Source of the DNA: Frigoribacterium sp. ACAM 257
Lineage (GTDB): Bacteria > Actinomycetota > Actinomycetes > Actinomycetales > Microbacteriaceae
DNA length: 64,000 nt
Assembly (NCBI RefSeq): GCF_007954365.1
Contig: NZ_VOLO01000001.1
Span: 372,001-436,000, forward strand
Direction: 5' to 3'
Position numbers and translations under genes: made by a program. This document shows, in pieces, positions 1-64,000 of the stretch (position 1 is the first letter of the stretch; every line of letters starts with the position of its first letter). The notes under the pieces were generated by a model. That model did not search any database and had not been told where the DNA came from. It saw nothing but the letters and a program-made list of their open reading frames with translations.

Positions 1-1761
1 GCGCTGGCCGAGGAGCGCGCCGTCCAGGCGAGCTGGACGGCGCGTGTGGCGTGGCGCGACCTGCTCGAGGTCGCCGAGCACCGTGACGCCGCCCGGCGGC
101 TCGGGGTGCCAGGAGCTCCCGGAGCGCCCGCGGACGAGGCGAGCCGGCACGAGGCGAGCCGGGACGAGGCGAGCCGGGACGAGGCGAGCATCGGCGACGG
201 CGCGGCCTCCGCTCTGCTCCCCGTCCCCGCGTCGGTGGTCGGGATCGTCGACCTGCCCGGGTGGGACGCCGTGTGGCGGTCGGTGGCGGGGCACCTCGCC
301 GTCGTCGTCGACTCCGGGACGGCGAGGGAGCTCGCCGCCATGACCCCGGCAGACCGCGGCTGGGAGGCCGACCCCCTCACCGAGGGCGTCTGGGACGCCG
401 TCTGGACGGAGCAGGTGCGACCGCTCGACGGCGCGGGCGTCGTCGCCCTCTGGGCGCCGTGGGCCCGCGCGACCGGTCGTGACCTCGCCGCCGGCGACGC
501 CGTCGATCCGTCGTCGCGGCCCGACGCGCCCGACGCTCCGCTCGACGCCGTGCTCCAGGACCTGGGCGACGTCGTCGACGTGCTGGTCGAGGCGGCCCTC
601 GAGGTGCGGATGGCGGCGACGGGAGGCGGCGGGGCCCTCGAGGCCGCCGGCGCGGGCGCCGTCGCCGCTGCGGTCGCGGTCGTCCCCCGGGCCCGAGCGG
701 CCGACCACGACACCCGCGCACTGGTGGCGGCCCTCGCCGAGCGCGGCCGCATGCGAGTCGTCGACGAGCCGGGTGCCGAGCTCGCGGTGGGCAACGGCGA
801 CACGGGGTTCCAGGTCGTCGTCTCGGCCCGTGGCGCGGACGTGGCCAGCACGGAGCGGGGCACGTCTCGTGTCCGTGCCGCGGCGGGCACCCTGGACCTT
901 GCCCTCAGGGTGCTCCTCTGGGAACTGCGAGTCCCCGTGCGGGCCGCACTCGGACTGCCCCGGATCGCCCTGGTCGACGACGTCGGCCAGGTCCCGTCCG
1001 ACGTCGACGTCGAGCTCGAGGAGCGGACGACGATCCTGTCCTGGGAGACGGGCGGCACGGTCGAGCGGGTCGCCTTCGTCGGGTCGGGGCACCGTCGGTC
1101 GGCCGTCGGCTTCTCCCGTGTCGCACACCGAGACGCCGCGGAGATCGTCGCGCTCGTGCTGGAGCCGGGACCGGCTCCCGTGACGGGACCGGCGCCCGCG
1201 ACGGGGGCGGCGCCCGCGACGGGACCGGCGCCCGCGACTGCACCTGCCGCGGCCACGGCGCCCTCGCCCGCGCCCGCCTCAGCTCCGACACCGCCGCTCG
1301 CACCCGCACAGGGCGTCGTCGTCGCGGGCACGGGCCGACGCGCTGCCGGGTTCATGGTCGACGCGGTGCTCTCTGTCGTCGTCCTCTACGGCGCGTTGTT
1401 CGCCGCCGCCGCGCTGGTCCCGGACAGAGCCGTCCAGACGACCGTCGTGCCCGCGGCGTTCGTCACCGCCGAGCTGCTGTGGCTCTGCGGGCTGGCCGTC
1501 GCCGTGGGCAGGTCGGGGAGGACGCCGGGCAAGGCCCTGCTCGGCCTGCAGGTCGTCAGCGCCGACGAGCCCGGCCGGGTGATCGGGATCGGCAGGGCGT
1601 TCGTCCGGGGCCTCGTCGTCGTGCCGCTCGGCCTCCTCTGGCCCTGGCTCCTGCTCCTGCTGCTGTCTGCCACGACCCTCGACCGGTCGGGCAGGGGGAG
1701 GGGCTGGCACGACCGGGCTGCCCACAGCCAGGTGGTCGACGTGCGGCGGGGCCTCAGGTGA
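1..1761 (+). CDS. RDD family membrane protein, 5' end beyond the window
   Basis: The frame is open from base 1, so the start lies to the left; an internal GTG at 46 is not needed as a start. The C-terminal ~150 residues form an RDD domain: hydrophobic segments around 1350-1410, 1455-1505 and 1600-1680, the motif GRTPGKALLGLQ, and a basic end with DRSGRGRGWHDRAAH. Before it lies a long acidic, alanine-rich cytoplasmic-type region and a Pro/Ala/Thr linker. Near the visible N-terminus is a short DEASR tandem repeat. RDD proteins are membrane proteins of mostly unknown transport or accessory function, and they recur in actinobacterial type VII secretion loci. The neighbouring DUF6177 gene supports that setting, but the secretion core itself is not visible. 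The stop overlaps the convergent gene's stop by 8 nt. Confidence 0.75.
   Translation, partial: ALAEERAVQASWTARVAWRDLLEVAEHRDAARRLGVPGAPGAPADEASRHEASRDEASRDEASIGDGAASALLPVPASVVGIVDLPGWDAVWRSVAGHLAVVVDSGTARELAAMTPADRGWEADPLTEGVWDAVWTEQVRPLDGAGVVALWAPWARATGRDLAAGDAVDPSSRPDAPDAPLDAVLQDLGDVVDVLVEAALEVRMAATGGGGALEAAGAGAVAAAVAVVPRARAADHDTRALVAALAERGRMRVVDEPGAELAVGNGDTGFQVVVSARGADVASTERGTSRVRAAAGTLDLALRVLLWELRVPVRAALGLPRIALVDDVGQVPSDVDVELEERTTILSWETGGTVERVAFVGSGHRRSAVGFSRVAHRDAAEIVALVLEPGPAPVTGPAPATGAAPATGPAPATAPAAATAPSPAPASAPTPPLAPAQGVVVAGTGRRAAGFMVDAVLSVVVLYGALFAAAALVPDRAVQTTVVPAAFVTAELLWLCGLAVAVGRSGRTPGKALLGLQVVSADEPGRVIGIGRAFVRGLVVVPLGLLWPWLLLLLLSATTLDRSGRGRGWHDRAAHSQVVDVRRGLR
133..189. repeat. 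15-bp tandem repeat encoding DEASR
   Basis: About 3.8 copies of the unit GACGAGGCGAGCCGG, with one base changed in copy 2 (DEASR becomes HEASR). It is in frame within the RDD gene, so copy number changes would keep the frame. Confidence 0.9.
1171..1255. repeat. Pro/Ala/Thr-rich low-complexity linker
   Basis: Degenerate repeats of a PAPATG-type unit lie in the RDD gene just before the membrane domain. This looks like a flexible spacer between the soluble part and the RDD domain. Confidence 0.8.
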
Positions 1762-2686
1762 GGACGGCCCGCAGGTGCTCGGCGACGATCGCGTCGATGA
1801 CTCCGGCGACGGCCGCCTCGACTGCCGGGACGACCTCGGGGGAGGCGACGCGCGCCTCCTCGAGGCCCAGCTCGGGGTCGACCGACTCGACCGCGTCCAC
1901 GGCCGGCAGCACGCCGGCGTCGACGGCTTCGGCGTGCAGCCGGAGGAGCGTCGCGACACGGTGGGGCGCGATGACGTCGAGCACCACGGCGTCGCGCACG
2001 CGGAGCGCGACGTGCCCGAGCGTGAGCTCCGGGGCGTCGGACTCGTCGGCGGGCGTGGCCTCGGGCGACGACGCCACGGGGGAGGCCGCGGTCTGCTGCG
2101 CGATGCTCGCGAGCACCCCCGGCCAGCCCCAGCGGTCGGCCAGGCCGGCGAGCGAGGCGGGAAGGATCGCCGCGGGCGTGGTGGTCGCGGCGGGGGCGGC
2201 AGGCGACCCGGAGGCGGTCGGCGCGGTCGGGGCGGCAGGCGTGACGCCCTCGGGCAGCCACTCGGGCCGGTACTTCTCCGCACGCGGGAAGCGCTCGAGG
2301 TCGGCGGCGTAGTCCGCGTCCGACGGGACGACGTCGTCGCCCGTCGCCTCGAACGGCGAGGCGGCGTCGTCGAACACCCGGCGCTCGCCGTTGAAGCGGG
2401 CGGTGAACGAGCCGTCGGACGAGAGGGTCAGCACGAGCGAGAACCAGGTGCCGCGCTCGGGATCGGCCATCGCCTCGCGGAGCTGCGTGCCGAGGGCCGC
2501 CACGTCGGGGGTCGCGAGGTCCTGCTTCGCGCTGCCGGCCGCGTCGAGCGCGTCGACCCAGGTCCGGCTGACGTCGCCGACCTGGAGGAGGAAGAGCGTC
2601 GCCTCCGCCCAGTCGACGTCGGCCATCGACTCGGCGACACGGGCGGCGATCTGGTTCTGCAGGTCCTGCTGTCGGGCGACGTCCAC
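1754..2686 (-). CDS. Hypothetical protein with YezG/DUF600-like N-terminal domain
   Basis: A 310-residue protein with a GTG start at 2686. Residues ~1-150 resemble the YezG (DUF600) immunity-protein fold: an acidic, aromatic-rich domain with a segment like TWFSLVLTLSSDGSF, then FNGERRVFD, and an ending of the type YAADLERFP...PEWLPEG, which is characteristic of that family. An Ala/Pro/Thr linker (~150-185) leads to a second, unrecognised alpha-helical domain. YezG-like proteins are best known as immunity partners of LXG/polymorphic toxins; in actinobacteria related proteins also sit in type VII secretion loci without an obvious toxin. No toxin is visible beside it. A TAGTCT-like -10 on the minus strand lies near 2759-2764. 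Confidence 0.55.
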   Translation of the reverse strand: MDVARQQDLQNQIAARVAESMADVDWAEATLFLLQVGDVSRTWVDALDAAGSAKQDLATPDVAALGTQLREAMADPERGTWFSLVLTLSSDGSFTARFNGERRVFDDAASPFEATGDDVVPSDADYAADLERFPRAEKYRPEWLPEGVTPAAPTAPTASGSPAAPAATTTPAAILPASLAGLADRWGWPGVLASIAQQTAASPVASSPEATPADESDAPELTLGHVALRVRDAVVLDVIAPHRVATLLRLHAEAVDAGVLPAVDAVESVDPELGLEEARVASPEVVPAVEAAVAGVIDAIVAEHLRAVLT

Positions 2687-2850
2687 GTCGGGGCCTCTCG
2701 GTCGTGATCGGGGATCGGGAGCGGTGCCGACGCGGCGGGCGTCGCGGACGGCACCGACAGACTATTCGCCCGGCCCGCCTCCTGCCCTCTTCCCGACGAG
2801 CTGGCTCCTGCACCGGTCACCGCCCAGGGGCCTGGAGCAGACTTGTCGTC

Positions 2851-4041
2851 GTGGGCACCCCTATCCGACACCCGTTGATCGACGCCGTGAGCGCGCGCGT
2901 CGTCCGGGTCGACAGCCGGTCCCGCGTCGTCAGGCTGAGCCCGCCCCTCGCCGACCTCCTCGCCCGACGTCGCGGCCGGCGCCGGGTCGTCCTCGTCACG
3001 GGTGAGTCCTCCCGCCTGACCGTGGGCACACGGGCAGCGCTCGTGCACGCCGGCGCAGCCTGGGCCGTGACCGACGAGCACGGCGACCTCCGCGACGGCC
3101 TGACCGGGTCCCCGTACGCCGACCTCGACGCGGCGGGCTGGCCGCCGACAGGCGGGGACGGCCCGGACGACGACGCGCTCGCCCAGGAGACGACGGCAGT
3201 CAGGGAGGCGGTCGACACGACCGCCCAGCTGTCGGTCGACCTCACGGTGCTGCACCGCACCGACCACGACACGACCCTGGGCGGCGCGGTCGAGGCCCTC
3301 TCCGAGGCCGTAGCCGGAGCCGTCCCCGACCGCTGGGGCGAGACCGAGCCGCTGCGTCGGCCCTGGGACCGGTGGGTGCTGACCCAGAGCGCGCGGCACG
3401 CCGCGCCCGAGCTCGTCCGGGTGGTCGTCGAGGGGCCGGGCCTCTCGGGCACCGTCACGGCACGCGTGACGGAGAACGGCATCGAGGAGACGACGGCGCT
3501 CACGATCACCGTGCCCGTCGTCGCCGCTGCGGGCCGTGCCGAGACCGACCCCGTCGACGCCGCCGTCGAACGACTCACGGAGGCGCTGTCGGAGATCGCC
3601 CGCACCTCCGTCCCCACCTTCGCCCTGGTGGTGGCACGCGAGGGCGAGCCCGACCGCAGCGTCCGGGCCGTCACGTACCCGCCGCCCAACCCGGTGGTCC
3701 TGCTGATTGGTGCTCCGTCCGTCGCGCGGCTGGGCCTGGCAGCCTCGACGATCCCCGTCCCCCGGCCCGTGACCGTGGTGGGGCGTCCGCGCCTGCCGGC
3801 CTACGTCGTGTCGCTCGGCGACGCCGCCACGTCGGGGTGGGACGCGCTGCACGACACCCTCGACGCGGTGGGACCCGAGCGCCTGGCCGAGATGGTGTCG
3901 CCGCCGCTCCTGGAGGCGTGGGAGGACGACCTCCACGAGCACGACCTCCTGCACGAGGGGCGAGGCGCCGGGCCCGAGGCCCGGGTCGACGACCAGGCCG
4001 ACACCGACACCGACGAGGAGGCGCCCCCCGGTGCCCCGTGA
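2851..4041 (+). CDS. DUF6177 family protein
   Basis: A 396-residue protein. I chose GTG 2851 because CAGACT (2838-2843), a plausible -10, sits 7 nt before it, which fits leaderless initiation; a longer frame back to 2704 would overlap the divergent gene's leader. The protein starts with HPLIDAVSARVVRVD and carries the block LGGAVEALSEA ... RWGETEPLRRPWD ... ELVRVVVEGPG, which I recognise as DUF6177. The C-terminus is acidic. Members are reported mainly from actinobacteria, usually beside type VII secretion genes; their biochemical function is unknown. The next gene overlaps it by 11 nt, so the two are probably translated together. Confidence 0.7.
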   Translation: MGTPIRHPLIDAVSARVVRVDSRSRVVRLSPPLADLLARRRGRRRVVLVTGESSRLTVGTRAALVHAGAAWAVTDEHGDLRDGLTGSPYADLDAAGWPPTGGDGPDDDALAQETTAVREAVDTTAQLSVDLTVLHRTDHDTTLGGAVEALSEAVAGAVPDRWGETEPLRRPWDRWVLTQSARHAAPELVRVVVEGPGLSGTVTARVTENGIEETTALTITVPVVAAAGRAETDPVDAAVERLTEALSEIARTSVPTFALVVAREGEPDRSVRAVTYPPPNPVVLLIGAPSVARLGLAASTIPVPRPVTVVGRPRLPAYVVSLGDAATSGWDALHDTLDAVGPERLAEMVSPPLLEAWEDDLHEHDLLHEGRGAGPEARVDDQADTDTDEEAPPGAP

Positions 4042-4378
4042 CATCACGATCCTGAGTCCGCACGTCGTCGACGTCCTCGACCTCGCCACGGCGGCCAGGG
4101 CGGTCGACGAGTCCCTCGGCGTCCGCGAGATCGACGGCGGAGCGGCCCTGCAGGTGTTCGGCGGCTCGGGCGACGCCGTCCTCACCGTCTTCGGCTCCGA
4201 GGAGATCACGGTCGCCGGCGAGATCGAGCGCCTGCTGCCCGACCCGCCCGGCGTCCGCCTTCCCGTGCACTGGGTCGACGCGGTCGCGCCTCACGGCGCC
4301 GACGGGGAGCGAGGGGTCTCGGTGGCCCTCCGGCTCGCGCTCGGACTCGAGGCCACCTGCATCGTCGAGGACGACTGA
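4031..4378 (+). CDS. Small hypothetical protein, partner of the DUF6177 gene
   Basis: A 115-residue acidic protein with a GTG start inside the last codons of the DUF6177 gene. It has alternating short beta-like stretches (ALQVFGG, AVLTVFG) and no signal peptide or membrane segment. I do not recognise the family. The overlap suggests translational coupling and a joint function with DUF6177. A strong terminator follows directly. Confidence 0.65.
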   Translation: MPRDITILSPHVVDVLDLATAARAVDESLGVREIDGGAALQVFGGSGDAVLTVFGSEEITVAGEIERLLPDPPGVRLPVHWVDAVAPHGADGERGVSVALRLALGLEATCIVEDD

Positions 4379-4410
4379 GGGCCCGGCACCACCGAGGTGG
4401 TGCCGGGCCC
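4379..4410. terminator. Bidirectional terminator hairpin
   Basis: The arm GGGCCCGGCACCACC (4379-4393) pairs perfectly with 4396-4410; 4377-4378 also pair with 4411-4412. It lies between the convergent stops of the DUF6177 partner gene and sdhB. Confidence 0.85.
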
Positions 4411-4437
4411 TCAGCCTGGCGCGGGTGCGCGGCGGGA

Positions 4438-5205
4438 TCAGCTCACGGGTGCGACGCTGCCGCGCAGCACGGCGTTCTTGACCTCGGCGATCGCCTTCGT
4501 CACCTGGATGCCGCGGGGGCACGCCTCGGTGCAGTTGAAGGTCGTGCGGCAGCGCCACACGCCCTCCTTGTCGTTGAGGATGTCGAGGCGGACCTGGGCG
4601 CCCTCGTCACGCGAGTCGAAGATGAAGCGGTGCGCGTTGACGATGGCGGCCGGGCCGAAGTACTGGCCGTCGGTCCAGAACACGGGGCAGCTGGACGTGC
4701 ACGCGGCGCACAGGATGCACTTGGTCGTGTCGTCGAAGCGCTCGCGCTGGGTGGCGCTCTGGATGCGCTCCTTCTCGGGCTTCGAGGAGGCCATCAGGAA
4801 CGGCTGGATCTCGCGGTACGACTGGAAGAACGGCTCCATGTCGACGACGAGGTCCTTCTCGAGGGGCAGGCCCTTGATCGCCTCGACGTAGATCGGCTGG
4901 CTGAGGTCGAGATCCTTGATCAGGGTCTTGCAGGCGAGGCGGTTGCGACCGTTGATGCGCATCGCGTCCGAGCCGCAGACGCCGTGGGCGCACGAGCGAC
5001 GGAACGTCAGCGAGCCGTCCTGCTCCCACTTGATCTGGTGCAGGGCGTCGAGCACGCGGTCGGTGGGCAGCACCTGCACGTCGAAGTCCTGCCAGCGCGG
5101 CTCGTCGTCGACCTCGGGGTCGAACCGGCGGATGATGAGCGTCGCCGTGAAGGTGGGGACCGCGTCGGAGGCGGTGGGGGCGTTCTCGAGGACTGCGGAG
5201 CTCAT
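4438..5205 (-). CDS. sdhB: Succinate dehydrogenase iron-sulfur subunit
   Basis: A 255-residue protein that carries electrons from the SdhA flavin through three Fe-S clusters to membrane quinone (respiratory complex II, TCA cycle). The N-terminal ferredoxin domain has the 2Fe-2S cysteines in SCAHGVCGSD (72, 77) and Cys92. The C-terminal domain has CILCAACTSSCP (163-173) and CRTTFNCTEACP (219-229) for the 4Fe-4S and 3Fe-4S clusters. Length is normal. ATG 5205 lies 2 nt after the sdhA stop, so the two are translated together. Last gene of sdhCDAB. Confidence 0.97.
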   Translation of the reverse strand: MSSAVLENAPTASDAVPTFTATLIIRRFDPEVDDEPRWQDFDVQVLPTDRVLDALHQIKWEQDGSLTFRRSCAHGVCGSDAMRINGRNRLACKTLIKDLDLSQPIYVEAIKGLPLEKDLVVDMEPFFQSYREIQPFLMASSKPEKERIQSATQRERFDDTTKCILCAACTSSCPVFWTDGQYFGPAAIVNAHRFIFDSRDEGAQVRLDILNDKEGVWRCRTTFNCTEACPRGIQVTKAIAEVKNAVLRGSVAPVS

Positions 5206-5207
5206 GC

Positions 5208-7025
5208 TCAGTACTTCCGTTCCATCGGCTGGTAGTTCGTGATCACGACGGGCTTGGTGTCGAGTCGGATGTGGTCGCCCGCGAGCGACGAGTGCGGGTC
5301 GCCGGTCAGGTAGGCCATCGTGTGGACGAGCCAGTTCTCGTCGTCGCGCGTCGGGTAGTCCTCGCGGAAGTGGCCTCCGCGGCTCTCCTGGCGCGACCGG
5401 GCCGAGTACACGACGACCTCGGCGAGGTCGAGCAGGAACCCGAGCTCGATCGCCTCGAGCAGGTCCGTGTTGAAGCGCTTGCCCTTGTCCTGGACGGAGA
5501 TGTTCTTGAAGCGGTCGCGCAGGTCGGCGATGACGTGCGTCACCTCGTCGAGCGTCTCCTCGGTGCGGAAGACCTGGGCGTTGCGGTCCATGCTGTCCTG
5601 CAGCTCCTTGCGGAGCGTCGCGATGCGCTCGGTGCCGGTCGCGTTCCGCACGTCGGCCACGAGCCCGCGGACGAAGCCCGCCGGGTCCTCCGGCAGCGGC
5701 ACGAACTCGGCGGTCCTGGCGAACTCGACGGCGTTGTTGCCGGCGCGCTTGCCGAAGACGTTGATGTCGAGCAGCGAGTTGGTCCCGAGCCGGTTCGACC
5801 CGTGCACGCTGACGCAGGCGCACTCGCCGGCGGCGTACAGGCCCGGCACGACGGTCGTGTTGTCGCTGAGCACCTCGGCGTGGACGTTCGTGGGGATGCC
5901 GCCCATCGCGTAGTGCGCCGTCGGCAGCACGGGCACGGGCTCCGTGTAGGGCTCGACGCCGAGGTAGGTGCGGGCGAACTCCGTGATGTCGGGCAGCTTC
6001 GCGTCGATCACGGCCGGGTCGAGGTGCGTGATGTCGAGGTAGACGTACTCCTTGTGCGGGCCGCCCCCGCGACCCTCGCGGATCTCGGTCGCCATGCAGC
6101 GGGCGACGATGTCGCGCGGCGCCAGGTCCTTGATGGTGGGGGCGTAGCGCTCCATGAAGCGCTCGCCCTCGCTGTTGCGCAGGATGGCGCCCTCGCCGCG
6201 AGCGGCCTCGGACAGGAGGATGCCGAGGCCGGCGAGGCCGGTCGGGTGGAACTGGAAGAACTCCATGTCCTCGAGAGGGAGGCCCTTGCGCCAGATAATG
6301 CCGACCCCGTCGCCCGTCAGGGTGTGGGCGTTGGACGTCGTCTTGTAGATCTTGCCGAAGCCGCCCGTGGCGAAGACCACGGACTTGCCCTGGAACACGT
6401 GCAGCTCGCCGGTGGCGAGCTCGAGCGCCACGACGCCGGCCGGCCGTGCCACGCCGTCGACCTCGCCCATGATCAGGTCGAGCACGTAGAACTCGTTGTA
6501 GAAGTCGATGCCGAGCTTGACGCAGTTCTGGTACAGCGTCTGGAGGATCATGTGCCCCGTGCGGTCGGCGGCGTAGCAGGCACGACGCACGGGGGCCTTG
6601 CCGTGCTCGGCGGTGTGGCCGCCGAAGCGGCGCTGGTCGATCTTGCCCTCGGGCGTGCGGTTGAACGGCAGGCCCATGTTCTCGAGGTCGAGGACGGCGT
6701 CGATGGCTTCCTTCGCGAGGATCTCGGCGGCGTCCTGGTCGACGAGGTAGTCGCCTCCCTTGACCGTGTCGAAGGTGTGCCACTCCCAGTTGTCGTCCTC
6801 GACGTTGGCGAGGGCCGCGGCCATGCCGCCCTGGGCGGCTCCCGTGTGCGAGCGGGTCGGGTAGAGCTTCGAGATCACGGCCGTGCGGGCGTTGGGCCCG
6901 GCCTCGATCGCGGCGCGCATCCCCGCGCCGCCGGCGCCGACGATCACGACGTCGTGCTGGTGGTAGTGGATGCCGTCGACGACGGAGTCCTGGTCGGACG
7001 AGGCGGGAGCGGAGGGAGTGGTCAC
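5208..7025 (-). CDS. sdhA: Succinate dehydrogenase flavoprotein subunit
   Basis: A 605-residue catalytic subunit that oxidises succinate to fumarate. The FAD dinucleotide motif [11 protein letters not shown] is near residues 28-37, and the covalent flavin-attachment region [14 protein letters not shown] contains His60. Further conserved blocks include [15 protein letters not shown], the substrate arginine region [26 protein letters not shown] and [12 protein letters not shown]. Full length. It sits between the membrane anchor gene sdhD and sdhB in one leftward operon. Confidence 0.98.
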
Positions 7026-7097
7026 AGTTCTTTCCGAGGGACGGTGGTGCCGGCGGCGGGGCAGGTCGAGGAGGCGGTGGTCGTCACGCCGAGGAGG

Positions 7098-7544
7098 TCA
7101 GGCCGAGCAGATGGACGGCAGCATGTCCGCCGGCGCGTTGGCCGGGCACGGGTCGAAGGTCCAGACGACGAGCGTGCCGAGGAGGAGGAGCACGGCCGCC
7201 GAGACGACGAGCGTCCCCAGCAGGACGCGGCGCACGGCGGGGCGCCCGACGTAGTCGTTGACGATCGTGCGCATGCCGTTCGAGCCGTGGATCAGCGCGA
7301 GCCAGAGGAGCAGCGTGTCGTAGACCTGCCAGAACGGGTTCGCCCACTTGCCGGCGACGAAGCCCCAGTCGATGGCCTTGACGCCGCCCTCGCCGGCCAG
7401 CAGGTTGACGAACAGGTGGCCGAAGATCAGCACGACCAGCACGGCGCCGCTGACGCGCATGTAGATCCAGCCCCACTTCTCCCAGTTGGTGCTGCGGCGG
7501 GCGGTGCGCGCGCTGCGCGGGGCCTCGACGGTCTCAGTGGTCAT
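7098..7544 (-). CDS. sdhD: Succinate dehydrogenase membrane anchor subunit
   Basis: A 148-residue protein with three membrane segments (about 30-52, 72-92, 106-128). Histidines in IFGHLFVN and ALIHGSNGMR match the haem/quinone region of complex II anchors. It starts with ATG 7544, 4 nt after the sdhC stop. Position between sdhC and sdhA and the three-helix plan support SdhD. Confidence 0.92.
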   Translation of the reverse strand: MTTETVEAPRSARTARRSTNWEKWGWIYMRVSGAVLVVLIFGHLFVNLLAGEGGVKAIDWGFVAGKWANPFWQVYDTLLLWLALIHGSNGMRTIVNDYVGRPAVRRVLLGTLVVSAAVLLLLGTLVVWTFDPCPANAPADMLPSICSA

Positions 7545-7548
7545 CGCG

Positions 7549-8007
7549 TTACTCCGAGAAGACGTTCATCAGGTGGCGGGGGGCGAAGCCGGCGAACAGC
7601 ACCACGGCCACGCCGATCACGATCCAGAAGAGGAGTCGCTGGTGCTTGGTGGCCGGGGCCCAGAAGTCGATGAGGATGATGCGCAGGCCGTTGAGGGCGT
7701 GGAAGAGGATCGCGGCCACGAGGCCGGTCTCGCCGAGGCCCATGATCGGGTTCTTGTAGGTGCCGATGACCGCGTCGTACGCCTCGGGGCTGATCCGCAC
7801 GAGAGCCGTGTCGAGGATGTGCACGAGGAGGAAGAAGTAGATGCTCACGCCGGTGATGCGGTGCAGCACCCACGACCACATGCCCTCGCGGCCGCGGTAG
7901 AGGGTGCCGGCGAAACGGCCGCCCCTGCGGGGCTCGGGCACGCGCGGCGACGAGCCGCCCGACCTGCCTGCCGGTGACGCCAGTGTTCCCGTCGACTGCT
8001 CAGCCAT
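7549..8007 (-). CDS. sdhC: Succinate dehydrogenase cytochrome b556 subunit
   Basis: A 152-residue cytochrome b subunit of complex II. It has a Pro/Gly-rich N-terminus, then the SdhC signature WSWVLHRITGVSIYFFLLVH with haem-region histidines, ILFHALNGLRIILID, and three membrane helices. I chose ATG 8007 because AGGAGGG (8014-8020) lies 6 nt upstream; an upstream ATG at 8082 would add 25 Pro/Arg-rich residues with no family similarity. First gene of sdhCDAB. Confidence 0.95.
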   Translation of the reverse strand: MAEQSTGTLASPAGRSGGSSPRVPEPRRGGRFAGTLYRGREGMWSWVLHRITGVSIYFFLLVHILDTALVRISPEAYDAVIGTYKNPIMGLGETGLVAAILFHALNGLRIILIDFWAPATKHQRLLFWIVIGVAVVLFAGFAPRHLMNVFSE

Positions 8008-8093
8008 GAGCGGCCCTCCTCGCGGACGAGGCGGTCGGCTGCGATCCGGGGGAGGACAGCCGCGTCCGCCGTGTGCGTTCATAGAACTGTCCC

Positions 8094-8139
8094 AGCATAC
8101 GAGCGGCGTGCGCGCTCCCGCCGCTTAGGCGGGCCTAAG
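8094..8139 (-). promoter_or_regulatory. Putative sdh promoter and upstream palindrome
   Basis: On the minus strand TATGCT (8099-8094) could be a -10 for sdhCDAB, giving a leader of about 80 nt. The inverted repeat CTTAGGcgggCCTAAG spans 8124-8139, roughly 25-40 nt further upstream, where an operator could sit. It may equally be part of a weak terminator for the upstream glycosyltransferase gene, since CCCGCC (8117-8122) also pairs with GGCGGG (8128-8133). Confidence 0.4.
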
Positions 8140-8149
8140 AACGGTCGAT

Positions 8150-9325
8150 CTACCTCGATGTCGAGAGAAGGTCGCCTGTCGTGGCCGCTCGGGCGGCCGT
8201 GGTCCGTCGGACCTCGGCCCGAGCGTCGGCGTAGTGGCCCAGCAGGTCGTCGCCGACGCCCTCCCAGGTGCGGCCGACGACCGCGCGACGCCCGGCCTCG
8301 CCGAGGCGGGCCCGCAGCGCCCCGTCCGCCACCAGCGTGCCGACCGACCGCCGGAGCGAGTGGTCGTGGCGCGGGTCGAACAGGTAGCCGTCGACGCCGT
8401 GGCGCACGAGGTCGAGAGGCCCCCCTGCTGCCGGCGCGACCACCGGCAGGCCCGCGGCGTGCGCCTCCTGCACGGTCTGTCCGAACGTCTCGGTCGTGCC
8501 GGTGTGGACGAAGACGTCGAGCGCGGCGTAGGCGTCGGCGAGCTCGTCCCCGTGCAGGGGGCCGGTGAAGAGCGGGTCGAGGTGGCGCAGCCGCCGACGG
8601 AGCGAGGGCAGCGACGGCCCGCCGCCCACGACGACGAGGCGGACGCCGTCCCGGCGGCGCAGGGCCCCGAGGCGCTCGACCTGCTTCTCGGCGGCGAGCC
8701 TGCCGACGTAGCCGACGAGCACGTCGCCCGGCCCGGCGCCCGCCCTCGCGCGCAGCCGCGACGCGGCGTCGCCCCCGCGGCGGTTCGGGTGGTAGCGGCG
8801 CGCGTCGACGCCCCGCCCCCACGTCGCCAGGCGCTGCACGCCTGCTCGCTCGAGATCACGCAGGGAGGCGGTGGACGGCACGAGCGTGACGGTCGCCTGG
8901 TCGTGGATGCGCCGCACCAGGCGCCACGCCACCGCCTCCGTCACGGAGCCGAGCCCGCTGGTGGCCGCGTAGCGCGCGACGTCCGTCTGGAACACGGCCA
9001 CGCTCGGGAGGCCGAGCCTGGCCGACGCCGAGATCGCCTGGGCGCCGAGCAGGAACGGCGAGGCGACGTGCACGACGTCCGGGGCGAAGGCCGCGAGGGC
9101 CCCCGCGACCTGCGGGCCCGGCAGGCCGACGGGGAACTGCCGGTACGCGACGGACGGCACGCGGTGCACCCTGGCCCCGGCGTAGGAGGCGTGTCCACGG
9201 CCGGCCGGGGCGATCACGAGGGCCTCGTGGCCGCGGCGCTCCAGGTGGTCGAGCACGCGCAGCACGCTGGTGGTCACGCCGTTGACGGTGGGAAGGAAAC
9301 TCTCGGTCACGATGGCGACCCGCAT
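8150..9325 (-). CDS. GT4 glycosyltransferase, alpha-mannosyltransferase type
   Basis: A 391-residue GT-B enzyme. ATG 9325 begins MRVAIVTESFLPTVNGVTTS, the standard start of the PimB/MgtA-like group of GT4 enzymes, and is preceded by GAGGAG. The N-domain has the conserved donor-site start and FQTDVARYA; the C-domain has GYVGRLAAEKQVERL and the E-x7-E type motif TETFGQTVQEAHAAGLP. Such enzymes use GDP-mannose (or another NDP-sugar) to mannosylate lipids such as phosphatidylinositol or glucuronosyl-diacylglycerol at the cytoplasmic face. The divergent neighbour manC makes GDP-mannose, which fits. The exact acceptor cannot be read from sequence. Confidence 0.85.
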   Translation of the reverse strand: MRVAIVTESFLPTVNGVTTSVLRVLDHLERRGHEALVIAPAGRGHASYAGARVHRVPSVAYRQFPVGLPGPQVAGALAAFAPDVVHVASPFLLGAQAISASARLGLPSVAVFQTDVARYAATSGLGSVTEAVAWRLVRRIHDQATVTLVPSTASLRDLERAGVQRLATWGRGVDARRYHPNRRGGDAASRLRARAGAGPGDVLVGYVGRLAAEKQVERLGALRRRDGVRLVVVGGGPSLPSLRRRLRHLDPLFTGPLHGDELADAYAALDVFVHTGTTETFGQTVQEAHAAGLPVVAPAAGGPLDLVRHGVDGYLFDPRHDHSLRRSVGTLVADGALRARLGEAGRRAVVGRTWEGVGDDLLGHYADARAEVRRTTAARAATTGDLLSTSR

Positions 9326-9469
9326 GGGCACTCCTCGACTCGGCGTGCCTCCAGGCTGGCGCGCCGTCGTGGCCGGGCGGAGCAGACGCCGTGACGCTGC
9401 GGTGTCGGGTCGGTGAACTCCGGGAGGGGGCGACGGACGGTCGTGCCCGGTCGACGCGAGTCCGCTCGG

Positions 9470-9482
9470 TAGGGTGGCGGTC
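9470..9482 (+). promoter_or_regulatory. manC -10 element, probably leaderless
   Basis: TAGGGT (9470-9475) ends 7 nt before the manC ATG, so transcription would begin at or next to the start codon. Confidence 0.6.
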
Positions 9483-10601
9483 ATGACCAGCACGGACGGC
9501 CTCGACCGCTTCTACAGCATCATCCCCGCGGGCGGCATCGGATCGCGCCTCTGGCCCCTCAGCCGTGCGGACGCCCCCAAGTTCCTCCACGACCTCACGG
9601 GCAGCGGGTCGACCCTGCTCCGCGGCACCTGGGACCGACTCGCGCCCCTCGCCGGAGAGCAGCGGATCATGGTCGTCACCGGCCGCTCCCACCGGGCTGC
9701 GGTCGAGGCGCAGCTGCCGGCGCTCGCCGACCACAACGTCGTGCTCGAGAGCGAGCCGAAGGACTCGACGGCGGCCATCGGGCTGGCCGCCGCCATCCTG
9801 CGTCGGCGTGAGCCCGACGTCATCATCGGCTCGTTCGCCGCCGACCACGTGATCGCCGACGTGCGGGGGTTCGGACGCGCGGTGCGCGAGGCGATCGCCC
9901 TGGCCGACGCAGGGTGGATCGCGACGATCGGCATCACCCCGACAGAGCCCGCCATCGGCTTCGGCTACATCCACGTGGGCGAGGGCCTCGACGTCGAGGG
10001 CGCGCCCAGCGCCAGGCGGGTCAGGTCGTTCGTCGAGAAGCCCGACCTCCCCACGGCCGAGGGGTACGTCGCCGGGGGCGACCACCTCTGGAACGGGGGC
10101 ATGTTCATCTCACGTGCCGACCGCCTCCTCGAGCAGCTGGGCGAGACGCGACCCGACCTGCTCGCGGGCATCGAGGAGCTCGCGGAGGCGTGGGACACCT
10201 CGCGCCGCGGCGCGGTCGTCGACGCCGTCTGGCCGGGCCTCGAGAAGATCGCCATCGACTACACCGTCGCCGAGCCCGCGGCGGCGGCGGGGCGGCTCGC
10301 GGTCGTGCCCGGCGACTTCGACTGGGACGACGTCGGCGACTTCGCCTCGATCGCGAAGCTGCACTCCGCCGGTCGGAAGAGCGACCTCGCCATCCTCGGC
10401 GAGAACGCGCGCGTGCTGTCCGACGCGTCGAGCGGCATCGTCGTGGGCCACAGCGGTCGTCTCATCTCGCTCATCGGCGTGAACGACATCATCGTCGTCG
10501 ACACCCCCGACGCCCTGCTCGTCACGACGACGGCGAACGCGCAGCGCGTCAAGAGCGTCGTCGACGCGCTCAAGCTGAGCGGCCGCAGCGACGTCCTGTG
10601 A
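9483..10601 (+). CDS. manC: Mannose-1-phosphate guanylyltransferase
   Basis: A 372-residue nucleotidyltransferase that makes GDP-mannose from mannose-1-phosphate and GTP. The N-terminus has the pyrophosphorylase motif IIPAGGIGSRLWPLSR (~residues 12-27); further conserved parts are SFAADHVI, FGYIHVGEG, VRSFVEKPD, WNGGMFISR and AIDYTVAEP. ATG 9483 is placed by the -10 element 7 nt upstream. It has no C-terminal phosphomannose isomerase domain, so it is the short actinobacterial form. GDP-mannose feeds mannosyltransferases and the Gmd enzymes encoded further right. Confidence 0.93.
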   Translation: MTSTDGLDRFYSIIPAGGIGSRLWPLSRADAPKFLHDLTGSGSTLLRGTWDRLAPLAGEQRIMVVTGRSHRAAVEAQLPALADHNVVLESEPKDSTAAIGLAAAILRRREPDVIIGSFAADHVIADVRGFGRAVREAIALADAGWIATIGITPTEPAIGFGYIHVGEGLDVEGAPSARRVRSFVEKPDLPTAEGYVAGGDHLWNGGMFISRADRLLEQLGETRPDLLAGIEELAEAWDTSRRGAVVDAVWPGLEKIAIDYTVAEPAAAAGRLAVVPGDFDWDDVGDFASIAKLHSAGRKSDLAILGENARVLSDASSGIVVGHSGRLISLIGVNDIIVVDTPDALLVTTTANAQRVKSVVDALKLSGRSDVL

Positions 10602-10755
10602 CCCGGGCGGTGTTTCGGCGCCGTTACGTCCTGGTCCCGCTTGTGTAACGCCTCCGCATCACTCCGTCCGCACGGTCGGGAGCGGCCGTCACAGTAGGTA
10701 ACCTGTCGCCATACGTGCCCGGCTCACGGTGCCGGGCTGCATCTTGGAGGACAAC

Positions 10756-11844
10756 TTGACTACAACTGCGCGTAGGGCCGTCTTCAGCGGCCTCGCACTG
10801 GCCAGCAGCGTCGCCATCCTGGCCGGCTGTGCCTCGGCCCCCGAGGGCGACGGCGAAGCGGCCGGCGGCTCCGGCGGCAGCGACTTCGTGCCCTGCATGG
10901 TCTCCGACGCCGGCGGCTTCGACGACAAGTCGTTCAACCAGCTCGGCTACGAGGGCCTCACCGAGGCCGCCGAGGCCGAGGGCGCCGAGGCCAAGACGGT
11001 CGAGTCGGCCGACGAGACGGTCTACGACGCGAACCTGTCGAACCTCGCCGACCAGGGCTGCGGCCTGATCGTGACGGTGGGCTTCGCGCTCGCCGACGCG
11101 ACCAAGACCGCCGCCGAGGCCAACGCGAACATCAACTACGCCACGATCGACGACTCGTCGATCACGGCGGACAACGTCAAGCCGATCACCTTCAACACCT
11201 CCGAGGCGGCGTTCCTCGCCGGCTACGCGGCGGCGAGCTACTCGAAGACGGGCACCGTCGGCACCTTCGGCGGCATGCAGTTCCCGACCGTCACCATCTT
11301 CATGGACGGCTTCGTCGACGGCGTCGAGTACTACAACGAGCAGAAGAGCGGCGACGTCAAGGTCGTCGGCTGGGACGTCGCGTCGCAGACCGGCACCTTC
11401 ACCGGCGGCTTCGAGGCCGGCACCACGGCCAAGCAGAGCGCGCAGACCCTGATCGACCAGGGCGCCGACGTGATCCTGCCGGTCGGCGGCCCGATCTACC
11501 AGAGCGCCGCCGAGGCGATCCGCGACTCCGGCTCGGACATCGTCCTCGTCGGCGCCGACTCGGACACCTACGAGACGGACAGCGCCAACAGCGACCTGTT
11601 CCTCACCTCCGTGCTCAAGGGCATCAAGCAGGCGACGGACGACGTCACGACGCAGGCCGCCTCGGGCGACTTCTCGAACGAGCCCTACGTCGGCACGCTG
11701 GAGAACGACGGCGTCGGCATCGCTCCGTTCCACGACTTCGAGGACGAGGTCGACGCCGGCCTCTCGGACGAGCTGGACACCATCAAGGCAGGCATCATCG
11801 ACGGCTCGATCACCGTCGAGTCGCCCTCCTCGCTGACGAACTGA
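10756..11844 (+). CDS. BMP family nucleoside-binding lipoprotein
   Basis: A 362-residue substrate-binding protein of an ABC importer. It starts with TTG 10756, preceded by GGAGG ending at 10750. The lipoprotein signal peptide ends in the lipobox LAGC (Cys25), so the mature protein is anchored to the outer face of the membrane. The mature part has the BMP/PnrA signature VSDAGGFDDKSFNQLGYEG and later EAAFLAGYAAASYS and DVILPVGGPIYQ. BMP proteins of this type bind purine or pyrimidine nucleosides. It is followed by the ATPase, two permeases and salvage enzymes, which strongly supports nucleosides as substrate. Confidence 0.93.
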   Translation: MTTTARRAVFSGLALASSVAILAGCASAPEGDGEAAGGSGGSDFVPCMVSDAGGFDDKSFNQLGYEGLTEAAEAEGAEAKTVESADETVYDANLSNLADQGCGLIVTVGFALADATKTAAEANANINYATIDDSSITADNVKPITFNTSEAAFLAGYAAASYSKTGTVGTFGGMQFPTVTIFMDGFVDGVEYYNEQKSGDVKVVGWDVASQTGTFTGGFEAGTTAKQSAQTLIDQGADVILPVGGPIYQSAAEAIRDSGSDIVLVGADSDTYETDSANSDLFLTSVLKGIKQATDDVTTQAASGDFSNEPYVGTLENDGVGIAPFHDFEDEVDAGLSDELDTIKAGIIDGSITVESPSSLTN

Positions 11845-11888
11845 CACCAGTCCGCAGCAGGTCAGGCATCGATTAGCATGGCCTGATC

Positions 11889-11932
11889 GAGGGCCCGGGC
11901 AGGACGGTCTCCACCGTTCGTCCCGGGCCCTT
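11889..11932 (+). terminator. Hairpin between BMP gene and ABC ATPase gene
   Basis: GGGCCCGGG (11891-11899) pairs with 11922-11930, and ACGGT (11904-11908) with ACCGT (11913-11917). As in many importers, it could be a partial terminator or 3' stabiliser that leaves the binding-protein message in excess. The ATPase gene has its own -10 downstream. Confidence 0.65.
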
Positions 11933-11950
11933 CCCACGCCTACACCGAGG

Positions 11951-11962
11951 TAGATTGACGAG
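11951..11962 (+). promoter_or_regulatory. -10 element of the nucleoside ABC operon, leaderless
   Basis: TAGATT (11951-11956) ends 6 nt before ATG 11963, with no Shine-Dalgarno between. Confidence 0.55.
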
Positions 11963-13483
11963 ATGAAGCTCGAGCTCAAGGGCATCACCAAGCGATTCGG
12001 CGCACTGACCGCCAACGACCACATCAGCCTCACCGTCGAGCCGGGAGAGATCCACGCTCTCCTCGGCGAGAACGGGGCCGGCAAGTCGACCCTGATGAAC
12101 GTCCTCTACGGCCTGTACCAGGCCGACGAGGGCGAGATCCTGCTGGACGACGTCGTCCAGCACTTCTCGGGTCCCGGCGACGCCATGGCCGCGGGCATCG
12201 GCATGGTGCACCAGCACTTCATGCTGGTGCCCGTCTTCACCGTCGCCGAGAACGTCATGCTCGGCCACGAGGAGACGAAGGGCGGCGGCCGCCTCGACCT
12301 GGCCGCCGCGCGCGCCAAGGTGCGCGACATCTCGCGTCGGTTCGGCTTCGACATCGACCCCGACGCCGTCGTCGAGGAGCTCCCCGTCGGCGTGCAGCAG
12401 CGCGTCGAGATCGTCAAGGCGCTGTCGCGCGACGCGAAGGTGCTCGTCTTCGACGAGCCCACCGCCGTGCTGACCCCGCAGGAGACGGACGAGCTGATGG
12501 GCATCATGCGCCAGCTCCGCGACGCGGGCACCGGCATCGTCTTCATCACCCACAAGCTGCGAGAGGTGCGCGAGGTGGCGTCGCGCATCACGGTGATCCG
12601 TCTCGGCAAGGTCGTCGGCGAGGCCGAGCCCTCGGCGAGCAACGCCGAGCTCGCCTCGCTCATGGTCGGCCGCGCCGTCGAGCTCACCGTGCAGAAGGGC
12701 CCCGCCGACCCCGGCGAGGCCGCCCTCGTCGTCGAGTCGCTGCGCGTCGTCGACCCGATCGGGCAGGTCGTCGTCGACGACGTCTCGTTCGAGGTCCGAC
12801 GCGGCGAGGTGCTCGCGATCGCGGGCGTCCAGGGCAACGGGCAGACCGAGCTGACGGAGGCGATCCTCGGCCTCCAGCCCCGGGTCCAGGGCCGCGTCAC
12901 CCTCGACGGCCGCGACATCACGGGCCACAGCGTCCGTCGGGTGCTCGACGCGGGCGTCGGCTTCGTTCCCGAGGACCGCAACGAGGACGGCCTCGTCGGC
13001 GAGTTCACCGTCGCGGAGAACCTCATGCTCGACCGGTCGCAGTCCGGGCCGTTCGTCCGTCGGGGCTCGCTCCGCCTGGCGGAGCTCGCGGCGTTCGCCG
13101 TCGAGAAGGTGCGCGAGTTCGACATCCGCACCCAGGGCATCACCACGCCTGCCGGTCGCCTCTCCGGCGGCAACCAGCAGAAGGTCGTCCTCGCGCGTGA
13201 GCTGAGCCGCGACCTCCGGCTCTTCGTGGCGGCGCAGCCGACGCGCGGCATCGACGTCGGCTCCATCGAGTTCGTCCACAAGCGCATCGTCGCGACGCGC
13301 GACTCGGGCGTGCCCGTGATCGTGGTCTCCACCGAGCTCGACGAGGTCGTCGCGCTCGCCGACCGCATCGCGGTGATGTACCGGGGCACGATCATCGGCA
13401 TCGTCCCGGCCGACACCCCGCGCGACGTGCTCGGGCTCATGATGGCCGGCGAGGCCCCCCAGACCAAGGAGACCGCGGCGTGA
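11963..13483 (+). CDS. Nucleoside ABC transporter ATP-binding protein
   Basis: A 506-residue double ATPase of the RbsA/YufO type that powers nucleoside import. The first half has Walker A GENGAGKST (~residues 38-46), Q-loop and Walker B (VLVFDEPTAVL). The second half has the degenerate loop GVQGNGQTELTEA in place of a canonical Walker A, and the signature LSGGNQQKVVLAREL; this asymmetry is normal for the family. The second Walker B region reads RLFVAAQPTRGID, also typical. The GTG of the next gene overlaps its stop by 4 nt. Confidence 0.94.
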   Translation: MKLELKGITKRFGALTANDHISLTVEPGEIHALLGENGAGKSTLMNVLYGLYQADEGEILLDDVVQHFSGPGDAMAAGIGMVHQHFMLVPVFTVAENVMLGHEETKGGGRLDLAAARAKVRDISRRFGFDIDPDAVVEELPVGVQQRVEIVKALSRDAKVLVFDEPTAVLTPQETDELMGIMRQLRDAGTGIVFITHKLREVREVASRITVIRLGKVVGEAEPSASNAELASLMVGRAVELTVQKGPADPGEAALVVESLRVVDPIGQVVVDDVSFEVRRGEVLAIAGVQGNGQTELTEAILGLQPRVQGRVTLDGRDITGHSVRRVLDAGVGFVPEDRNEDGLVGEFTVAENLMLDRSQSGPFVRRGSLRLAELAAFAVEKVREFDIRTQGITTPAGRLSGGNQQKVVLARELSRDLRLFVAAQPTRGIDVGSIEFVHKRIVATRDSGVPVIVVSTELDEVVALADRIAVMYRGTIIGIVPADTPRDVLGLMMAGEAPQTKETAA

Positions 13484-14757
13484 GCGACGCGACCACCACG
13501 ACCACCCCGGCGCCCCAGGGCGCACCGACCGGCGGCGCGTCCGACACGGGCGACTCGCGCGGCTCTCGGCTCCTCCGCGAGATCACCACCGGCAACGCGG
13601 CCATCTCCGTGCTCGCCGTCGTGCTCGCGCTCGTGGTCTCCGGGCTGCTGATCGGCTTCACCGACCCCGACGTCCAGGCGACGACCGGCTACTTCTTCTC
13701 GCGCCCCTCCGACTTCTTCCAGGCTTTCTGGGCGTCGGTGGGCGGAAGCTACTCGTCGCTGTTCCAGGGTGCCGTGTACAACTTCCGCGTCGACGGCTTC
13801 GCCGCGGGCATCCGGCCCCTGACCGAGACGCTCAACTACTCGGTGCCGCTGATCGCCGCGGGCCTCGGCGTCGCGCTCGCGTTCCGCGTCGGCCTGTTCA
13901 ACATCGGCGCCCGCGGCCAGATGCTGACCGCGGCCGGCGCGGCCGGCTGGGTCGGCTTCTCGTTCGACCTGCCCCTGGCCGTCCACCTCCCGCTCGCCCT
14001 GCTCGCGGGCATCGCGGGCGGCGCCGTCTGGGGCGGGATCGTCGGTCTGCTCAAGGCGCGCACCGGCGCCCACGAGGTGATCCTCACGATCATGCTCAAC
14101 TACGTGGCCTTCTACCTGATCGCGTACGCACTGCGCACCCCAGGCCTGCTCCAGGCACCGGGCAGCCCCAACCCGAAGTCGCCGGCCACGCTGCCGAGCG
14201 CCGTGCTCCCCGACCTGTTCGGCGCGCGCTACAACCTCAACTGGGGCTTCCTGCTCGTCATCGTGATCACCGCGGTCGTGTGGTGGCTGATCAACCGGTC
14301 GACGCTCGGCTTCCGCTTCAGGGCTGTCGGCGAGAACCCGCACGCCGCCCGCACCGCCGGCATGAACGTGAAGAACATCTACCTCTACGCGATGCTCATC
14401 TCGGGCGCGCTCGCGGGCGTGGCCGGGTCGACGCAGGTGCTCGGCACGCTCACCACCGGCTTCACCTCGGGCATCGACGCCGGCATCGGCTTCGACGCCA
14501 TCACCGTGGCCCTCCTCGGTCGGTCGCGGCCCTGGGGCGTCTTCGGCGCCGGCATCCTCTTCGGGGCGCTCAAGGCCGGCGGCTACTCCATGCAGGCGGC
14601 GAACGGCGTCCCCATCGACATCGTCCTCGTCGTCCAGTCCCTGATCGTGCTGTTCGTGGCGGCCCCGCCGCTGGTCCGCAGCATCTTCCGTCTGCCCGCG
14701 CCGGGTGCCCCTCGGGTGCCGCGCGGCTCGAAGAAGGAGGCGGTGGTCACCAAGTGA
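13480..14757 (+). CDS. Nucleoside ABC transporter permease, first subunit
   Basis: A 425-residue integral membrane protein of the BPD_transp_2 family. After a polar N-terminus it has about ten hydrophobic segments. Family motifs include NIGARGQMLTAAGAAGW, LTIMLNYVAFYLI, FRAVGENPHAARTAGMNVK and GFDAITVALLGRSRPWGV. It pairs with the next permease to form the channel. GTG 13480 overlaps the ATPase stop by 4 nt; its own end overlaps the next start by 4 nt. Confidence 0.92.
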   Translation: MSDATTTTTPAPQGAPTGGASDTGDSRGSRLLREITTGNAAISVLAVVLALVVSGLLIGFTDPDVQATTGYFFSRPSDFFQAFWASVGGSYSSLFQGAVYNFRVDGFAAGIRPLTETLNYSVPLIAAGLGVALAFRVGLFNIGARGQMLTAAGAAGWVGFSFDLPLAVHLPLALLAGIAGGAVWGGIVGLLKARTGAHEVILTIMLNYVAFYLIAYALRTPGLLQAPGSPNPKSPATLPSAVLPDLFGARYNLNWGFLLVIVITAVVWWLINRSTLGFRFRAVGENPHAARTAGMNVKNIYLYAMLISGALAGVAGSTQVLGTLTTGFTSGIDAGIGFDAITVALLGRSRPWGVFGAGILFGALKAGGYSMQAANGVPIDIVLVVQSLIVLFVAAPPLVRSIFRLPAPGAPRVPRGSKKEAVVTK

Positions 14758-16043
14758 GCACCCTCACCCCCGACACGGCGGTCCCCGCCGCGCCGACCCC
14801 CGGCCTCAGCCGCACCGCCACGCGCAGCTACAAGGCGCCGATCGCCTTCGCGGTCTTCACCGTGATCGCGGTCGTCCTGTTCGTCGTCAACCCGCGTGAG
14901 GGGTCGAGCACGTTCCGCCTCGCCACCGCGACCGACTTCTTCGCGCTGCCCGACGCGGTGCTGCCCTCGGCGGCCACGGGCATCGCGCTCACGGTCGTGC
15001 TCGCAGTCGTGACCGTGCTGGCGTTCCTGCTCGCGCGGCGCGCCCAGCGTGTGCCGATCTGGCTCGTCGCCGTCTTCGGCGTGCTGTTCCTCGTCGCGTT
15101 CCTGACCTGGACGAGCGCAGACGCGACCATCCCCGTCCCCGGGCTCCTCCTCGGGGCACTCGCCCTCAGCACGCCGCTGATCTTCGGCGCCCTCGGCGGC
15201 GTGATCAGCGAGCGGGTCGGCGTCGTGAACGTCGCCATCGAGGGCCAGCTCCTGGCCGGCGCCTTCGTCTCGGCCGTCGTCGCGTCCGCGACCGGGTCCG
15301 CGTACGTGGGCCTCGCCTCCGCCATGGTCGCCGGGGTGCTCGTGTCCATGGTCCTGGCCGTCTTCAGCATCCGGTACATCGTCGACCAGGTCATCGTAGG
15401 CGTCGTGCTGAACGTTCTGGTCACGGGGCTCACGAGCTTCCTGTACTCGCAGGTCCTCACCAAGTCGGACGCGCTCAACCAGGGCATCCGGTTCCCGCAG
15501 CTGCCGATCCCCGGGCTCAGCCAGATCCCGATCGTCGGGCCCGTGTTCTTCCGGCAGACGATCATCGTGTACCTGATGTACATCGCCATCGCGGTCGTCT
15601 TCTACGGGCTGTTCCGCACCCGGTGGGGCCTGCGGCTCCGCGCGGTGGGCGAGCACCCGCAGGCGGCCGACACCGTGGGCATCAAGGTCAACGCCACCCG
15701 CTTCTGGAACGTCTCGCTCGCGGGCGCCATCGCCGGCCTCGGCGGGGCGTACTTCACCCTCGGCTCGCTGGGCAACTTCCAGAAGGAGATGACGGCCGGG
15801 GCCGGCTTCATCGCCCTCGCGGCGGTCATCTTCGGCCGGTGGGACCCGATCCGGGCGACGCTCGCGGCGCTGCTCTTCGGCTTCGCGTCGAACCTGCAGA
15901 ACGTGCTCGGGGCCATCGGGTCGCCGGTGCCGAGCGAGTTCATGCTCATGCTGCCGTACGTCGTCACGATCTTCGCCGTCGCCGGCCTCGTCGGCCAGTC
16001 TCGGGGCCCTGCCGCGTCCGGCAAGCCCTACGTGAAGTCGTGA
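14754..16043 (+). CDS. Nucleoside ABC transporter permease, second subunit
   Basis: A 429-residue integral membrane protein, partner of the preceding permease. About ten hydrophobic segments, with NVAIEGQLLAGAFVSAVV, QVIVGVVLNVLVTGLTSFLY, LRAVGEHPQAADTVGIKV and GFIALAAVIFGRWDP. GTG 14754 overlaps the previous stop; it lies 13 nt after AAGGAGG, so coupling probably matters more than this site. The cytidine deaminase start overlaps its stop by 4 nt, linking import to catabolism. Confidence 0.92.
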   Translation: MSTLTPDTAVPAAPTPGLSRTATRSYKAPIAFAVFTVIAVVLFVVNPREGSSTFRLATATDFFALPDAVLPSAATGIALTVVLAVVTVLAFLLARRAQRVPIWLVAVFGVLFLVAFLTWTSADATIPVPGLLLGALALSTPLIFGALGGVISERVGVVNVAIEGQLLAGAFVSAVVASATGSAYVGLASAMVAGVLVSMVLAVFSIRYIVDQVIVGVVLNVLVTGLTSFLYSQVLTKSDALNQGIRFPQLPIPGLSQIPIVGPVFFRQTIIVYLMYIAIAVVFYGLFRTRWGLRLRAVGEHPQAADTVGIKVNATRFWNVSLAGAIAGLGGAYFTLGSLGNFQKEMTAGAGFIALAAVIFGRWDPIRATLAALLFGFASNLQNVLGAIGSPVPSEFMLMLPYVVTIFAVAGLVGQSRGPAASGKPYVKS

Positions 16044-16459
16044 GCGTCGCCGAGGCCATCGACTGGGAGGCCCTGCGCGAGGCCGCCCGGGAGGCGATGA
16101 CGAAGGCGTACGTGCCGTACTCGCGCTTCCCGGTGGGCGCTGCCGCACTCACCGTCGACGGCCGCCTCGTGACCGGCTGCAACATCGAGAACGCCTCGTA
16201 CGGCATCACCCTCTGCGCCGAGTGCTCGCTCGTCTCCGACCTCGTCATGGGAGGTGGCGGCCAGCTCGTCGCCTTCGCCTGCGTCGACGGCAACGGGGGC
16301 GTCCTGATGCCGTGCGGCCGCTGCCGGCAGCTGCTGTACGAGCACTCGCACGAGTCGATGGTGCTCGACACCGTCTCCGGCCTCAAGACCATCGACGAGG
16401 TGATCCCGGACGCGTTCGGGCCCCGTCAACTCGAGCAGTACCGCGACTCGCAGTCGTAG
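16040..16459 (+). CDS. cdd: Cytidine deaminase
   Basis: A 139-residue enzyme that converts cytidine/deoxycytidine to uridine/deoxyuridine. The substrate motif is CNIENASYG; zinc ligands and catalytic glutamate are in TLCAEC (Cys59, Glu61) and PCGRC (Cys92, Cys95), as in the tetrameric cysteine-ligand type. The start overlaps the permease stop, so newly imported nucleoside meets the enzyme made from the same mRNA. Confidence 0.96.
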   Translation: MSVAEAIDWEALREAAREAMTKAYVPYSRFPVGAAALTVDGRLVTGCNIENASYGITLCAECSLVSDLVMGGGGQLVAFACVDGNGGVLMPCGRCRQLLYEHSHESMVLDTVSGLKTIDEVIPDAFGPRQLEQYRDSQS

Positions 16460-16473
16460 CTAGGAGCACCACC

Positions 16474-17796
16474 ATGACCACCAGCGACACCGCCCCCACC
16501 GCCTCCTCGACGGCCGTCGAGCCGTTCGACACCGTCGACCTGATCCGTGTGAAGCGCCGCGGCGACGCACTCGAGACGCCGCAGATCGACTGGCTGATCG
16601 ACGCCTACACGCGCGGGTACGTCGCCGACGAGCAGATGGCCGCGCTCACCATGGCGATCTTCCTCAACGGCATGGAGCGCCGGGAGATCCGCGACATGAC
16701 GCTCGCGATGATCCGCAGCGGCGAGACGATGGACTTCACGGGCCTCGGCAAGACGACGGTCGACAAGCACTCGACCGGGGGAGTGGGAGACAAGATCACG
16801 CTGCCCCTGGCACCGCTGGTCGCCTCCTTCGGGGTCGCCGTGCCCCAGCTCTCGGGCCGCGGCCTCGGGCACACGGGCGGCACGCTCGACAAGCTCGAGT
16901 CGATCCCCGGCTGGCAGGCGTCGATCTCGAACGAGCGCATGCGCGAGATCATGGCCGACTCCGGCGCGGTCGTCTGCGCCGCCGGCTCGGGCCTCGCCCC
17001 CGCCGACGGCAAGCTCTACGCGCTCCGCGACATCACGGGCACGGTCGAGGCGATCCCCCTGATCGCGTCGTCGATCATGAGCAAGAAGATCGCGGAGGGC
17101 ACGGCCGCCCTCGTGCTCGACGTGAAGTTCGGCTCGGGCGCCTTCATCCAGGACATCGAGCAGTCGCGCCTGCTGGCGCAGACCATGGTCGACCTCGGCA
17201 AGGACGCGGGCGTCGCGACGACCGCCCTGCTCACCGACATGAACGTCCCCCTCGGCCTCACGATCGGCAACGCGCTCGAGGTCCGCGAGTCGGTCGAGAC
17301 CCTCGCCGGAGGCGGTCCGTCCGACATCAGGGAGCTCACGGTCGCGCTCGCCCGCGAGATGCTGACCCTCGCGGGCCAGCCCGACGCCGACGTCGAGGCC
17401 GCACTCGACGACGGCCGCGCGATGGACGCCTGGAAGACCATGATCCGTGCCCAGGGCGGCGATCCCGACGCGGCGCTGCCGACCGCCCGCGAGACGCACG
17501 TCGTCACCGCGAGCCGGAGCGGCTACCTCACCGAGCAGCAGGCCCTGCCCTTCGGCATCGGCGCCTGGCGTCTCGGCGCCGGCCGTGCCCGCAAGCAGGA
17601 CCCGGTCCAGGCGGCCGCCGGCATCGAGCTGCACGCCAAGCTCGGCGACGCCGTCGTCGAGGGGCAGCCGCTCTTCACGCTCCACGCCGACGAGCCCGCG
17701 CGCTTCGAGCGCGCGCTCGAGGCCGTCGAGGGTGCGTGGTCGATCGGCGACGAGCGCGTCGAGCGCGGCCCCCTGGTCGCCGGCCGCGTCTCCTGA
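16474..17796 (+). CDS. deoA: Thymidine phosphorylase
   Basis: A 440-residue pyrimidine nucleoside phosphorylase that splits thymidine or deoxyuridine into base and deoxyribose-1-phosphate. It has the glycosyltransferase family 3 helical N-domain, the phosphate-binding motif KHSTGGVGDK, SGRGLGHTGGTLDKLES and the C-terminal PYNP domain. ATG 16474 is preceded by AGGAG (16462-16466). Length is normal. Confidence 0.96.
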   Translation: MTTSDTAPTASSTAVEPFDTVDLIRVKRRGDALETPQIDWLIDAYTRGYVADEQMAALTMAIFLNGMERREIRDMTLAMIRSGETMDFTGLGKTTVDKHSTGGVGDKITLPLAPLVASFGVAVPQLSGRGLGHTGGTLDKLESIPGWQASISNERMREIMADSGAVVCAAGSGLAPADGKLYALRDITGTVEAIPLIASSIMSKKIAEGTAALVLDVKFGSGAFIQDIEQSRLLAQTMVDLGKDAGVATTALLTDMNVPLGLTIGNALEVRESVETLAGGGPSDIRELTVALAREMLTLAGQPDADVEAALDDGRAMDAWKTMIRAQGGDPDAALPTARETHVVTASRSGYLTEQQALPFGIGAWRLGAGRARKQDPVQAAAGIELHAKLGDAVVEGQPLFTLHADEPARFERALEAVEGAWSIGDERVERGPLVAGRVS

Positions 17797-17838
17797 CCCG
17801 CGGGCGTCGCCCCCCAGCGACGTGACGGTCGGCGGCGG

Positions 17839-17850
17839 TAGCCTTGTCCC
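17839..17850 (+). promoter_or_regulatory. Internal -10 element before add, leaderless
   Basis: TAGCCT (17839-17844) is 6 nt before the add ATG, so add-PTS can be transcribed apart from the upstream operon. Confidence 0.55.
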
Positions 17851-18975
17851 ATGAGCGCACCGGACAAGGACTACCGCCTGCCTGACGGCGGACCCCGCAT
17901 CGCCCCCCTGCCGAAGGTGTCGTTGCACGACCACCTCGACGGCGGGCTGCGGCCCCAGACCATCGTCGAGCTGGCCGACGAGATCGGCTACGAGCTGCCC
18001 GTCGCGGGCGGTGCCGACGAGCTGGGGCGCTGGTTCGTCGACAGCGCCGACTCGGGCAACCTGCCCGACTACCTCAAGACCTTCGACGTCACGACGGCGG
18101 TCATGCAGACCGAGGCGGGGCTCGAGCGGGTCGCGCGGGAGTTCGTCCTCGACCTGGCAGCCGACGGCGTCGTCCACGGCGAGGTCCGCTGGGCGCCCGA
18201 GCAGCACCTCCAGGGCGGGCTCACCCTCGACCAGACCGTCGAGGCCGTCCAGCGCGGCATCGAGCAGGCGATGGACCAGCTCGACGGCGAGGGCCACGTC
18301 ATCTCCGTCGGCCAGCTGGTCACCGCGATGCGGCACGCGGACCGCGGCCTCGAGATCGCGCAGCTCGCGATCAAGCACCGCGAGGCAGGCGTGATCGGCT
18401 TCGACATCGCGGGGGCCGAGGCGGGCTTCCCGGCGTCGAACCAGCGCCCGGCCTTCGACCTCCTGGCACGCGAGTTCATGCCCGTCACCGTCCACGCCGG
18501 CGAGGCCGACGGCCTCGAGAGCATCCGCAGCGCGCTCCTCGACGGCCGCGCCCTCCGCCTCGGTCACGGCGTCCGGCTCGCCGAGGACATCCGGGTCGTC
18601 GCGTCCGCGGGCGACCAGACGACGGTCGAGCTCGGCCCGATCGCCGCGTGGGTCCGCGACCGCGAGATCGCGCTCGAGCTCTCGCCGCAGTCGAACCTGC
18701 AGACCGGCGCGATCGCCGCGTGGGGCCGCGACCTCGACGACCATCCCTTCGACCTGCTCTACCAGCTCGGCTACTGCGTCACGGTCAACACCGACAACCG
18801 CCTGATGAGCGACACGAGCCTCACGAAAGAACTGGCGTTGCTCGCCCAGGCGTTCGACTACGGCCTGTCGGACCTCGAGACGTTCCAGCTCAACGCCGCG
18901 GCGTCGAGCTTCCTGCCCCTCGAGGACCGAGAGGCGCTGGCCGACCGGATCACGGCGGGCTTCGGGGAGGTCTGA
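17851..18975 (+). CDS. add: Adenosine deaminase
   Basis: A 374-residue zinc amidohydrolase converting adenosine/deoxyadenosine to inosine/deoxyinosine. Metal and catalytic residues lie in LHDHLDGG (near residue 27), VTVHAGEADG (His and catalytic Glu region), RLGHGVRL and VNTDNRLMSDTSL. Full length. Inosine made here is a substrate of the purine nucleoside phosphorylase encoded on the other strand downstream. Confidence 0.96.
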   Translation: MSAPDKDYRLPDGGPRIAPLPKVSLHDHLDGGLRPQTIVELADEIGYELPVAGGADELGRWFVDSADSGNLPDYLKTFDVTTAVMQTEAGLERVAREFVLDLAADGVVHGEVRWAPEQHLQGGLTLDQTVEAVQRGIEQAMDQLDGEGHVISVGQLVTAMRHADRGLEIAQLAIKHREAGVIGFDIAGAEAGFPASNQRPAFDLLAREFMPVTVHAGEADGLESIRSALLDGRALRLGHGVRLAEDIRVVASAGDQTTVELGPIAAWVRDREIALELSPQSNLQTGAIAAWGRDLDDHPFDLLYQLGYCVTVNTDNRLMSDTSLTKELALLAQAFDYGLSDLETFQLNAAASSFLPLEDREALADRITAGFGEV

Positions 18976-18977
18976 CC

Positions 18978-19424
18978 GTGGCGCTGCCGTCCCTGCCCGA
19001 CTCGGCGATCGTCATCGCCGCCGACGCCCCCGACTGGCGCGCCGCCGTCCGTCGGGCGGGCGACGCCCTGGTGGCGTCCGGCTCGACCCGTGACGGCTAC
19101 GGCGACGAGATGGTCCGCATGATCGAGGAGCACGGCCCGTACGTGGTCATCGCGCCGGGCCTGGCGCTCGCACACGCGCGTCCGGACGAGAGCGTCCTGC
19201 ACGACGGCCTCGCCGTGGTGAGCCTCGCCGAGCCGGTGCCGTTCGGCCACCCGCACAACGACCCCGTGAGCGTCGTGCTCGCCCTCGCGGTGAAGTCCGT
19301 GGGCGGGCACCTCGAGTCGATCGCCGACCTGGCGAACGTCTTCAACGACGCCTCGGTGATCCCTGCCCTGGCGGCCGCGACGAGCGCCGACGAGGTCCGT
19401 CGGCTGATGGGGGCGACAGAATGA
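18978..19424 (+). CDS. PTS EIIA-type phosphotransfer protein (fructose/ascorbate family)
   Basis: A 148-residue EIIA-2 domain. GTG 18978 follows a GGGGAGG ending 8 nt upstream and lies 2 nt after the add stop. The active-site signature VVIAPGLALAHARP carries the phosphorylated histidine (His66), and VPFGHPHNDPVSVVLALA follows. In a normal system HPr phosphorylates this His, which passes the phosphate to IIB. No EIIC permease gene is present in the operon, so sugar transport with a distant IIC, or a purely regulatory role, are both possible. Confidence 0.9.
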   Translation: MALPSLPDSAIVIAADAPDWRAAVRRAGDALVASGSTRDGYGDEMVRMIEEHGPYVVIAPGLALAHARPDESVLHDGLAVVSLAEPVPFGHPHNDPVSVVLALAVKSVGGHLESIADLANVFNDASVIPALAAATSADEVRRLMGATE

Positions 19425-19693
19425 AGATCGTGACGATCTGCGGTGCCGGCATCGGCAGCAGCGGCATCCTCAAGGTCAACGCCGAGCGCGTCCTGGCGCG
19501 GCTCGACATCGAGGCCGACGTGGTCGCGGCGGACGTGGCCTCGATCGCCAACGTGGCCGACGACGCCCAGGTCATCCTCACGTCGCAGGAGTTCGTCGAG
19601 GCGATCGGGACGACCTTCGCCGACGTCATCGTGATCCAGAACCACTTCGACCAGGCCGAGCTCGCCGAGAAGCTGCAGAAGTCCCTGGGCTGA
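19421..19693 (+). CDS. PTS EIIB-type protein (ascorbate/lactose-like fold)
   Basis: A 90-residue protein with the EIIB P-loop CGAGIGSSG at the N-terminus; Cys7 is the expected phosphorylation site. The rest is a small alpha/beta fold. It overlaps the IIA gene by 4 nt (ATGA). The strong hairpin downstream shows this is the last gene of the operon, so the missing IIC is not simply hidden downstream. Confidence 0.9.
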   Translation: MKIVTICGAGIGSSGILKVNAERVLARLDIEADVVAADVASIANVADDAQVILTSQEFVEAIGTTFADVIVIQNHFDQAELAEKLQKSLG

Positions 19694-19711
19694 CCGCAGC
19701 CCCCTCGACGA

Positions 19712-19750
19712 CAGAGGGCCAGGACGCACGACGTGCGACCTGGCCCTCTG
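19712..19750. terminator. Terminator between PTS EIIB and phosphosugar mutase genes
   Basis: CAGAGGGCCAGG (19712-19723) pairs perfectly with 19739-19750, and an inner CGCAC/GTGCG stem extends it. It lies between convergent genes and can work in both directions. Confidence 0.85.
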
Positions 19751-19793
19751 TCCGTAGTCCGGTTCGCGCCGGAGCGACGACCGGCTCCGGGAG

Positions 19794-21464
19794 CTAGCGC
19801 AGCAGCTCGCGCATGCCGGCGTCGAGGTCGGCGACCGCCGCCTCCGCCGCAGCCCGACGCGCGAGCGCGTCGCCCTCGGTGCTGGACGCGTCGATGTAGA
19901 CCTTCAGCTTCGCCTCGGTTCCGCTCGGGCGCACGATCACGCGGGACCCGTCGGTGAACCAGTAGCGCAGCACGTCACCGGCGGGGAACCCGCCGAAGCC
20001 GTCCCGGAAGTCGTCGACACGGTCGACCCGGTGCGATCCCACGGTCGCGGGAGGCGCCTCCCGCAGTCGGCTCGTGAGCCTGCCGATCTCGGCGAGGTCG
20101 TCGACCCTGAGCGAGATCTGCGACGACGCGTACGCCCCGAAGCGCTCGTCGAACGCGACTAGGTGCTCGGCGACGGACGAGCCTGCCGCGGCCAGCTCGG
20201 TCGCCAGCGCGAGGAAGTCGACCGCGGCGGAGATGCCGTCCTTGTCGCGGACCTTCTCGGGGTCGACGAGGTAGCCGAGGGCCTCCTCGTAGCCGTAGAG
20301 CAGCCCGCCGACGCGGGAGACCCACTTGAAGCCCGTGAGGGTGTCGACGTAGTCGAGCCCGTAGCGCCCGGCGACCTCGCGCAGGGCCGGCGACGAGACG
20401 ATGCTCGCGGCGAGGGTGCCGTCGACGTCGTCGCGTCGGGCTCGCTCGGCGGCGCGCCAGCCGAGCAGCGCGCCCACCTCGTTGCCGGACAGGCGGCGCC
20501 AGCCCTCGGCCGAGGGGACGGCGACGGCGAGCCGGTCGGCGTCGGGGTCGTTGGCGATCACGAGACCGGCCGACACCCGGTCGGCGGTGGCGAAGGCGAG
20601 GTCGAGCGCCCCGGGCTCCTCCGGGTTGGGGAACGCCACGGTCGGGAAGTCGGGGTCGGGGGCGGACTGCTCCGCGACGGGGACCGGCTCGACGAAGCCG
20701 GCCTGGCTGAACACCCGGCGGGCGACCTCCCACCCGACGCCGTGCATGGCCGTGTAGACGACGCGGGGCTGCGTGCCGGAGGCGGCTGTGCCGGCGAGCG
20801 CCGCCGTGCGGCGGACGTACTCGTCGACGAGGTCCTCGCCGGCCTCGGACCAGTCGTCGGACCGCGGCAGCTCGCTGACGGGCCTCGTGGCCGCGTCGTC
20901 GATGTGGGCCGCGATCTCGGCGTCGACCGGGGCGACGATCTGCGAGCCGGCGTCGACGCCGCCGAGGTACACCTTGTAGCCGTTGTCCTGAGCGGGGTTG
21001 TGGCTGGCGGTGACCATGACGCCGGCGCTGACGTCGAGGTGGCGCACCGCGAAGGCCAGCACCGGCGTGGGGAGGGCACGCGGGAGGATCGTCGTGCGGA
21101 CCCCGGCGGCGGCCATGATCTCGGCGGTGTCGCGGGCGAAGACGGCGCTGTTCTTGCGCCCGTCGTAGCCGACGACGATCGAGGGCTCCTGCTCGCGTGC
21201 CGTGAGGAACGCCGCGAAGCCGGCCGCGGCCTGCGCGACGAGCACTCGGTTCATCCGGGCGGAGCCGGCCCCGAGTGCACCACGGAGCCCGGCCGTGCCG
21301 AAGGCCAGGCGGGAGCCGAAGCGGTCCTGCAGGTCCGCGGCGGCGGAGGCGTCTCCGGACTCGACGGCCGCCAGGACGGCGTCGAGCTCGTCGCGGGTCT
21401 CACGGTCGGGGTCCTGGTCGCGCCAGGAGCGGGCTGCGGCGACCAGGGCCGCGTCGTCGGTCAC
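19794..21464 (-). CDS. Phosphosugar mutase (phosphoglucomutase/phosphomannomutase family)
   Basis: A 556-residue alpha-D-phosphohexomutase. It has FGTAGLRG near the N-terminus, the phosphoserine loop TASHNPAQDNGYKVY, metal loop DPDADRLAVA, sugar-specificity loop GYEEALGY and the C-terminal phosphate-binding loop RPSGTEAKLKVY. Because it overlaps the purine nucleoside phosphorylase gene by 4 nt, a role as phosphopentomutase acting on (deoxy)ribose-1-phosphate is likely; such genes are often annotated pmmB. Glucose- or mannose-phosphate mutase activity for glycan synthesis cannot be excluded. Confidence 0.9.
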   Translation of the reverse strand: MTDDAALVAAARSWRDQDPDRETRDELDAVLAAVESGDASAAADLQDRFGSRLAFGTAGLRGALGAGSARMNRVLVAQAAAGFAAFLTAREQEPSIVVGYDGRKNSAVFARDTAEIMAAAGVRTTILPRALPTPVLAFAVRHLDVSAGVMVTASHNPAQDNGYKVYLGGVDAGSQIVAPVDAEIAAHIDDAATRPVSELPRSDDWSEAGEDLVDEYVRRTAALAGTAASGTQPRVVYTAMHGVGWEVARRVFSQAGFVEPVPVAEQSAPDPDFPTVAFPNPEEPGALDLAFATADRVSAGLVIANDPDADRLAVAVPSAEGWRRLSGNEVGALLGWRAAERARRDDVDGTLAASIVSSPALREVAGRYGLDYVDTLTGFKWVSRVGGLLYGYEEALGYLVDPEKVRDKDGISAAVDFLALATELAAAGSSVAEHLVAFDERFGAYASSQISLRVDDLAEIGRLTSRLREAPPATVGSHRVDRVDDFRDGFGGFPAGDVLRYWFTDGSRVIVRPSGTEAKLKVYIDASSTEGDALARRAAAEAAVADLDAGMRELLR

Positions 21465-22291
21465 AGGGCCGCCACGATGCGGGCGAGGAGCTGGCTGATG
21501 GCGCCCTCGGCGTCCCTGCCGGCCTGCAGCACCTCCTGGTGGCTCAGCGGCGTCGTCTGGATGCCGGCGGCGAGGTTCGTGATCAGCGACATGCCGAGCA
21601 CCTCCATCCCGGCCTCGCGGGCGGCGATCGCCTCGAGCGCCGTCGACATGCCGACGATGTGGCCGCCCATGGCCTTCGCCATCTGCACCTCGGCCGGCGT
21701 CTCGTAGTGGGGGCCCCTGAACTGCGTGTAGACGCCCTCGTCGAGGCTCGGGTCGATGCCCTTGGCGAGCTCGCGCAGGCGCGCCGAGTAGAGGTCGGTG
21801 AGGTCGATGAAGGTCGCGCCCTCGAGCGGGCTGTCGGCCGTGAGGTTGATGTGGTCGCTGATCAGGACGGGGCTGCCGGGCGTCCAGGTCTCCTTGATGC
21901 CGCCCGCGCCGTTCGTGAGGATCATCGTCCGGGCGCCCGTGGCGGCGGCGGTGCGGACGCTGTGCACGACGCGGCGGACGCCGTGGCCCTCGTAGTAGTG
22001 CGTGCGGGCGCCGATGACGAGGGCGTTCTTGCCGCTCGGGAGCGCGATGCTGCGGATCGAGCCCGTGTGGCCGACGACCGCCGAGGCGCTGAAGCCGGTG
22101 ATCTCGGTCGCGGGGACCTCGGCGGTCGTCTCGCCGATCAGGTCGGCGGCCTTCGCCCAGCCGCTGCCCAGGGTGAGGGCGATGTCGTGGTGGGCGACGC
22201 CGGTCGCGCGGGCGATGTCGGCGGCGGCGGTGCGGGCGACCTCGAACGGGTCGGCGGCACCGTCGAGGGGGTGCGTGGGGGTCTCGGACAT
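21461..22291 (-). CDS. Purine nucleoside phosphorylase
   Basis: A 276-residue trimeric-type PNP that phosphorolyses inosine/guanosine to base and ribose-1-phosphate. Motifs: LTLGSGWA near the N-terminus, GARTHYYEGHG (phosphate/purine region), LTNGAGGI and FRGPHYETPAEVQMAKAMGGHIVGMSTALEA given here only by its ends FRGPHYE and VGMST. ATG 22291 is set by TAGAGT 7 nt upstream; the longer frame would start before this promoter. Its stop overlaps the mutase start by 4 nt. Confidence 0.94.
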   Translation of the reverse strand: MSETPTHPLDGAADPFEVARTAAADIARATGVAHHDIALTLGSGWAKAADLIGETTAEVPATEITGFSASAVVGHTGSIRSIALPSGKNALVIGARTHYYEGHGVRRVVHSVRTAAATGARTMILTNGAGGIKETWTPGSPVLISDHINLTADSPLEGATFIDLTDLYSARLRELAKGIDPSLDEGVYTQFRGPHYETPAEVQMAKAMGGHIVGMSTALEAIAAREAGMEVLGMSLITNLAAGIQTTPLSHQEVLQAGRDAEGAISQLLARIVAAL

Positions 22292-22304
22292 GCGCTCCAC
22301 TCTA
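22292..22304 (-). promoter_or_regulatory. PNP -10 element, leaderless
   Basis: On the minus strand TAGAGT (22304-22299) is followed by 7 nt and then the PNP start codon. Confidence 0.6.
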
Positions 22305-22331
22305 GGTCCCGCGCCCGCCTCCTCCATCGCT

Positions 22332-22346
22332 CTCCTCATTCAGGAA
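22332..22346. repeat. Left inverted repeat of the AbiEi/DUF559 module
   Basis: CTCCTCATTCAGGAA is the exact reverse complement of 23525-23539. With a gap of five unlike bases the similarity resumes (GTCCTGATC on both sides), extending the imperfect repeat to about 29 nt (22332-22360 and 23511-23539). Confidence 0.85.
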
Positions 22347-22386
22347 CTCGAGTCCTGATCTGCGCGGCGGGGGGACTGATCCTCCT

Positions 22387-22406
22387 GATCCGTGCACGGT
22401 TCAGGA
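22387..22406 (+). repeat. Direct-repeat copy of the DUF559 gene's 3' end
   Basis: GATCCGTGCACGGTTCAGGA closely matches 23470-23488 (GATCGTGCACAGTTCAGGA): one insertion and one mismatch. The right copy is the end of the DUF559 coding region (DRAQFRT); the left copy read in frame gives IRARFRN. This suggests a remnant of a second family member upstream, or a shared target sequence. Confidence 0.6.
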
Positions 22407-22487
22407 ACCTCGAACACTGCCTTCCTGCATGTTGCGCGTCCACAGGGCGTCACCGTCGTTCCCGCACGAGGCGCAGGTCTCCGTCAT
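22401..22487 (-). pseudogene. Possible remnant of a small zinc-ribbon-like protein
   Basis: A 28-codon frame with the start MTETCASCGNDGD. The CxxC in the first ten residues resembles the start of small zinc-ribbon proteins of actinobacteria that are usually about twice as long. The frame runs out in a TCAGGA motif, as if cut. It could be chance; no second CxxC is seen nearby. Confidence 0.2.
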
Positions 22488-22548
22488 GCGTCCACAAGGC
22501 AGACGAGGAGGCGCGTGTCGGGGCTCGGACACCGGTGACCATGCCGAC

Positions 22549-23496
22549 ATGGACCTCCTGCAGACACTCGCCGCGTTCGGCGGCATCGCGACCCGCCGAC
22601 AGCTCCTCGCGAACGGACACAGCGGTGGCGACCTGACGACCGCGGTGCAGCGAGGTGCCGTCCGCAGGGTCCGCCAGGGGCACTACACGAGGCTCGACGC
22701 GGCCACGGACGCCGTCGCGGCCGTCCGCCTCGGCGGCCGCCTCGCGGGCCCCTCCGCCGCCTCCGTGCACGGACTCTGGGCCGGCTACGACCGGCGTCTG
22801 CACGTCTCGGTCGCGAGGAACGCGTCCCGTCTGCGGGTGGCGCGTCGGGTCGCGCCGGGGGGCGAGGACGCGCCGAGGTCCGCCGACGGGTCCGTGGTGG
22901 TCCACTGGACCGACACGGAGCCCCTCGCGCTCGCTGAGCCGTGCTGGCGGTCGTCCGTCGTCGTCTGCCTGCGACAGATGGTCGCGTGGTGCGACGAGGT
23001 GACGGCGGTGGCGTGCGTCGACACGGCCCTGCAGGCCCGCCTGGTCGGGCTCGACGAGCTCACGGCGGGCCTCGAGGGCCACGGCCCTCGCGTCCGGGCC
23101 GTGCTGCAGAGGTGCCGCCCGGGCTCGGACTCGGGTGTCCAGTCGATGGTGCGGCAGGCGCTCGCGGCCAGGGGCGTCGACGTCGAGCAGCAGGTGTGGG
23201 TCACGTCGGTCGGGCCGAGCGACATGCGCCTGCGAGGTCGTCGCGGGCAGGCGCTCCGCGTGCTCGTGGAACTCGACGGCTTCGCGTTCCACTCACGGCG
23301 AGACGCGTTCGACCGGGACCGGACGAAGGACGCGGAGGCGGCGTCGGCCGGCTACACGACCCTGCGGTTCAGCGCTGACCAGGTCGAGCGAGATCTCGGA
23401 GGGGTCGTCGACACGATCACGCGCGTTCGCGACGCACACGATGAAGGAACGCAGGCGTCCCTGTTCCTGGATCGTGCACAGTTCAGGACGATCTGA
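22549..23496 (+). CDS. AbiEi-like winged-helix protein with C-terminal DUF559 (Vsr-like) nuclease domain
   Basis: A 315-residue protein; ATG 22549 chosen because the helix-turn-helix start is then at the N-terminus as in relatives (earlier ATG 22429 adds 40 unlike residues). Residues ~1-50 match the AbiEi antitoxin-type winged helix (IATRRQLLANG ... VRQGHYTR). Residues 50-190 are a variable middle region. Residues ~195-290 match DUF559, a restriction-endonuclease-like fold related to Vsr: VELDGFAFHSRRDAFDRDRTKD (Glu241, Asp243, His248, Asp257/Lys260) and LRFSADQVERD. Where many relatives have Glu in an SxxES helix this one has Gln198, so activity is uncertain. The gene stands alone between oppositely directed housekeeping genes and inside inverted repeats. 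Function of this solo architecture is unknown to me; mobile-element or defence roles are inferences. Confidence 0.75.
   Translation: MDLLQTLAAFGGIATRRQLLANGHSGGDLTTAVQRGAVRRVRQGHYTRLDAATDAVAAVRLGGRLAGPSAASVHGLWAGYDRRLHVSVARNASRLRVARRVAPGGEDAPRSADGSVVVHWTDTEPLALAEPCWRSSVVVCLRQMVAWCDEVTAVACVDTALQARLVGLDELTAGLEGHGPRVRAVLQRCRPGSDSGVQSMVRQALAARGVDVEQQVWVTSVGPSDMRLRGRRGQALRVLVELDGFAFHSRRDAFDRDRTKDAEAASAGYTTLRFSADQVERDLGGVVDTITRVRDAHDEGTQASLFLDRAQFRTI
23470..23488 (+). repeat. Right direct-repeat copy inside the DUF559 gene end
   Basis: Matches 22387-22406 except for one missing base and one change. It lies in the last codons of the gene. Confidence 0.6.
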
Positions 23497-23524
23497 CCCC
23501 CTCTCGCGAGGATCAGGACGGAAC

Positions 23525-23539
23525 TTCCTGAATGAGGAG
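23525..23539. repeat. Right inverted repeat of the AbiEi/DUF559 module
   Basis: TTCCTGAATGAGGAG, the exact reverse complement of 22332-22346. It lies 4 nt beyond the accC stop codon, so it may also affect the 3' end of that transcript. Confidence 0.85.
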
Positions 23540-23543
23540 CGGG

Positions 23544-25301
23544 CTAGTCGATGCTGAGCAGGACGTGGCCCGACGAGACCGTCTCGCCGACCGTGGCCGA
23601 GATGCCCGAGACGACCCCGTCGCGGTGCGCCGCGACCGGCTGCTCCATCTTCATTGCCTCGAGCACGAGCACGAGATCGCCCTTGACGACCTGCTGGCCC
23701 TCCTCGACGGCGAGCTTGACGACGGTCGCCTGCATGGGCGACTTGACCTCGGCGCCCGTGGCGGTGACCACGGCGCCGCGACCCGCGCCGCGACGGCGGG
23801 GGGCGGCCGCAGGAGGCGCGGTGCGCGCGCCGAGACCAGCCGGCAACGAGACCTCGACGCGCTTGCCGCCGACCTCGACCACGACGGTGGTGCGCTCGTC
23901 GTCGGGGCGGGGCGCCTCGGCCTCGCCGCTCCACGCGGGGATGTCGTTGACGAAGTCGGTCTCGATCCAGCGGGTGTAGATAGAGAACGGCTGGCCGCCC
24001 TCGGGGGCGAAGGCCGGGTCGCGGACGATCGCGCGGTGGAACGGCAGCACGGTGGGCAGGCCGGCGACCTCGAACTCGTCGAGCGCGCGGCGGGATCGCT
24101 CGAGGGCGTCCTCGCGCGACGAGCCGGTGACGATCAGCTTGGCGAGCAGCGAGTCGAACGAGCCGCTGATCTCGTCGCCGGCCTGGACGCCGCTGTCGAC
24201 GCGGACGCCGGGGCCGCCGGGCGCCTTGAAGACGTGCACGGGGCCGGGGGCAGGCATGAAGCCGCGGCCCGCGTCCTCGCCGTTGATGCGGAACTCGAAC
24301 GAGTGGCCGCGGGGCTCGGGGTCGCCGTACTCGAGCACGCCGCCCTCGGCGAGGCGGAACTGCTCGCGGACGAGGTCGATGCCGGTGATCTCCTCCGAGA
24401 CCGGGTGCTCGACCTGCAGGCGGGTGTTCACCTCGAGGAACGACACCGTGCCGTCCTTGCCGATGAGGAACTCGCAGGTGCCGGCGCCGACGTAGCCGAC
24501 CTCGCGGAGGATCGCCTTGGACGACTCGTAGAGAGCGGTGGTCTGCGCCTCCGTCAGGAACGGGGCGGGCGCCTCCTCGACGAGCTTCTGGTGACGGCGC
24601 TGCAGCGAGCAGTCGCGCGTCGACACGACGACGACGTTGCCGTGCGCGTCGGCGAGGCACTGCGTCTCGACGTGGCGGGGCTGGTCGAGGTACTTCTCGA
24701 CGAAGCACTCGCCGCGGCCGAAGGCGGCGACGGCCTCGCGGACGGCCGAGTCGAACATCTCGGGCACCTCGTCGCGGGTGCGGGCGACCTTGAGGCCGCG
24801 ACCGCCGCCGCCGAAGGCCGCCTTGATGGCGACGGGGAGCCCGTGCTGGTCGACGAAGTCGAGCACCTCGTCGGCGCCCGAGACGGGGTTGAGGGTGCCG
24901 GGCGCGAGGGGCGCGCCGACGCGCTCGGCGATGTGCCGGGCGCTGACCTTGTCGCCGAGCTGCTCGATCGCCTCGGGGGAGGGGCCGATCCAGACGAGGC
25001 CCGCAGCCGTCACGGCGCGGGCGAAGTCGGCGTTCTCGGCGAGGAACCCGTAGCCGGGGTGCACGGCGTCGGCACCCGAGCGGCGGGCGACCGAGAGGAT
25101 CTTGTCGATGACGAGGTAGGTCTCGGCGCTCGTGGTGCCGCCGAGGGCGTACGCCTCGTCGGCGAGGCGGGCGTGCTGGGCGTCCCTGTCCTGGTCGGCG
25201 TACACGGCGACGCTGCCGATCCCGCTGTCGCGCGCTGCGCGGACGACCCGGACCGCGATCTCTCCACGGTTGGCGATGAGGACCTTGCTGATGGACGGCA
25301 T
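23544..25301 (-). CDS. Acyl-CoA carboxylase alpha subunit (biotin carboxylase plus biotin carrier)
   Basis: A 585-residue biotinylated subunit that carboxylates its own biotin with ATP and bicarbonate and hands the carboxyl group to the beta subunit, making malonyl-CoA or methylmalonyl-CoA. The N-terminal biotin carboxylase starts with [13 protein letters not shown]; the ATP-grasp glycine loop is [28 protein letters not shown] is the active-site block. A Pro/Ala linker joins a biotinyl domain with EAMKMEQP (biotinylated Lys). ATG 25301 lies 8 nt after TAGGGT (minus strand). Typical AccA3-like length. The beta and epsilon subunits are encoded about 5.5 kb to the right. Confidence 0.95.
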
Positions 25302-25329
25302 AGTCCCCCACCCTATTGCGCCGCCCGCA

Positions 25330-25368
25330 GCCTCCTTTGGATGACGTGCACGAAAACACGCAGGAGGC
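25330..25368 (-). terminator. Hairpin downstream of maf
   Basis: GCCTCCT (25330-25336) pairs with AGGAGGC (25362-25368), with a further CGTG/CACG pairing inside. It sits between the maf stop and the accC promoter. Confidence 0.35.
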
Positions 25369-25380
25369 GCGTGAGGATTG

Positions 25381-26070
25381 CTACAACGCGCCGGCGGTCG
25401 GCGAGGTCCACAGCTCGTGCCACGGCACGCCGAACCCGCGCACCAGCGAGCGCAGCACGGGCACGGACAAGCCGACGACGGCGCTCGGCGTGCCCTCGAT
25501 GTGGGTGATGAACGCCGAGGCACGGCCGTCGATGGTGAACGCGCCCGCGACCTCGAGGGGCTCGCCCGTCTCGACGTACGCCGCGAGCTCGGCCGGGTCG
25601 AGGTCGTCGGCGAAGGTGAGGTCGGCGCTGGCGACGGCCCCCGCGCCGGAGGAGGGGAACGCCGCGTCGGCCCGGGGCACGCCGCCGCGGTGGTCGATCA
25701 GCCAGTGCCCCGACCACAGGGTGCCCCGCCCGACCTCGGCCATGCGCCGCCAGCGGTCGAGGGCGAGCGCGGGCTCGTGCGGCTTGCCGTGCACCTGGCC
25801 GTCGAACTCGAAGGCGCTGTCGCCCCCGAGCACGAGGCCGTCGAGCGGGGATCCGTCGACGGTCACGTCGAGCACCGCCTCCGCCTTCGCCCTGGCCAGC
25901 AGCGACACCGTCTCGGAGGCGGTGAGGGATCGGCCCGCCGCCTGCTCGGCGGACGCGACCGCCGCCTCCTCGTCGACGCCCGGGCTGATCAGCACCGGCT
26001 CGACGCCCGCGGCGCGCAGCAGGGCGAGGCGAGCGGGGGAGGTGCTGGCCAGGTAGAGGGGAACGGTCAT
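25381..26070 (-). CDS. maf: Maf-like nucleoside triphosphate pyrophosphatase
   Basis: A 229-residue house-cleaning enzyme that hydrolyses non-canonical or selected nucleoside triphosphates to monophosphates. Motif [16 protein letters not shown] at the N-terminus, [15 protein letters not shown] with the catalytic Asp region, and [16 protein letters not shown] 26070 fits the family start; CAGGCT 7 nt upstream (minus strand, 26083-26078) suggests a leaderless transcript. It lies next to accC, as maf does in other actinobacteria. Confidence 0.93.
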
Positions 26071-26096
26071 GTCCGCCAGCCTGGCAGACTCGGGGC

Positions 26097-27338
26097 ATGG
26101 GAGACATGCTGGGCCGCGAGGTCGAACTGGACGTGACCGGGATCGCACACGGGGGCATCTCGGTGGCGCGCCTCGACGGGCGGGTCGTGTTCGTGTCGGA
26201 CACGCTGCCGGGCGAGAAGGTCCGCGCGCGGGTCACCGACGACCGCAAGAAGTCGTTCTGGCGGGCCGAGACGCTCTCGGTCGTCGAGGCCAGCCCGCAC
26301 CGCCGTCCGCACGTCTGGTCGGCCGCGTCGGTCGACCGCGACCCCGAGGACCGAGCCGGCGGCGCCGAGTTCGGGCACATCGAGCTCGCCCACCAGCGCG
26401 AGCTCAAGTCGCAGGTGGTCCGCGACGCCCTCACGAGGACGGGCGGGCTGCCCGACGACCAGGCGACCGTCCCGGTCGAGGTGCTGCCCGGCGACGACGA
26501 GCGCGGCGGGACCGGCTGGCGCACCCGGGTGCGCCTCCACCTCGACGACGAGGGCCGCCCCGGGCAGTACGCCGCGCGGTCGCACCGGGTCGTGCGCGTC
26601 GCCGACCTGCCGCTCGCGACCCCCGAGGTCGCCGAGGCCGCGCCGCTGGGGGACGCCTTCCCGGGCGAGCAGCACGTCGACGTGCTGGCCCCGAGCACAG
26701 GAGGCGCCCGCCTGATCATCGGCGGCCAGGCGCCCAGCACGGTCACCGAGGTCGTCGGCGACCGCACGTTCCAGCTGGACGACGGCGGATTCTGGCAGGT
26801 GCACCGCCACGCCGCGGTCACGCTGACCACCGCCGTGCAGCAGATGATCGACCCCGAGCGCTTCGAGCCGGGCGCGGCGAACCTCGACCTCTACGGCGGC
26901 GTGGGGCTGCTCGCGGCGGCCGTGGGCGACGCGTTCGGCAGCGCCGTCCGCATCACGAGCGTCGAGAGCGACGAGCGCGCGACCGACCACGCCTCGGAGA
27001 ACCTCGCCGACTGGCTCGGCGCCTCGGCCGTCACGGCAAGGGTCGACCGCTGGGTGCGCCAGGCCGCCGCCCAGGCGACCTCGGCCGAGCGCGGCCGCTT
27101 CCGCGAGGCGACGGTCGTGCTCGACCCGCCCCGCTCGGGAGCGGGCCGACCGGTGGTCGACGGCGTCGCCGAGCTCGCCCCCGCGCAGGTCGTCTACGTC
27201 GCCTGCGACCCCGTCGCCCTCGCCCGCGACCTCGCGCTGTTCCGCGACCACGGGTACGACGTCGACGCGATCAGGGCCTTCGACCTGTTCCCGAGCACGC
27301 ACCACGTGGAGACGGTGGTCCGGCTGCTCCGGCGGTGA
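26097..27338 (+). CDS. TRAM-domain SAM-dependent RNA uracil-5 methyltransferase family protein
   Basis: A 413-residue enzyme of the TrmA/RumA class that methylates uridine C5 in rRNA or tRNA. Residues 1-60 are a TRAM RNA-binding domain. The methyltransferase half has DLYGGVGLLAAAVGDAFG (SAM binding), VVLDPPRSGAG and the catalytic cysteine loop VYVACDPVALARDL. The N-terminal cysteine cluster that binds Fe-S in RlmD/RumA is absent. CAGACT is 6 nt before ATG 26097, and the maf -10 faces it, so the divergent promoters nearly overlap. Confidence 0.88.
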   Translation: MGDMLGREVELDVTGIAHGGISVARLDGRVVFVSDTLPGEKVRARVTDDRKKSFWRAETLSVVEASPHRRPHVWSAASVDRDPEDRAGGAEFGHIELAHQRELKSQVVRDALTRTGGLPDDQATVPVEVLPGDDERGGTGWRTRVRLHLDDEGRPGQYAARSHRVVRVADLPLATPEVAEAAPLGDAFPGEQHVDVLAPSTGGARLIIGGQAPSTVTEVVGDRTFQLDDGGFWQVHRHAAVTLTTAVQQMIDPERFEPGAANLDLYGGVGLLAAAVGDAFGSAVRITSVESDERATDHASENLADWLGASAVTARVDRWVRQAAAQATSAERGRFREATVVLDPPRSGAGRPVVDGVAELAPAQVVYVACDPVALARDLALFRDHGYDVDAIRAFDLFPSTHHVETVVRLLRR

Positions 27339-27350
27339 CGCCCCTCACGT

Positions 27351-27413
27351 TACGATGACCACGTTGACGACCCGGAATTCAGGGACCGGGTCGCACACGA
27401 ACGAAGGACCATC
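27351..27413 (+). promoter_or_regulatory. Promoter and leader of the two-component operon
   Basis: TACGAT (27351-27356) is a -10 candidate giving a leader of about 50 nt. GAAGGA (27403-27408) lies 5 nt before GTG 27414, so this gene, unlike many neighbours, has a normal ribosome-binding site. Confidence 0.45.
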
Positions 27414-28112
27414 GTGACCGACACCTCGACGGACGCCCCGGCGTCGACCACCCCCGCCCCCGTCCGCGTCGCCATCGTGGACGACCACGAGTCGGTGCGG
27501 CTCGGGATCCAGGCGGCCTGCCAGGCCGAGGGCTTCGACGTGGTGCTGACGGCAGCCGGCGTGCAGGAGCTCGTGGAGTCCCTCGCGGGCCGCGAGGTCG
27601 ACGTCGTCGTGCTCGACCTCTCGCTCGGCGACGGCTCGACGGTCACCGAGAACGTGAAGCGCGTGCAGGCGACCGGCTCCGCCGTCCTCGTCCACAGCAT
27701 CGCCGACCGGGTGGCGAGCGTCCGCGAGGCTCTCGCCGCCGGCGCGGCCGGGGTCATCCCCAAGTCGTCCGCGACGAAGACCGTGATGGCCGCCGTCGCG
27801 ACGGTCGCCAGGGGCGACGTGCTCAACAACCTCGAGTGGGCCAGCGCCATCGACGCCGACCGCGACTTCGCCAAGGCCCAGCTCGGCCGGCGCGAGCGCG
27901 AGATCCTGCACCTCTACGCGTCGGGACTGCCCCTCAAGCTCGCCGCGCAGCAGCTCGGCATCGGCTACTCGACCGCGCGGGAGTACCTCGACCGGATCCG
28001 GGTCAAGTACGTCGAGGTCGGGCGTCCCGCGCCGACGAAGGTCGACCTGCTCCGCCGCGCCGTCGAGGACGGCATCCTGCCGGGCCTCGACGCGGACGGC
28101 GATGGCCGCTGA
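27414..28112 (+). CDS. NarL/FixJ-type response regulator
   Basis: A 232-residue DNA-binding regulator. The receiver domain has the acidic pair Asp23-Asp24 (VAIVDDHES), phospho-acceptor Asp68 (VVVLDLS) and conserved Lys (VIPKSS). The C-terminal LuxR-type helix-turn-helix begins LGRREREILHLYASG and ends ILPGL. The sensor kinase start overlaps its end by 11 nt, so it is almost certainly that kinase's partner. Targets are unknown. Confidence 0.92.
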   Translation: MTDTSTDAPASTTPAPVRVAIVDDHESVRLGIQAACQAEGFDVVLTAAGVQELVESLAGREVDVVVLDLSLGDGSTVTENVKRVQATGSAVLVHSIADRVASVREALAAGAAGVIPKSSATKTVMAAVATVARGDVLNNLEWASAIDADRDFAKAQLGRREREILHLYASGLPLKLAAQQLGIGYSTAREYLDRIRVKYVEVGRPAPTKVDLLRRAVEDGILPGLDADGDGR

Positions 28113-29355
28113 GCCCCTCCCGGCGCTGACGCCGCCGACGACGCGCTCGGCGCGGAACCCGATCAGCCGTGCCCTGTTCGACAAGGTGCTCGGCCGGGTC
28201 ATCGCCCTGGCCGGGCTCATCTTCGGGCTGCAGGCCCTGCAGACGACGACGGCCCAGATCGAGGTCATGCAGGTGGCGTGGGCCTGGCTGATCGGCCTGG
28301 GCATGCTCGGCGCGATCGTGGCCGTGGGCGTGGCGAGCGTCCTCGTGCGCGGGGTCGAGACGACCTGCGCGATCCTCGCCGTCTTCTACCTCGTCGCGCT
28401 GATCACGTGGCCCCTCGCGGTCGTCGACCCCGACCAGGTCCTGGTCGGCGTGCCGTGGCTCTGGTACCTCTGCACCGTCGCCACCGCAGCGGCGGCCTAC
28501 GCCTTCTCCGCCTGGATCGCGATCGGCTACTCGGTCGTCGTCCCCCTCGTCTACGGCGCGATCCGGCTGACGCCCTCGGGGGGAGGCGAGTCGCCGACGC
28601 GGGCAGCGCTCGACTCGACCTACGCGATCCTGCTCGGCGGAGCCGTGCTCGTGCTCGTGCTCGTCCTGCGCCAGGCGAGCGCGGCCGTGGACGCCGCCCA
28701 GGCCACGGCGGTCGCCCGCTACTCGGGTGCGATCAGGGAGCACGCCACCGAGCTCGAGCGCGTGCAGGTCGACGCCATCGTGCACGACAGCGTGCTGACG
28801 ACCTTCATCCAGGCGGCGAGGGCCTACACGCCGGCCGAGCAGGTGCTCGCCACGACCATGGCCCGGAACGCGATGGCCCACCTCACCTCGGCCGCCGCGA
28901 CGACGCCCTTCGACGAGTCGACGACGAGCCTCGCGAGCCTCAGGAGGCGGTTGTCCGAGGCGGCGGACGCGAGCGGCGTCGTCGTCGAGCTGCGCACCGA
29001 CGACACGGACGACCGCGTGCTGCCGACGACGGCCGCCGAGGCCATCGTGAGCGCTGCGGCCCAGGCCCTCGTCAACAGCTCCCAGCACGCGGGTCCCGGG
29101 CCCGTCCGGCGCTGGGTCGCCCTCGAGGGCACGGGCGAGGCCGGGGTCCTCGTCGAGGTCGGCGACGACGGGGCGGGCTTCGACCCCGCCGCGGTGCCCG
29201 AGGAGCGTCTCGGCGTCCGTGTGTCGATCATCGAGCGCGTGGCCAACGCGGGCGGGCGGGCCTGCATCGACTCCCGGCCCGGCGCGGGCACGGTCGTCCG
29301 CGTCATGTGGCCGACGGGCTTCGTCGTCGGGCCGCAGAGGGACGCCTCCTCGTGA
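28102..29355 (+). CDS. Membrane sensor histidine kinase
   Basis: A 417-residue kinase. About six membrane helices fill residues 30-200 with almost no extracytoplasmic domain, so it may sense a membrane or intramembrane signal. The dimerisation region carries VDAIVHDSVLTTFI with the likely phosphorylated His228. The HATPase domain has the N-box NSSQHAGPG (~324), the G-box DDGAGFD and a final GAGTVVRVMWP. It overlaps the regulator upstream (11 nt) and the third gene downstream (4 nt). Confidence 0.9.
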   Translation: MAAEPLPALTPPTTRSARNPISRALFDKVLGRVIALAGLIFGLQALQTTTAQIEVMQVAWAWLIGLGMLGAIVAVGVASVLVRGVETTCAILAVFYLVALITWPLAVVDPDQVLVGVPWLWYLCTVATAAAAYAFSAWIAIGYSVVVPLVYGAIRLTPSGGGESPTRAALDSTYAILLGGAVLVLVLVLRQASAAVDAAQATAVARYSGAIREHATELERVQVDAIVHDSVLTTFIQAARAYTPAEQVLATTMARNAMAHLTSAAATTPFDESTTSLASLRRRLSEAADASGVVVELRTDDTDDRVLPTTAAEAIVSAAAQALVNSSQHAGPGPVRRWVALEGTGEAGVLVEVGDDGAGFDPAAVPEERLGVRVSIIERVANAGGRACIDSRPGAGTVVRVMWPTGFVVGPQRDASS

Positions 29356-30500
29356 GGATCTCCGTTCCCCGCTGGCTCATCGTCTCGCTGGCGGCGGTCT
29401 TCTCCGGCTACCACCTGGTGCTCGCGGCGGTCTCGCTCGGCCAGGCCGCCGATCCCGTGCCCGTCGTCGCCTGCATGGTCGCGTACGCGGTCGTCACGGC
29501 CGTCGTGCTGTGGCCCAGCAGCCATCCGGTGCTGCCGGTCTGGGCGGCCGCCTTCGCCCTGGCCGTGAGCATCGTCGTGCCGCTGGTCGTGACGAGCGTC
29601 CTCGACCCCGACGCGGAGAACGGCTACGCGACCTGGTACGTCGCCGCCGTGGGCACGCTCATGGTGATCGTCTCGACCCGTCGCCGCCAGGGGTTCGCGT
29701 GGCTCGGCGTGGGGTTCATGGCCGTGCAGGGCGTGGCGTGGGCCGGGCTGTCGCCGATCGCCGACCTCGGCATCGTGGGCAGCGTCAGCTGGGTCGCCTT
29801 CTCGCACGCCATCTCGTCCACGCTGACCCGGGCGGGTCGCGAGACCCGGGAGTTCATCCTGGCCGAGCACGAGGCCGCCGACTGGCAGGCAGCCCAGGAG
29901 GCGCACGTCAACGAACGTCAGTACCGCCTCCTGCAGACGGGCCGGACCGCACGGCCCATGCTGCAGGCCATCGTGTCGCAGTCGGGCGACCTGTCGCCCG
30001 GGCAGCGGCAGGAGAGCCTCCACCTCGAGGGCGCCATCCGGGACGAGATCCGCGGGAGGCGCCTCCTCGACGACGAGGTCCGTCGCGAGGTCATGGCAGC
30101 GCGTCGCCGAGGGGCCGAGGTCAGCCTGCTCGACGAGGGCGGCATCGACGACGTGCCCGACGACGAGCTGCGGCGCATCCACGAGGCCCTCGCCGAGGCC
30201 CTGCACGGCTCGCGCGCCGACAAGCTGATCATCCGGACGGTCGGGGGCGGCGAGCAGGCCGTCAGCGTCGTCGGTCTCGGGTCGCCCGACCTCAGCTCGA
30301 GCGCGCTCGGTCGAGGGGTCTCCGCCGAGGCCGACGAGGACGACGACGACGACGAGGTCCTGCTCTGGCTGCAGATCCCGCGCCGGGCAGGGGACGCCGA
30401 GAACGGCCTGCGGGTCGCCGGCCGGGACGACCTCGACGACCTCGACGACCTCGACGACCTCGACGACCTCGACGACCTCGACGGCCCCGCCCTCCACTAG
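29352..30500 (+). CDS. Membrane protein resembling a degenerate sensor kinase
   Basis: A 382-residue protein; GTG 29352 overlaps the kinase stop by 4 nt. Five to six membrane helices (1-165) are followed by a helical segment (RQYRLLQTGRTARPML) in the place of a dimerisation helix, but without the usual phospho-His. The last domain (~225-345) has helical and strand elements (ALHGSRADKLIIRTVGGGEQAVSVVG), but I see no N-box or G-box, so ATP binding is doubtful. An acidic DEDDDDDEV stretch and a C-terminal run of DDL units follow. It may modulate the kinase. The family is unknown to me. Confidence 0.65.
   Translation: MRISVPRWLIVSLAAVFSGYHLVLAAVSLGQAADPVPVVACMVAYAVVTAVVLWPSSHPVLPVWAAAFALAVSIVVPLVVTSVLDPDAENGYATWYVAAVGTLMVIVSTRRRQGFAWLGVGFMAVQGVAWAGLSPIADLGIVGSVSWVAFSHAISSTLTRAGRETREFILAEHEAADWQAAQEAHVNERQYRLLQTGRTARPMLQAIVSQSGDLSPGQRQESLHLEGAIRDEIRGRRLLDDEVRREVMAARRRGAEVSLLDEGGIDDVPDDELRRIHEALAEALHGSRADKLIIRTVGGGEQAVSVVGLGSPDLSSSALGRGVSAEADEDDDDDEVLLWLQIPRRAGDAENGLRVAGRDDLDDLDDLDDLDDLDDLDGPALH
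30426..30479 (+). repeat. Six perfect 9-bp repeats encoding Asp-Asp-Leu
   Basis: Six exact copies of GACGACCTC, in frame, at the 3' end of the third gene of the two-component operon. The array is prone to slippage and keeps frame. Confidence 0.95.
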
Positions 30501-30505
30501 GCCCC

Positions 30506-30544
30506 GGAACGGGAAAGAGGCCAGGGCCGGGAACGGGAAAGAGG
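30506..30544. repeat. Direct repeat after the two-component operon
   Basis: GGAACGGGAAAGAGG occurs at 30506-30520 and 30530-30544 (24-bp period), just before the terminator. Purpose unknown. Confidence 0.8.
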
Positions 30545-30566
30545 GCCAGACACCCGTCTGGCCCTC
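30541..30566 (+). terminator. Terminator of the two-component operon
   Basis: GAGGGCCAGAC (30541-30551) pairs perfectly with 30556-30566 around a 4-nt loop. Confidence 0.8.
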
Positions 30567-30585
30567 ATGGGAGATATCCCGGTCC

Positions 30586-30610
30586 AGGGCGACAACCCGA
30601 ATGTCGCCCT
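30586..30610. terminator. Second hairpin, possibly for the accD-accE transcript
   Basis: AGGGCGACA (30586-30594) pairs perfectly with 30602-30610 around a 7-nt loop. It may back up the first terminator or end the leftward accE transcript. Confidence 0.45.
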
Positions 30611-30861
30611 GATCCGCCTCCGACCGAGAACTCGCTTACCCTAGTCAGCTCTCGATCGGTGGTGCGACTCATGGAGAGGCACCTAGCAAGAACGAGTATG
30701 TCGTCCCGTGCCGTGAGCGCAAAGTCGTCATTTAGGGGGACAGGGCGGGGGCTTCGGCCTCGTCTACCCCCGTTCGGGTGGCGTGGTTCCGGGGCTGTCG
30801 GCCTGATGCCCGTCAGGCCGGGGTACACGCGGGGGGTACGTCAGGGCGTTCGCCCAGCCGG
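30611..30861. other. Intergenic stretch without a recognised gene
   Basis: Between the hairpins and the accE stop. Composition is less GC-rich around 30640-30740. Short frames on both strands lack family similarity and convincing ribosome-binding sites. I see nothing identifiable. Confidence 0.5.
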
Positions 30862-31131
30862 TCAGCCGGAGAAGCTGCGCCAGCGGCCCGGGCCGCTGGC
30901 GAGCGGCGCCCGCAGGCGAGCCGCTCGCGACGACCAGCCGGACGGAGCGGAGCTCCGGGGCGTCGTGGCGCGTGCCGCCGCTGCCTCGGCCTCGAGGGCG
31001 GCGAGGACGGCGGTGACGGCGGCGAGCTCCTCGGGCGTCGGCGCGCCCCCCACGACGCGCAGCAGCGACTGCTCCGGCTCGTTCCCGGCGTCGACCCCGT
31101 CGACCCCCTCGGCTGCGTGACGGCCGCTCAC
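30862..31131 (-). CDS. accE: Acyl-CoA carboxylase epsilon subunit
   Basis: An 89-residue small subunit that stabilises the alpha-beta carboxylase complex in actinobacteria. The recognised core is [21 protein letters not shown], and the end contains a tryptophan in [14 protein letters not shown] as in other epsilon subunits. GTG 31131 overlaps the accD stop by 4 nt. Confidence 0.85.
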
Positions 31132-32744
31132 AGGGGGATGTTCCCGTGCTTCTTCGGCGGCAGGTCGGCGCGCTTGGTGCGCAGGGCCCGCAGCGCCTTG
31201 ACGACGGCGACCCGGGTCGCGGCGGGCTCGATGACGCCGTCGAGCTCGCCACGCTCGGCGGCCAGGAACGGGCTGGCGACGTTGTAGGTGTACTCGCTGG
31301 CCAGGCGTGCCCGGACCTCGGCGACGTCCTCGCCCGCCGCCTCCGCGGCCTTGATCTCGTTGCGGTACAGGATGTTGACGGCTCCCTGACCTCCCATGAC
31401 GGCGATCTCGGCGGTCGGCCAGGCGAGGTTGATGTCGGCGCCCAGCTGCTTGGACCCCATGACGATGTAGGCGCCGCCGTAGGCCTTCCGCGTGATGACG
31501 GTGACGAGCGGCACGGTCGCCTCGGCGTAGGCGTAGAGCAGCTTCGCGCCGCGGCGGATGACGCCCGTCCATTCCTGGTCGGTGCCCGGCAGGTAGCCGG
31601 GCACGTCGACGAGCGTGAGGATGGGGATGCCGAACGCGTCGCAGAAGCGCACGAAGCGGCTGGCCTTCTCGCCCGCCTCGATGTTGAGCGTGCCGGCCAT
31701 GGCCGACGGCTGGTTGGCGATCACGCCCACCGAGCGGCCCTCGACGCGGCCGAAGCCGATGACGATGTTGGGCGCGAAGAGCGGCTGCACCTCGAGGAAC
31801 TCGGCGTCGTCGACGACGTGCTCGATGACGGTCATCACGTCGTAGGGCTGGTTCGGGCTGTCGGGGATCAGCGTGTTCAGCTGGCGGTCGTCGTCCGTCG
31901 TCTCGAGCTCGACCGCGGTGTCGAAGACGTGCGGCTCCGACAGGTTGTTGTCGGGCAGGTACGACAGCAGCGAGCGCGCGTAGTCGAGCGCGTCGTCCTC
32001 GTCGCTCGCGAGGTAGTGCGAGACGCCGCTGACCTTGTTGTGCGTGAGGGCGCCGCCGAGCTCCTCGAAGCCGACGTCCTCGCCCGTGACGGTCTTGATG
32101 ACGTCGGGGCCCGTGACGAACATGTGGCTCGTCTTGTCGACCATGATGACGAAGTCGGTGAGCGCGGGCGAGTACACCGCGCCTCCTGCGGCCGGGCCCA
32201 TGATCAGCGAGATCTGGGGGATCACGCCGGAGGCGCGGGTGTTGAGGCGGAAGATCTCGCCGTACTTGCCGAGCGCGACCACCCCCTCCTGGATGCGGGC
32301 CCCGCCCGAGTCGAGGATGCCGATGATCGGCACGCCCGTCTTCAGGGCGAGCTCCATGACCTTGATGATCTTCTCGCCGGCGACCTCGCCGAGCGAGCCG
32401 CCGAAGATCGTGAAGTCCTGCGAGTAGACCGCGACCTGGCGGCCGTGGACCGTGCCGGTGCCCGTGACGACCGCGTCGCCGTAGGGGCGCTTCGACTCCA
32501 TGCCGAAGGCGTGGGTGCGGTGCCGCACGAACTCGTCCAGCTCGACGAACGAACCGGGGTCGAGCAGGCCGTCGATGCGCTCGCGGGCGGTCATCTTGCC
32601 CTTGGCGTGCTGCTTGGCGATCGCGGCCTCGCCGCTGGCCGTGACGGCCTCGTGGTAGCGGGCCTTGAGGTCGGCGAGCTTGCCTGCCGTCGTGCGGAGA
32701 TCGGGCATCGAGGCGTCGTCGCGGGGAGCGGTGTCAGAAGTCAC
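31128..32744 (-). CDS. accD: Acyl-CoA carboxylase beta (carboxyltransferase) subunit
   Basis: A 538-residue carboxyltransferase of the propionyl/acetyl-CoA type. It has [18 protein letters not shown] near the N-terminus, the acyl-CoA oxyanion glycines in [17 protein letters not shown], and in the C-domain [21 protein letters not shown]... here shown only by [10 protein letters not shown] and [15 protein letters not shown] 32744 is chosen because TAGAGT lies 7 nt upstream; starting at 32828 would put the start before the promoter. It works with the biotinylated alpha subunit encoded at 23544-25301. Confidence 0.95.
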
Positions 32745-32757
32745 ATCGGTCACTCTA
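32745..32757 (-). promoter_or_regulatory. accD -10 element, leaderless
   Basis: Minus-strand TAGAGT (32757-32752), 7 nt before the GTG start. The divergent birA promoter lies about 75 nt away. Confidence 0.55.
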
Positions 32758-32832
32758 CCGAGGGCCCCCGCGGTCGCCGTTGGAGGTTCCCTCGCGCGCG
32801 ACGAGTCTCGGATGGTGGAAGTCGTCAACGCC

Positions 32833-32844
32833 TAGGCTGGCCGC
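32833..32844 (+). promoter_or_regulatory. birA -10 element, leaderless
   Basis: TAGGCT (32833-32838) is 6 nt before GTG 32845. Confidence 0.55.
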
Positions 32845-33639
32845 GTGACCGACCCCACGAGCGACTCCTTCCCCCTGAGCTCGGCCCACAGCCCGCGCCT
32901 CGTGCACGTCGCCGAGACGGGCTCGACGAACGCCGACCTGCTGGCCGACACGTCGGCTCCCCACCTCTCGGTGCTCGTCACGACGTCGCAGACCGCGGGC
33001 CGGGGTCGTCGCGGCCGCACCTGGACGGCGCCTCCTGGGCGCACGCTCGCGGCCAGCGTCCTGGTCGAGCGCCGGGGGCTGCCCGTCGAGTCGCTGGGCT
33101 GGCTGCCGCTCGCTGCCGGGGTCGCGATGCGCGCCTCCCTCGCGGCGCTCGTCAGGACGGGCGAGGTCGGGCTCAAGTGGCCGAACGACGTCCAGGTCGA
33201 CGGGCTGAAGGTGTGCGGCATCCTCGCGCAGGCCAGGGACGACGGGGCGGCCGTGGTCGTCGGGGCCGGCGTCAACCTCGCCCTGGCGCGTGACGAGCTG
33301 CCGACCCCTGTGTCGACCTCGCTCTCGCTGCACGGCGCGGAGGGGACGACGGAGGAGCTCGCCGACCGGGTCCTCTCGGCGTGGCTCGCCGAATTCGTCC
33401 TGGTCGTCGAGGCCCTCGTGGCCGCGGGCGGCGACCCGGAGGCGAGCGGGCTGCGAGCCCGCGTGCTCGCCGAGTGCACCACCCTCGGCCGCGACGTGCG
33501 CGTCGAGCTGCCCTCCGGCGAGGTCCTGACGGGCTCGGCGTCGTCGATCGACCACGACGGCCGTCTCGTCGTCGAGGCGCGGACCGGGGGAGTCGTCGCC
33601 GTGTCCTCGGGCGACGTGACGCACCTGCGGTATGAATGA
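32845..33639 (+). CDS. birA: Biotin--[acetyl-CoA carboxylase] ligase
   Basis: A 264-residue ligase that attaches biotin to the lysine of the carboxylase alpha subunit. Motifs: ETGSTNADLL, the adenylate-binding TSQTAGRGRRGRTW, and KWPNDVQVDGLKVCGIL. The N-terminal DNA-binding domain of E. coli BirA is absent, so it is the monofunctional group I type. It sits divergently from its substrate-complex genes accD-accE and overlaps the PH-domain gene by 8 nt. Confidence 0.95.
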   Translation: MTDPTSDSFPLSSAHSPRLVHVAETGSTNADLLADTSAPHLSVLVTTSQTAGRGRRGRTWTAPPGRTLAASVLVERRGLPVESLGWLPLAAGVAMRASLAALVRTGEVGLKWPNDVQVDGLKVCGILAQARDDGAAVVVGAGVNLALARDELPTPVSTSLSLHGAEGTTEELADRVLSAWLAEFVLVVEALVAAGGDPEASGLRARVLAECTTLGRDVRVELPSGEVLTGSASSIDHDGRLVVEARTGGVVAVSSGDVTHLRYE

Positions 33640-34195
33640 CCCCGTGAGCACGGCCGAGCAGCAGCCCCGAGAAGAGGTCGTCGCGCGCCTGCACCCGCAC
33701 TCCCGGGTGCTGTTCTGGCCGTCGGTCGCCCTCGTCGCGGTGAGCGCCGCGGGCGGGTACTTCGGCAGCTGGTTCGACCTCGAGTGGCAGAACTGGGTCG
33801 TGCGCGGCGCCGCCGCGCTGCTGGCGGTGCTGCTGTGGCTCGTCCCCGTGCTCGTGTGGCTCGGCCGCCGCTACGTCATCACGACGAGGCGCATCGTCCT
33901 GCGCCGAGGGTTCTTCGTGCGCTCGCGCCAGGAGCTCCTGCACAGCCGCGGCTACGACCTCACGGTGCGGAAGAACGCCGTGCAGAGCGTGTTCCGCAGC
34001 GGGGACGTGCTCGTGAACACGGGCCTGGACCGCCCGGTGGTGCTGTGGGACGTGCCGGGAGCCGACCTGGTGCAGGCCACGCTGCACGACCTGATGGAGG
34101 CGGACCAGACGCTGATCGCCCAGCGCCGCAGGCTCGACCAGTCCGCGCCGGGCCAGCACGGCGCTGCCGACCCCTGGCCGCCCGCGCGCGGCTGA
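33632..34195 (+). CDS. Bacterial PH (DUF304-type) domain membrane protein
   Basis: A 187-residue protein with two membrane helices (about 30-48 and 56-76), then a bacterial PH domain: RRYVITTRRIVLRRGFFVRS, SVFRSGDVLVNTG and a C-terminal helix. The start overlaps the birA stop by 8 nt; a second possible GTG is at 33644. The order birA-PH protein is conserved in actinobacteria as I recall it, but the function is not known. Confidence 0.88.
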   Translation: MNDPVSTAEQQPREEVVARLHPHSRVLFWPSVALVAVSAAGGYFGSWFDLEWQNWVVRGAAALLAVLLWLVPVLVWLGRRYVITTRRIVLRRGFFVRSRQELLHSRGYDLTVRKNAVQSVFRSGDVLVNTGLDRPVVLWDVPGADLVQATLHDLMEADQTLIAQRRRLDQSAPGQHGAADPWPPARG

Positions 34196-34256
34196 CGCCC
34201 GACGTTCGACGCCCGTCGATTTTCCGGCCAGGGTCCGGACACGCCAAGATGTCCCC

Positions 34257-35564
34257 ATGCGCATCTCTGTCATCGGCTGTGGTTATCTCGGAGCGGTCCA
34301 CGCCGCGTGCATGGCCGAACTCGGCCACGACGTCGTCGGCATCGACGTCGACGAGCGCAAGGTCGCCGAGCTCTCGGCCGGCCGGGCCCCGTTCTTCGAG
34401 CCGGGCCTCCCCGAGGTGCTCCAGCGAGCCACCGAGAGCGGACGCCTCCGCTTCACCACCGACATGGCGGAGGCGGCGGGCGCGCAGGTTCACTTCGTCG
34501 CGGTGGGCACGCCCCAGACCGCCGGCAGCCACGCGGCCGACCTGACCTACGTGGACGCGGCCGTCACCGGGCTGCTGCCCCACCTCGCGGACGGCGACCT
34601 CGTCGTCGGCAAGTCGACCGTTCCGGTCGGCACCGCAGCCCGTCTCGGCGAGCTGGTCCGCGCCTCCTCGGACGGTGCCGACCTGGCCTGGAACCCCGAG
34701 TTCCTCCGCGAGGGCTTCGCCGTGCAGGACACCGTCTCGCCCGACCGCTTCGTCTACGGCGTGCCCGCGGGGCAGCCGGGGGAGCGTGCCACGGCGCTGC
34801 TCGACGAGGTGTACGCCAAGGCGCTCGCGACGGGCACGCCCCGCATCGTCACCGACTACGCGACGGCCGAGCTGGTCAAGGTCTCCGCCAACGCGTTCCT
34901 CGCCACGAAGATCTCCTTCATCAACGCCATGGCCGAGATCGCGGAGGCGACGGGCGCGGACGTCACGCAGCTCGCCGACGCGATCGGCCACGACGCCCGG
35001 ATCGGCCGGCGGTTCCTCAACGCGGGCCTCGGCTTCGGCGGCGGCTGCCTGCCGAAGGACATCCGTGCGTTCCAGGCGAGGGCCGACGAGCTGGGGCTCC
35101 GCTCCCTCGACTTCCTGGCCGACGTCGACGCCGTCAACCTTCGTCGCCGCGACCGCGTGGTCTCCCTGGCAGAGGAGCTCGTGGGGACGGTGTCGGGCTC
35201 GCGCATCGCCGTCCTCGGCGTGGCCTTCAAGCCCGACAGCGACGACGTGCGCGACTCGCCGGCGCTCGACGTGGCCCGGCGCCTGCACGCCGCGGGCGCC
35301 CACGTCGCGGTCTTCGACCCGGAGGCGAACGCCACGGCCGCCCGCCTCGCGCCCGACCTCGACTACGTCGCGGACGCGACCGCCGCGCTGCGAGGCGCCG
35401 ACGCGGTCCTCGTCCTCACCGAGTGGCCCGAGTTCCGCCAGCTCGACCCGGCCCTCGTCGGCGAGCTCGCGGCGCACCGTCGGGTCGTCGACGGCCGCAA
35501 CGTGCTCGACCCTGCGGCGTGGCGTGCTGCCGGCTTCGAGTACAGGGGCCTCGGTCGCCCTTAG
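34257..35564 (+). CDS. UDP-glucose 6-dehydrogenase
   Basis: A 435-residue NAD enzyme that oxidises UDP-glucose twice to UDP-glucuronate for glycans or glycolipids. The N-terminal Rossmann motif is VIGCGYLGAVHAACMAELG; KSTVPVGTA and WNPEFLREG are family blocks; the catalytic cysteine lies in GFGGGCLPKD (about residue 264); the C-domain starts IAVLGVAFKPDSDDVRDSPA. CAAGAT 6 nt before the ATG may be a -10. It lies between the PH and gtrA genes that are adjacent in mycobacteria as I recall. Confidence 0.95.
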   Translation: MRISVIGCGYLGAVHAACMAELGHDVVGIDVDERKVAELSAGRAPFFEPGLPEVLQRATESGRLRFTTDMAEAAGAQVHFVAVGTPQTAGSHAADLTYVDAAVTGLLPHLADGDLVVGKSTVPVGTAARLGELVRASSDGADLAWNPEFLREGFAVQDTVSPDRFVYGVPAGQPGERATALLDEVYAKALATGTPRIVTDYATAELVKVSANAFLATKISFINAMAEIAEATGADVTQLADAIGHDARIGRRFLNAGLGFGGGCLPKDIRAFQARADELGLRSLDFLADVDAVNLRRRDRVVSLAEELVGTVSGSRIAVLGVAFKPDSDDVRDSPALDVARRLHAAGAHVAVFDPEANATAARLAPDLDYVADATAALRGADAVLVLTEWPEFRQLDPALVGELAAHRRVVDGRNVLDPAAWRAAGFEYRGLGRP

Positions 35565-35575
35565 CGCCGGACGGG

Positions 35576-36040
35576 TCAGGCGCCGGTGAGCCCGGCCGGC
35601 ACCGGGTTCGTGCGCGCGGGGTGGAAGACCCACAGCTTGTAGAGCGTGAAGCGGAACGCGGTGCCGAGCGCCAGGCCGACGACGTTCGACGAGACGTTGT
35701 CGGCGAGGGGCGACGTGAAGCCGAGCACGTAGTGCGACACGTACAGGCAGAGCAGCCCGATGCCCATGCCGCCGAGGGCGACGGCGAAGAACTCGAGGGC
35801 CTCGCGGAGCGCCTGGCCGGGGGCCCGTCGCGTCTCGCCGAAGGTCCAGAGACGGTTGCCGAGCCACACCACGGCGATCGAGACGAGGCTCGACACGAGC
35901 TTCGCCAGCAGGGGGCCCGCCGCGACGTCGTCGGGCGAGAAGACCGTCAGCCGGAGGGCGTTGAACACGGCGAGGTCGACGACGAGCCCGCACAGGCCGA
36001 CGAGGCCGTAGCGGACGAGCTGGCGGAACAGGCGGTGCAT
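35576..36040 (-). CDS. GtrA family membrane protein
   Basis: A 154-residue protein with four membrane helices. The start RYGLVGLCGLVVDLAVFNAL and the ending NVVGLALGTAFRFTLYKLWVF are the GtrA signature. GtrA-like proteins move lipid-linked sugars across the membrane or help cell-wall glycan assembly. ATG 36040 is preceded by GGGGGAG; an ATG at 36064 has no such site. It converges on the UDP-glucose dehydrogenase gene. Confidence 0.9.
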   Translation of the reverse strand: MHRLFRQLVRYGLVGLCGLVVDLAVFNALRLTVFSPDDVAAGPLLAKLVSSLVSIAVVWLGNRLWTFGETRRAPGQALREALEFFAVALGGMGIGLLCLYVSHYVLGFTSPLADNVSSNVVGLALGTAFRFTLYKLWVFHPARTNPVPAGLTGA

Positions 36041-36163
36041 GCGGCTCCCCCCGGGATCGGCCAAGATGGACCGTGGCTCGGCGCGCGACAGTGCGACGCG
36101 TCGACGAACACGATCCGAGCATCATCGCAGCAGGACGTGCCCCGCACACAGTCAGGAGACGAG

Positions 36164-37300
36164 ATGGCCTTCCGTGTCGGAGTGATCGGAGGCGGGCAGC
36201 TGGCCCGCATGATGGTTCCCCCCGCCGTGCACCTGGGCCTCGACATCCGGGTGCTCGCCGAGGCCGAGGGCTCGTCGGCGAGGCTGGCGGCGACCCAGGT
36301 GGGCGACCACCGCGACGTCGACACCGTGCTGGCGTTCGCCCGCGACGTGGACGTCGTCACGTTCGACCACGAGCACGTCCCCCAGCACGTCCTCAGGGCC
36401 CTCGTCGACGCGGGCGTGCGCGTGCACCCCGCACCGGAGGCGCTGGCCGTGGCCCAGGACAAGATCGTCATGCGGCAGCGGCTCACCGAGCTCGGCCTCC
36501 CCGTGCCCGACTGGGCCGCGGTCGCCGACGCCGCCGAGCTCGCGGCGTTCCTCGACGCGCACGGCGGACGGGCCGTCGTCAAGACGCCCCGGGGCGGCTA
36601 CGACGGCAAGGGCGTCCGCGTCGTCCGCGCCGCGGACGAGGCGGACGACTGGTTCGCGGCGCTCGCCGAGGGCGACCAGGGCGGAGCGCTCCTCGTCGAG
36701 GAGCTCGTCGAGTTCCGTCGCGAGCTCGCCCAGCTCGTGGCCCGGCGCCCGAGCGGCGACGTCGTCGCCTGGCCCCTCGTCGAGACCGTGCAGCGGGACG
36801 GGGTCTGCGCCGAGGTGATCGCGCCCGCGCCGGGCGCCGCCGACAGGGTCGTGGACCTCGCCGGGCAGATCGCCCGGACCGTCGCCGACGAGATCGGGGT
36901 CACCGGAGTGCTGGCGGTCGAGCTGTTCGAGACCACGGACGACCGCCTCCTGATCAACGAACTGGCCATGCGACCGCACAACACGGGGCACTGGAGCATC
37001 GACGGGGCCGTCACCGGCCAGTTCGAGCAGCACCTCCGCGCCGTGCTCGACCTCCCGCTCGGCTCCACGACTCCGCACTCCGACTGGAGCGTCATGGTGA
37101 ACGTGCTCGGCGGGCCCGCCCAGGGCACGCTGGCCGACCGCCTGCCCGCCCTGATGGCCGACCAGCCCGCCGCCAAGGTGCACGACTACGGCAAGGATCC
37201 GCGGCCCGGCCGCAAGGTCGGCCACGTGACGGTCTCGGGCGACGACCTCGACGACGCGGTCTGGCGGGCGCGCGCCGCTGCCTCGTTCTTCGAGGGCTGA
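36164..37300 (+). CDS. purK: 5-(carboxyamino)imidazole ribonucleotide synthase
   Basis: A 378-residue ATP-grasp enzyme of purine synthesis converting AIR, ATP and bicarbonate to N5-CAIR. Motifs: VGVIGGGQLARMM, TFDHEHVPQHVLRAL, KTPRGGYDGKGVRVV, VELFETTDDRLLINELAMRPHN given by its ends VELFE and RPHNTGHWS. ATG 36164 follows AGGAG by 5 nt. purE follows after 16 nt with its own -10 inside the gap. Confidence 0.95.
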   Translation: MAFRVGVIGGGQLARMMVPPAVHLGLDIRVLAEAEGSSARLAATQVGDHRDVDTVLAFARDVDVVTFDHEHVPQHVLRALVDAGVRVHPAPEALAVAQDKIVMRQRLTELGLPVPDWAAVADAAELAAFLDAHGGRAVVKTPRGGYDGKGVRVVRAADEADDWFAALAEGDQGGALLVEELVEFRRELAQLVARRPSGDVVAWPLVETVQRDGVCAEVIAPAPGAADRVVDLAGQIARTVADEIGVTGVLAVELFETTDDRLLINELAMRPHNTGHWSIDGAVTGQFEQHLRAVLDLPLGSTTPHSDWSVMVNVLGGPAQGTLADRLPALMADQPAAKVHDYGKDPRPGRKVGHVTVSGDDLDDAVWRARAAASFFEG

Positions 37301-37303
37301 CGC

Positions 37304-37316
37304 TATCCTCTAGTCC
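37304..37316 (+). promoter_or_regulatory. purE -10 element, leaderless
   Basis: TATCCT (37304-37309), 7 nt before GTG 37317, lies just after the purK stop. Confidence 0.5.
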
Positions 37317-37865
37317 GTGTCCGACCCGAAGAGCACCGCACCCGCCAGCCCGACGACGCCCAACGACCCGTCGGCGTCGCCGCTGGTGTCCGTCGTGATG
37401 GGCTCGGACAGCGACTGGCCCACCCTCCGCAGCGCCTCGGACATCCTCTCCGAGTTCGGCATCGCGCACGAGGTCGAGGTCGTGTCGGCGCACCGCACGC
37501 CCGAGAAGATGATGCGCTTCGGCCAGGATGCCCAGGGGCGCGGCGTGCGGGTGATCATCGCCGGTGCCGGGGGAGCAGCCCACCTCCCCGGCATGCTCGC
37601 GTCCGTCACCACGTTGCCCGTCATCGGCGTGCCGGTGGCGCTCGCGAAGCTCGACGGCCTGGACTCCCTGCTCTCGATCGTGCAGATGCCCGCGGGCATC
37701 CCGGTCGCCACCGTGTCCATCGGCGGTGCGGCCAACGCGGGCCTCCTCGCCGCCCGCGTCCTGGCGACGTCGGACGCCGTGCTCACGCAGCGGCTGGCCG
37801 ACTACGCGACGAGCCTCGGCGAGCTCGTCGAGGAGAAGAACGCAGCCCTCCGGCGGTCGCTGTGA
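37317..37865 (+). CDS. purE: N5-carboxyaminoimidazole ribonucleotide mutase
   Basis: A 182-residue class I PurE that moves the carboxyl group of N5-CAIR to form CAIR. Motifs: [22 protein letters not shown] (catalytic His) and [18 protein letters not shown] polar N-terminal extension of about 20 residues precedes the core. It overlaps the LCP gene by 4 nt. Confidence 0.96.
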
Positions 37866-39214
37866 GCGCGGCGCTGCCGGTGCGGAACCCGGATCTCGGC
37901 TCGCCCGCGTTCATGACGAGGCGCGCCTGGACGCTCGTCCTGCTCAACGTCCTCGTGCCGGGCTCGGCCCAGGTGCTGGCAGGAAGCCGCCGCCTCGGCC
38001 GGTGGGGGCTCGCGTCGACGCTGGTGTTCTGGGCCGTCGCGCTGATCACGGGCGCTCTCGCCTTGTTCTGGCAGACGCCGCTGCTGACCGTGGCCACGAA
38101 CGTCGTCGCGCTCACGGCGGTCCAGGTGTTCCTCGTCTACTACGCCGTGCTCTGGCTCGTCCTGACCGTCGACACCCTCCGCCTGCTCCGCATCGTCCGG
38201 GCCCTGCCGACCGCTCGGGGGTTCATCGCCGGGGTCATGGCGCTGCTGCTCGTCGCGACCGTCGGCCCCGCCGCGTGGGGCGCCTACCTCACGACCGTCC
38301 AGCACGGGCTGCTCAACAGCCTGTTCACGTCGCAGGCCGCAGCGGCCGAGCCGGTCGACGGTCGGTACAACATCCTCCTGCTGGGCGGCGACGCGGGCTC
38401 TGACCGGACCGGTCTGCGGCCGGACAGCATCTCGGTCGCCAGCATCGACGCCGAGACCGGCGCGACGACGATCATCGGCGTGCCGCGCAACTTGTACAAC
38501 GCGCCGTTCGCGGGGGGCTCGCCCCTCTACGGCGAGTTCCCGACCGGCTACGACTGCGGTGACGACTGCCTGGTCAGCTACCTCTACACCTACGGCGAGG
38601 AGCACCCCGACCTCTACCCCGACGCCGAGGCGGCGAGCAGCAACCCCGGCGTCGAGGCCATGCGCGACGCGGTCGAGGGCGTCACGGGCCTGGCGATCCA
38701 GTACTACGTGCTCATCGACATGCAGGGCTTCGTCGACCTGATCGACGCCCTCGGCGGCATCCAGGTGAACAACACCGAGGGCCGGCTGCCGATCAACGGC
38801 GGGGTGGACTCCGACGGCCAGCCGACGAACGTCGACGGCTGGATCGAGCCGGGCGAGCAACGGCTCGACGGGTACCACGCCCTCTGGTACGCCCGCGCCC
38901 GTCACGGCTCGGACGACTACCACCGGATGGCCCGTCAGCGTGAGGTCCAGACGGCGCTGCTGTCCCAGTTCCAGCCCGCGACGGTCCTCGCCAAGTTCCA
39001 GTCCGTGGCCGACGCCGGCGCGGAGACGGTCGACACGGACATCCCGCAGGGCGCCCTGACCGCGTTCGTGCAGCTCGCCCTGGAGGCGAAGGGCCAGCCG
39101 ATCACCTCGCTCGAGATCGTGCCGCCCCAGTTCGACAACGTCTACCCCGACTACCACGCGATCCACGCGGCCGTCGCGGCGGCCACGGCCCCCGCGGCGG
39201 ACCCGGCGCCGTAG
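37862..39214 (+). CDS. LytR-CpsA-Psr family glycopolymer transferase
   Basis: A 450-residue membrane enzyme that ligates lipid-linked glycans to peptidoglycan outside the cell. The N-terminal third has four hydrophobic segments (about 18-36, 45-63, 75-97, 118-138), more than the usual single anchor. The LCP domain has [27 protein letters not shown] (pyrophosphate-binding Arg), INGGVDSDG... and [21 protein letters not shown] shown here by [19 protein letters not shown]. It probably attaches the rhamnose-rich glycan made by the genes to the right. Confidence 0.93.
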
Positions 39215-39222
39215 GGCGACAG

Positions 39223-39260
39223 CCGAGGACGGCGCCGGCCGAGGACGGCGCCGGCCGAGG
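39223..39260. repeat. 16-bp tandem repeat after the LCP gene
   Basis: CCGAGGACGGCGCCGG occurs twice in tandem, followed by a partial third copy (CCGAGG). Each unit contains the self-complementary GGCGCC. Confidence 0.8.
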
Positions 39261-39277
39261 TTCATCCGCGCGACGGA

Positions 39278-39296
39278 GGGCAGGCGCCCCCTGCCC
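39278..39296 (+). terminator. Weak hairpin after the LCP gene
   Basis: GGGCAGG (39278-39284) pairs with CCTGCCC (39290-39296). A separate -10 candidate (TAGACT, 39310-39315) follows for the next gene. Confidence 0.4.
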
Positions 39297-39309
39297 GCCC
39301 AGCGCCCCG

Positions 39310-39366
39310 TAGACTCGACCGGTGCTCGGACGTGGGCACCATCCCCGTTCCCTGAGGAGGACCTGC
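39310..39366 (+). promoter_or_regulatory. Promoter and ribosome-binding site of the GT-C-like gene
   Basis: TAGACT (39310-39315) as -10 gives a leader of roughly 45 nt. GAGGAGG (39354-39360) lies 6 nt before GTG 39367 and decides that start. Confidence 0.55.
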
Positions 39367-40962
39367 GTGACCACCGTGCCCCACGACGGAAACCGCAGGC
39401 TCTCGGACATCCGGGCCTTCTTCGCTCGTCAGGGCGCGCTCTTCTGCGCCGCGGCCGTGGTGGTCGTGGCGGTGCACCTCGCGATCTTCCTCGCCGGCGT
39501 CTACGTCTCGCCCGTGAACTTCGACGAGGCGTACGTCCTGCAGTCGCCCGCCAACCTCGTCAAGGGCCTCGGCTGGGGCTCGTACGACTGGCAGACGGGC
39601 GGGCCGATCGTCCTCTTCGACCCGATCACCTCGACGGGCCCGACCGCGCTGGTGCCGGTGGCCGCCTCCTTCGCCGTCTTCGGCGTCGGGATCGAGCAGG
39701 CCCGCTGGGTGATGTTGCTCTGGTACGCGCTCTTCGTCGGAGGGGCCTGGACGCTCGGCCACAAGATGGTCGGCCGGTGGGCGGGCCTGGCCGTCGCCGT
39801 CGCGACCCTGGCGCTGAACACACGGGTCGACTTCCCCAGCTCGGTGATCTTCGGTCCGGCCGAGGTGCTCGGCGAGATCCCCGCGGTGAGCTTGATCCTG
39901 CTGGCCGTCCTGCTCCTGCGACGACACCCGCAGCTCGCCGGGCTCGCGTTGGGGCTGGCCGCCATGGCGAAGCTGGCCGCGCTGCTCGCGGTGCCCGTCC
40001 TCGCCGTCGCGCTGCTGTTCGTGCCGCGGGCCTCCTGGGGTGTGTTCTGGGTGCGCGTGCGGCGCGGGCCCGAGCTGGTGCGTCGATTCCTCAGCGCGGT
40101 CGTCCTCGGGCTCTGGGTCGTCGTGCCCGTGGGGCTGTGGGAGGTCGTGAAGCTGCTCGGGCTCGGCTGGACCGCGTACAAGCAGAACCTCAAGGGCAAC
40201 CTCGCGTTCTTCGGCCGCAGCGGCTCGGGCGTGACCGGCACCCGCGTCACGGACTTCAGCGGCCGCATCGACAAGTACCAGCTGTCGTGGTTCATCCCCG
40301 ACTGGCTCGCGACCCTCATCTTCGCGGCGACGGCCGTGATCGTCGTCGGGCTGCTGGTGCTGGCGATCGTGACCTGGCGTCGCGGCGGGTCGTTGCCGGG
40401 CCGCGTCGGCGCCCCGGAGTTCGCGGTGGCCGCGATCTTCCTGGGCTACATGATCTGGTGGATCTTCCTCGCGAACAGCCTGTTCGCCCGCCAGTCGTTC
40501 CCCGGCATGCTGCTCGGGGGGCCCATCACGGCGGCCTTCGTCTGCGTGGCCGCCGGTGTCGCGTGGCGATCTCGACACCTCATCGGCCGGATCGCCGCGG
40601 TCGGGCTCATCGCCGCGTGGGGCGTCGTGGCCGTGACGCAGACCGTGCGGCACGTCGAGAAGTCGTTCTCGGACGAGACGTATACGCGGGCCGAGCAGGT
40701 GGCCGCGGCGCAGTTCATCGAGGACAACTTCCCCCAGGGCATCCAGAGCCTCGACTACTGGCAGAACCCCGAGCTGACCTTCCTGTCCGGCGTCGACTCC
40801 GTGCCGTTCCCGGCGCAGGACGACACCCGGCCGCTCGTGCTCTCGCCCCTGCATGCGCAGCTCATCCCCGGCCAGTATCGCGAGGCCCTCAACGACGACT
40901 GCGTCGACTTCCTGTACAGCCAGGACGGCTTCGTCGTCTGCACGGTCGCCCCGACCGACTGA
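39367..40962 (+). CDS. Polytopic membrane glycosyltransferase, GT-C/GT39-like
   Basis: A 531-residue protein with about ten membrane helices. The first extracytoplasmic loop after helix 1 has acidic residues in SPVNFDEAYVLQSP, the place of the catalytic Asp/Glu in GT-C enzymes that use polyprenyl-phosphate sugars. The last ~110 residues form an outer soluble domain with two Cys (NDDCVDFLYS, FVVCTVAP). It likely adds a sugar to an envelope glycan on the outer face. Donor and acceptor are unknown. Confidence 0.65.
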   Translation: MTTVPHDGNRRLSDIRAFFARQGALFCAAAVVVVAVHLAIFLAGVYVSPVNFDEAYVLQSPANLVKGLGWGSYDWQTGGPIVLFDPITSTGPTALVPVAASFAVFGVGIEQARWVMLLWYALFVGGAWTLGHKMVGRWAGLAVAVATLALNTRVDFPSSVIFGPAEVLGEIPAVSLILLAVLLLRRHPQLAGLALGLAAMAKLAALLAVPVLAVALLFVPRASWGVFWVRVRRGPELVRRFLSAVVLGLWVVVPVGLWEVVKLLGLGWTAYKQNLKGNLAFFGRSGSGVTGTRVTDFSGRIDKYQLSWFIPDWLATLIFAATAVIVVGLLVLAIVTWRRGGSLPGRVGAPEFAVAAIFLGYMIWWIFLANSLFARQSFPGMLLGGPITAAFVCVAAGVAWRSRHLIGRIAAVGLIAAWGVVAVTQTVRHVEKSFSDETYTRAEQVAAAQFIEDNFPQGIQSLDYWQNPELTFLSGVDSVPFPAQDDTRPLVLSPLHAQLIPGQYREALNDDCVDFLYSQDGFVVCTVAPTD

Positions 40963-41036
40963 GCCCTACCGCGCTTCTTCCCGCGGCCGTCTTTCCTGAC
41001 GCGCCTCAGGGCGGGGCGCGGACGTGGCGCGGAGAG

Positions 41037-43127
41037 CTACTCCGCGGCCTCGGTGACGGGCAGCAGCTGACCTGCGACGAACGGGGTCAGCGTCTCGACG
41101 AACGTGGCCGTGACGTGTTGACGATCTTGATAGACCATGACGCCGCCGATGACCGACGGGCAGGTCTCGTCGTCGCAGAAGTACGGCGTGAGATCGATGA
41201 GGTCTGCACCGGAGGCGGCCGCGGCGGCTACCTGCGGGTCGGTCAGGAGAGCATCGTCCCTCGGCAGGTCGCACTCGCTGGTCGCCGTGGCGTTGGCGAC
41301 GCACGTCTCCATGTCGGGAATGCCTGCCTCGATGGGGTTCGGGTTGTCCCTGATCGCGACGACGTCAGTCCCGAGGGACTCGAGCCGCGACCAGTCCCCG
41401 GCGAAGCCGCGGGACGCGGCGGCGTCGTTCGTCTCGCCTGCCGACGCCCGCCACGTCGCTCCGGTGACCGCGGAGACGACGACCACGTCGGGACGTGTCT
41501 GCTCGAGGATCTGCATCACTGCGTCGTTCCACTTAGGGCAGGCGTTGCCGTTCTCGTCCGCTCCTGCGGTCGACACGCTCGAGAGCGGGCAGCTCGACCT
41601 GACCATCGTCGTGAGGGCCCAGCCTTCCCGGTCCGCGAGGCGGGCCAGGGCCGGCTCCCACTGGCCGGCGTGCGAATCTCCCACCAGGACCACCTGCTCG
41701 GCATCGGCGTCGTCCGAGCCGAACGAGCAGGATGTCACCTCGGTGAACGGCCCGAGACGCTGCTGGCACCCCTCCGTGTCCTCGCTCGCCGTCCAGTTGT
41801 CGGACTTGGCGATGAGAGGGTCCGGGACGACATCGGCGAGGTCTTCAGGCCCGGCGAAGTCACCCTGTGAACTCGCTGCAGCACCGAACCCCGGGGGGAA
41901 CTCTCCGGCCAGTGCATCGAGCTCACGAGTAGCCGCGGCGGTCTCGTAGTGGGGGACCGCGATGAGGAACGCGGCGGGGATCGCGACGACCACCGACACT
42001 GCGACCACCGTGCGGATCGCTGGGCCAGCGACTGTGCGCGGTGTCCGAGCATGGTGGCGAACGGCTGGGGCGCCACCTCGGAAGCGGTCCTCGACGAAGG
42101 TCTTGGTCACTGCAGCGGCCACGATGCTGGCGCACAGGATGAAGGCCTTGTTCCCCGTCGTGAGGGCCTCGCCGGTGACGAACGGGAGGAGGACGATCAG
42201 CGGCCAGTGCCAGAGGTAGAGCGAGTAGGAGATGTCCCCGAGCCAGGACAACGGAGCCCAGACGACCACAGGCGTCGCGCCTTCTGCCCGCACCAGCGGG
42301 GCGAGCAGGAACAACGCGGCCCCGCCCACCGGCAGCAGTGCGAACCAGCCGGGGAACGGCGTGGCGGCTGAGAACGCGAGCGCTCCGGCTGTCATGGCCG
42401 CCACCCCAGCCCACCGCACCGTGCTCTCAGGAACGGCTGATCGAACAGGACGTGCACGGAGGAACGTGAGGAGACCACCGACGGCGAACTCCCAGACACG
42501 AGTCGGGGTGATGAAGTAGGCGACGCCGGCGTCGTACCCGGTCATCGCGATCGAGACGACCAAGGACGCGAGGGCCACGACGACGAGCCCGCCGCACAGC
42601 CAGGCCCCCGGCCGTCGTCGGCGACGACTGATCACGAAGATCCCCAGGAGGAGGACCGGCCAGACGAGGTAGAACTGCTCCTCGACGGACAGCGACCAGA
42701 AGTGCTGGACCGGGCTCGCGTCGGCCGCTGCAGCCGAGTAGTCCACGGAGTTGGCGGCCAACGCCCAGTTCTCGACGTAGAAGGCGCTGGCGAGGAGTTG
42801 CCGACCAGTCGCGGCCCACACCGTGTGGGGAGCGAAGAGCAGGGTCCCGAGCCCGGTGACGGCCAGCACGAGTCCTGCTGCGGGCAGCAGGCGTCGCACC
42901 CGCCGCACGTAGAACCGGCCGAGGTGGACCTTGCCGGTGTTCTCCAGCTCACGACGCAGGTGCGCGGTGATCAGGAAGCCCGAGATGACGAAGAAGACGT
43001 CGACCCCGACGTACCCACCCGGCAACCTGTTGGGGTACAGGTGATAGGCGACGACGAGCATGACAGCCAGCGCGCGCAGAGCTTGGATGTCGGCACGGGC
43101 GACCCGTGAGTTCTGGTTGACGTTCAT
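41037..43127 (-). CDS. OafA/YrhL-type acyltransferase with SGNH domain
   Basis: A 696-residue membrane acyltransferase. ATG 43127 gives a short N-terminus before IQALRALAVMLVVAYHL (acyltransferase-3 start) and GGYVGVDVFFVISGFLIT; about ten to eleven membrane helices reach residue ~410. The C-terminal extracytoplasmic SGNH domain has VLVGDSHAGQW (nucleophile Ser) and DRQH (catalytic Asp-x-x-His). Such proteins move acetyl or other acyl groups across the membrane onto polysaccharides. It is the last gene of the leftward rmlB-rmlD-GT operon, so acylation of the rhamnose-containing glycan is likely. Confidence 0.93.
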   Translation of the reverse strand: MNVNQNSRVARADIQALRALAVMLVVAYHLYPNRLPGGYVGVDVFFVISGFLITAHLRRELENTGKVHLGRFYVRRVRRLLPAAGLVLAVTGLGTLLFAPHTVWAATGRQLLASAFYVENWALAANSVDYSAAAADASPVQHFWSLSVEEQFYLVWPVLLLGIFVISRRRRRPGAWLCGGLVVVALASLVVSIAMTGYDAGVAYFITPTRVWEFAVGGLLTFLRARPVRSAVPESTVRWAGVAAMTAGALAFSAATPFPGWFALLPVGGAALFLLAPLVRAEGATPVVVWAPLSWLGDISYSLYLWHWPLIVLLPFVTGEALTTGNKAFILCASIVAAAVTKTFVEDRFRGGAPAVRHHARTPRTVAGPAIRTVVAVSVVVAIPAAFLIAVPHYETAAATRELDALAGEFPPGFGAAASSQGDFAGPEDLADVVPDPLIAKSDNWTASEDTEGCQQRLGPFTEVTSCSFGSDDADAEQVVLVGDSHAGQWEPALARLADREGWALTTMVRSSCPLSSVSTAGADENGNACPKWNDAVMQILEQTRPDVVVVSAVTGATWRASAGETNDAAASRGFAGDWSRLESLGTDVVAIRDNPNPIEAGIPDMETCVANATATSECDLPRDDALLTDPQVAAAAASGADLIDLTPYFCDDETCPSVIGGVMVYQDRQHVTATFVETLTPFVAGQLLPVTEAAE

Positions 43128-43227
43128 CGTTCCCTGGACCGGGTCTGGACGGCCGCTCGCGTTGCCCGCGACCGATCGAGCTGGATCATGTGATGTGGCG
43201 AGGGCAGACGCGTTCGCCGGGCGGACC

Positions 43228-44367
43228 TCAGAGGTCGGCGTGCAGCTGCCAGACCTTGTCGGCCGAGTCGCGCCAGCTGAAGGCCCTGGCACGGTCGAGC
43301 CCGGCGATGCCGAGGCGCGACGAGAGCTCGAGGTCGGCGACGACCTGGTACATGGCCTGGGCCAGGCGCTCCGGGTACTCGGCGGCGGGCTCGCGGGCCA
43401 CGACCACGGCCGCGTCGGCCGCCACCTCCACGAGGGCGGGCGCGTCCGAGATCACCGAAGGCGTCCCGAGGCTGAGGGCCTCGACGACGGGCAGTCCGAA
43501 GCCCTCGGCGAGGCTGGGGAACACGAAGACCGAGGCGCGCTGCAGCAGCACGGCGAGCTGCGCGTCGCTGACGAAGCCGAGGGTGCGTACCCGCTCTGCC
43601 GGCAGACCCGCCTCCTCGGCGATGTCCGCGACGCGGACGTCGCCCCAGCCCTCAGGGCCCACGATCAGGAGGGGCAGGTCGGGTGCATCGGGGTGGGCCA
43701 GCGCCTTGATGAGCGGCTCGATGCCCTTGCGGGGCTCGACCGTGCCGACACTGAGTGCGTACCGGTCGGGCAGACCGAGGGACTCGGCGATGGTGTCGGG
43801 GTCGTCCGGCACGACGAGGGCATCGCTGACGGCCCCGCCGATCACCCTGATGCGGTCGCCGAAGCGGTACCACTCGTCGAGGTCGGCGGCGACGGCGTGC
43901 GTGGGCACGACGACCGCGTCGGCGTACTTGTAGGCGCGCTTCGTCATCGCCTTGTGCCACTGCACGCCGCGCGGAGTGAGGGTCTCGGGGTTCGTCCACG
44001 GCACCGTGTCGTGGATCGTGGCGACGGTCTGGTTGCCGGGGTCATGGAGCCGGTCGTGCTTGACCAGGGGAGCCATCAGGCTCGTCGCGTGCACCATGCC
44101 GCCACCCCGGAGGCCGACGACGCCGAGCTGCCAGGCCAGGGCCATCTCGCGACGTCCCAGGGGCGACTTGGCGATGTTCGACAGACCGGGGAGGCGGTCG
44201 GCCAGGTCGTCGTACTCGGCCTGCGGATGCGCGGCGACGACGGCCTCGACGTCACAGCCCTGAGGGGCCGAGGCGATCAGGCCCCGGGTGATCTCTTCCG
44301 TGTACCGGCCGATGCCGCCGGGGACGGGCGCGAGGATCTGGTCAACGACCACTCGAAGCGTTGTCAT
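43228..44367 (-). CDS. GT4 glycosyltransferase
   Basis: A 379-residue GT-B enzyme. The N-terminus has PVPGGIGRYTEEI, typical of mannosyl/rhamnosyltransferases of capsule and O-antigen loci; the C-domain has SVGTVEPRKGIEPLIKAL and the E-x7-E motif in SLAEGFGLPVVEALSLG. GGAG lies just before ATG 44367. It overlaps rmlD by 26 nt. Sugar and linkage unknown; its place behind rmlB-rmlD suggests rhamnose. Confidence 0.9.
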   Translation of the reverse strand: MTTLRVVVDQILAPVPGGIGRYTEEITRGLIASAPQGCDVEAVVAAHPQAEYDDLADRLPGLSNIAKSPLGRREMALAWQLGVVGLRGGGMVHATSLMAPLVKHDRLHDPGNQTVATIHDTVPWTNPETLTPRGVQWHKAMTKRAYKYADAVVVPTHAVAADLDEWYRFGDRIRVIGGAVSDALVVPDDPDTIAESLGLPDRYALSVGTVEPRKGIEPLIKALAHPDAPDLPLLIVGPEGWGDVRVADIAEEAGLPAERVRTLGFVSDAQLAVLLQRASVFVFPSLAEGFGLPVVEALSLGTPSVISDAPALVEVAADAAVVVAREPAAEYPERLAQAMYQVVADLELSSRLGIAGLDRARAFSWRDSADKVWQLHADL

Positions 44368-45241
44368 CGTTCTCCAAGACTCCCCGGTCGGCGGCCTCGG
44401 TCAAGGCTTCGGTCCACGGGCGCAGGGGAGCCAGACCAGCTTGTTCCCATGCACCGTGACCGAGCACGCTGTAGCTCGGTCGCGGTGCGGGTCGGACGAA
44501 GGTCGAGCTGTCGGTCGGCTCGACCCTAGCAGCGTCGAGACCGGCGGCTGTGAACACCGCGCGGGCGAAGTCGAACCAGCTGGCGGTGCCCGAGTTGGTG
44601 CCGTGGTAGACGCCGGCGGGGGCCCCGGAGTCGACCAGGGCGACGATCTGGTGGGCCAGGTCGAGGGTCCACGTGGGCTGGCCCACCTGGTCGTCCACGA
44701 CGCTGACGGTGTCCCGCGTCGCGGCGAGCTTGAGCATCGTCTTCGCGAAGTTCGGGCCGTGCTGCCCGTAGAGCCAAGCGGTGCGGACCACGTAGGTGCG
44801 GTCGGGGTTCGCCTGCAGCGCTAGGCGCTCGCCCTCGGCCTTGGTGCGGCCGTACGCGCTCACCGGGGCCAGCGGGGCGTCCTCGGCGTAGGGCGACGTG
44901 GCCGTCCCGTCGAAGACGTAGTCGGTCGACACCTGGACGAACACGGCCCCGACGGAGGCGGCTGCCTCGGCGAGCAGGCCGGCGGCGGTCCCGTTGACGG
45001 CGAGTGCCGCCTCCTCGTCGGACTCGGCCGCGTCGACCGCGGTGTAGGCGGCGGCGTTGACGACGACGTCGTGGCCCTGGACGGCCGCGAAGACGGCGTC
45101 ACGGTCGGTCACGTCGAGGTCGGCCCGGCCCAGCACGGTGACGTCACGGCCGAAGAGGGCCTCGAGCAGGTCGGAGCCGAGCATCCCGCGGGCACCCGTG
45201 ACGAGCCAGCGTCGACGGCCGGCGGTCGTGGCGTCGCTCAT
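44342..45241 (-). CDS. rmlD: dTDP-4-dehydrorhamnose reductase
   Basis: A 299-residue NAD(P)-dependent reductase, last step of dTDP-L-rhamnose synthesis. Motifs: VTGARGMLGSDLLEAL, VNAAAYTAVDAAE, STDYVFDGT, YGRTKAEGER (Tyr-x3-Lys). ATG 45241 overlaps the rmlB stop by 4 nt; a longer frame to 45277 would run into rmlB. Confidence 0.95.
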   Translation of the reverse strand: MSDATTAGRRRWLVTGARGMLGSDLLEALFGRDVTVLGRADLDVTDRDAVFAAVQGHDVVVNAAAYTAVDAAESDEEAALAVNGTAAGLLAEAAASVGAVFVQVSTDYVFDGTATSPYAEDAPLAPVSAYGRTKAEGERLALQANPDRTYVVRTAWLYGQHGPNFAKTMLKLAATRDTVSVVDDQVGQPTWTLDLAHQIVALVDSGAPAGVYHGTNSGTASWFDFARAVFTAAGLDAARVEPTDSSTFVRPAPRPSYSVLGHGAWEQAGLAPLRPWTEALTEAADRGVLENDDNASSGR

Positions 45242-46224
45242 GCGAGTGCCGCGCGCTCCTTGAGGGGCTGCCACCACTCACGGTTGTCGCGGTACCACTG
45301 CACGACGTCGGCGAGGCCCTGCTCGAAAGGCACCTGGGGCTCGTAGCCGAGCTCGGCGCGGATCTTCGAGATGTCGACCGAGTAGCGGAGGTCGTGGCCG
45401 AGGCGGTCCTGGACGCGGTCGACGGAGGACCAGTCCTTGCCGGTGGCCTCGAGCAGCATGCCGGTCAGCTCTTTGTTGGTGAGCTCGGTGCCGCCGCCGA
45501 TGTTGTAGATCTCGCCGGCGCGGCCGCCTACCAGCACCATGGCGATGCCGCGGGTGTGGTCGTCGACGTGCAGCCAGTCGCGGATGTTGTTGCCTTCGCC
45601 GTAGAGGGGCACGTGCACGTCGTCGATGAGGTTCGTGACGAAGAGCGGGATGACCTTCTCGGGGAAGTGGTACGGGCCGTAGTTGTTGCTGCAGCGCGTG
45701 ATCGAGATGTTCAGCCCGTGGGTGCGGTGGTAGCTGCGGGCGAGCAGGTCGCTGCCGGCCTTCGACGCCGAGTAGGGGGAGTTCGGCTCGAGGGGGCGGT
45801 CCTCGGCCCAGGAGCCCTCGGCGATGGAGCCGTAGACCTCGTCGGTCGAGACGTGCACGAAGCGCTCCAGGTCGTTCCGCAGGGCGGCGTCGAGCAGCTG
45901 CTGCGTGCCGAGCACGTTCGTCTCGACAAAGATCGACGCGTCGCGGACCGACCTGTCGACGTGCGACTCGGCCGCGAAGTGGACGACGGCGTCGACCTCG
46001 GGGAAGAGCGTGTCGAGCAGGGCGCCGTCGCGGATGTCGCCCTCGACGAATCGGTAGCGGGGCGAGTCGGCGACGCTCGCCAGGTTCGCGAGGTTGCCCG
46101 AGTAGGTGAGCGCGTCGAGCACGACCACCTCAGCGCCCTCGAGGCCCGGGTACGCGTCTTCGAGGGTGCGTCGGACGAAGTTGGAGCCGATGAAGCCGGC
46201 GCCGCCGGTGACGAGGATTTTCAC
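45238..46224 (-). CDS. rmlB: dTDP-glucose 4,6-dehydratase
   Basis: A 328-residue short-chain dehydrogenase that forms dTDP-4-keto-6-deoxyglucose. Motifs: VTGGAGFIGSNFVR, HFAAESHVDRSV, STDEVYGSI, YSASKAGSD and RCSNNYGPYHFPEKVIP. Normal length. A -10 (TAAACT on the minus strand, 46267-46262) gives a leader of about 30 nt. It is followed by rmlD, a GT4 and an acyltransferase. Confidence 0.97.
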   Translation of the reverse strand: MKILVTGGAGFIGSNFVRRTLEDAYPGLEGAEVVVLDALTYSGNLANLASVADSPRYRFVEGDIRDGALLDTLFPEVDAVVHFAAESHVDRSVRDASIFVETNVLGTQQLLDAALRNDLERFVHVSTDEVYGSIAEGSWAEDRPLEPNSPYSASKAGSDLLARSYHRTHGLNISITRCSNNYGPYHFPEKVIPLFVTNLIDDVHVPLYGEGNNIRDWLHVDDHTRGIAMVLVGGRAGEIYNIGGGTELTNKELTGMLLEATGKDWSSVDRVQDRLGHDLRYSVDISKIRAELGYEPQVPFEQGLADVVQWYRDNREWWQPLKERAALA

Positions 46225-46261
46225 GCAGGAGAGCTTTCTCTGGGGGGAGTCGGTCGGGGTC

Positions 46262-46267
46262 AGTTTA
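46262..46267 (-). promoter_or_regulatory. rmlB -10 candidate
   Basis: Minus-strand TAAACT, about 38 nt upstream of the rmlB start codon. Confidence 0.4.
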
Positions 46268-46281
46268 GGGCACGGCCAGGT

Positions 46282-48198
46282 TCAGTCATGGCGGGCCGAG
46301 GGGCCTTGGCCGCCGCTGAGCGTCGCCCGTGCGCGTTGCAGCACGCGACGAGCGATCGGCTTGGCCAGTTCGTCGTTGAGGCGACGGACGTCATCTTCTA
46401 GACGCTGAGATCGTCGTCGCCGAGCGGCGTTCTCCTGTCGGGCCTGCTCCAGTTCCCGGCGTGCCTCATCGAGGCTCGCGACGGCGTCGGACAGGGCCTC
46501 GCCCAGCCGTTCGGCGTCCCGCCGTGTTCGACCACTCTGGCGACGTCGTTGGCCCGCCAGCTCAACTGCGTCGTCTCGCTCCGTGCGCAGCGTCGCGATG
46601 GTGGCGTCGCGTTCTGTGAGTTCCTTCTCCAGGCTCGACACTCGAAGGAGCGCGGGTGTCTCGAGCCGCTTCAACTTGGCGAGTGGAGCGAGGATCGCGT
46701 TCTGGAACTTCGTCGCAGGCAGGTCGGTCCTGCGCTGCAGGTGAGGCGAGACCGGGGGCCAGCGGTGCCACTCGGACTCTCGGTTGTCAGAGACCAATCT
46801 GGTCACCCGCAGATGCTGGCTCCTGACAGCCTGAGAGATCGAGAGCTGGTCCCGGCGGGAGTAGCGCATGACGTGATCACTCCACGAAGCCATGGTCGCC
46901 TTCACTGCAGGCGTGCTTCGACGGGCGATCATGCCTGTCCACAGAGGTCGTTCCTCCAAGACGTCCGGGTCGCTTTCCGCATAGTGGATGAGTTGCTCGT
47001 AGACGCGTGACGGGTCGTCGTAGCCTCCGTCGACCACAGCGGTGAACTCGTCCAGGACCGTCTCGCGGAAGCTGTGCTCGAACAGCGCGACGTCGGCGTC
47101 GCGGAGCCAGGAGTCGAGCACGGCACCAGGGTCGGCGATGAGCTCGACTCGGTTGTCGATCCACAGTGTCTCGGTGAAGTCGGCGAGGTCTGGATGCCCC
47201 AAGATCTTCAGCGAGCGTGCGCTCCGGATCGAGTCGAGCGGGAACCGAGGAGCAGCGAGGCGGACCTCCCAGGTCTCACTCGTCAGGTCGGGATCGTCGG
47301 TGAAGCAGATGAAGGGGACGGTGGAGCTCACCGCAGCGGGTTGCTCCTGCAATCCCTCGTAGTTGCCGAAGAGCGCCGTGTAGACCGCTCGCTTCGGAGT
47401 TCGCGTCGACGTGATCTTCGACTGATCCAAGAAGGCGGCAGCCTCACGGCCTCCGACGATGAGGGCGTTCTCCCTGTGGAACCCACCCCCGTGCAACAAG
47501 GTCCCGAGTTCCTCGGGCCCGTCGACCTCGATCTTGACGAGTTCCTCTGTGCCCGTCTTCTTCAGGACGAGGGGGAACCGACTGGTGAGGTCCCAGAGAT
47601 CCTGGACCGGCATGTGAAGGACCTCCAGCATGACGACGACGACGCTCGCGGAGCTGAGGGTGGCCGCCGTTCCTTGCAGGACTTCGGACTCATGGCCTTC
47701 GACGTCGATCTTCATCACCACCGTGTCAGGGTGAGAAGCCGCCAGTTCAGCGTCGACGGACGTGGAGGGGACCTCTTCTGTGGCCGCGGGAACTGGGCTC
47801 GGACCAACGTGGCTCTTGCCGGACCACTCAGGGTCCCTGCTGAAGGTCACCGTTGTGCCGGCGACTGCGCCGACCGCGACCTCACGCAGCTCGATGCCGT
47901 TCGACAAGCCGGCGACCGTCTTCCGAAGAGCCGGCAGGACGCTCGAGTTCGGCTCGAAGGCGACCACCCGCCTGCACGACGAGAGATCAGCACCGGCGAG
48001 CATCTCGCCGTAGTTGCTCCCGATGTCCAACGCGACGTCCCACGCGTTCAGCGCGAGTGCCGCCCGCCACAGTTGCAGAGACTCTGGGTTGAGGTCTCCG
48101 TTCGCCTTCGCGAGGGCGCGCCCTCTCCGGTCGTTCGGATCGAACCACACGGTCTGCCCGGCGGTGTTGAGGACGGAGCCGAGCTCTGCTTCAGTCAT
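46282..48198 (-). CDS. FkbM methyltransferase - DUF616 glycosyltransferase-like fusion with coiled coil
   Basis: A 638-residue, three-part protein. Residues ~1-235: FkbM-type SAM methyltransferase with VALDIGSNYGEML (55-67) and VMKIDVEGHESEVLQG (161-176). Residues ~268-475: DUF616/TOD1-like domain starting KRAVYTALFGNYEGL, with FICFTDD and TLWIDNRVEL. Residues ~521-611: charged heptad-rich coiled coil (LEKELTERDATIATL, EARRELEQARQE), then a basic tail. FkbM domains O-methylate sugars; DUF616 is glycosyltransferase-like. The coiled coil may act as a chain-length ruler or scaffold, as in Wzz/WbdD-type systems; this is inference. ATG 48198 chosen by family start. Confidence 0.8.
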   Translation of the reverse strand: MTEAELGSVLNTAGQTVWFDPNDRRGRALAKANGDLNPESLQLWRAALALNAWDVALDIGSNYGEMLAGADLSSCRRVVAFEPNSSVLPALRKTVAGLSNGIELREVAVGAVAGTTVTFSRDPEWSGKSHVGPSPVPAATEEVPSTSVDAELAASHPDTVVMKIDVEGHESEVLQGTAATLSSASVVVVMLEVLHMPVQDLWDLTSRFPLVLKKTGTEELVKIEVDGPEELGTLLHGGGFHRENALIVGGREAAAFLDQSKITSTRTPKRAVYTALFGNYEGLQEQPAAVSSTVPFICFTDDPDLTSETWEVRLAAPRFPLDSIRSARSLKILGHPDLADFTETLWIDNRVELIADPGAVLDSWLRDADVALFEHSFRETVLDEFTAVVDGGYDDPSRVYEQLIHYAESDPDVLEERPLWTGMIARRSTPAVKATMASWSDHVMRYSRRDQLSISQAVRSQHLRVTRLVSDNRESEWHRWPPVSPHLQRRTDLPATKFQNAILAPLAKLKRLETPALLRVSSLEKELTERDATIATLRTERDDAVELAGQRRRQSGRTRRDAERLGEALSDAVASLDEARRELEQARQENAARRRRSQRLEDDVRRLNDELAKPIARRVLQRARATLSGGQGPSARHD

Positions 48199-48245
48199 GT
48201 TCGTGCCAATCCTGCTGGGTGGTGAATGCGGCCCCGGGTTGCATC

Positions 48246-49700
48246 TCAGCGGCGTCCTACGATGTTCCGCAGGTGCGACGACGCGCGCGGTGACAGCGAT
48301 CCCAGAGCAAGCGCCGCTCGCCGCTTGAGCGAAGCACGTCGGGGATAGAGATGGAGTCCCGCGGCGGAGCTCACGTGGCCGAGGAGAGTCCAGCGTCGTC
48401 GCAGGCGCGCTACGTCGATCGGCTGTTCGACGGCGTTCGCCAAGGCCGTCACCACGTCGATCGTCGTCGAACCACACACGGTGTCAGCGATGTCCTCGGC
48501 GAGGCTGGAGAAGGAGTGGGTCTCTGCATCGTGAACTCGCTCCTGCCACCCCCGGTGTCCGGTGTGGGGTACTGAGACTATGACGCGGGGAGCGAGACGG
48601 GCCGCGGCCGTGACATCCGCGAGAGTCCGGACCGGCCCGAGGAGGACGACTCCGTCGAAGAGCGCGTCTGTGGCACCTGCTCGAGCCACGGCCTTGTCTC
48701 TCCTCGGCGGTCGTAGCCCAGAAGAGCGGCCGGAGGTCGACAGGAGCGTCGCCCGGTAGTCGGCGGGGAGGTTCGCGAGGACCGCATCGGCTCTTTCCCG
48801 GTCGGTGGGCGTGGGGCGCGCGGGGAGCAGAACAGCGATGCGGCGGAGAGCATCGCCCGGCGCGAAGGTGTCAGCGAAGAAGTCGACCGGGTCTCGTCCC
48901 GAGTCCCGGTACAGCTGCAGGGCGCCGACGTAGAACGGATACCGCTCCACCAGGATCTTCTCGTGGGCGAAGCGCAGGGAGCGGCCGCGGTCGCCGCTGA
49001 AGCTCGTCGACCCGGTGTGGAACACCAAGGCGCGGTTCGCGAGGACGGACCGGTAGCCCACGAGATCCATCCGCAGGCAGAAGTCGTTCTCCTCCCCGTA
49101 GCCCGGCGAGAACGTCTCGTCGAAGAAGCCGTGAGCGTCGATGAGCTCCCGTCGGACAAGGAAGCAGAATCCCATGGCGACAGGTGCGATCGTGAATCTG
49201 GGCAGGTGGGGGAGCACCGCGGCGTGTACCTCGCGGGACCGGCCGACGGGGCGTCTCGTGCTCGCCACCCGCCGAGCATCCGGGAGGCTGGCGATCGTGG
49301 CGTTGTTGGAGCGGGCAGTGACGACCCCGTGTCGCGGCGACGAGTAAAGGACGGCCGAGAGCTCCTCAACGAATCCTGGTGTGGTGACGGTGTCGCTGTT
49401 GAGGAGCAGCACGTCGTTCCCGCTTCGGTCGAGTTCCAGGACAGCGCGGTTGCAGTTCAGTACGAATCCGAGGTTTTCTGCATTGCGGTTGTACGAGAAG
49501 CCCGGGTTGCTCCCGATGAGCTGGAGGAGCAGCGATTCAATGTTATCTGCCTGAGGGCCGAGGTCGTTGCTGAGGATGATCTTGTCCCGAGTGAGGTCGA
49601 CATTCGCGATGAGCGACTCGACGCAGGCCACTACCCCCTCGGGATCGTCATAGATCGGCACCACGATCGTCACGGGCCGCCGACCGTCCACGACGTTCAT
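48246..49700 (-). CDS. GT2 family glycosyltransferase (paralogue 1)
   Basis: A 484-residue enzyme with an N-terminal GT-A domain: VTIVVPIYDDPEGVVAC, NRNAENLGFVLNCNRAV, DVLLLNSDTVTTPGF (metal-binding region), ARSNNATIAS and GYGEENDFCLRMDLVGYRS. The C-terminal ~190 residues are less conserved and unrecognised. It shares long identical stretches with the GT2 at 52861-54351. GT2 enzymes of this class often transfer rhamnose. Its start overlaps the upstream GT4 stop by 4 nt. Confidence 0.9.
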   Translation of the reverse strand: MNVVDGRRPVTIVVPIYDDPEGVVACVESLIANVDLTRDKIILSNDLGPQADNIESLLLQLIGSNPGFSYNRNAENLGFVLNCNRAVLELDRSGNDVLLLNSDTVTTPGFVEELSAVLYSSPRHGVVTARSNNATIASLPDARRVASTRRPVGRSREVHAAVLPHLPRFTIAPVAMGFCFLVRRELIDAHGFFDETFSPGYGEENDFCLRMDLVGYRSVLANRALVFHTGSTSFSGDRGRSLRFAHEKILVERYPFYVGALQLYRDSGRDPVDFFADTFAPGDALRRIAVLLPARPTPTDRERADAVLANLPADYRATLLSTSGRSSGLRPPRRDKAVARAGATDALFDGVVLLGPVRTLADVTAAARLAPRVIVSVPHTGHRGWQERVHDAETHSFSSLAEDIADTVCGSTTIDVVTALANAVEQPIDVARLRRRWTLLGHVSSAAGLHLYPRRASLKRRAALALGSLSPRASSHLRNIVGRR

Positions 49701-51067
49701 CGGCCCCGGAGCCGCCTCGCTGCCGCCCCCGGCCTGCTGAGGACCCTGCCGACCATCCCCGTTCGTGTCCTGACCCGCGATGCGAGCAGCCCGAGTGCCA
49801 TCTTCGCGGTCATCGCCTCGACGGAGGCGAAGGCGGCAGGCAGGGCGAACCAGTACTGAGCAACGCGGGGCAGCTGATAGCCCGGCTGGCCTATCAGTGC
49901 TTCGAGCCTGTCGATGACTGCCTCGTTGCTGTGGTCCCCGGTGAGCACCGCGTCGATACGATCAGAGCCGGCGGCTCCGTGCGCGAACGCAGTAGCCGGG
50001 TCCGTTGCGTACGCCTCGAGCGCGTCGGCGAGCGATGCCACGTCCGAGGGGTCGAACAGGCTCCCGGTCGTCCCGGGGACGACGAGCTCGGCGCTGCCTC
50101 CTGACGCGCTCGCCACGACTGCCCTCCCGACAGCCATGTACTCGAGAGTCGTTCTGCCGAACGCCTCGATCGTCGACGGGGTGACGCAGACGTCTGCGGC
50201 GTCGATGAACGGGAACGGATTCTCCTGCTCGCCGACGATGGTCACTCGCCCGTCGAGCCCAGCTGCACGGGCACGATCACGAAGTTCCACATCGTAGCCC
50301 GGGGACTTCCACGAGCCCACGATGCACAGCGACGCGTGCGTTCCACGAGCCGCGAGGACACCCAGTGCGTCAATCACCCGGTGCTGCCCCTTGCCCGGCT
50401 CCACGCGTCCGACCACGGTGACCTTGAGTCCCGGTGAGGCCTGGGGGAACGGCCGCGTCGTCGGTTCTTCCGAGGCGCGCGCCCGCACAGCATCCAGATC
50501 GACCTGCGGGTAGGCGACCGAGATCTTGTCCGGCTCCATGTACTGAGCGAGATGCGCCTTGACGGCGTGCGAGTTCGCCACGACTGCGTTCGACAGGAGG
50601 CCGATGTCACGGAACGTCGACTCTCGCCCGATCTGGAAACTCAGACCATGATCGAGGTCGCCGAACTCACGGACGAACCAGACGTGGGGGATGCCGAGCG
50701 AAGCCGCCGCGAAGGCAGCCCACGGGGCGACCAACGTGTTGGTGACGACGAGATCGGGCTTCTGGGAACGCATGAGCTCGGTCATCGCCGAGACGGCTGC
50801 ATAGTCGACCGTCGCGAAGGCTGCGATCTCGCTCGCCGGTGCAGGCTGCGGCGACGGAACTGCCCAACCGCGGAACCGATAGGCCTTGAACGGCCAACCG
50901 CGCTCTTTGAGGGCCTTGATGAACTGCCCCTGGGGGGCCTTCGTGAGGAAGACGGGCTCGAGATCGGGCCGCCCCTCCAGCCAGTCCTCGACCAACCTCA
51001 GGAGCGAGCGCTCCGCGCCACCGAGATTGACCGGGGCTGTACTGTGGTTGGAGAAGAAGACGCGCAC
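49697..51067 (-). CDS. GT4 glycosyltransferase
   Basis: A 456-residue GT-B enzyme. GTG 51067 follows TAGACT by 6 nt (leaderless). N-terminal GGAERSLLRLVEDW and VWFVREFGD; C-terminal VTVVGRVEPGKGQHRVIDAL and the donor-site motif PSTIEAFGRTTLEYMAVGRAV. First gene of a leftward glycan operon with the GT2 and the FkbM fusion. Sugar specificity unknown. Confidence 0.9.
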   Translation of the reverse strand: MRVFFSNHSTAPVNLGGAERSLLRLVEDWLEGRPDLEPVFLTKAPQGQFIKALKERGWPFKAYRFRGWAVPSPQPAPASEIAAFATVDYAAVSAMTELMRSQKPDLVVTNTLVAPWAAFAAASLGIPHVWFVREFGDLDHGLSFQIGRESTFRDIGLLSNAVVANSHAVKAHLAQYMEPDKISVAYPQVDLDAVRARASEEPTTRPFPQASPGLKVTVVGRVEPGKGQHRVIDALGVLAARGTHASLCIVGSWKSPGYDVELRDRARAAGLDGRVTIVGEQENPFPFIDAADVCVTPSTIEAFGRTTLEYMAVGRAVVASASGGSAELVVPGTTGSLFDPSDVASLADALEAYATDPATAFAHGAAGSDRIDAVLTGDHSNEAVIDRLEALIGQPGYQLPRVAQYWFALPAAFASVEAMTAKMALGLLASRVRTRTGMVGRVLSRPGAAARRLRGR

Positions 51068-51079
51068 ACCTGAAGTCTA
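51068..51079 (-). promoter_or_regulatory. -10 element of the GT4-GT2 operon, leaderless
   Basis: Minus-strand TAGACT (51079-51074) is followed by 6 nt and GTG 51067. Confidence 0.55.
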
Positions 51080-51222
51080 ACAAGTGTTGTCCGGCTCCCA
51101 GGAGGGCTGCCTAAGCTGACGTGTCTCGACCCGATCCTCATCGGGCGCGTGAGGATGCTGAGGCTCCTGTCGCGCCCCACCTGAACAGCGACGCCGGCCC
51201 GTGCCCGTCGGAAGCGGAACCA

Positions 51223-52044
51223 ATGTCCTACATCTCAGAGCTCGTGTCGTCGCGCGAGCTGCTCGCGAACCTGACGATGCGCGAAGTCAAGGGCAAGTAC
51301 CGCCGCACTGTCTTCGGGCAGCTGTGGTCCTTGATAAACCCTCTGGCGACGATGCTCGTCTACACGATCGTCTTCGCGTTCATCTTCCGGGCCCGAATTG
51401 TTACGGGCGACCCGAGCGGCCTGACCATCTACCCGCTCTGGCTCATGGCAGGTCTTCTCCCGTGGACGTTCTTCACGCGCGTCGTCAACGGGAGCATGGC
51501 CTCGATCGTGAGCAACGGATCGCTCATCAAGAAGGTCTACTTCCCGCGGATGAACCTGCCCTTGTCGACGGTCGGCTCGGTCGGGTTCACCTGGCTCCTC
51601 GAGATGGGCGTGCTCTCCGTCGCGCTCCTCATCGCGGGTGCCTTCGTCCTTCCGTGGCTCCCGGTCGTCGTCCTGGCCATGATGTTCCTCGCCCTCTTCG
51701 CAGTGGGGCTCGGGATGATGCTCGCCATCGCGAACGTCCATTTCCGGGACATGCAGCACTTCGTGGGGATCGTGCTCCAGATGTGGATGTATCTCACGCC
51801 GATCATCTACCCGGTGTCGCTCGTCGCCGATGCCGCTGAGAACGGGGGCAGGCCCTGGATCCTGACCCTGTACCGGCTTAACCCGCTGGAACGGTTCGTC
51901 GAGGTGTTCCGGAACCTCCTCTATGACACGCGGTGGCCAGACTTCTCCGATTCCCTGTACTGCGTCCTCGCGTCACTCATCGTGTTCACCCTGGGGTTCC
52001 TCGTGTTCTCCCGAAACGAGAAGAAACTGGCGGAGTTGCTGTGA
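51223..52044 (+). CDS. Polysaccharide ABC exporter permease (Wzm-type)
   Basis: A 273-residue ABC-2 permease with six membrane helices that exports a lipid-linked glycan. ATG 51223 gives the family-typical start SYISELVSSRELLANLTMREVKGKY... (first 20 residues cited only in part); the upstream GTG 51121 would start right at a TAAGCT -10 and adds 34 unlike residues. Further motifs: LWSLINPLATML, LYRLNPLERFVEVFRN. It overlaps the ATPase gene by 4 nt. Confidence 0.93.
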   Translation: MSYISELVSSRELLANLTMREVKGKYRRTVFGQLWSLINPLATMLVYTIVFAFIFRARIVTGDPSGLTIYPLWLMAGLLPWTFFTRVVNGSMASIVSNGSLIKKVYFPRMNLPLSTVGSVGFTWLLEMGVLSVALLIAGAFVLPWLPVVVLAMMFLALFAVGLGMMLAIANVHFRDMQHFVGIVLQMWMYLTPIIYPVSLVADAAENGGRPWILTLYRLNPLERFVEVFRNLLYDTRWPDFSDSLYCVLASLIVFTLGFLVFSRNEKKLAELL

Positions 52045-52769
52045 CTCAGAATGCAGTCGTCGTGGACGACGTCTCGAAGAAGTTCCGCATGTACCACGAG
52101 CACAACAACTCGTTGAAAGCAGCGCTGATGCGCGGACGTAAATCCGTGCACGATGACTTCTGGGCGCTCAACAACGTGTCCTTCGAGGTTCCGGCGGGAT
52201 CGACGTTCGGGCTGATCGGCCGCAACGGCTCGGGAAAGTCGACGCTCCTCAAGTGCCTGGCTCGAATCCTCCAGCCCGAGAGCGGCACGATCACGGCGAA
52301 TGGACGGCAAGCGTCCTTGCTCGAGGTCGGCTCGGGCTTCCATCCTGAGCTCTCCGGGCGCGAGAACATTTTCTTGAACGGTTCGATCCTCGGCATGAGC
52401 AGGAAGGAGGTGACGTCGAAGTTCGACGAGATCGTCGCATTCTCCGGCGTGGAGAAGTTCATCGACCAGCCCGTCAAGAACTACTCGTCCGGCATGTACG
52501 TCCGATTGGGCTTCTCGGTCGCAGTCAGCGTCACCCCCGACATCCTCGTCGTCGACGAAGTCCTGTCCGTGGGTGACGCCACGTTCCAGAAACGCTGCCG
52601 AAACAAGTTCCAGGAGATGAAGAAGAGCGGTCAGACCATCATTCTCGTCTCGCACTCGATGAGCACTGTCGAGTCGATGTGTGACCAGGTCGCATGGCTC
52701 GACAGCGGGACCCTGCGGCAGGCAGGCCCGGCCAAGGGTGTCATTGCCGCGTATACAGCGACCGTCTGA
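52041..52769 (+). CDS. Polysaccharide ABC exporter ATPase (Wzt-type, short form)
   Basis: A 242-residue ATPase. It begins AVVVDDVSKKFRMYHEHNNSL as teichoic acid/O-antigen exporters do; Walker A GRNGSGKST, signature YSSGMYVRLGFSVAV, Walker B ILVVDEVLSVGD, and H-loop VSHSMSTV. The C-terminal carbohydrate-binding domain that recognises capped chains in some Wzt proteins is absent, which suggests export coupled to synthesis rather than cap recognition. Confidence 0.94.
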   Translation: MTQNAVVVDDVSKKFRMYHEHNNSLKAALMRGRKSVHDDFWALNNVSFEVPAGSTFGLIGRNGSGKSTLLKCLARILQPESGTITANGRQASLLEVGSGFHPELSGRENIFLNGSILGMSRKEVTSKFDEIVAFSGVEKFIDQPVKNYSSGMYVRLGFSVAVSVTPDILVVDEVLSVGDATFQKRCRNKFQEMKKSGQTIILVSHSMSTVESMCDQVAWLDSGTLRQAGPAKGVIAAYTATV

Positions 52770-52860
52770 TTGACAACGAGAGCGCCTCGTGGACGGCCGG
52801 GACTGTCTGACTAGCGGTCCGCTGACGAACTGCCTGTCGTCCGGTTCGACGACTGACGTG

Positions 52861-54351
52861 TCACCGTCTGCGGAGCACCCGCTTTCCCAACTTGACTCCG
52901 GCTTCGGCAGCTCTGTATGCGCGGCCGGAGGTCACGGCTGCGAGTTCATCGCGGACCCTCCGGAGTTGTTCCTCGTCACCTGATGTGTCCCGTCGTGCGG
53001 CGGCGTCGACCAGGGCCGCCGTCTCTGCGCGCTCCACAAGCGACTCGACCTTCTCCGGTAGCGGACGGCCGTTCCACGTGTTCCACGACTTCAAGACCGT
53101 GGCGAGGACCCCGCTCGTTCCCGTCCCCACTTCGACACGCGTGTCTGCAACCCGTGCCGCGATCGCATCGAGGAAGAGTCGAGCGGAGTTCGGACCGGCA
53201 TCTGCCCAACGAAGCACGCCGTCGTCGATGTCCAGTCGTGCCCAGAATGCGTAGCGCCGTCCGAACGACGCGAAGCGATCGCCATCGAGCTTGCCGGCGA
53301 CGTAGACGCCGATGGCGACGATGTCGTCATCCACCACTTCGGACCTCACCGTCGCGCCGGGCATGGCATGGGCTACCTGAGACGCCGCCGCCGGATCCGT
53401 GACGACCTCGAGGGCGATGTGATCGTTTGGCGGCGAGAGAGCGGGAAGAATCCTCGACAGCTCGGCGTCCGAGCAACCCCTCAGGTCGACTGCGACGCGG
53501 AGCGGAGACGGAGCGTCCACGAGCAGATCCGCGAACCTGTCGGCAGGGTGCACCGAATACTTGAGGAACCCTCCCGTGGCCTGTCCGTAGAACGGGTAGC
53601 GCGCCTCGAGGATCGCCTGGTGCGCAGAGCGGAGCTTGTTGCGTCTCGCTCCGACGAAGCTCTTCGAGCCGGCGTGCAGCACCAGGGCGCGGTTCGAGAT
53701 GAGGGACTTGTAGCCGTGGGCGTTGATCCGGAGGCAATAGTCGTTTTCCTCGCCGTATCCCGGGGCGAACACGTTGTCGAAGAGGCTGTGTTCCCGGATG
53801 AGGGACCGTCGCGTGAGGAAGCAGAAACCCATCGACACCGGCGAGACGTACCATCGGGGCAGGTAGCCGGACAGAGCGTCGAAGACGGCGACTGTCCTCG
53901 CTTCGGTGCGTGAGGCAGAGCCGTGCGTCAGGCGGAACGGGATGCTCGCGATCGTGGCGTTGTTGCTCCTCGCGCAGACGACGCCATGGTCCTCCGAGGC
54001 GTAAAGGACCTCGCGCATCTCATCCAGGAAACCGGGGGTCGTGACGGTGTCGCTGTTGAGGAGCAAGATGTCGTTGTCCGACGTGTCTAGCTCGAAGACG
54101 GCTCGGTTGCAGTTGCCGACGAAGCCCAGGTTCTCCGCGTTGCGTTCGTAGCGGAAGCCTCGGTGACCGTCGAGGGAGGCCAGGACCGCGCGTTCGATGT
54201 CGTCGGCGTCTGGACCGCAGTCGTTGACGAGCAGTACCTGGTCACGCTCGAAGTCGATGTTCTCCTTGAGGGAGGCGATGCACGCCAGGAGGGATTCGAG
54301 GTCCCCGTACACAGGCACGACGATGGTGATCGAGGGGAGCGTGTTGTTCAC
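52861..54351 (-). CDS. GT2 family glycosyltransferase (paralogue 2)
   Basis: A 496-residue enzyme; GTG 54351 follows AAGGAC by about 4 nt. The GT-A half shows ITIVVPVYGDLESLLAC, YERNAENLGFVGNCNRAV, ILLLNSDTVTTPGF, ARSNNATIAS and GYGEENDYCLRINAHGYKS, nearly the same blocks as the GT2 at 48246-49700. The C-terminal half differs and ends in a basic helix (GVKLGKRVLRRR). The pair lie on either side of the exporter, probably a duplication that has diverged in acceptor use. Confidence 0.9.
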   Translation of the reverse strand: MNNTLPSITIVVPVYGDLESLLACIASLKENIDFERDQVLLVNDCGPDADDIERAVLASLDGHRGFRYERNAENLGFVGNCNRAVFELDTSDNDILLLNSDTVTTPGFLDEMREVLYASEDHGVVCARSNNATIASIPFRLTHGSASRTEARTVAVFDALSGYLPRWYVSPVSMGFCFLTRRSLIREHSLFDNVFAPGYGEENDYCLRINAHGYKSLISNRALVLHAGSKSFVGARRNKLRSAHQAILEARYPFYGQATGGFLKYSVHPADRFADLLVDAPSPLRVAVDLRGCSDAELSRILPALSPPNDHIALEVVTDPAAASQVAHAMPGATVRSEVVDDDIVAIGVYVAGKLDGDRFASFGRRYAFWARLDIDDGVLRWADAGPNSARLFLDAIAARVADTRVEVGTGTSGVLATVLKSWNTWNGRPLPEKVESLVERAETAALVDAAARRDTSGDEEQLRRVRDELAAVTSGRAYRAAEAGVKLGKRVLRRR

Positions 54352-54385
54352 AAGTGTCCTTGGATTGGAGGAACGGGCGGCGAAG

Positions 54386-55741
54386 TCAGGGACGCGTGAG
54401 CAGCGTCGAGGCTGTCGTGGCCACGGCATCCGCCAGCGACCCGCCCAGGGCGCCCGGTCTCACTGGCAGGAACGAGCCAGGCCCCTCCGCTCGCTCGCGG
54501 CGGACTGCAGCGACGATGGCGTCGGCGAGGGCTCGTGGCTCCGTCGCGACTGCGTCCAGGCGTTCATGGAGATCTCGTCTCGTCCCGCCGAAGTCGTTGG
54601 TCACCGCGTAGGCGCCGGAGATGGCCGCATCGAAGGGGGGATGGCTCGGGTGCGGACTGTACTGGAGGGAGAGCACGACGTTCGTCGAGGCCAAGAGATC
54701 GAAGTACTCGTCCCAGGGCAGCGTGCCCACGCTGGTCAGCTTGTGGCCCGAGCCTAGATCGACGGCGCGGTGCTTCTCGCCGGCAGAGACAAACTCCACC
54801 GGCAGGTCTTCTTCGTGCAGTTCACGAGCGGCCATGCGGAGTGCGGTGAGCCCGAGGCGGTATAGGTTGCGGTGCTTGCTCGGTCGACCGTAGAAGAGGA
54901 CTCTGGTGACCTGCTCCTTGCGGCGGTCGAGCGAGACACGTCGCAGGAGGTCGAGGTCGAGATCGGGTGCGAAGGTGCGTGAGCGCGGGATGGCGAGCCC
55001 CTGGTGTTGTTCGAGGTAAGCCCGGAGGGGTTCTGAATTGACGATCGGCTCGAAGCCGTGCTGATACGTCGACGCCGCGACCGCGTACTCGGTCGACCAA
55101 GGACTGAAGCCTGGCTCGTAGTCCTGCATGAGGTAGGCGACTCGGTCAGGGGCGATCCTCCCTCCTTGGACGGCGACGTCCACGGCGTGTGCGGTCTTCC
55201 AGTGAGTGACCAACCAGAAGTCCTGAGATGAGAACGCGACCGTGGGGATGTCCTCCCGGGCGAAGAGCTCGACCTCCGCAGCGTCCTGGAACCGTGAGCG
55301 CAAGAACTCGAGCGCAGCGCTGCTGCTGTTCCCGGTCGTCGTGTATGACACCATCACGACGCGAAGTGGCACGTGGAGGGCACGCGACATGGCGAGGCCG
55401 ACCGTCACTGCCGTCTGGATGCCCGCGAAGGCCGCGCCCTCCCGGATCTCCCCGACGACGAGATTGAGTCGCGGCTCGGCCCCGTCCTGCACCGTGATCC
55501 CCGCGAGGGAGAGACTCGTCTCGACGAGCCCGGCGAAGGCCTGGGTCTCGAGGGGCGCGTTGTCGGATTCCGCCTGCGCGATGCTCGTGTTCCGGGAGTC
55601 GCCCGGCCTGGTAGTTCGACGACGTGCCGACGGGGGCGCCAAGCGCTCCCGTACGTCGTTCCTGTAGCTGCCGTTCGCGACGTAGGCGCGGTTGACCCGT
55701 GCCAGATCTTTGAGCAGGTGGCCGATCTTGGCGGCGTTCAT
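54386..55741 (-). CDS. WsaF-like rhamnosyltransferase
   Basis: A 451-residue glycosyltransferase. The middle contains YLMQDYEPGFSPWSTEYAVA, the recognisable block of the WsaF family, known from Geobacillus S-layer glycan synthesis as a beta-1,2-rhamnosyltransferase using dTDP-L-rhamnose. The C-half has RVLFYGRPSKHRNLYRLGL and LSLQYSPHPSHPPFDAAISG. ATG 55741 fits; the longer frame to 55777 adds 12 residues. It is divergent from rmlC-rmlA, which make its donor. Confidence 0.85.
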   Translation of the reverse strand: MNAAKIGHLLKDLARVNRAYVANGSYRNDVRERLAPPSARRRTTRPGDSRNTSIAQAESDNAPLETQAFAGLVETSLSLAGITVQDGAEPRLNLVVGEIREGAAFAGIQTAVTVGLAMSRALHVPLRVVMVSYTTTGNSSSAALEFLRSRFQDAAEVELFAREDIPTVAFSSQDFWLVTHWKTAHAVDVAVQGGRIAPDRVAYLMQDYEPGFSPWSTEYAVAASTYQHGFEPIVNSEPLRAYLEQHQGLAIPRSRTFAPDLDLDLLRRVSLDRRKEQVTRVLFYGRPSKHRNLYRLGLTALRMAARELHEEDLPVEFVSAGEKHRAVDLGSGHKLTSVGTLPWDEYFDLLASTNVVLSLQYSPHPSHPPFDAAISGAYAVTNDFGGTRRDLHERLDAVATEPRALADAIVAAVRRERAEGPGSFLPVRPGALGGSLADAVATTASTLLTRP

Positions 55742-55842
55742 CACGAAAGCGGACTCCCCACGAGGTCGACGCGGCACGCAGGCCCGCGCATCGCCCGACC
55801 AGCCTAGCGGCGGGCGCGGGCTGACGCCTACGGCGTCGTTGC

Positions 55843-55854
55843 TATGCTCTCGGG
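55843..55854 (+). promoter_or_regulatory. rmlC -10 element, leaderless
   Basis: TATGCT (55843-55848) is 6 nt before GTG 55855. A minus-strand TAGGCT (55807-55802) nearby could serve the divergent WsaF-like gene. Confidence 0.6.
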
Positions 55855-56463
55855 GTGCAGACGAGAGAACTGGCCATCCCCGGCGCCTGGGAGTTCACCC
55901 CGAAGCAACACGGTGACGACCGCGGCGTCTTCTTCGAGCAGTACCGCCACGACGTGCTCCAGGAGGCCGTGGGCCACTCCCTGGCCCTGAAGCAGGCCAA
56001 CACGTCGGTGTCGGCCCGCGGCGTCGCCCGCGGCATCCACTACGCGCTGGTGCCGCCGAGCCAGGCCAAGTACGTGTCGGCGCCCAAGGGCGCGTTCATC
56101 GACTTCATCATCGACATCCGGATCGGCTCGCCGACCTTCGGCCAGTGGGACAGCGTCGTGATCGACGACGTCGACCGCCGCGCCGTGTACCTGTCCGAGG
56201 GGCTCGGGCACGCCATCGTCGCCCTCACCGAGGGCGCCACCGTCAACTACCTGGTGACCGAGACCTTCAACCCCGAGCGGGAGAAGGGCCTGAGCGTCCT
56301 CGACCCCGACGTCGGGCTCGTGTTCCCCGACGACATCGGGGAGATCCTCCTCTCTCCCAAGGACACGTCGGCGCCGACGTTGGCCGAGGCCGAGTCACTC
56401 GGGCTGTTGCCCACCTGGCAGGAATGCCAGGACCTCTACCAGCAGCTCCGAGCTGCGAACTAG
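55855..56463 (+). CDS. rmlC: dTDP-4-dehydrorhamnose 3,5-epimerase
   Basis: A 202-residue cupin enzyme of dTDP-L-rhamnose synthesis. It has the RmlC start IPGAWEFTPKQHGDDRGVF, FEQYRHDVL, the catalytic His in ARGIHYAL, the Asp in IDIRIGSPTFGQW, and a Tyr region VYLSEGLGHAI. GTG 55855 follows a -10 by 6 nt. rmlA follows after 6 nt. Confidence 0.95.
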   Translation: MQTRELAIPGAWEFTPKQHGDDRGVFFEQYRHDVLQEAVGHSLALKQANTSVSARGVARGIHYALVPPSQAKYVSAPKGAFIDFIIDIRIGSPTFGQWDSVVIDDVDRRAVYLSEGLGHAIVALTEGATVNYLVTETFNPEREKGLSVLDPDVGLVFPDDIGEILLSPKDTSAPTLAEAESLGLLPTWQECQDLYQQLRAAN

Positions 56464-56469
56464 GCAGGT

Positions 56470-57330
56470 ATGCGCGGAATCATCCTCGCCGGCGGGTCCG
56501 GCACACGTCTCTACCCGATCACCAAGGGCATCTCGAAGCAGCTGATGCCCATCTACGACAAGCCGATGGTCTACTACCCCCTCTCGACGCTGCTGTCGGC
56601 GGGGATCCGCGAGATCTTGATCATCACGACGCCCGACGACGAGGCCCAGTTCAAGCGCCTGCTCGGTGACGGCAGCGACCTCGGCATCGAGCTGACCTAC
56701 GCGGTGCAGCCCTCGCCCGACGGCCTGGCCCAGGCCTTCATCATCGGCGAGGACTTCATCGGCGACGAGAAGGTCGCGCTCGTGCTCGGCGACAACATCT
56801 TCCACGGCGTGGGCCTCGGCTCGAGCTTGCGGGCCAACACCGACCCCGACGGCGGCGTGATCTTCGCCTACCACGTGGCGAACCCCCGGGCCTACGGCGT
56901 CGTCGACTTCGACGAGACCTTCACGGCGCAGTCCATCGAGGAGAAGCCGGAGCACCCCAAGAGCAACTACGCGGTGCCCGGCCTGTACTTCTACGACAAC
57001 ACCGTGGTCGAGATCGCGAAGCGCATCGAGCCCAGCTCGAGGGGCGAGCTCGAGATCACGACGATCAACGAGGAATACCTCAAGGCAGGCAAGCTGCAGG
57101 TGCAAGTTCTCGACCGCGGCACGGCCTGGCTCGACACCGGCACCCACGAGTCGATGATGCAGGCGTCCGAGTACGTCCGTGTCATCGAGCACCGTCAGGG
57201 GTACAAGATCGGCTGCGTCGAGGAGCTCGCTTGGCGCCGTGGCTGGATCGACGACGAGCAGCTCCGCGCCCTCGCTGCGCCCCTCGTGAAGAGCGGCTAC
57301 GGCACGTACCTGCAGGGCCTGCTCGGCTAG
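56470..57330 (+). CDS. rmlA: Glucose-1-phosphate thymidylyltransferase
   Basis: A 286-residue enzyme that makes dTDP-glucose, first step of the dTDP-L-rhamnose route. N-terminal [61 protein letters not shown] and [14 protein letters not shown]. Full length. With rmlC here and rmlD-rmlB at 44342-46224 the pathway is complete in this window. Confidence 0.97.
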
Positions 57331-57394
57331 TCGCTCCTCGCCCGTCCCCGCTCGGGGGGTGGTGGACCTCTGCCGTCCGTGCGATCTTAAGAAG

Positions 57395-58294
57395 ATGGAC
57401 TCCTCTGTTGGTCAGGCAGAGCCGGGGGACACGGCGGTGAGCGGCTTCGGTCGTCGGCGCCTGCTGTCGCTCGCGGCTGTCGGCGCGGCGACCGCCGGCG
57501 CCGCTCTCGCCCTGCGCCCCGAACCCGCCCGTGCCGCGACTTCCCTCGCCGAGACCTCGAGCTCGGTGTCGAGCGTCGCCGAGGCACTCGAGGTCGCCAA
57601 GGTCAACGCCTGGGGCGGCCAGTCGAACGGGCAGATCCCGTCGTCGTACCTCGTCCCCGTCGTGGCGTCGGTGTCCGGCTCCGGGTACCTGCGCGACGAC
57701 GCCGCCCGTCAGTACTTCTCGATGAGCCTCGCCTTCTCGAACGCCGTCGGACGTCCGCTCGCCATCACCGAGGGCTACCGCAGCTACGCCCGGCAGGTCG
57801 AGTACTGGAACAAGTACCAGGCCGGCACGGGCAACCTCGCCGCCTACCCGGGCACCTCGAACCACGGCTGGGGCATCTCCTGCGACTTCGGCGCCAGCGT
57901 CGACCAGGCAGGGAGCACGGCGAAGCGCTGGATGGACGCGAACGCTCCGTCCTACGGCTGGAACCCCACGGGCAACGGCTTCAGCCGCCCCGAGCCCTGG
58001 CACTTCGACTACGTGGGCGCCTACGCCGGGCAGCCGACCAGCGGCGTCGACAAGGACAGCGACGTCATCGTCATCCGCAGCACGCAGGCCCTGAACGAGC
58101 AGAGCGTCGGCTACACCGCGCTCGTCGGTGTGCGCAGCCTCCGGCACCTCTCGTCGATCGACATGATCAACTCGATGCGCGTCGTCGGCGTGCCGTACTA
58201 CGAGATCAACCGCAACCAGTTCTACGCCGTGCTGTCGTCGCTGGGCATCGCCCGAGCCTCGCTCACGCAGGACTCCGACTACTGGCGTCGTTGA
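57395..58294 (+). CDS. Exported M15 family D-alanyl-D-alanine carboxypeptidase-like protein
   Basis: A 299-residue protein. A Tat-type signal (GRRRLLSLAAVGAATAG, Arg20-22) with a likely cut after ARA at 45-47 sends it out of the cell. Residues ~75-215 form a VanY-like M15 domain with zinc ligands in SNHGWGISCD (His157, Asp164) and PWHFDY (His203), plus ITEGYRSYARQ. It should trim peptidoglycan peptides. Residues ~222-299 are a separate module (VGVRSLRHLSSIDMIN) that I do not recognise; the next gene encodes it alone. It lies just after rmlA. Confidence 0.88.
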   Translation: MDSSVGQAEPGDTAVSGFGRRRLLSLAAVGAATAGAALALRPEPARAATSLAETSSSVSSVAEALEVAKVNAWGGQSNGQIPSSYLVPVVASVSGSGYLRDDAARQYFSMSLAFSNAVGRPLAITEGYRSYARQVEYWNKYQAGTGNLAAYPGTSNHGWGISCDFGASVDQAGSTAKRWMDANAPSYGWNPTGNGFSRPEPWHFDYVGAYAGQPTSGVDKDSDVIVIRSTQALNEQSVGYTALVGVRSLRHLSSIDMINSMRVVGVPYYEINRNQFYAVLSSLGIARASLTQDSDYWRR

Positions 58295-58330
58295 CGCTCA
58301 CCCCGACCCGCGAACCCTGGAGACACGAGA

Positions 58331-58561
58331 ATGCTGATCATCCGATGCACTGACAACCTGCCCGAGGTGGGCGGCGGCTACGTCTGCATGGTGGGCGTCC
58401 GCAGCCTGCGCCACATGACGAGCATGGACATGGTGAACGCCATGCAGGCGGTCGGCGTGCAGTACAAGAACCTGAACGCCTCGGGCTTCTACGCGGCCCT
58501 GAGCTCGCTCTCGATCCCGCGGACGGCCCTCAAGCCGGGCGCCGACTGGTCGGGACGCTAG
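58331..58561 (+). CDS. Small protein equal to the C-terminal module of the M15 protein
   Basis: A 76-residue protein with GGAG before ATG 58331. Nearly its whole length aligns with residues 222-299 of the upstream protein: VGVRSLRHMTSMDMVNAM against VGVRSLRHLSSIDMINSM, then FYAALSSLSIPRTAL against FYAVLSSLGIARASL. It has no signal peptide, so it may stay in the cytoplasm, unlike the module on the exported enzyme. No known domain name comes to mind. Confidence 0.8.
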   Translation: MLIIRCTDNLPEVGGGYVCMVGVRSLRHMTSMDMVNAMQAVGVQYKNLNASGFYAALSSLSIPRTALKPGADWSGR

Positions 58562-58573
58562 TCCGGCTGGGGT

Positions 58574-58594
58574 CGCCGCGGCTCAGCCGCGGCG
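58574..58594. terminator. Convergent hairpin overlapping the WbbL-like stop codon
   Basis: CGCCGCGGCT (58574-58583) pairs perfectly with 58585-58594. It includes the stop codon of the leftward GT2 gene. Confidence 0.5.
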
Positions 58595-59449
58595 GCGCCC
58601 GGCCGCGATGCTGAGCCGGGCCCGGAGCGACAGCCCGATGCCGAGCACCGCGACGACGGGCCGCCACAGCAGGCCCGGGTGCGTCTTCGCGATGTAGCGA
58701 CGGGCCGAGGCGTGGTGCGCCTCGATCATCACGTCGGCGGCCCTGGCCGTGCTCTCGCCGCCGATGTGCATCACCTCGGCGGTCGGGACGTAGAGGTTCG
58801 ACCAGCCGGCGGACGCGATGCGCCGCCCCAGGTCGACGTCCTCGAAGTACATGAAGAAGTCGTCGTCGAAGCCGCCCACCTGCTCGAAGGCCTCGCGCCG
58901 GACGAGCAGGAACGCCCCCGACAGCCAGCCGACGGCGGTGGCCGACTCGGCCGACGACGACACGTCTCGCTGCTGGTAGCGCCGCGTCCAGGGGTTCGAC
59001 GGCCAGACGCCCGAGAGCAGGGCGTGCCCGATGCCCGTCCTGATCGACGGCAGCGCCCGGGCCGAGGGGTAGACGGTGCCGTCGGGGTCGAGGATGCGCG
59101 GCCCGAGGACGCCTGCGCGCGGCTCGGCCCTGGCAGCCTCGAGGAGGTGCGTCACCGTCTCCGGGGTCGCGATGGTGTCCGGGTTGCAGACCAGCAACCA
59201 CTGCTCGTCGGGAGTCGCCAGCCGGGCGCCGATGTTCGCGGCGCTGCCGTAGCCGACGTTGCCGGGGGAGCGGACCAGGGTGACGTGCTCGTGGGCCGCG
59301 GCGACCGCCTCCGGCGCACCGTCCGTCGACCCGTTGTCGACGACGAGCAGGCGCCCGGGCGGGAAGCCCGTGGGCACGAGCGAGTCGACGAACTCCGCGA
59401 GGGTGCCCCCGGGGTTGTAGGTGACCGTCACGCAGAGCACGTCGTTCAC
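58583..59449 (-). CDS. GT2 rhamnosyltransferase, WbbL-like
   Basis: A 288-residue GT-A enzyme. VTVTYNPGGTLAEFVDSL, LVVDNGSTDGAPEA, SPGNVGYGSAANIG, LVCNPDTIATPETV (metal-binding region), GWLSGAFLLVRREAFEQVGG and FFMYFEDVDLGRRI. This pattern matches WbbL-type enzymes that add L-rhamnose to GlcNAc-PP-decaprenol as the first linker step. The exact acceptor is inferred. It overlaps the GT4 upstream by 4 nt. Confidence 0.88.
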   Translation of the reverse strand: MNDVLCVTVTYNPGGTLAEFVDSLVPTGFPPGRLLVVDNGSTDGAPEAVAAAHEHVTLVRSPGNVGYGSAANIGARLATPDEQWLLVCNPDTIATPETVTHLLEAARAEPRAGVLGPRILDPDGTVYPSARALPSIRTGIGHALLSGVWPSNPWTRRYQQRDVSSSAESATAVGWLSGAFLLVRREAFEQVGGFDDDFFMYFEDVDLGRRIASAGWSNLYVPTAEVMHIGGESTARAADVMIEAHHASARRYIAKTHPGLLWRPVVAVLGIGLSLRARLSIAAGRRRG

Positions 59450-60585
59450 GACCGCCTCCCTGCTGCCTCGGCGTAGACGGCGGCGTGCTCGCCGGCCGTC
59501 CTGCGCCAGGTGAACGTGAGCGCGCGCTCGCGCCCTCGGCGTCCGAGGTCGGCCCGACGGGCGTCGTCGTCGAGCAGCGCCTCGAGGGCGCTCTCGATCG
59601 ACGGGGCGTCGGGCTCGCAGTAGACGGCGACGTCGCCGCCAACCTCGGGCGCGGCCAACCGGTCCGTCGTCAGCACGGGGACCCCGCTCGCCAGCGCCTC
59701 GAGGATCGGCAGGCCGAAGCCCTCGCCGACGCTGGGGTACGCCACGAGCGACGACGACGCCACGAACGACGGCAGCAGCTGCTCGTCGACGTAGCCGAGC
59801 CAGCGGTAGGCCGCGCCGGGTGCTGCGGCATCGAGGCGCTCGATCACCGACTCGTCCCAGCCGCGGCCTCCGGCGAGCAGGAGGCGCGGTGCCAGTTCCG
59901 GACGCCGCCGGGCCAGCCCGACGATCGCGTCGAGCAGCGGACCGACGTTCTTGCGCGGCTCGATCGTCCCGACGAACGCCACGTAGGGGGCGTCGCCGAC
60001 GGCCAGCGCCCCTCGCATCTCGGCCTCACGATCGCGGCTTGCGGGGCTGTAGCGCTCGGTGTCGACGCCGTGGAACGACACCACGATCGACCGCGCCGGG
60101 TCGCCCGCCCAGCGCGCGACCTCGTCGGCCGTCGCCTGGCTCGGGGCGATGCACCGGTCGGCGAGGCGCGAGGCGAGGCGGATCCAGGCGCGGAAGAACG
60201 GGCCCTTCAGCCGGCCGTGCAGCCCGGGGTGCGAGAAGAACGTGGCGTCGTGCAGCGTGACGACGCGCGCCGCGCGGACGAGGAGGGGCATCGTGTAGTG
60301 CGGCGAGTGGACGACGTCGGCACGGACTCGGCGGGCGAGACGGGGGAGGGCCGTCTGCTCCCACAGCAGACGGCGGGCGACGGACGTCGTCGCCTCGGGC
60401 ACCGGGTGCAGCTCGGCACCCGGCGCCTCGCGTCGCAGCCAGGGCACGTCGCGGCGCTGGCAGGCGACGTGCAGGACGAGGTCGTCCCGGCGGGCCAGCT
60501 CGGGCACCAGCTCGCGCAGGTAACGACCGACCCCGCCGGAGTCGGCCGGGATCGAGGTCGCGTCGAGGAGGACGGTGGTGCTCAC
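59446..60585 (-). CDS. GT4 glycosyltransferase
   Basis: A 379-residue GT-B enzyme. GTG 60585 follows GAGGAG. N-terminus TSIPADSGGVGRYLREL, RVVTLHDATFFSHPG; C-domain VAFVGTIEPRKNVGPLLDAI and SVGEGFGLPILEALASGVP (E-x7-E). Typical of mannosyl- and rhamnosyltransferases. It forms a leftward unit with the WbbL-like gene, downstream of the two Gmd-type genes, so a GDP-linked sugar donor is plausible. Confidence 0.9.
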   Translation of the reverse strand: MSTTVLLDATSIPADSGGVGRYLRELVPELARRDDLVLHVACQRRDVPWLRREAPGAELHPVPEATTSVARRLLWEQTALPRLARRVRADVVHSPHYTMPLLVRAARVVTLHDATFFSHPGLHGRLKGPFFRAWIRLASRLADRCIAPSQATADEVARWAGDPARSIVVSFHGVDTERYSPASRDREAEMRGALAVGDAPYVAFVGTIEPRKNVGPLLDAIVGLARRRPELAPRLLLAGGRGWDESVIERLDAAAPGAAYRWLGYVDEQLLPSFVASSSLVAYPSVGEGFGLPILEALASGVPVLTTDRLAAPEVGGDVAVYCEPDAPSIESALEALLDDDARRADLGRRGRERALTFTWRRTAGEHAAVYAEAAGRRS

Positions 60586-60649
60586 GACGGTGCTCCTCGG
60601 GTCGGTGGTACGGGCGGACACGCGACCAGCGCGCCAGGGGACAGGTGCG

Positions 60650-61609
60650 TCAGCGGTCGGCGTCGACCATGGCGCCGACGATCTCGGTGAACGAGCGCGT
60701 CGGGGCCCAGCCGAGTCGCCCGCGGATCCGCGACGAGTCTCCGCGCAGTTCCTGGGCGTCGGCGGGCCGGACGAACTCGGCGTCGCTGCGCACGAGACCG
60801 GTCGTGTCGTGGATCCCGACCCGGGCGAAGGCGGCGTCGACGAAGTCCTGGATGCTGTGCGACTCACCCGTGGCGACGACGAAGTCGTCGGCCACGTCGT
60901 TCGTCGCGACGAGCGCCAGGGCCTCGGCGTAGTCGGGGGCCCAGCCCCAGTCGCGGCGGACGGTCAGGTCGCCGAGCACCAGCTCGCTCTGCTCGCCGCG
61001 GGCGATGCGCGCGGCCGACGCGGTGATCTTGCGCGTGACGAACTGCTCGGGACGCCGGGGCGACTCGTGGTTGTAGAGCACGACGCCCGACGCGCGCATC
61101 CCGGCGGCGCGGTAAGCGCCCACGAGGAGGTGCGCGTAGGCCTTCGACGCACCGTACGGGTTGATCGGAGCGATGCGCGTCGACTCGTCCTGGGGCGACT
61201 CGGCGGCCTGCCCGAAGATCTCGGCACTCGAGGCCTGGACGAAGCCGGCATCGCCGCCGTCGGCGTTCAGCTCGGCGACGGCGGCCAGGAGGGCGGCGAC
61301 GGCCGTGCCGTTGAGCAGGCTCGTCTCGAGCGGCTTCTTCCAGGACGCGGCCACGCTGCTGAGCGCGGCGAGGTTGACCACGACGTCGGGACGCACGTCG
61401 AGGACGATCGCACGCACGGCGGCGTGGTCGGTGAGGTCGGCCCGGTGCAGGACGGCCTCGGCGGGCACGCCGTTCTCGACCACGGGCGCGTGGTCGACGC
61501 CGCCGGCGTCGCGGACGACGCCGTGCACCTCGTGGCCGAGGGCCACGAGGTGCTCAGCGAGGTAGCTTCCGGTCTGACCGGCGATCCCGGTGACGAGCGC
61601 GCGGGACAT
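60650..61609 (-). CDS. GDP-mannose 4,6-dehydratase paralogue / GDP-6-deoxyhexose reductase
   Basis: A 319-residue SDR protein. VTGIAGQTGSYLAEHL, NLAALSSVAASWKKP, QASSAEIFGQA, YGASKAYAHLL (Tyr-x3-Lys) and RDWGWAPDYAEAL, the last a Gmd signature also present in its neighbour. Ends 3 nt before the gmd start of translation order. As a partner of Gmd it may reduce GDP-4-keto-6-deoxymannose to GDP-D-rhamnose, or be a second dehydratase; the Gmd-type RDWG block argues that it binds GDP-sugar. Confidence 0.8.
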   Translation of the reverse strand: MSRALVTGIAGQTGSYLAEHLVALGHEVHGVVRDAGGVDHAPVVENGVPAEAVLHRADLTDHAAVRAIVLDVRPDVVVNLAALSSVAASWKKPLETSLLNGTAVAALLAAVAELNADGGDAGFVQASSAEIFGQAAESPQDESTRIAPINPYGASKAYAHLLVGAYRAAGMRASGVVLYNHESPRRPEQFVTRKITASAARIARGEQSELVLGDLTVRRDWGWAPDYAEALALVATNDVADDFVVATGESHSIQDFVDAAFARVGIHDTTGLVRSDAEFVRPADAQELRGDSSRIRGRLGWAPTRSFTEIVGAMVDADR

Positions 61610-61612
61610 GCC

Positions 61613-62602
<990 letters not shown>

Positions 62603-62647
62603 TCAGGTTCCTTACGTTCGTTCCGGCCGACACGACATCTTAGCCAG

Positions 62648-62691
62648 GTGCCGCGCCGCGGCCCCGTGTCAGGGGGGGCCCGGCGCGGCAC
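62648..62691 (-). terminator. Terminator downstream of the repeat surface protein gene
   Basis: GTGCCGCGCC (62648-62657) pairs with GGCGCGGCAC (62682-62691), and inner CGGCCCC/GGGGCCC runs extend the stem. It separates the gene on the right from gmd. Confidence 0.75.
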
Positions 62692-62708
62692 GGCCGGGGG
62701 AGGGTGGA

Positions 62709-64000
62709 TCAGTACAGGGAGCCCGCGTCGAGGAACATCGTGTTGTTCACCGAGTCCTCGTAGATCTCGAACTTGAGCTGGCTGTGGGCCGACTTCGTGG
62801 GCAGTGCCACCTCCACCCGGGTCCACGAGCCGGTCGTCGTGAACGACTTGCTCGCCGCCTCTGCGGTGCCGCCGAGGCCCCACAGGGCCAGCCGCCCCGA
62901 GAACGGCGTGGCGGTGCCGCTGCGGACGTAGACCACCGCCGTGTACGTCTCGCCGGGCGCCGTCTGCCGGGCCACCGTCTGCGACAGCGAGGTGCCGGGC
63001 GTCGTGGTGTTGGTCGCCGCGAAGTGCGTCCCCGACGCGGGGGCGACGCCGCTGGTGGCCTTCGTGTAGGTCGCGAAGTTCATCCCGCGGCCGCTCGTCG
63101 ACCAGCCGGCGGTCTGTCCGCCCTCGAACCCGGGGCTCGCGAGCAGCTGCTTGCTGATGCTGCCGTTGTCGAGCCAGAGCGTCTGTCCGTTCGCGGTCTT
63201 CATGTAGACCTCGAGCTTCAGCGACTTCGGGGTGACGTTCGACGTGCCGAGGGCGACCTGGAACTTCTGCCAGCTCGAGCCCACCGTGAAGTCGGACTGC
63301 CCGACGATGTTGCGCGAGCCGCCGAGGCCCCAGAGCGCGAACGTGCCCTTGTAGGGCGTGCTCGACGTCGAGCGGAGCCACACCGTGGCCGTCCAGGTCT
63401 GGTCGGGAGCGGCCTGCACCGCCACCTCCTGGGCGAAGCTGCGACCGGCGACGGGCGTGTTCGCGGCGGCGAACCAGGACCCGGCCTGGGCGAGCGAGGG
63501 GTCGTTGTAGACCTGCCGGTTGATGAAGCCGTTGCCCGGCGTCCACGCCCCGAACGAGCCGCGCTCGAACGACGGGTCGATCATGACGTTCTGCTGCTCC
63601 GGCGCGCGGCCGAACTGGAGGGAGGTCGTGTCCATCCAGAGGTCGGAGCCGGTGGTCTCCATGTAGACGTCGAGCCGGATGGTGCTGTGCGAGCTCGCGC
63701 GGACGGGCAGGGCCACCTTCACCTGGGTCCAGGTCTGGCCGACGCTGAACGACTTCTCGGCCACCTCCTGGGTGCCGCCGAGCCCCCACACGACCACCTT
63801 GCCCTTGAAGGTCGAGGCCGCGCCGGAACGGAGCCACACCGTCGCGGTCGCCTGCTCGCCGACGTTGGTGGTCCGACGGACGTCCTGAGTCACGGCCCGG
63901 CTGCCGACGCTGGTGTTCGTGGCGAGGAAGTAGTTGCCGGACTGCGCCTGGCCGGCGTTGTTCACCGCGACGCGGTTGATGAAGCCGTTGCTCCACTGCC
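62709..64000 (-). CDS. Repeat protein with carbohydrate-binding-like modules, N-terminus beyond the window
   Basis: At least 430 residues, open to the right edge. About three tandem modules of 130-145 residues repeat the pattern: GF/sFINR, NYFLATNT / WFAAANT / HFAATNT, VWLRSG, WGLGG, SW..V.VALP, L.VYM, LWLD. These beta-rich modules resemble family 4/9/22-type carbohydrate-binding jelly rolls, without certainty on family. No catalytic domain is visible in the part shown; the N-terminal part may hold one and a signal peptide. It is next to GDP-deoxysugar genes and ends in its own terminator. Probably exported and glycan-binding. Confidence 0.7.
   Translation of the reverse strand, partial: QWSNGFINRVAVNNAGQAQSGNYFLATNTSVGSRAVTQDVRRTTNVGEQATATVWLRSGAASTFKGKVVVWGLGGTQEVAEKSFSVGQTWTQVKVALPVRASSHSTIRLDVYMETTGSDLWMDTTSLQFGRAPEQQNVMIDPSFERGSFGAWTPGNGFINRQVYNDPSLAQAGSWFAAANTPVAGRSFAQEVAVQAAPDQTWTATVWLRSTSSTPYKGTFALWGLGGSRNIVGQSDFTVGSSWQKFQVALGTSNVTPKSLKLEVYMKTANGQTLWLDNGSISKQLLASPGFEGGQTAGWSTSGRGMNFATYTKATSGVAPASGTHFAATNTTTPGTSLSQTVARQTAPGETYTAVVYVRSGTATPFSGRLALWGLGGTAEAASKSFTTTGSWTRVEVALPTKSAHSQLKFEIYEDSVNNTMFLDAGSLY

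Follow-up and report, generated by a model that had tools for sequence, protein, structure and literature searches.

Why should a single gene, read against both of its neighbours, sit between inverted repeats in the gap separating purine nucleoside phosphorylase (PNP) from biotin carboxylase (accC)? The question is raised by a 1.2-kb module in the 64,000-nucleotide stretch of Frigoribacterium sp. ACAM 257 DNA analysed here (the window). The original prediction, made from the letters of the window, took the module for a compact unit that moves or duplicates, or for a defence-type nuclease that binds its own flanks. By a little more than an even judgement, we favour the reading that the cassette encodes an AbiEi-like/Vsr-EDxHD protein working with its own family of palindromes, a counterpart of the REPtrons with an enzyme unrelated to RAYT. 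That the protein recognises the repeats is well supported by the sequence comparisons described below, and we infer that it may also mobilise them.

The perfect 15-bp inverted repeat expected at the two ends is indeed present (22332-22346 and 23525-23539), the gene is oriented opposite to both neighbours as had been stated, and all seven TCAGGA/TCCTGA hexamers lie where they had been placed, at 22340, 22353, 22383, 22401, 23483, 23513 and 23526. Across the whole window these hexamers number 37 where 27 are expected, a count of at least 37 being reached in 4 of 100 shuffles, so it is the local cluster that stands out. The 15-bp repeat is the outer part of an imperfect inverted repeat with arms at 22317-22440 and 23431-23554 that are 73% complementary. 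An imperfect continuation had thus been seen correctly, but its extent was underestimated: the shared unit is ~104 bp long and includes a fifth, less exact half-site, TTCCTGAAT, that had been overlooked. Likewise, the repeats do form the ends of the module, but are more than ends, being two members of a repeat family with copies scattered over the genome. The last codons of the gene and its stop fall within the right copy, which starts 5 bp beyond the stop of biotin carboxylase (Table 1).

Table 1. Features of the cassette and its neighbours (window positions).
Feature	Position	Strand	Basis or remark
Purine nucleoside phosphorylase (PNP) neighbour	21461..22291	-	outside the cassette
Left element copy	22332..22436	+	match to model R1 at 22331-22436, 107 bits; alignment A1
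Left copy, half-site 1			ATTCAGGAA, within terminal CTCCTCATTCAGGAA
Left copy, half-site 2	22353		TCCTGA
Left copy, half-site 3	22383		TCCTGA
Left copy, core			GTGCAC
Left copy, half-site 4	22401		TCAGGA
Left copy, half-site 5	~22423-22431		TTCCTGCAT
AbiEi-DUF559/MTES_1575-type gene	22549..23496	+	315 aa; codon-usage call; Pfam
AbiEi-like N-terminal part (approximate)	22549..23100	+	PADLOC and the model of a relative; probable boundary
Vsr/EDxHD-like nuclease domain (approximate)	23125..23433	+	Pfam, alignments and fold matches of a relative
Right element copy, inverted	23435..23539	-	match to model R1 at 23435-23540, 96.9 bits
Biotin carboxylase/BCCP neighbour (accC)	23544..25301	-	outside the cassette; stop at 23544

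For the gene we prefer ATG 22549 as the start, in agreement with the orthologue L050; longer in-frame alternatives begin at 22429, 22432 and 22486. Pfam places DUF559 above the cut-off (2.3e-8) and MTES_1575 below it (4.1e-8), and the only other matches of the window protein at E<=1 are AbiEi_4 and a sub-threshold DUF2726, with no HUH tyrosine (Y1) transposase domain among them. No known transposase domain was found by Pfam in the window protein or in the homologues tested. The AbiEi-type N-terminus of the original prediction is not carried by Pfam, where AbiEi_4 stays sub-threshold (16.2 bits, cut-off 25), but it is supported by PADLOC AbiEi profiles (best E 4.7e-6, residues 5-98 of a 316-aa reading) and by the structure model of a relative, whose residues 1-181 match the solved AbiEi 6y8q. 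AbiEi_4 is also matched at E<=0.1 in six of the eight members of homologue alignment A2. The nuclease part of the relative's model matches 3hrl, I-Bth0305I and Vsr, that is, a Vsr-like PD-(D/E)XK fold, so that this relative models as AbiEi plus a Vsr/EDxHD-like nuclease. The window protein's own model is poor, a fold search with that model reached AbiEi only at E 0.28, and a sequence search of solved structures with the protein gave no match at E<=1. E241, D243, H248, D257, K260 and D261 are invariant in one alignment of eight proteins, and E241, H248 and D257 alone in a more diverse set of eight; we infer that the conserved acidic and histidine residues may form a catalytic set. Carriage by phages or plasmids was considered and rejected: the protein has one distant match (E<=1e-3) in 50,697 phage records and one partial match (E<=1e-5) in 72,556 plasmid records. 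The PHROG match is to a family of unknown function.

Searching the window's genome with the module returned the full 1.2-kb cassette (element, gene, element) once, together with 76 partial matches to its ends among the best 40 of 546 candidates scored, many of these matches being one place counted on both strands. The original prediction had suggested looking for copies with the same ends elsewhere, and many were found. We extracted 44 element copies from 38 regions and the window and built model R1 on them. The copies align nearly gap-free (alignment A1) and share five TCAGGA half-sites in the order CTCCTCATTCAGGAA, ~6 nt, TCCTGA, ~24 nt, TCCTGA, GTGCAC core, TCAGGA, ~16 nt, TTCCTGAAT. As judged by a simple gene caller run around the 44 copies, they are intergenic, apart from a few that overlap gene ends. 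Of the 43 copies that could be classified, 33 turn their CTCCTC end towards the 3' end of a co-oriented gene, and 23 of those 33 lie 0-35 bp from the stop. This terminal CTCCTC includes the complement of GGAG, a variant of the GTAG-type REP tetranucleotide; no invariant GTAG occurs in alignment A1. A separate motif, GCGCCTCCTG / CAGGAGGCGC, recurs intergenically in the same genome, often right after stop codons (in the window at ~25358-25372), and is present in the flanks of many element copies.

Scored on at most 150 candidates per genome, and with some partial opposite-strand matches included, model R1 has 83 matches in the window's genome, 78 in the genome G015, 58 in G003 and 37 in G012, and none in the other 12 of 16 Frigoribacterium species. 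In G015, 70 element matches have E < 1e-8. Counted by eye, the strong matches (E <= ~4e-17) make up 50 of the 78 in G015, 19 of the 58 in G003 and 18 of the 37 in G012. This is no more than suggestive of a relaxation of the elements after gene loss in G003 and G012, which have no close orthologue, as the model was built from copies of the window's genome and the denominators hold partial opposite-strand matches among the at most 150 candidates scored per genome.

The cassette occurs in 2 of the 16 Frigoribacterium species. At the PNP-accC junction, which the original prediction proposed to compare, the gene is missing from the other 14, where the extracts measure 76-142 bp; that of G003 contains a partial element (33.8 bits). 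The only close orthologue (86% identity) is that of G015, which has it at this locus with an element on either side; homologues of 34-36% identity occur in four other genomes and none at E 1e-20 in ten. Gene and flanks are therefore not a fixture of this locus in all relatives, nor are the flanks without copies elsewhere, so that the outcome named as refuting the original prediction was not seen. The proposal that the unit moves or duplicates draws support from its presence in some species and absence from others, although in the window's genome it is only the repeat that has multiplied.

Comparison of single copies with G015 shows how the elements change. Within the fetched G015 stretches, the two flanks could be mapped to one place for 32 of the 44 copies, and 31 of the 32 places have an element in the same orientation; the remaining 12 are not proof of absence, because the stretches covered only the surroundings of listed elements. 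Over the 31 orthologous pairs, 941 of 961 half-site positions agree (97.9%), as against 1391 of 1798 spacer positions (77.4%; Wilcoxon p 1e-6), a comparison in which two biases favour the half-sites, since the copies were found by them and the register was fitted on them. A synteny look-up of seven copies located the flanks of L015, L016, L020, L023 and L032 in G015 without the element; L025 and L031 were not located there, and two more stretches, chosen for L026 and L036, yielded no result. Relative to G015, L020 is cleanly inserted (~128 bp), with a possible 5-bp repeat. L015, L016, L023 and L032 show further junction changes, and the L016 region is poorly aligned. Element-free syntenic places and kept half-sites together indicate that elements are gained (or lost) at single places and that the half-sites of shared copies are kept. 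Three shared places, with one copy each in the window's genome, have additional tandem or inverted copies in G015 (L205, L213, L198). As 31 of the 44 copies are common to both genomes, recent movement has been modest. A scan for target-site duplications gave none that was consistent (best z 4.0 among 2912 combinations).

A hairpin RNA was also considered as what the elements encode. RNAalifold drew two hairpins whose paired columns are nearly invariant (both sides had changed in 1 of 10 pairs), and covariation was weak, N5 alone standing out among 12 stems (its Watson-Crick pairs were reached in 7 of 2000 shuffles). Since it is the half-site sequence that is conserved, the RNA reading is not favoured. 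A sub-threshold Rfam match to the plant microRNA MIR528 at window 22262-22328 was taken as chance.

Palindromes also accompany related genes well beyond Frigoribacterium. Homologues at E 1e-15 occur in 173 of 249 Microbacteriaceae genomes and in 69 of 296 class-level genomes. We took one locus from each of the best 30 Microbacteriaceae genomes, thus picked by score and not at random and including the window and G015, and searched 290 bp upstream and the 3'-end region for perfect arms of at least 11 bp spanning 60-125 bp. Such a palindrome lies upstream in 22 of the 30 loci (0.66 expected from shuffled sequence) and at the 3' end in 13 (0.50 expected), with control windows farther out giving 0/30 and 1/30, the one being a further copy. 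The eight loci without an upstream palindrome by this test include the window and G015, whose palindromes were missed because the arms are too short. Nearly all detected arms hold TCAGG on either strand. The rates fall in the 29 further loci of the class-level set. There, 3 of 11 Microbacteriaceae loci have one upstream (0.14 expected) and 4 of 11 downstream; outside the family the counts are 6 of 18 (0.28 expected) and 4 of 18, leaving 20 of the 29 loci without an upstream palindrome. The half-sites outside Microbacteriaceae are unrelated, wholly different in sequence. In G385, G267 and the Microbacteriaceae genome G177 one and the same motif flanks the gene on both sides.

The placement recurs from locus to locus. 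In 24 loci chosen because palindromes had already been detected, the upstream palindrome ends 96-136 bp before the start in 20 of 22, and a downstream one is found in 14 of 24; in 13 of these 14 its start precedes the first in-frame stop, and in 6 it covers the stop. A Frigoribacterium paralogue, L049, has GTCGGCAACTCCT palindromes upstream in 5/5 orthologues, and none of the genes of L228, L232, L233 and L236 has palindromes.

Dispersal in other genera was followed with the pattern TCGGMAAHTCAGG, which matches in 89 of 249 family genomes, 25 of them with 8-50 matches; its reversed control has at most two matches in any genome listed. All 25 genomes with at least eight matches carry a homologue at E 1e-15, compared with 173 of 249 overall (p 6e-5). 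For nine genomes from three genera, selected on account of the clustering that their listed sites showed, we counted the non-adjacent sites within 50 kb of the gene, with the numbers expected under uniform placement in brackets: G180 10/20 (1.09), G051 8/19 (1.40), G036 5/15 (0.85), G124 5/7 (0.24), G213 5/6 (1.12), G101 3/6 (0.29) and G163 3/3 (0.17). Clustering is weak in G257 (4/5, 1.21 expected, P 0.014) and not significant in G019 (3/5, 1.09 expected, P 0.07). Note that these counts leave out two sites of G213 (for which 16 of 20 matches were listed) and a G051 site that lies on a different contig, as well as the genomes G231, G127, G062, G131, G094 and G098, and that the genes are among those listed.

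The window's element family behaves differently in G015, where its 57 loci are not centred on the module and are sparse in part of the chromosome. This sparse stretch prompted a reading in terms of ori and ter domains, for which matS sites are a precedent. It was dropped because other genera crowd their copies around the gene and because both genes listed for G036 are flanked by palindromes, at 1.66 and 3.28 Mb. In G385 a single exact copy lies away from the flanked gene (G385:C1:453352-453424); this copy is ~15 kb from another homologue (G385:C1:437139-437945).

The geometry of the palindromes points to how they may be read. In the two-half-site families the span from half-site to inverted half-site falls into classes of ~73-75, 83-86, 93-97, 106-107 and 117-118 bp. 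The best period is 11.0 bp among 106 spans (Rayleigh z 90) and 11.2 bp among the 56 read directly (z 48), values to be read with the caveat that copies of common descent do not count independently, though a number of lineages share several of the length classes. Spans of a second family, GTCGGC(A/G)ACTC, come out 1-2 bases too long by the convention used for the others because its pattern is one base longer. The helical repeat of B-DNA is ~10.5 bp. Steps close to it speak for double-stranded DNA with the half-sites on about the same face.

These data suggest a mechanism. The N-terminal winged helix, as a dimer or higher assembly, would bind a phased half-site pair on one face of double-stranded DNA; the nuclease domain might, more tentatively, cut at or near the half-sites; and repair or strand transfer would carry element copies into further gaps between genes, as a rule directly after stop codons. 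Copies would often lie near the gene perhaps because the protein acts near its site of synthesis. Several sequence-derived observations favour such a gene-palindrome partnership, namely the element in 4 of 16 species and the cassette in 2, the flanking palindromes, the homologue present in all 25 genomes rich in the half-site pattern, the clustering, the ~11-bp steps, the half-site conservation, the five copies missing from syntenic places in G015 and the fold matches. Against it stand the 31 of 44 copies shared with G015, the lack of a consistent target duplication and the single cassette here; G003 and G012 keep their 58 and 37 matches without a close gene orthologue; and some homologues have no palindrome, the G015 loci are not centred on the module and G385 has one distant copy. 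We are drawn to, but would stop just short of backing, the wider proposal of an undescribed class of mobile gene-repeat systems in Actinobacteria, whose enzyme would recognise helically phased half-site pairs in double-stranded DNA and copy palindromes, in several lineages preferentially near its own gene, in place of single-strand HUH chemistry.

The most serious alternative, which we nevertheless think unlikely, is an operator or regulon: the protein would be an autorepressor or a chromosome-architectural protein, the palindromes would be its binding sites, multiplied and retained for a use in regulation, 3'-end processing or looping, and the nuclease would be secondary or inactive. Autoregulation of AbiEi through inverted repeats is published (PMC7319586), and both the set distance of the upstream palindrome from the start and the half-sites kept copy by copy while spacers drift, at near-helical spacing, are what binding sites would show. 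A plain operator thus explains conservation and phasing but not spread, the second flank or clustering: it leaves unaccounted for the second copy at the 3' end (in 14 of the 24 loci chosen for having a palindrome), the 37-83 matches in four species against none in 12 congeners, and the syntenic places without an element. An inactive nuclease would also sit poorly with the conservation of its putative residues. The part of the original prediction in which a nuclease binds its own flanks draws indirect support from relatives in which palindromes of one motif stand at both flanks, from spacings that change in steps of roughly a helical turn and from the conserved half-sites.

Three further readings fit less well. 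In homing, which we regard as improbable, the nuclease would cut cassette-free chromosomes and repair would copy the cassette in, the solo palindromes being abortive or truncated products; homing targets one allelic site, and it predicts neither solo copies by the dozen at unrelated loci, their half-sites intact, nor helically stepped spans. That another enzyme, such as an undetected RAYT, spreads the elements, the gene having come to lie between two copies by accident, would account for the elements of G003 and G012, where no close orthologue is present, but it seems very improbable when the same gene family is palindrome-flanked in many genera with differing half-sites and recurring geometry, and when one half-site type tracks one gene lineage in all five Frigoribacterium orthologues. 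We give least credence to a solo anti-phage defence gene that marks self DNA by repeats. The AbiEi-like domain and the nuclease fold of the relative are in keeping with it, whereas the two adjacent genes are housekeeping genes, neither toxin nor defence, and PADLOC matches AbiEi and, weakly, domains of nucleases or homing endonucleases. The defence-type label of the original prediction accordingly found nothing positive beyond these two domains, and neither adjacent gene is the AbiEii toxin.

The partnership of gene and palindromes that we favour is best placed beside systems already described. In REPtrons a gene is flanked by palindromic intergenic repeats that are also dispersed in the genome, the repeat type co-evolving with the gene (PMC3733652, PMC8266576). 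Dispersed palindromic repeats also flank the gene here and in other genera. Unlike in REPtrons, the enzyme is of AbiEi plus Vsr/EDxHD type and not an HUH tyrosine transposase, the elements are pairs of half-sites spanning ~73-118 bp (the window's family has five half-sites) with helical steps that point to double-stranded DNA, and copies crowd around the gene in three genera. With AbiE type IV toxin-antitoxin systems (PMC7319586) the cassette shares the AbiEi-like N-terminal part and inverted repeats near the promoter; it differs in having PNP and biotin carboxylase as neighbours and no adjacent DUF1814 (AbiEii) toxin, in the nuclease domain within the same protein, and in repeats that also occur at the 3' end of the gene and dispersed. 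The C-terminal domain resembles the Pfam family MTES_1575, of the Vsr-type REases. That family is described as a novel Vsr-REase in fusion with HEPN, transglutaminase and wHTH domains, there part of a very large multi-domain protein, and the passages of the paper concerned with it name no palindrome association (PMC3710099). The EDxHD homing endonuclease I-Bth0305I differs in context, no intron or intein being seen here, where palindromes flank the gene and solo copies are dispersed. Insertion sequences with MITEs resemble the cassette in its 1.2-kb single-gene unit with inverted ends, the gene ending inside the right end, in short non-autonomous copies and in presence or absence at orthologous sites; they differ in that the solo copies here are one end rather than two joined, that no known transposase domain is present and that no target duplication was established.

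In the open-access literature we found no description of the association of gene and palindromes, which subscription papers may hold, and no role assigned to the AbiEi-like nuclease homologues. A link to their own palindromes would give these homologues, widespread in Actinobacteria, a testable function, and would make them a candidate second origin of REP-like repeats besides RAYTs. The distance decay around the gene would record cis-acting spread, while a specific arrangement of protein on DNA is predicted from the helical steps. Overall, AbiEi operators, Vsr-type nucleases and mobile repeats would be joined in one system.

Three smaller observations concern other palindromes and cassettes. 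The second palindrome family, GTCGGC(A/G)ACTC followed by AGG, CTG or CGG, occurs at G001:C1:999374-999878 and in all 16 Frigoribacterium genomes, often in tandem arrays, with several copies upstream of other AbiEi-DUF559 paralogues. A homologue in G012 lies between the arms of a 24-nt imperfect inverted repeat built on TTTGAGAG/CTCTCAAA (L054:1290-1313 / 2422-2445), a possible further half-site type. Finally, in G036 a segment 66% identical to the start of that genome's cassette (L238:1602-2301) lies ~2 kb from the second full cassette and is possibly a degenerate third one.
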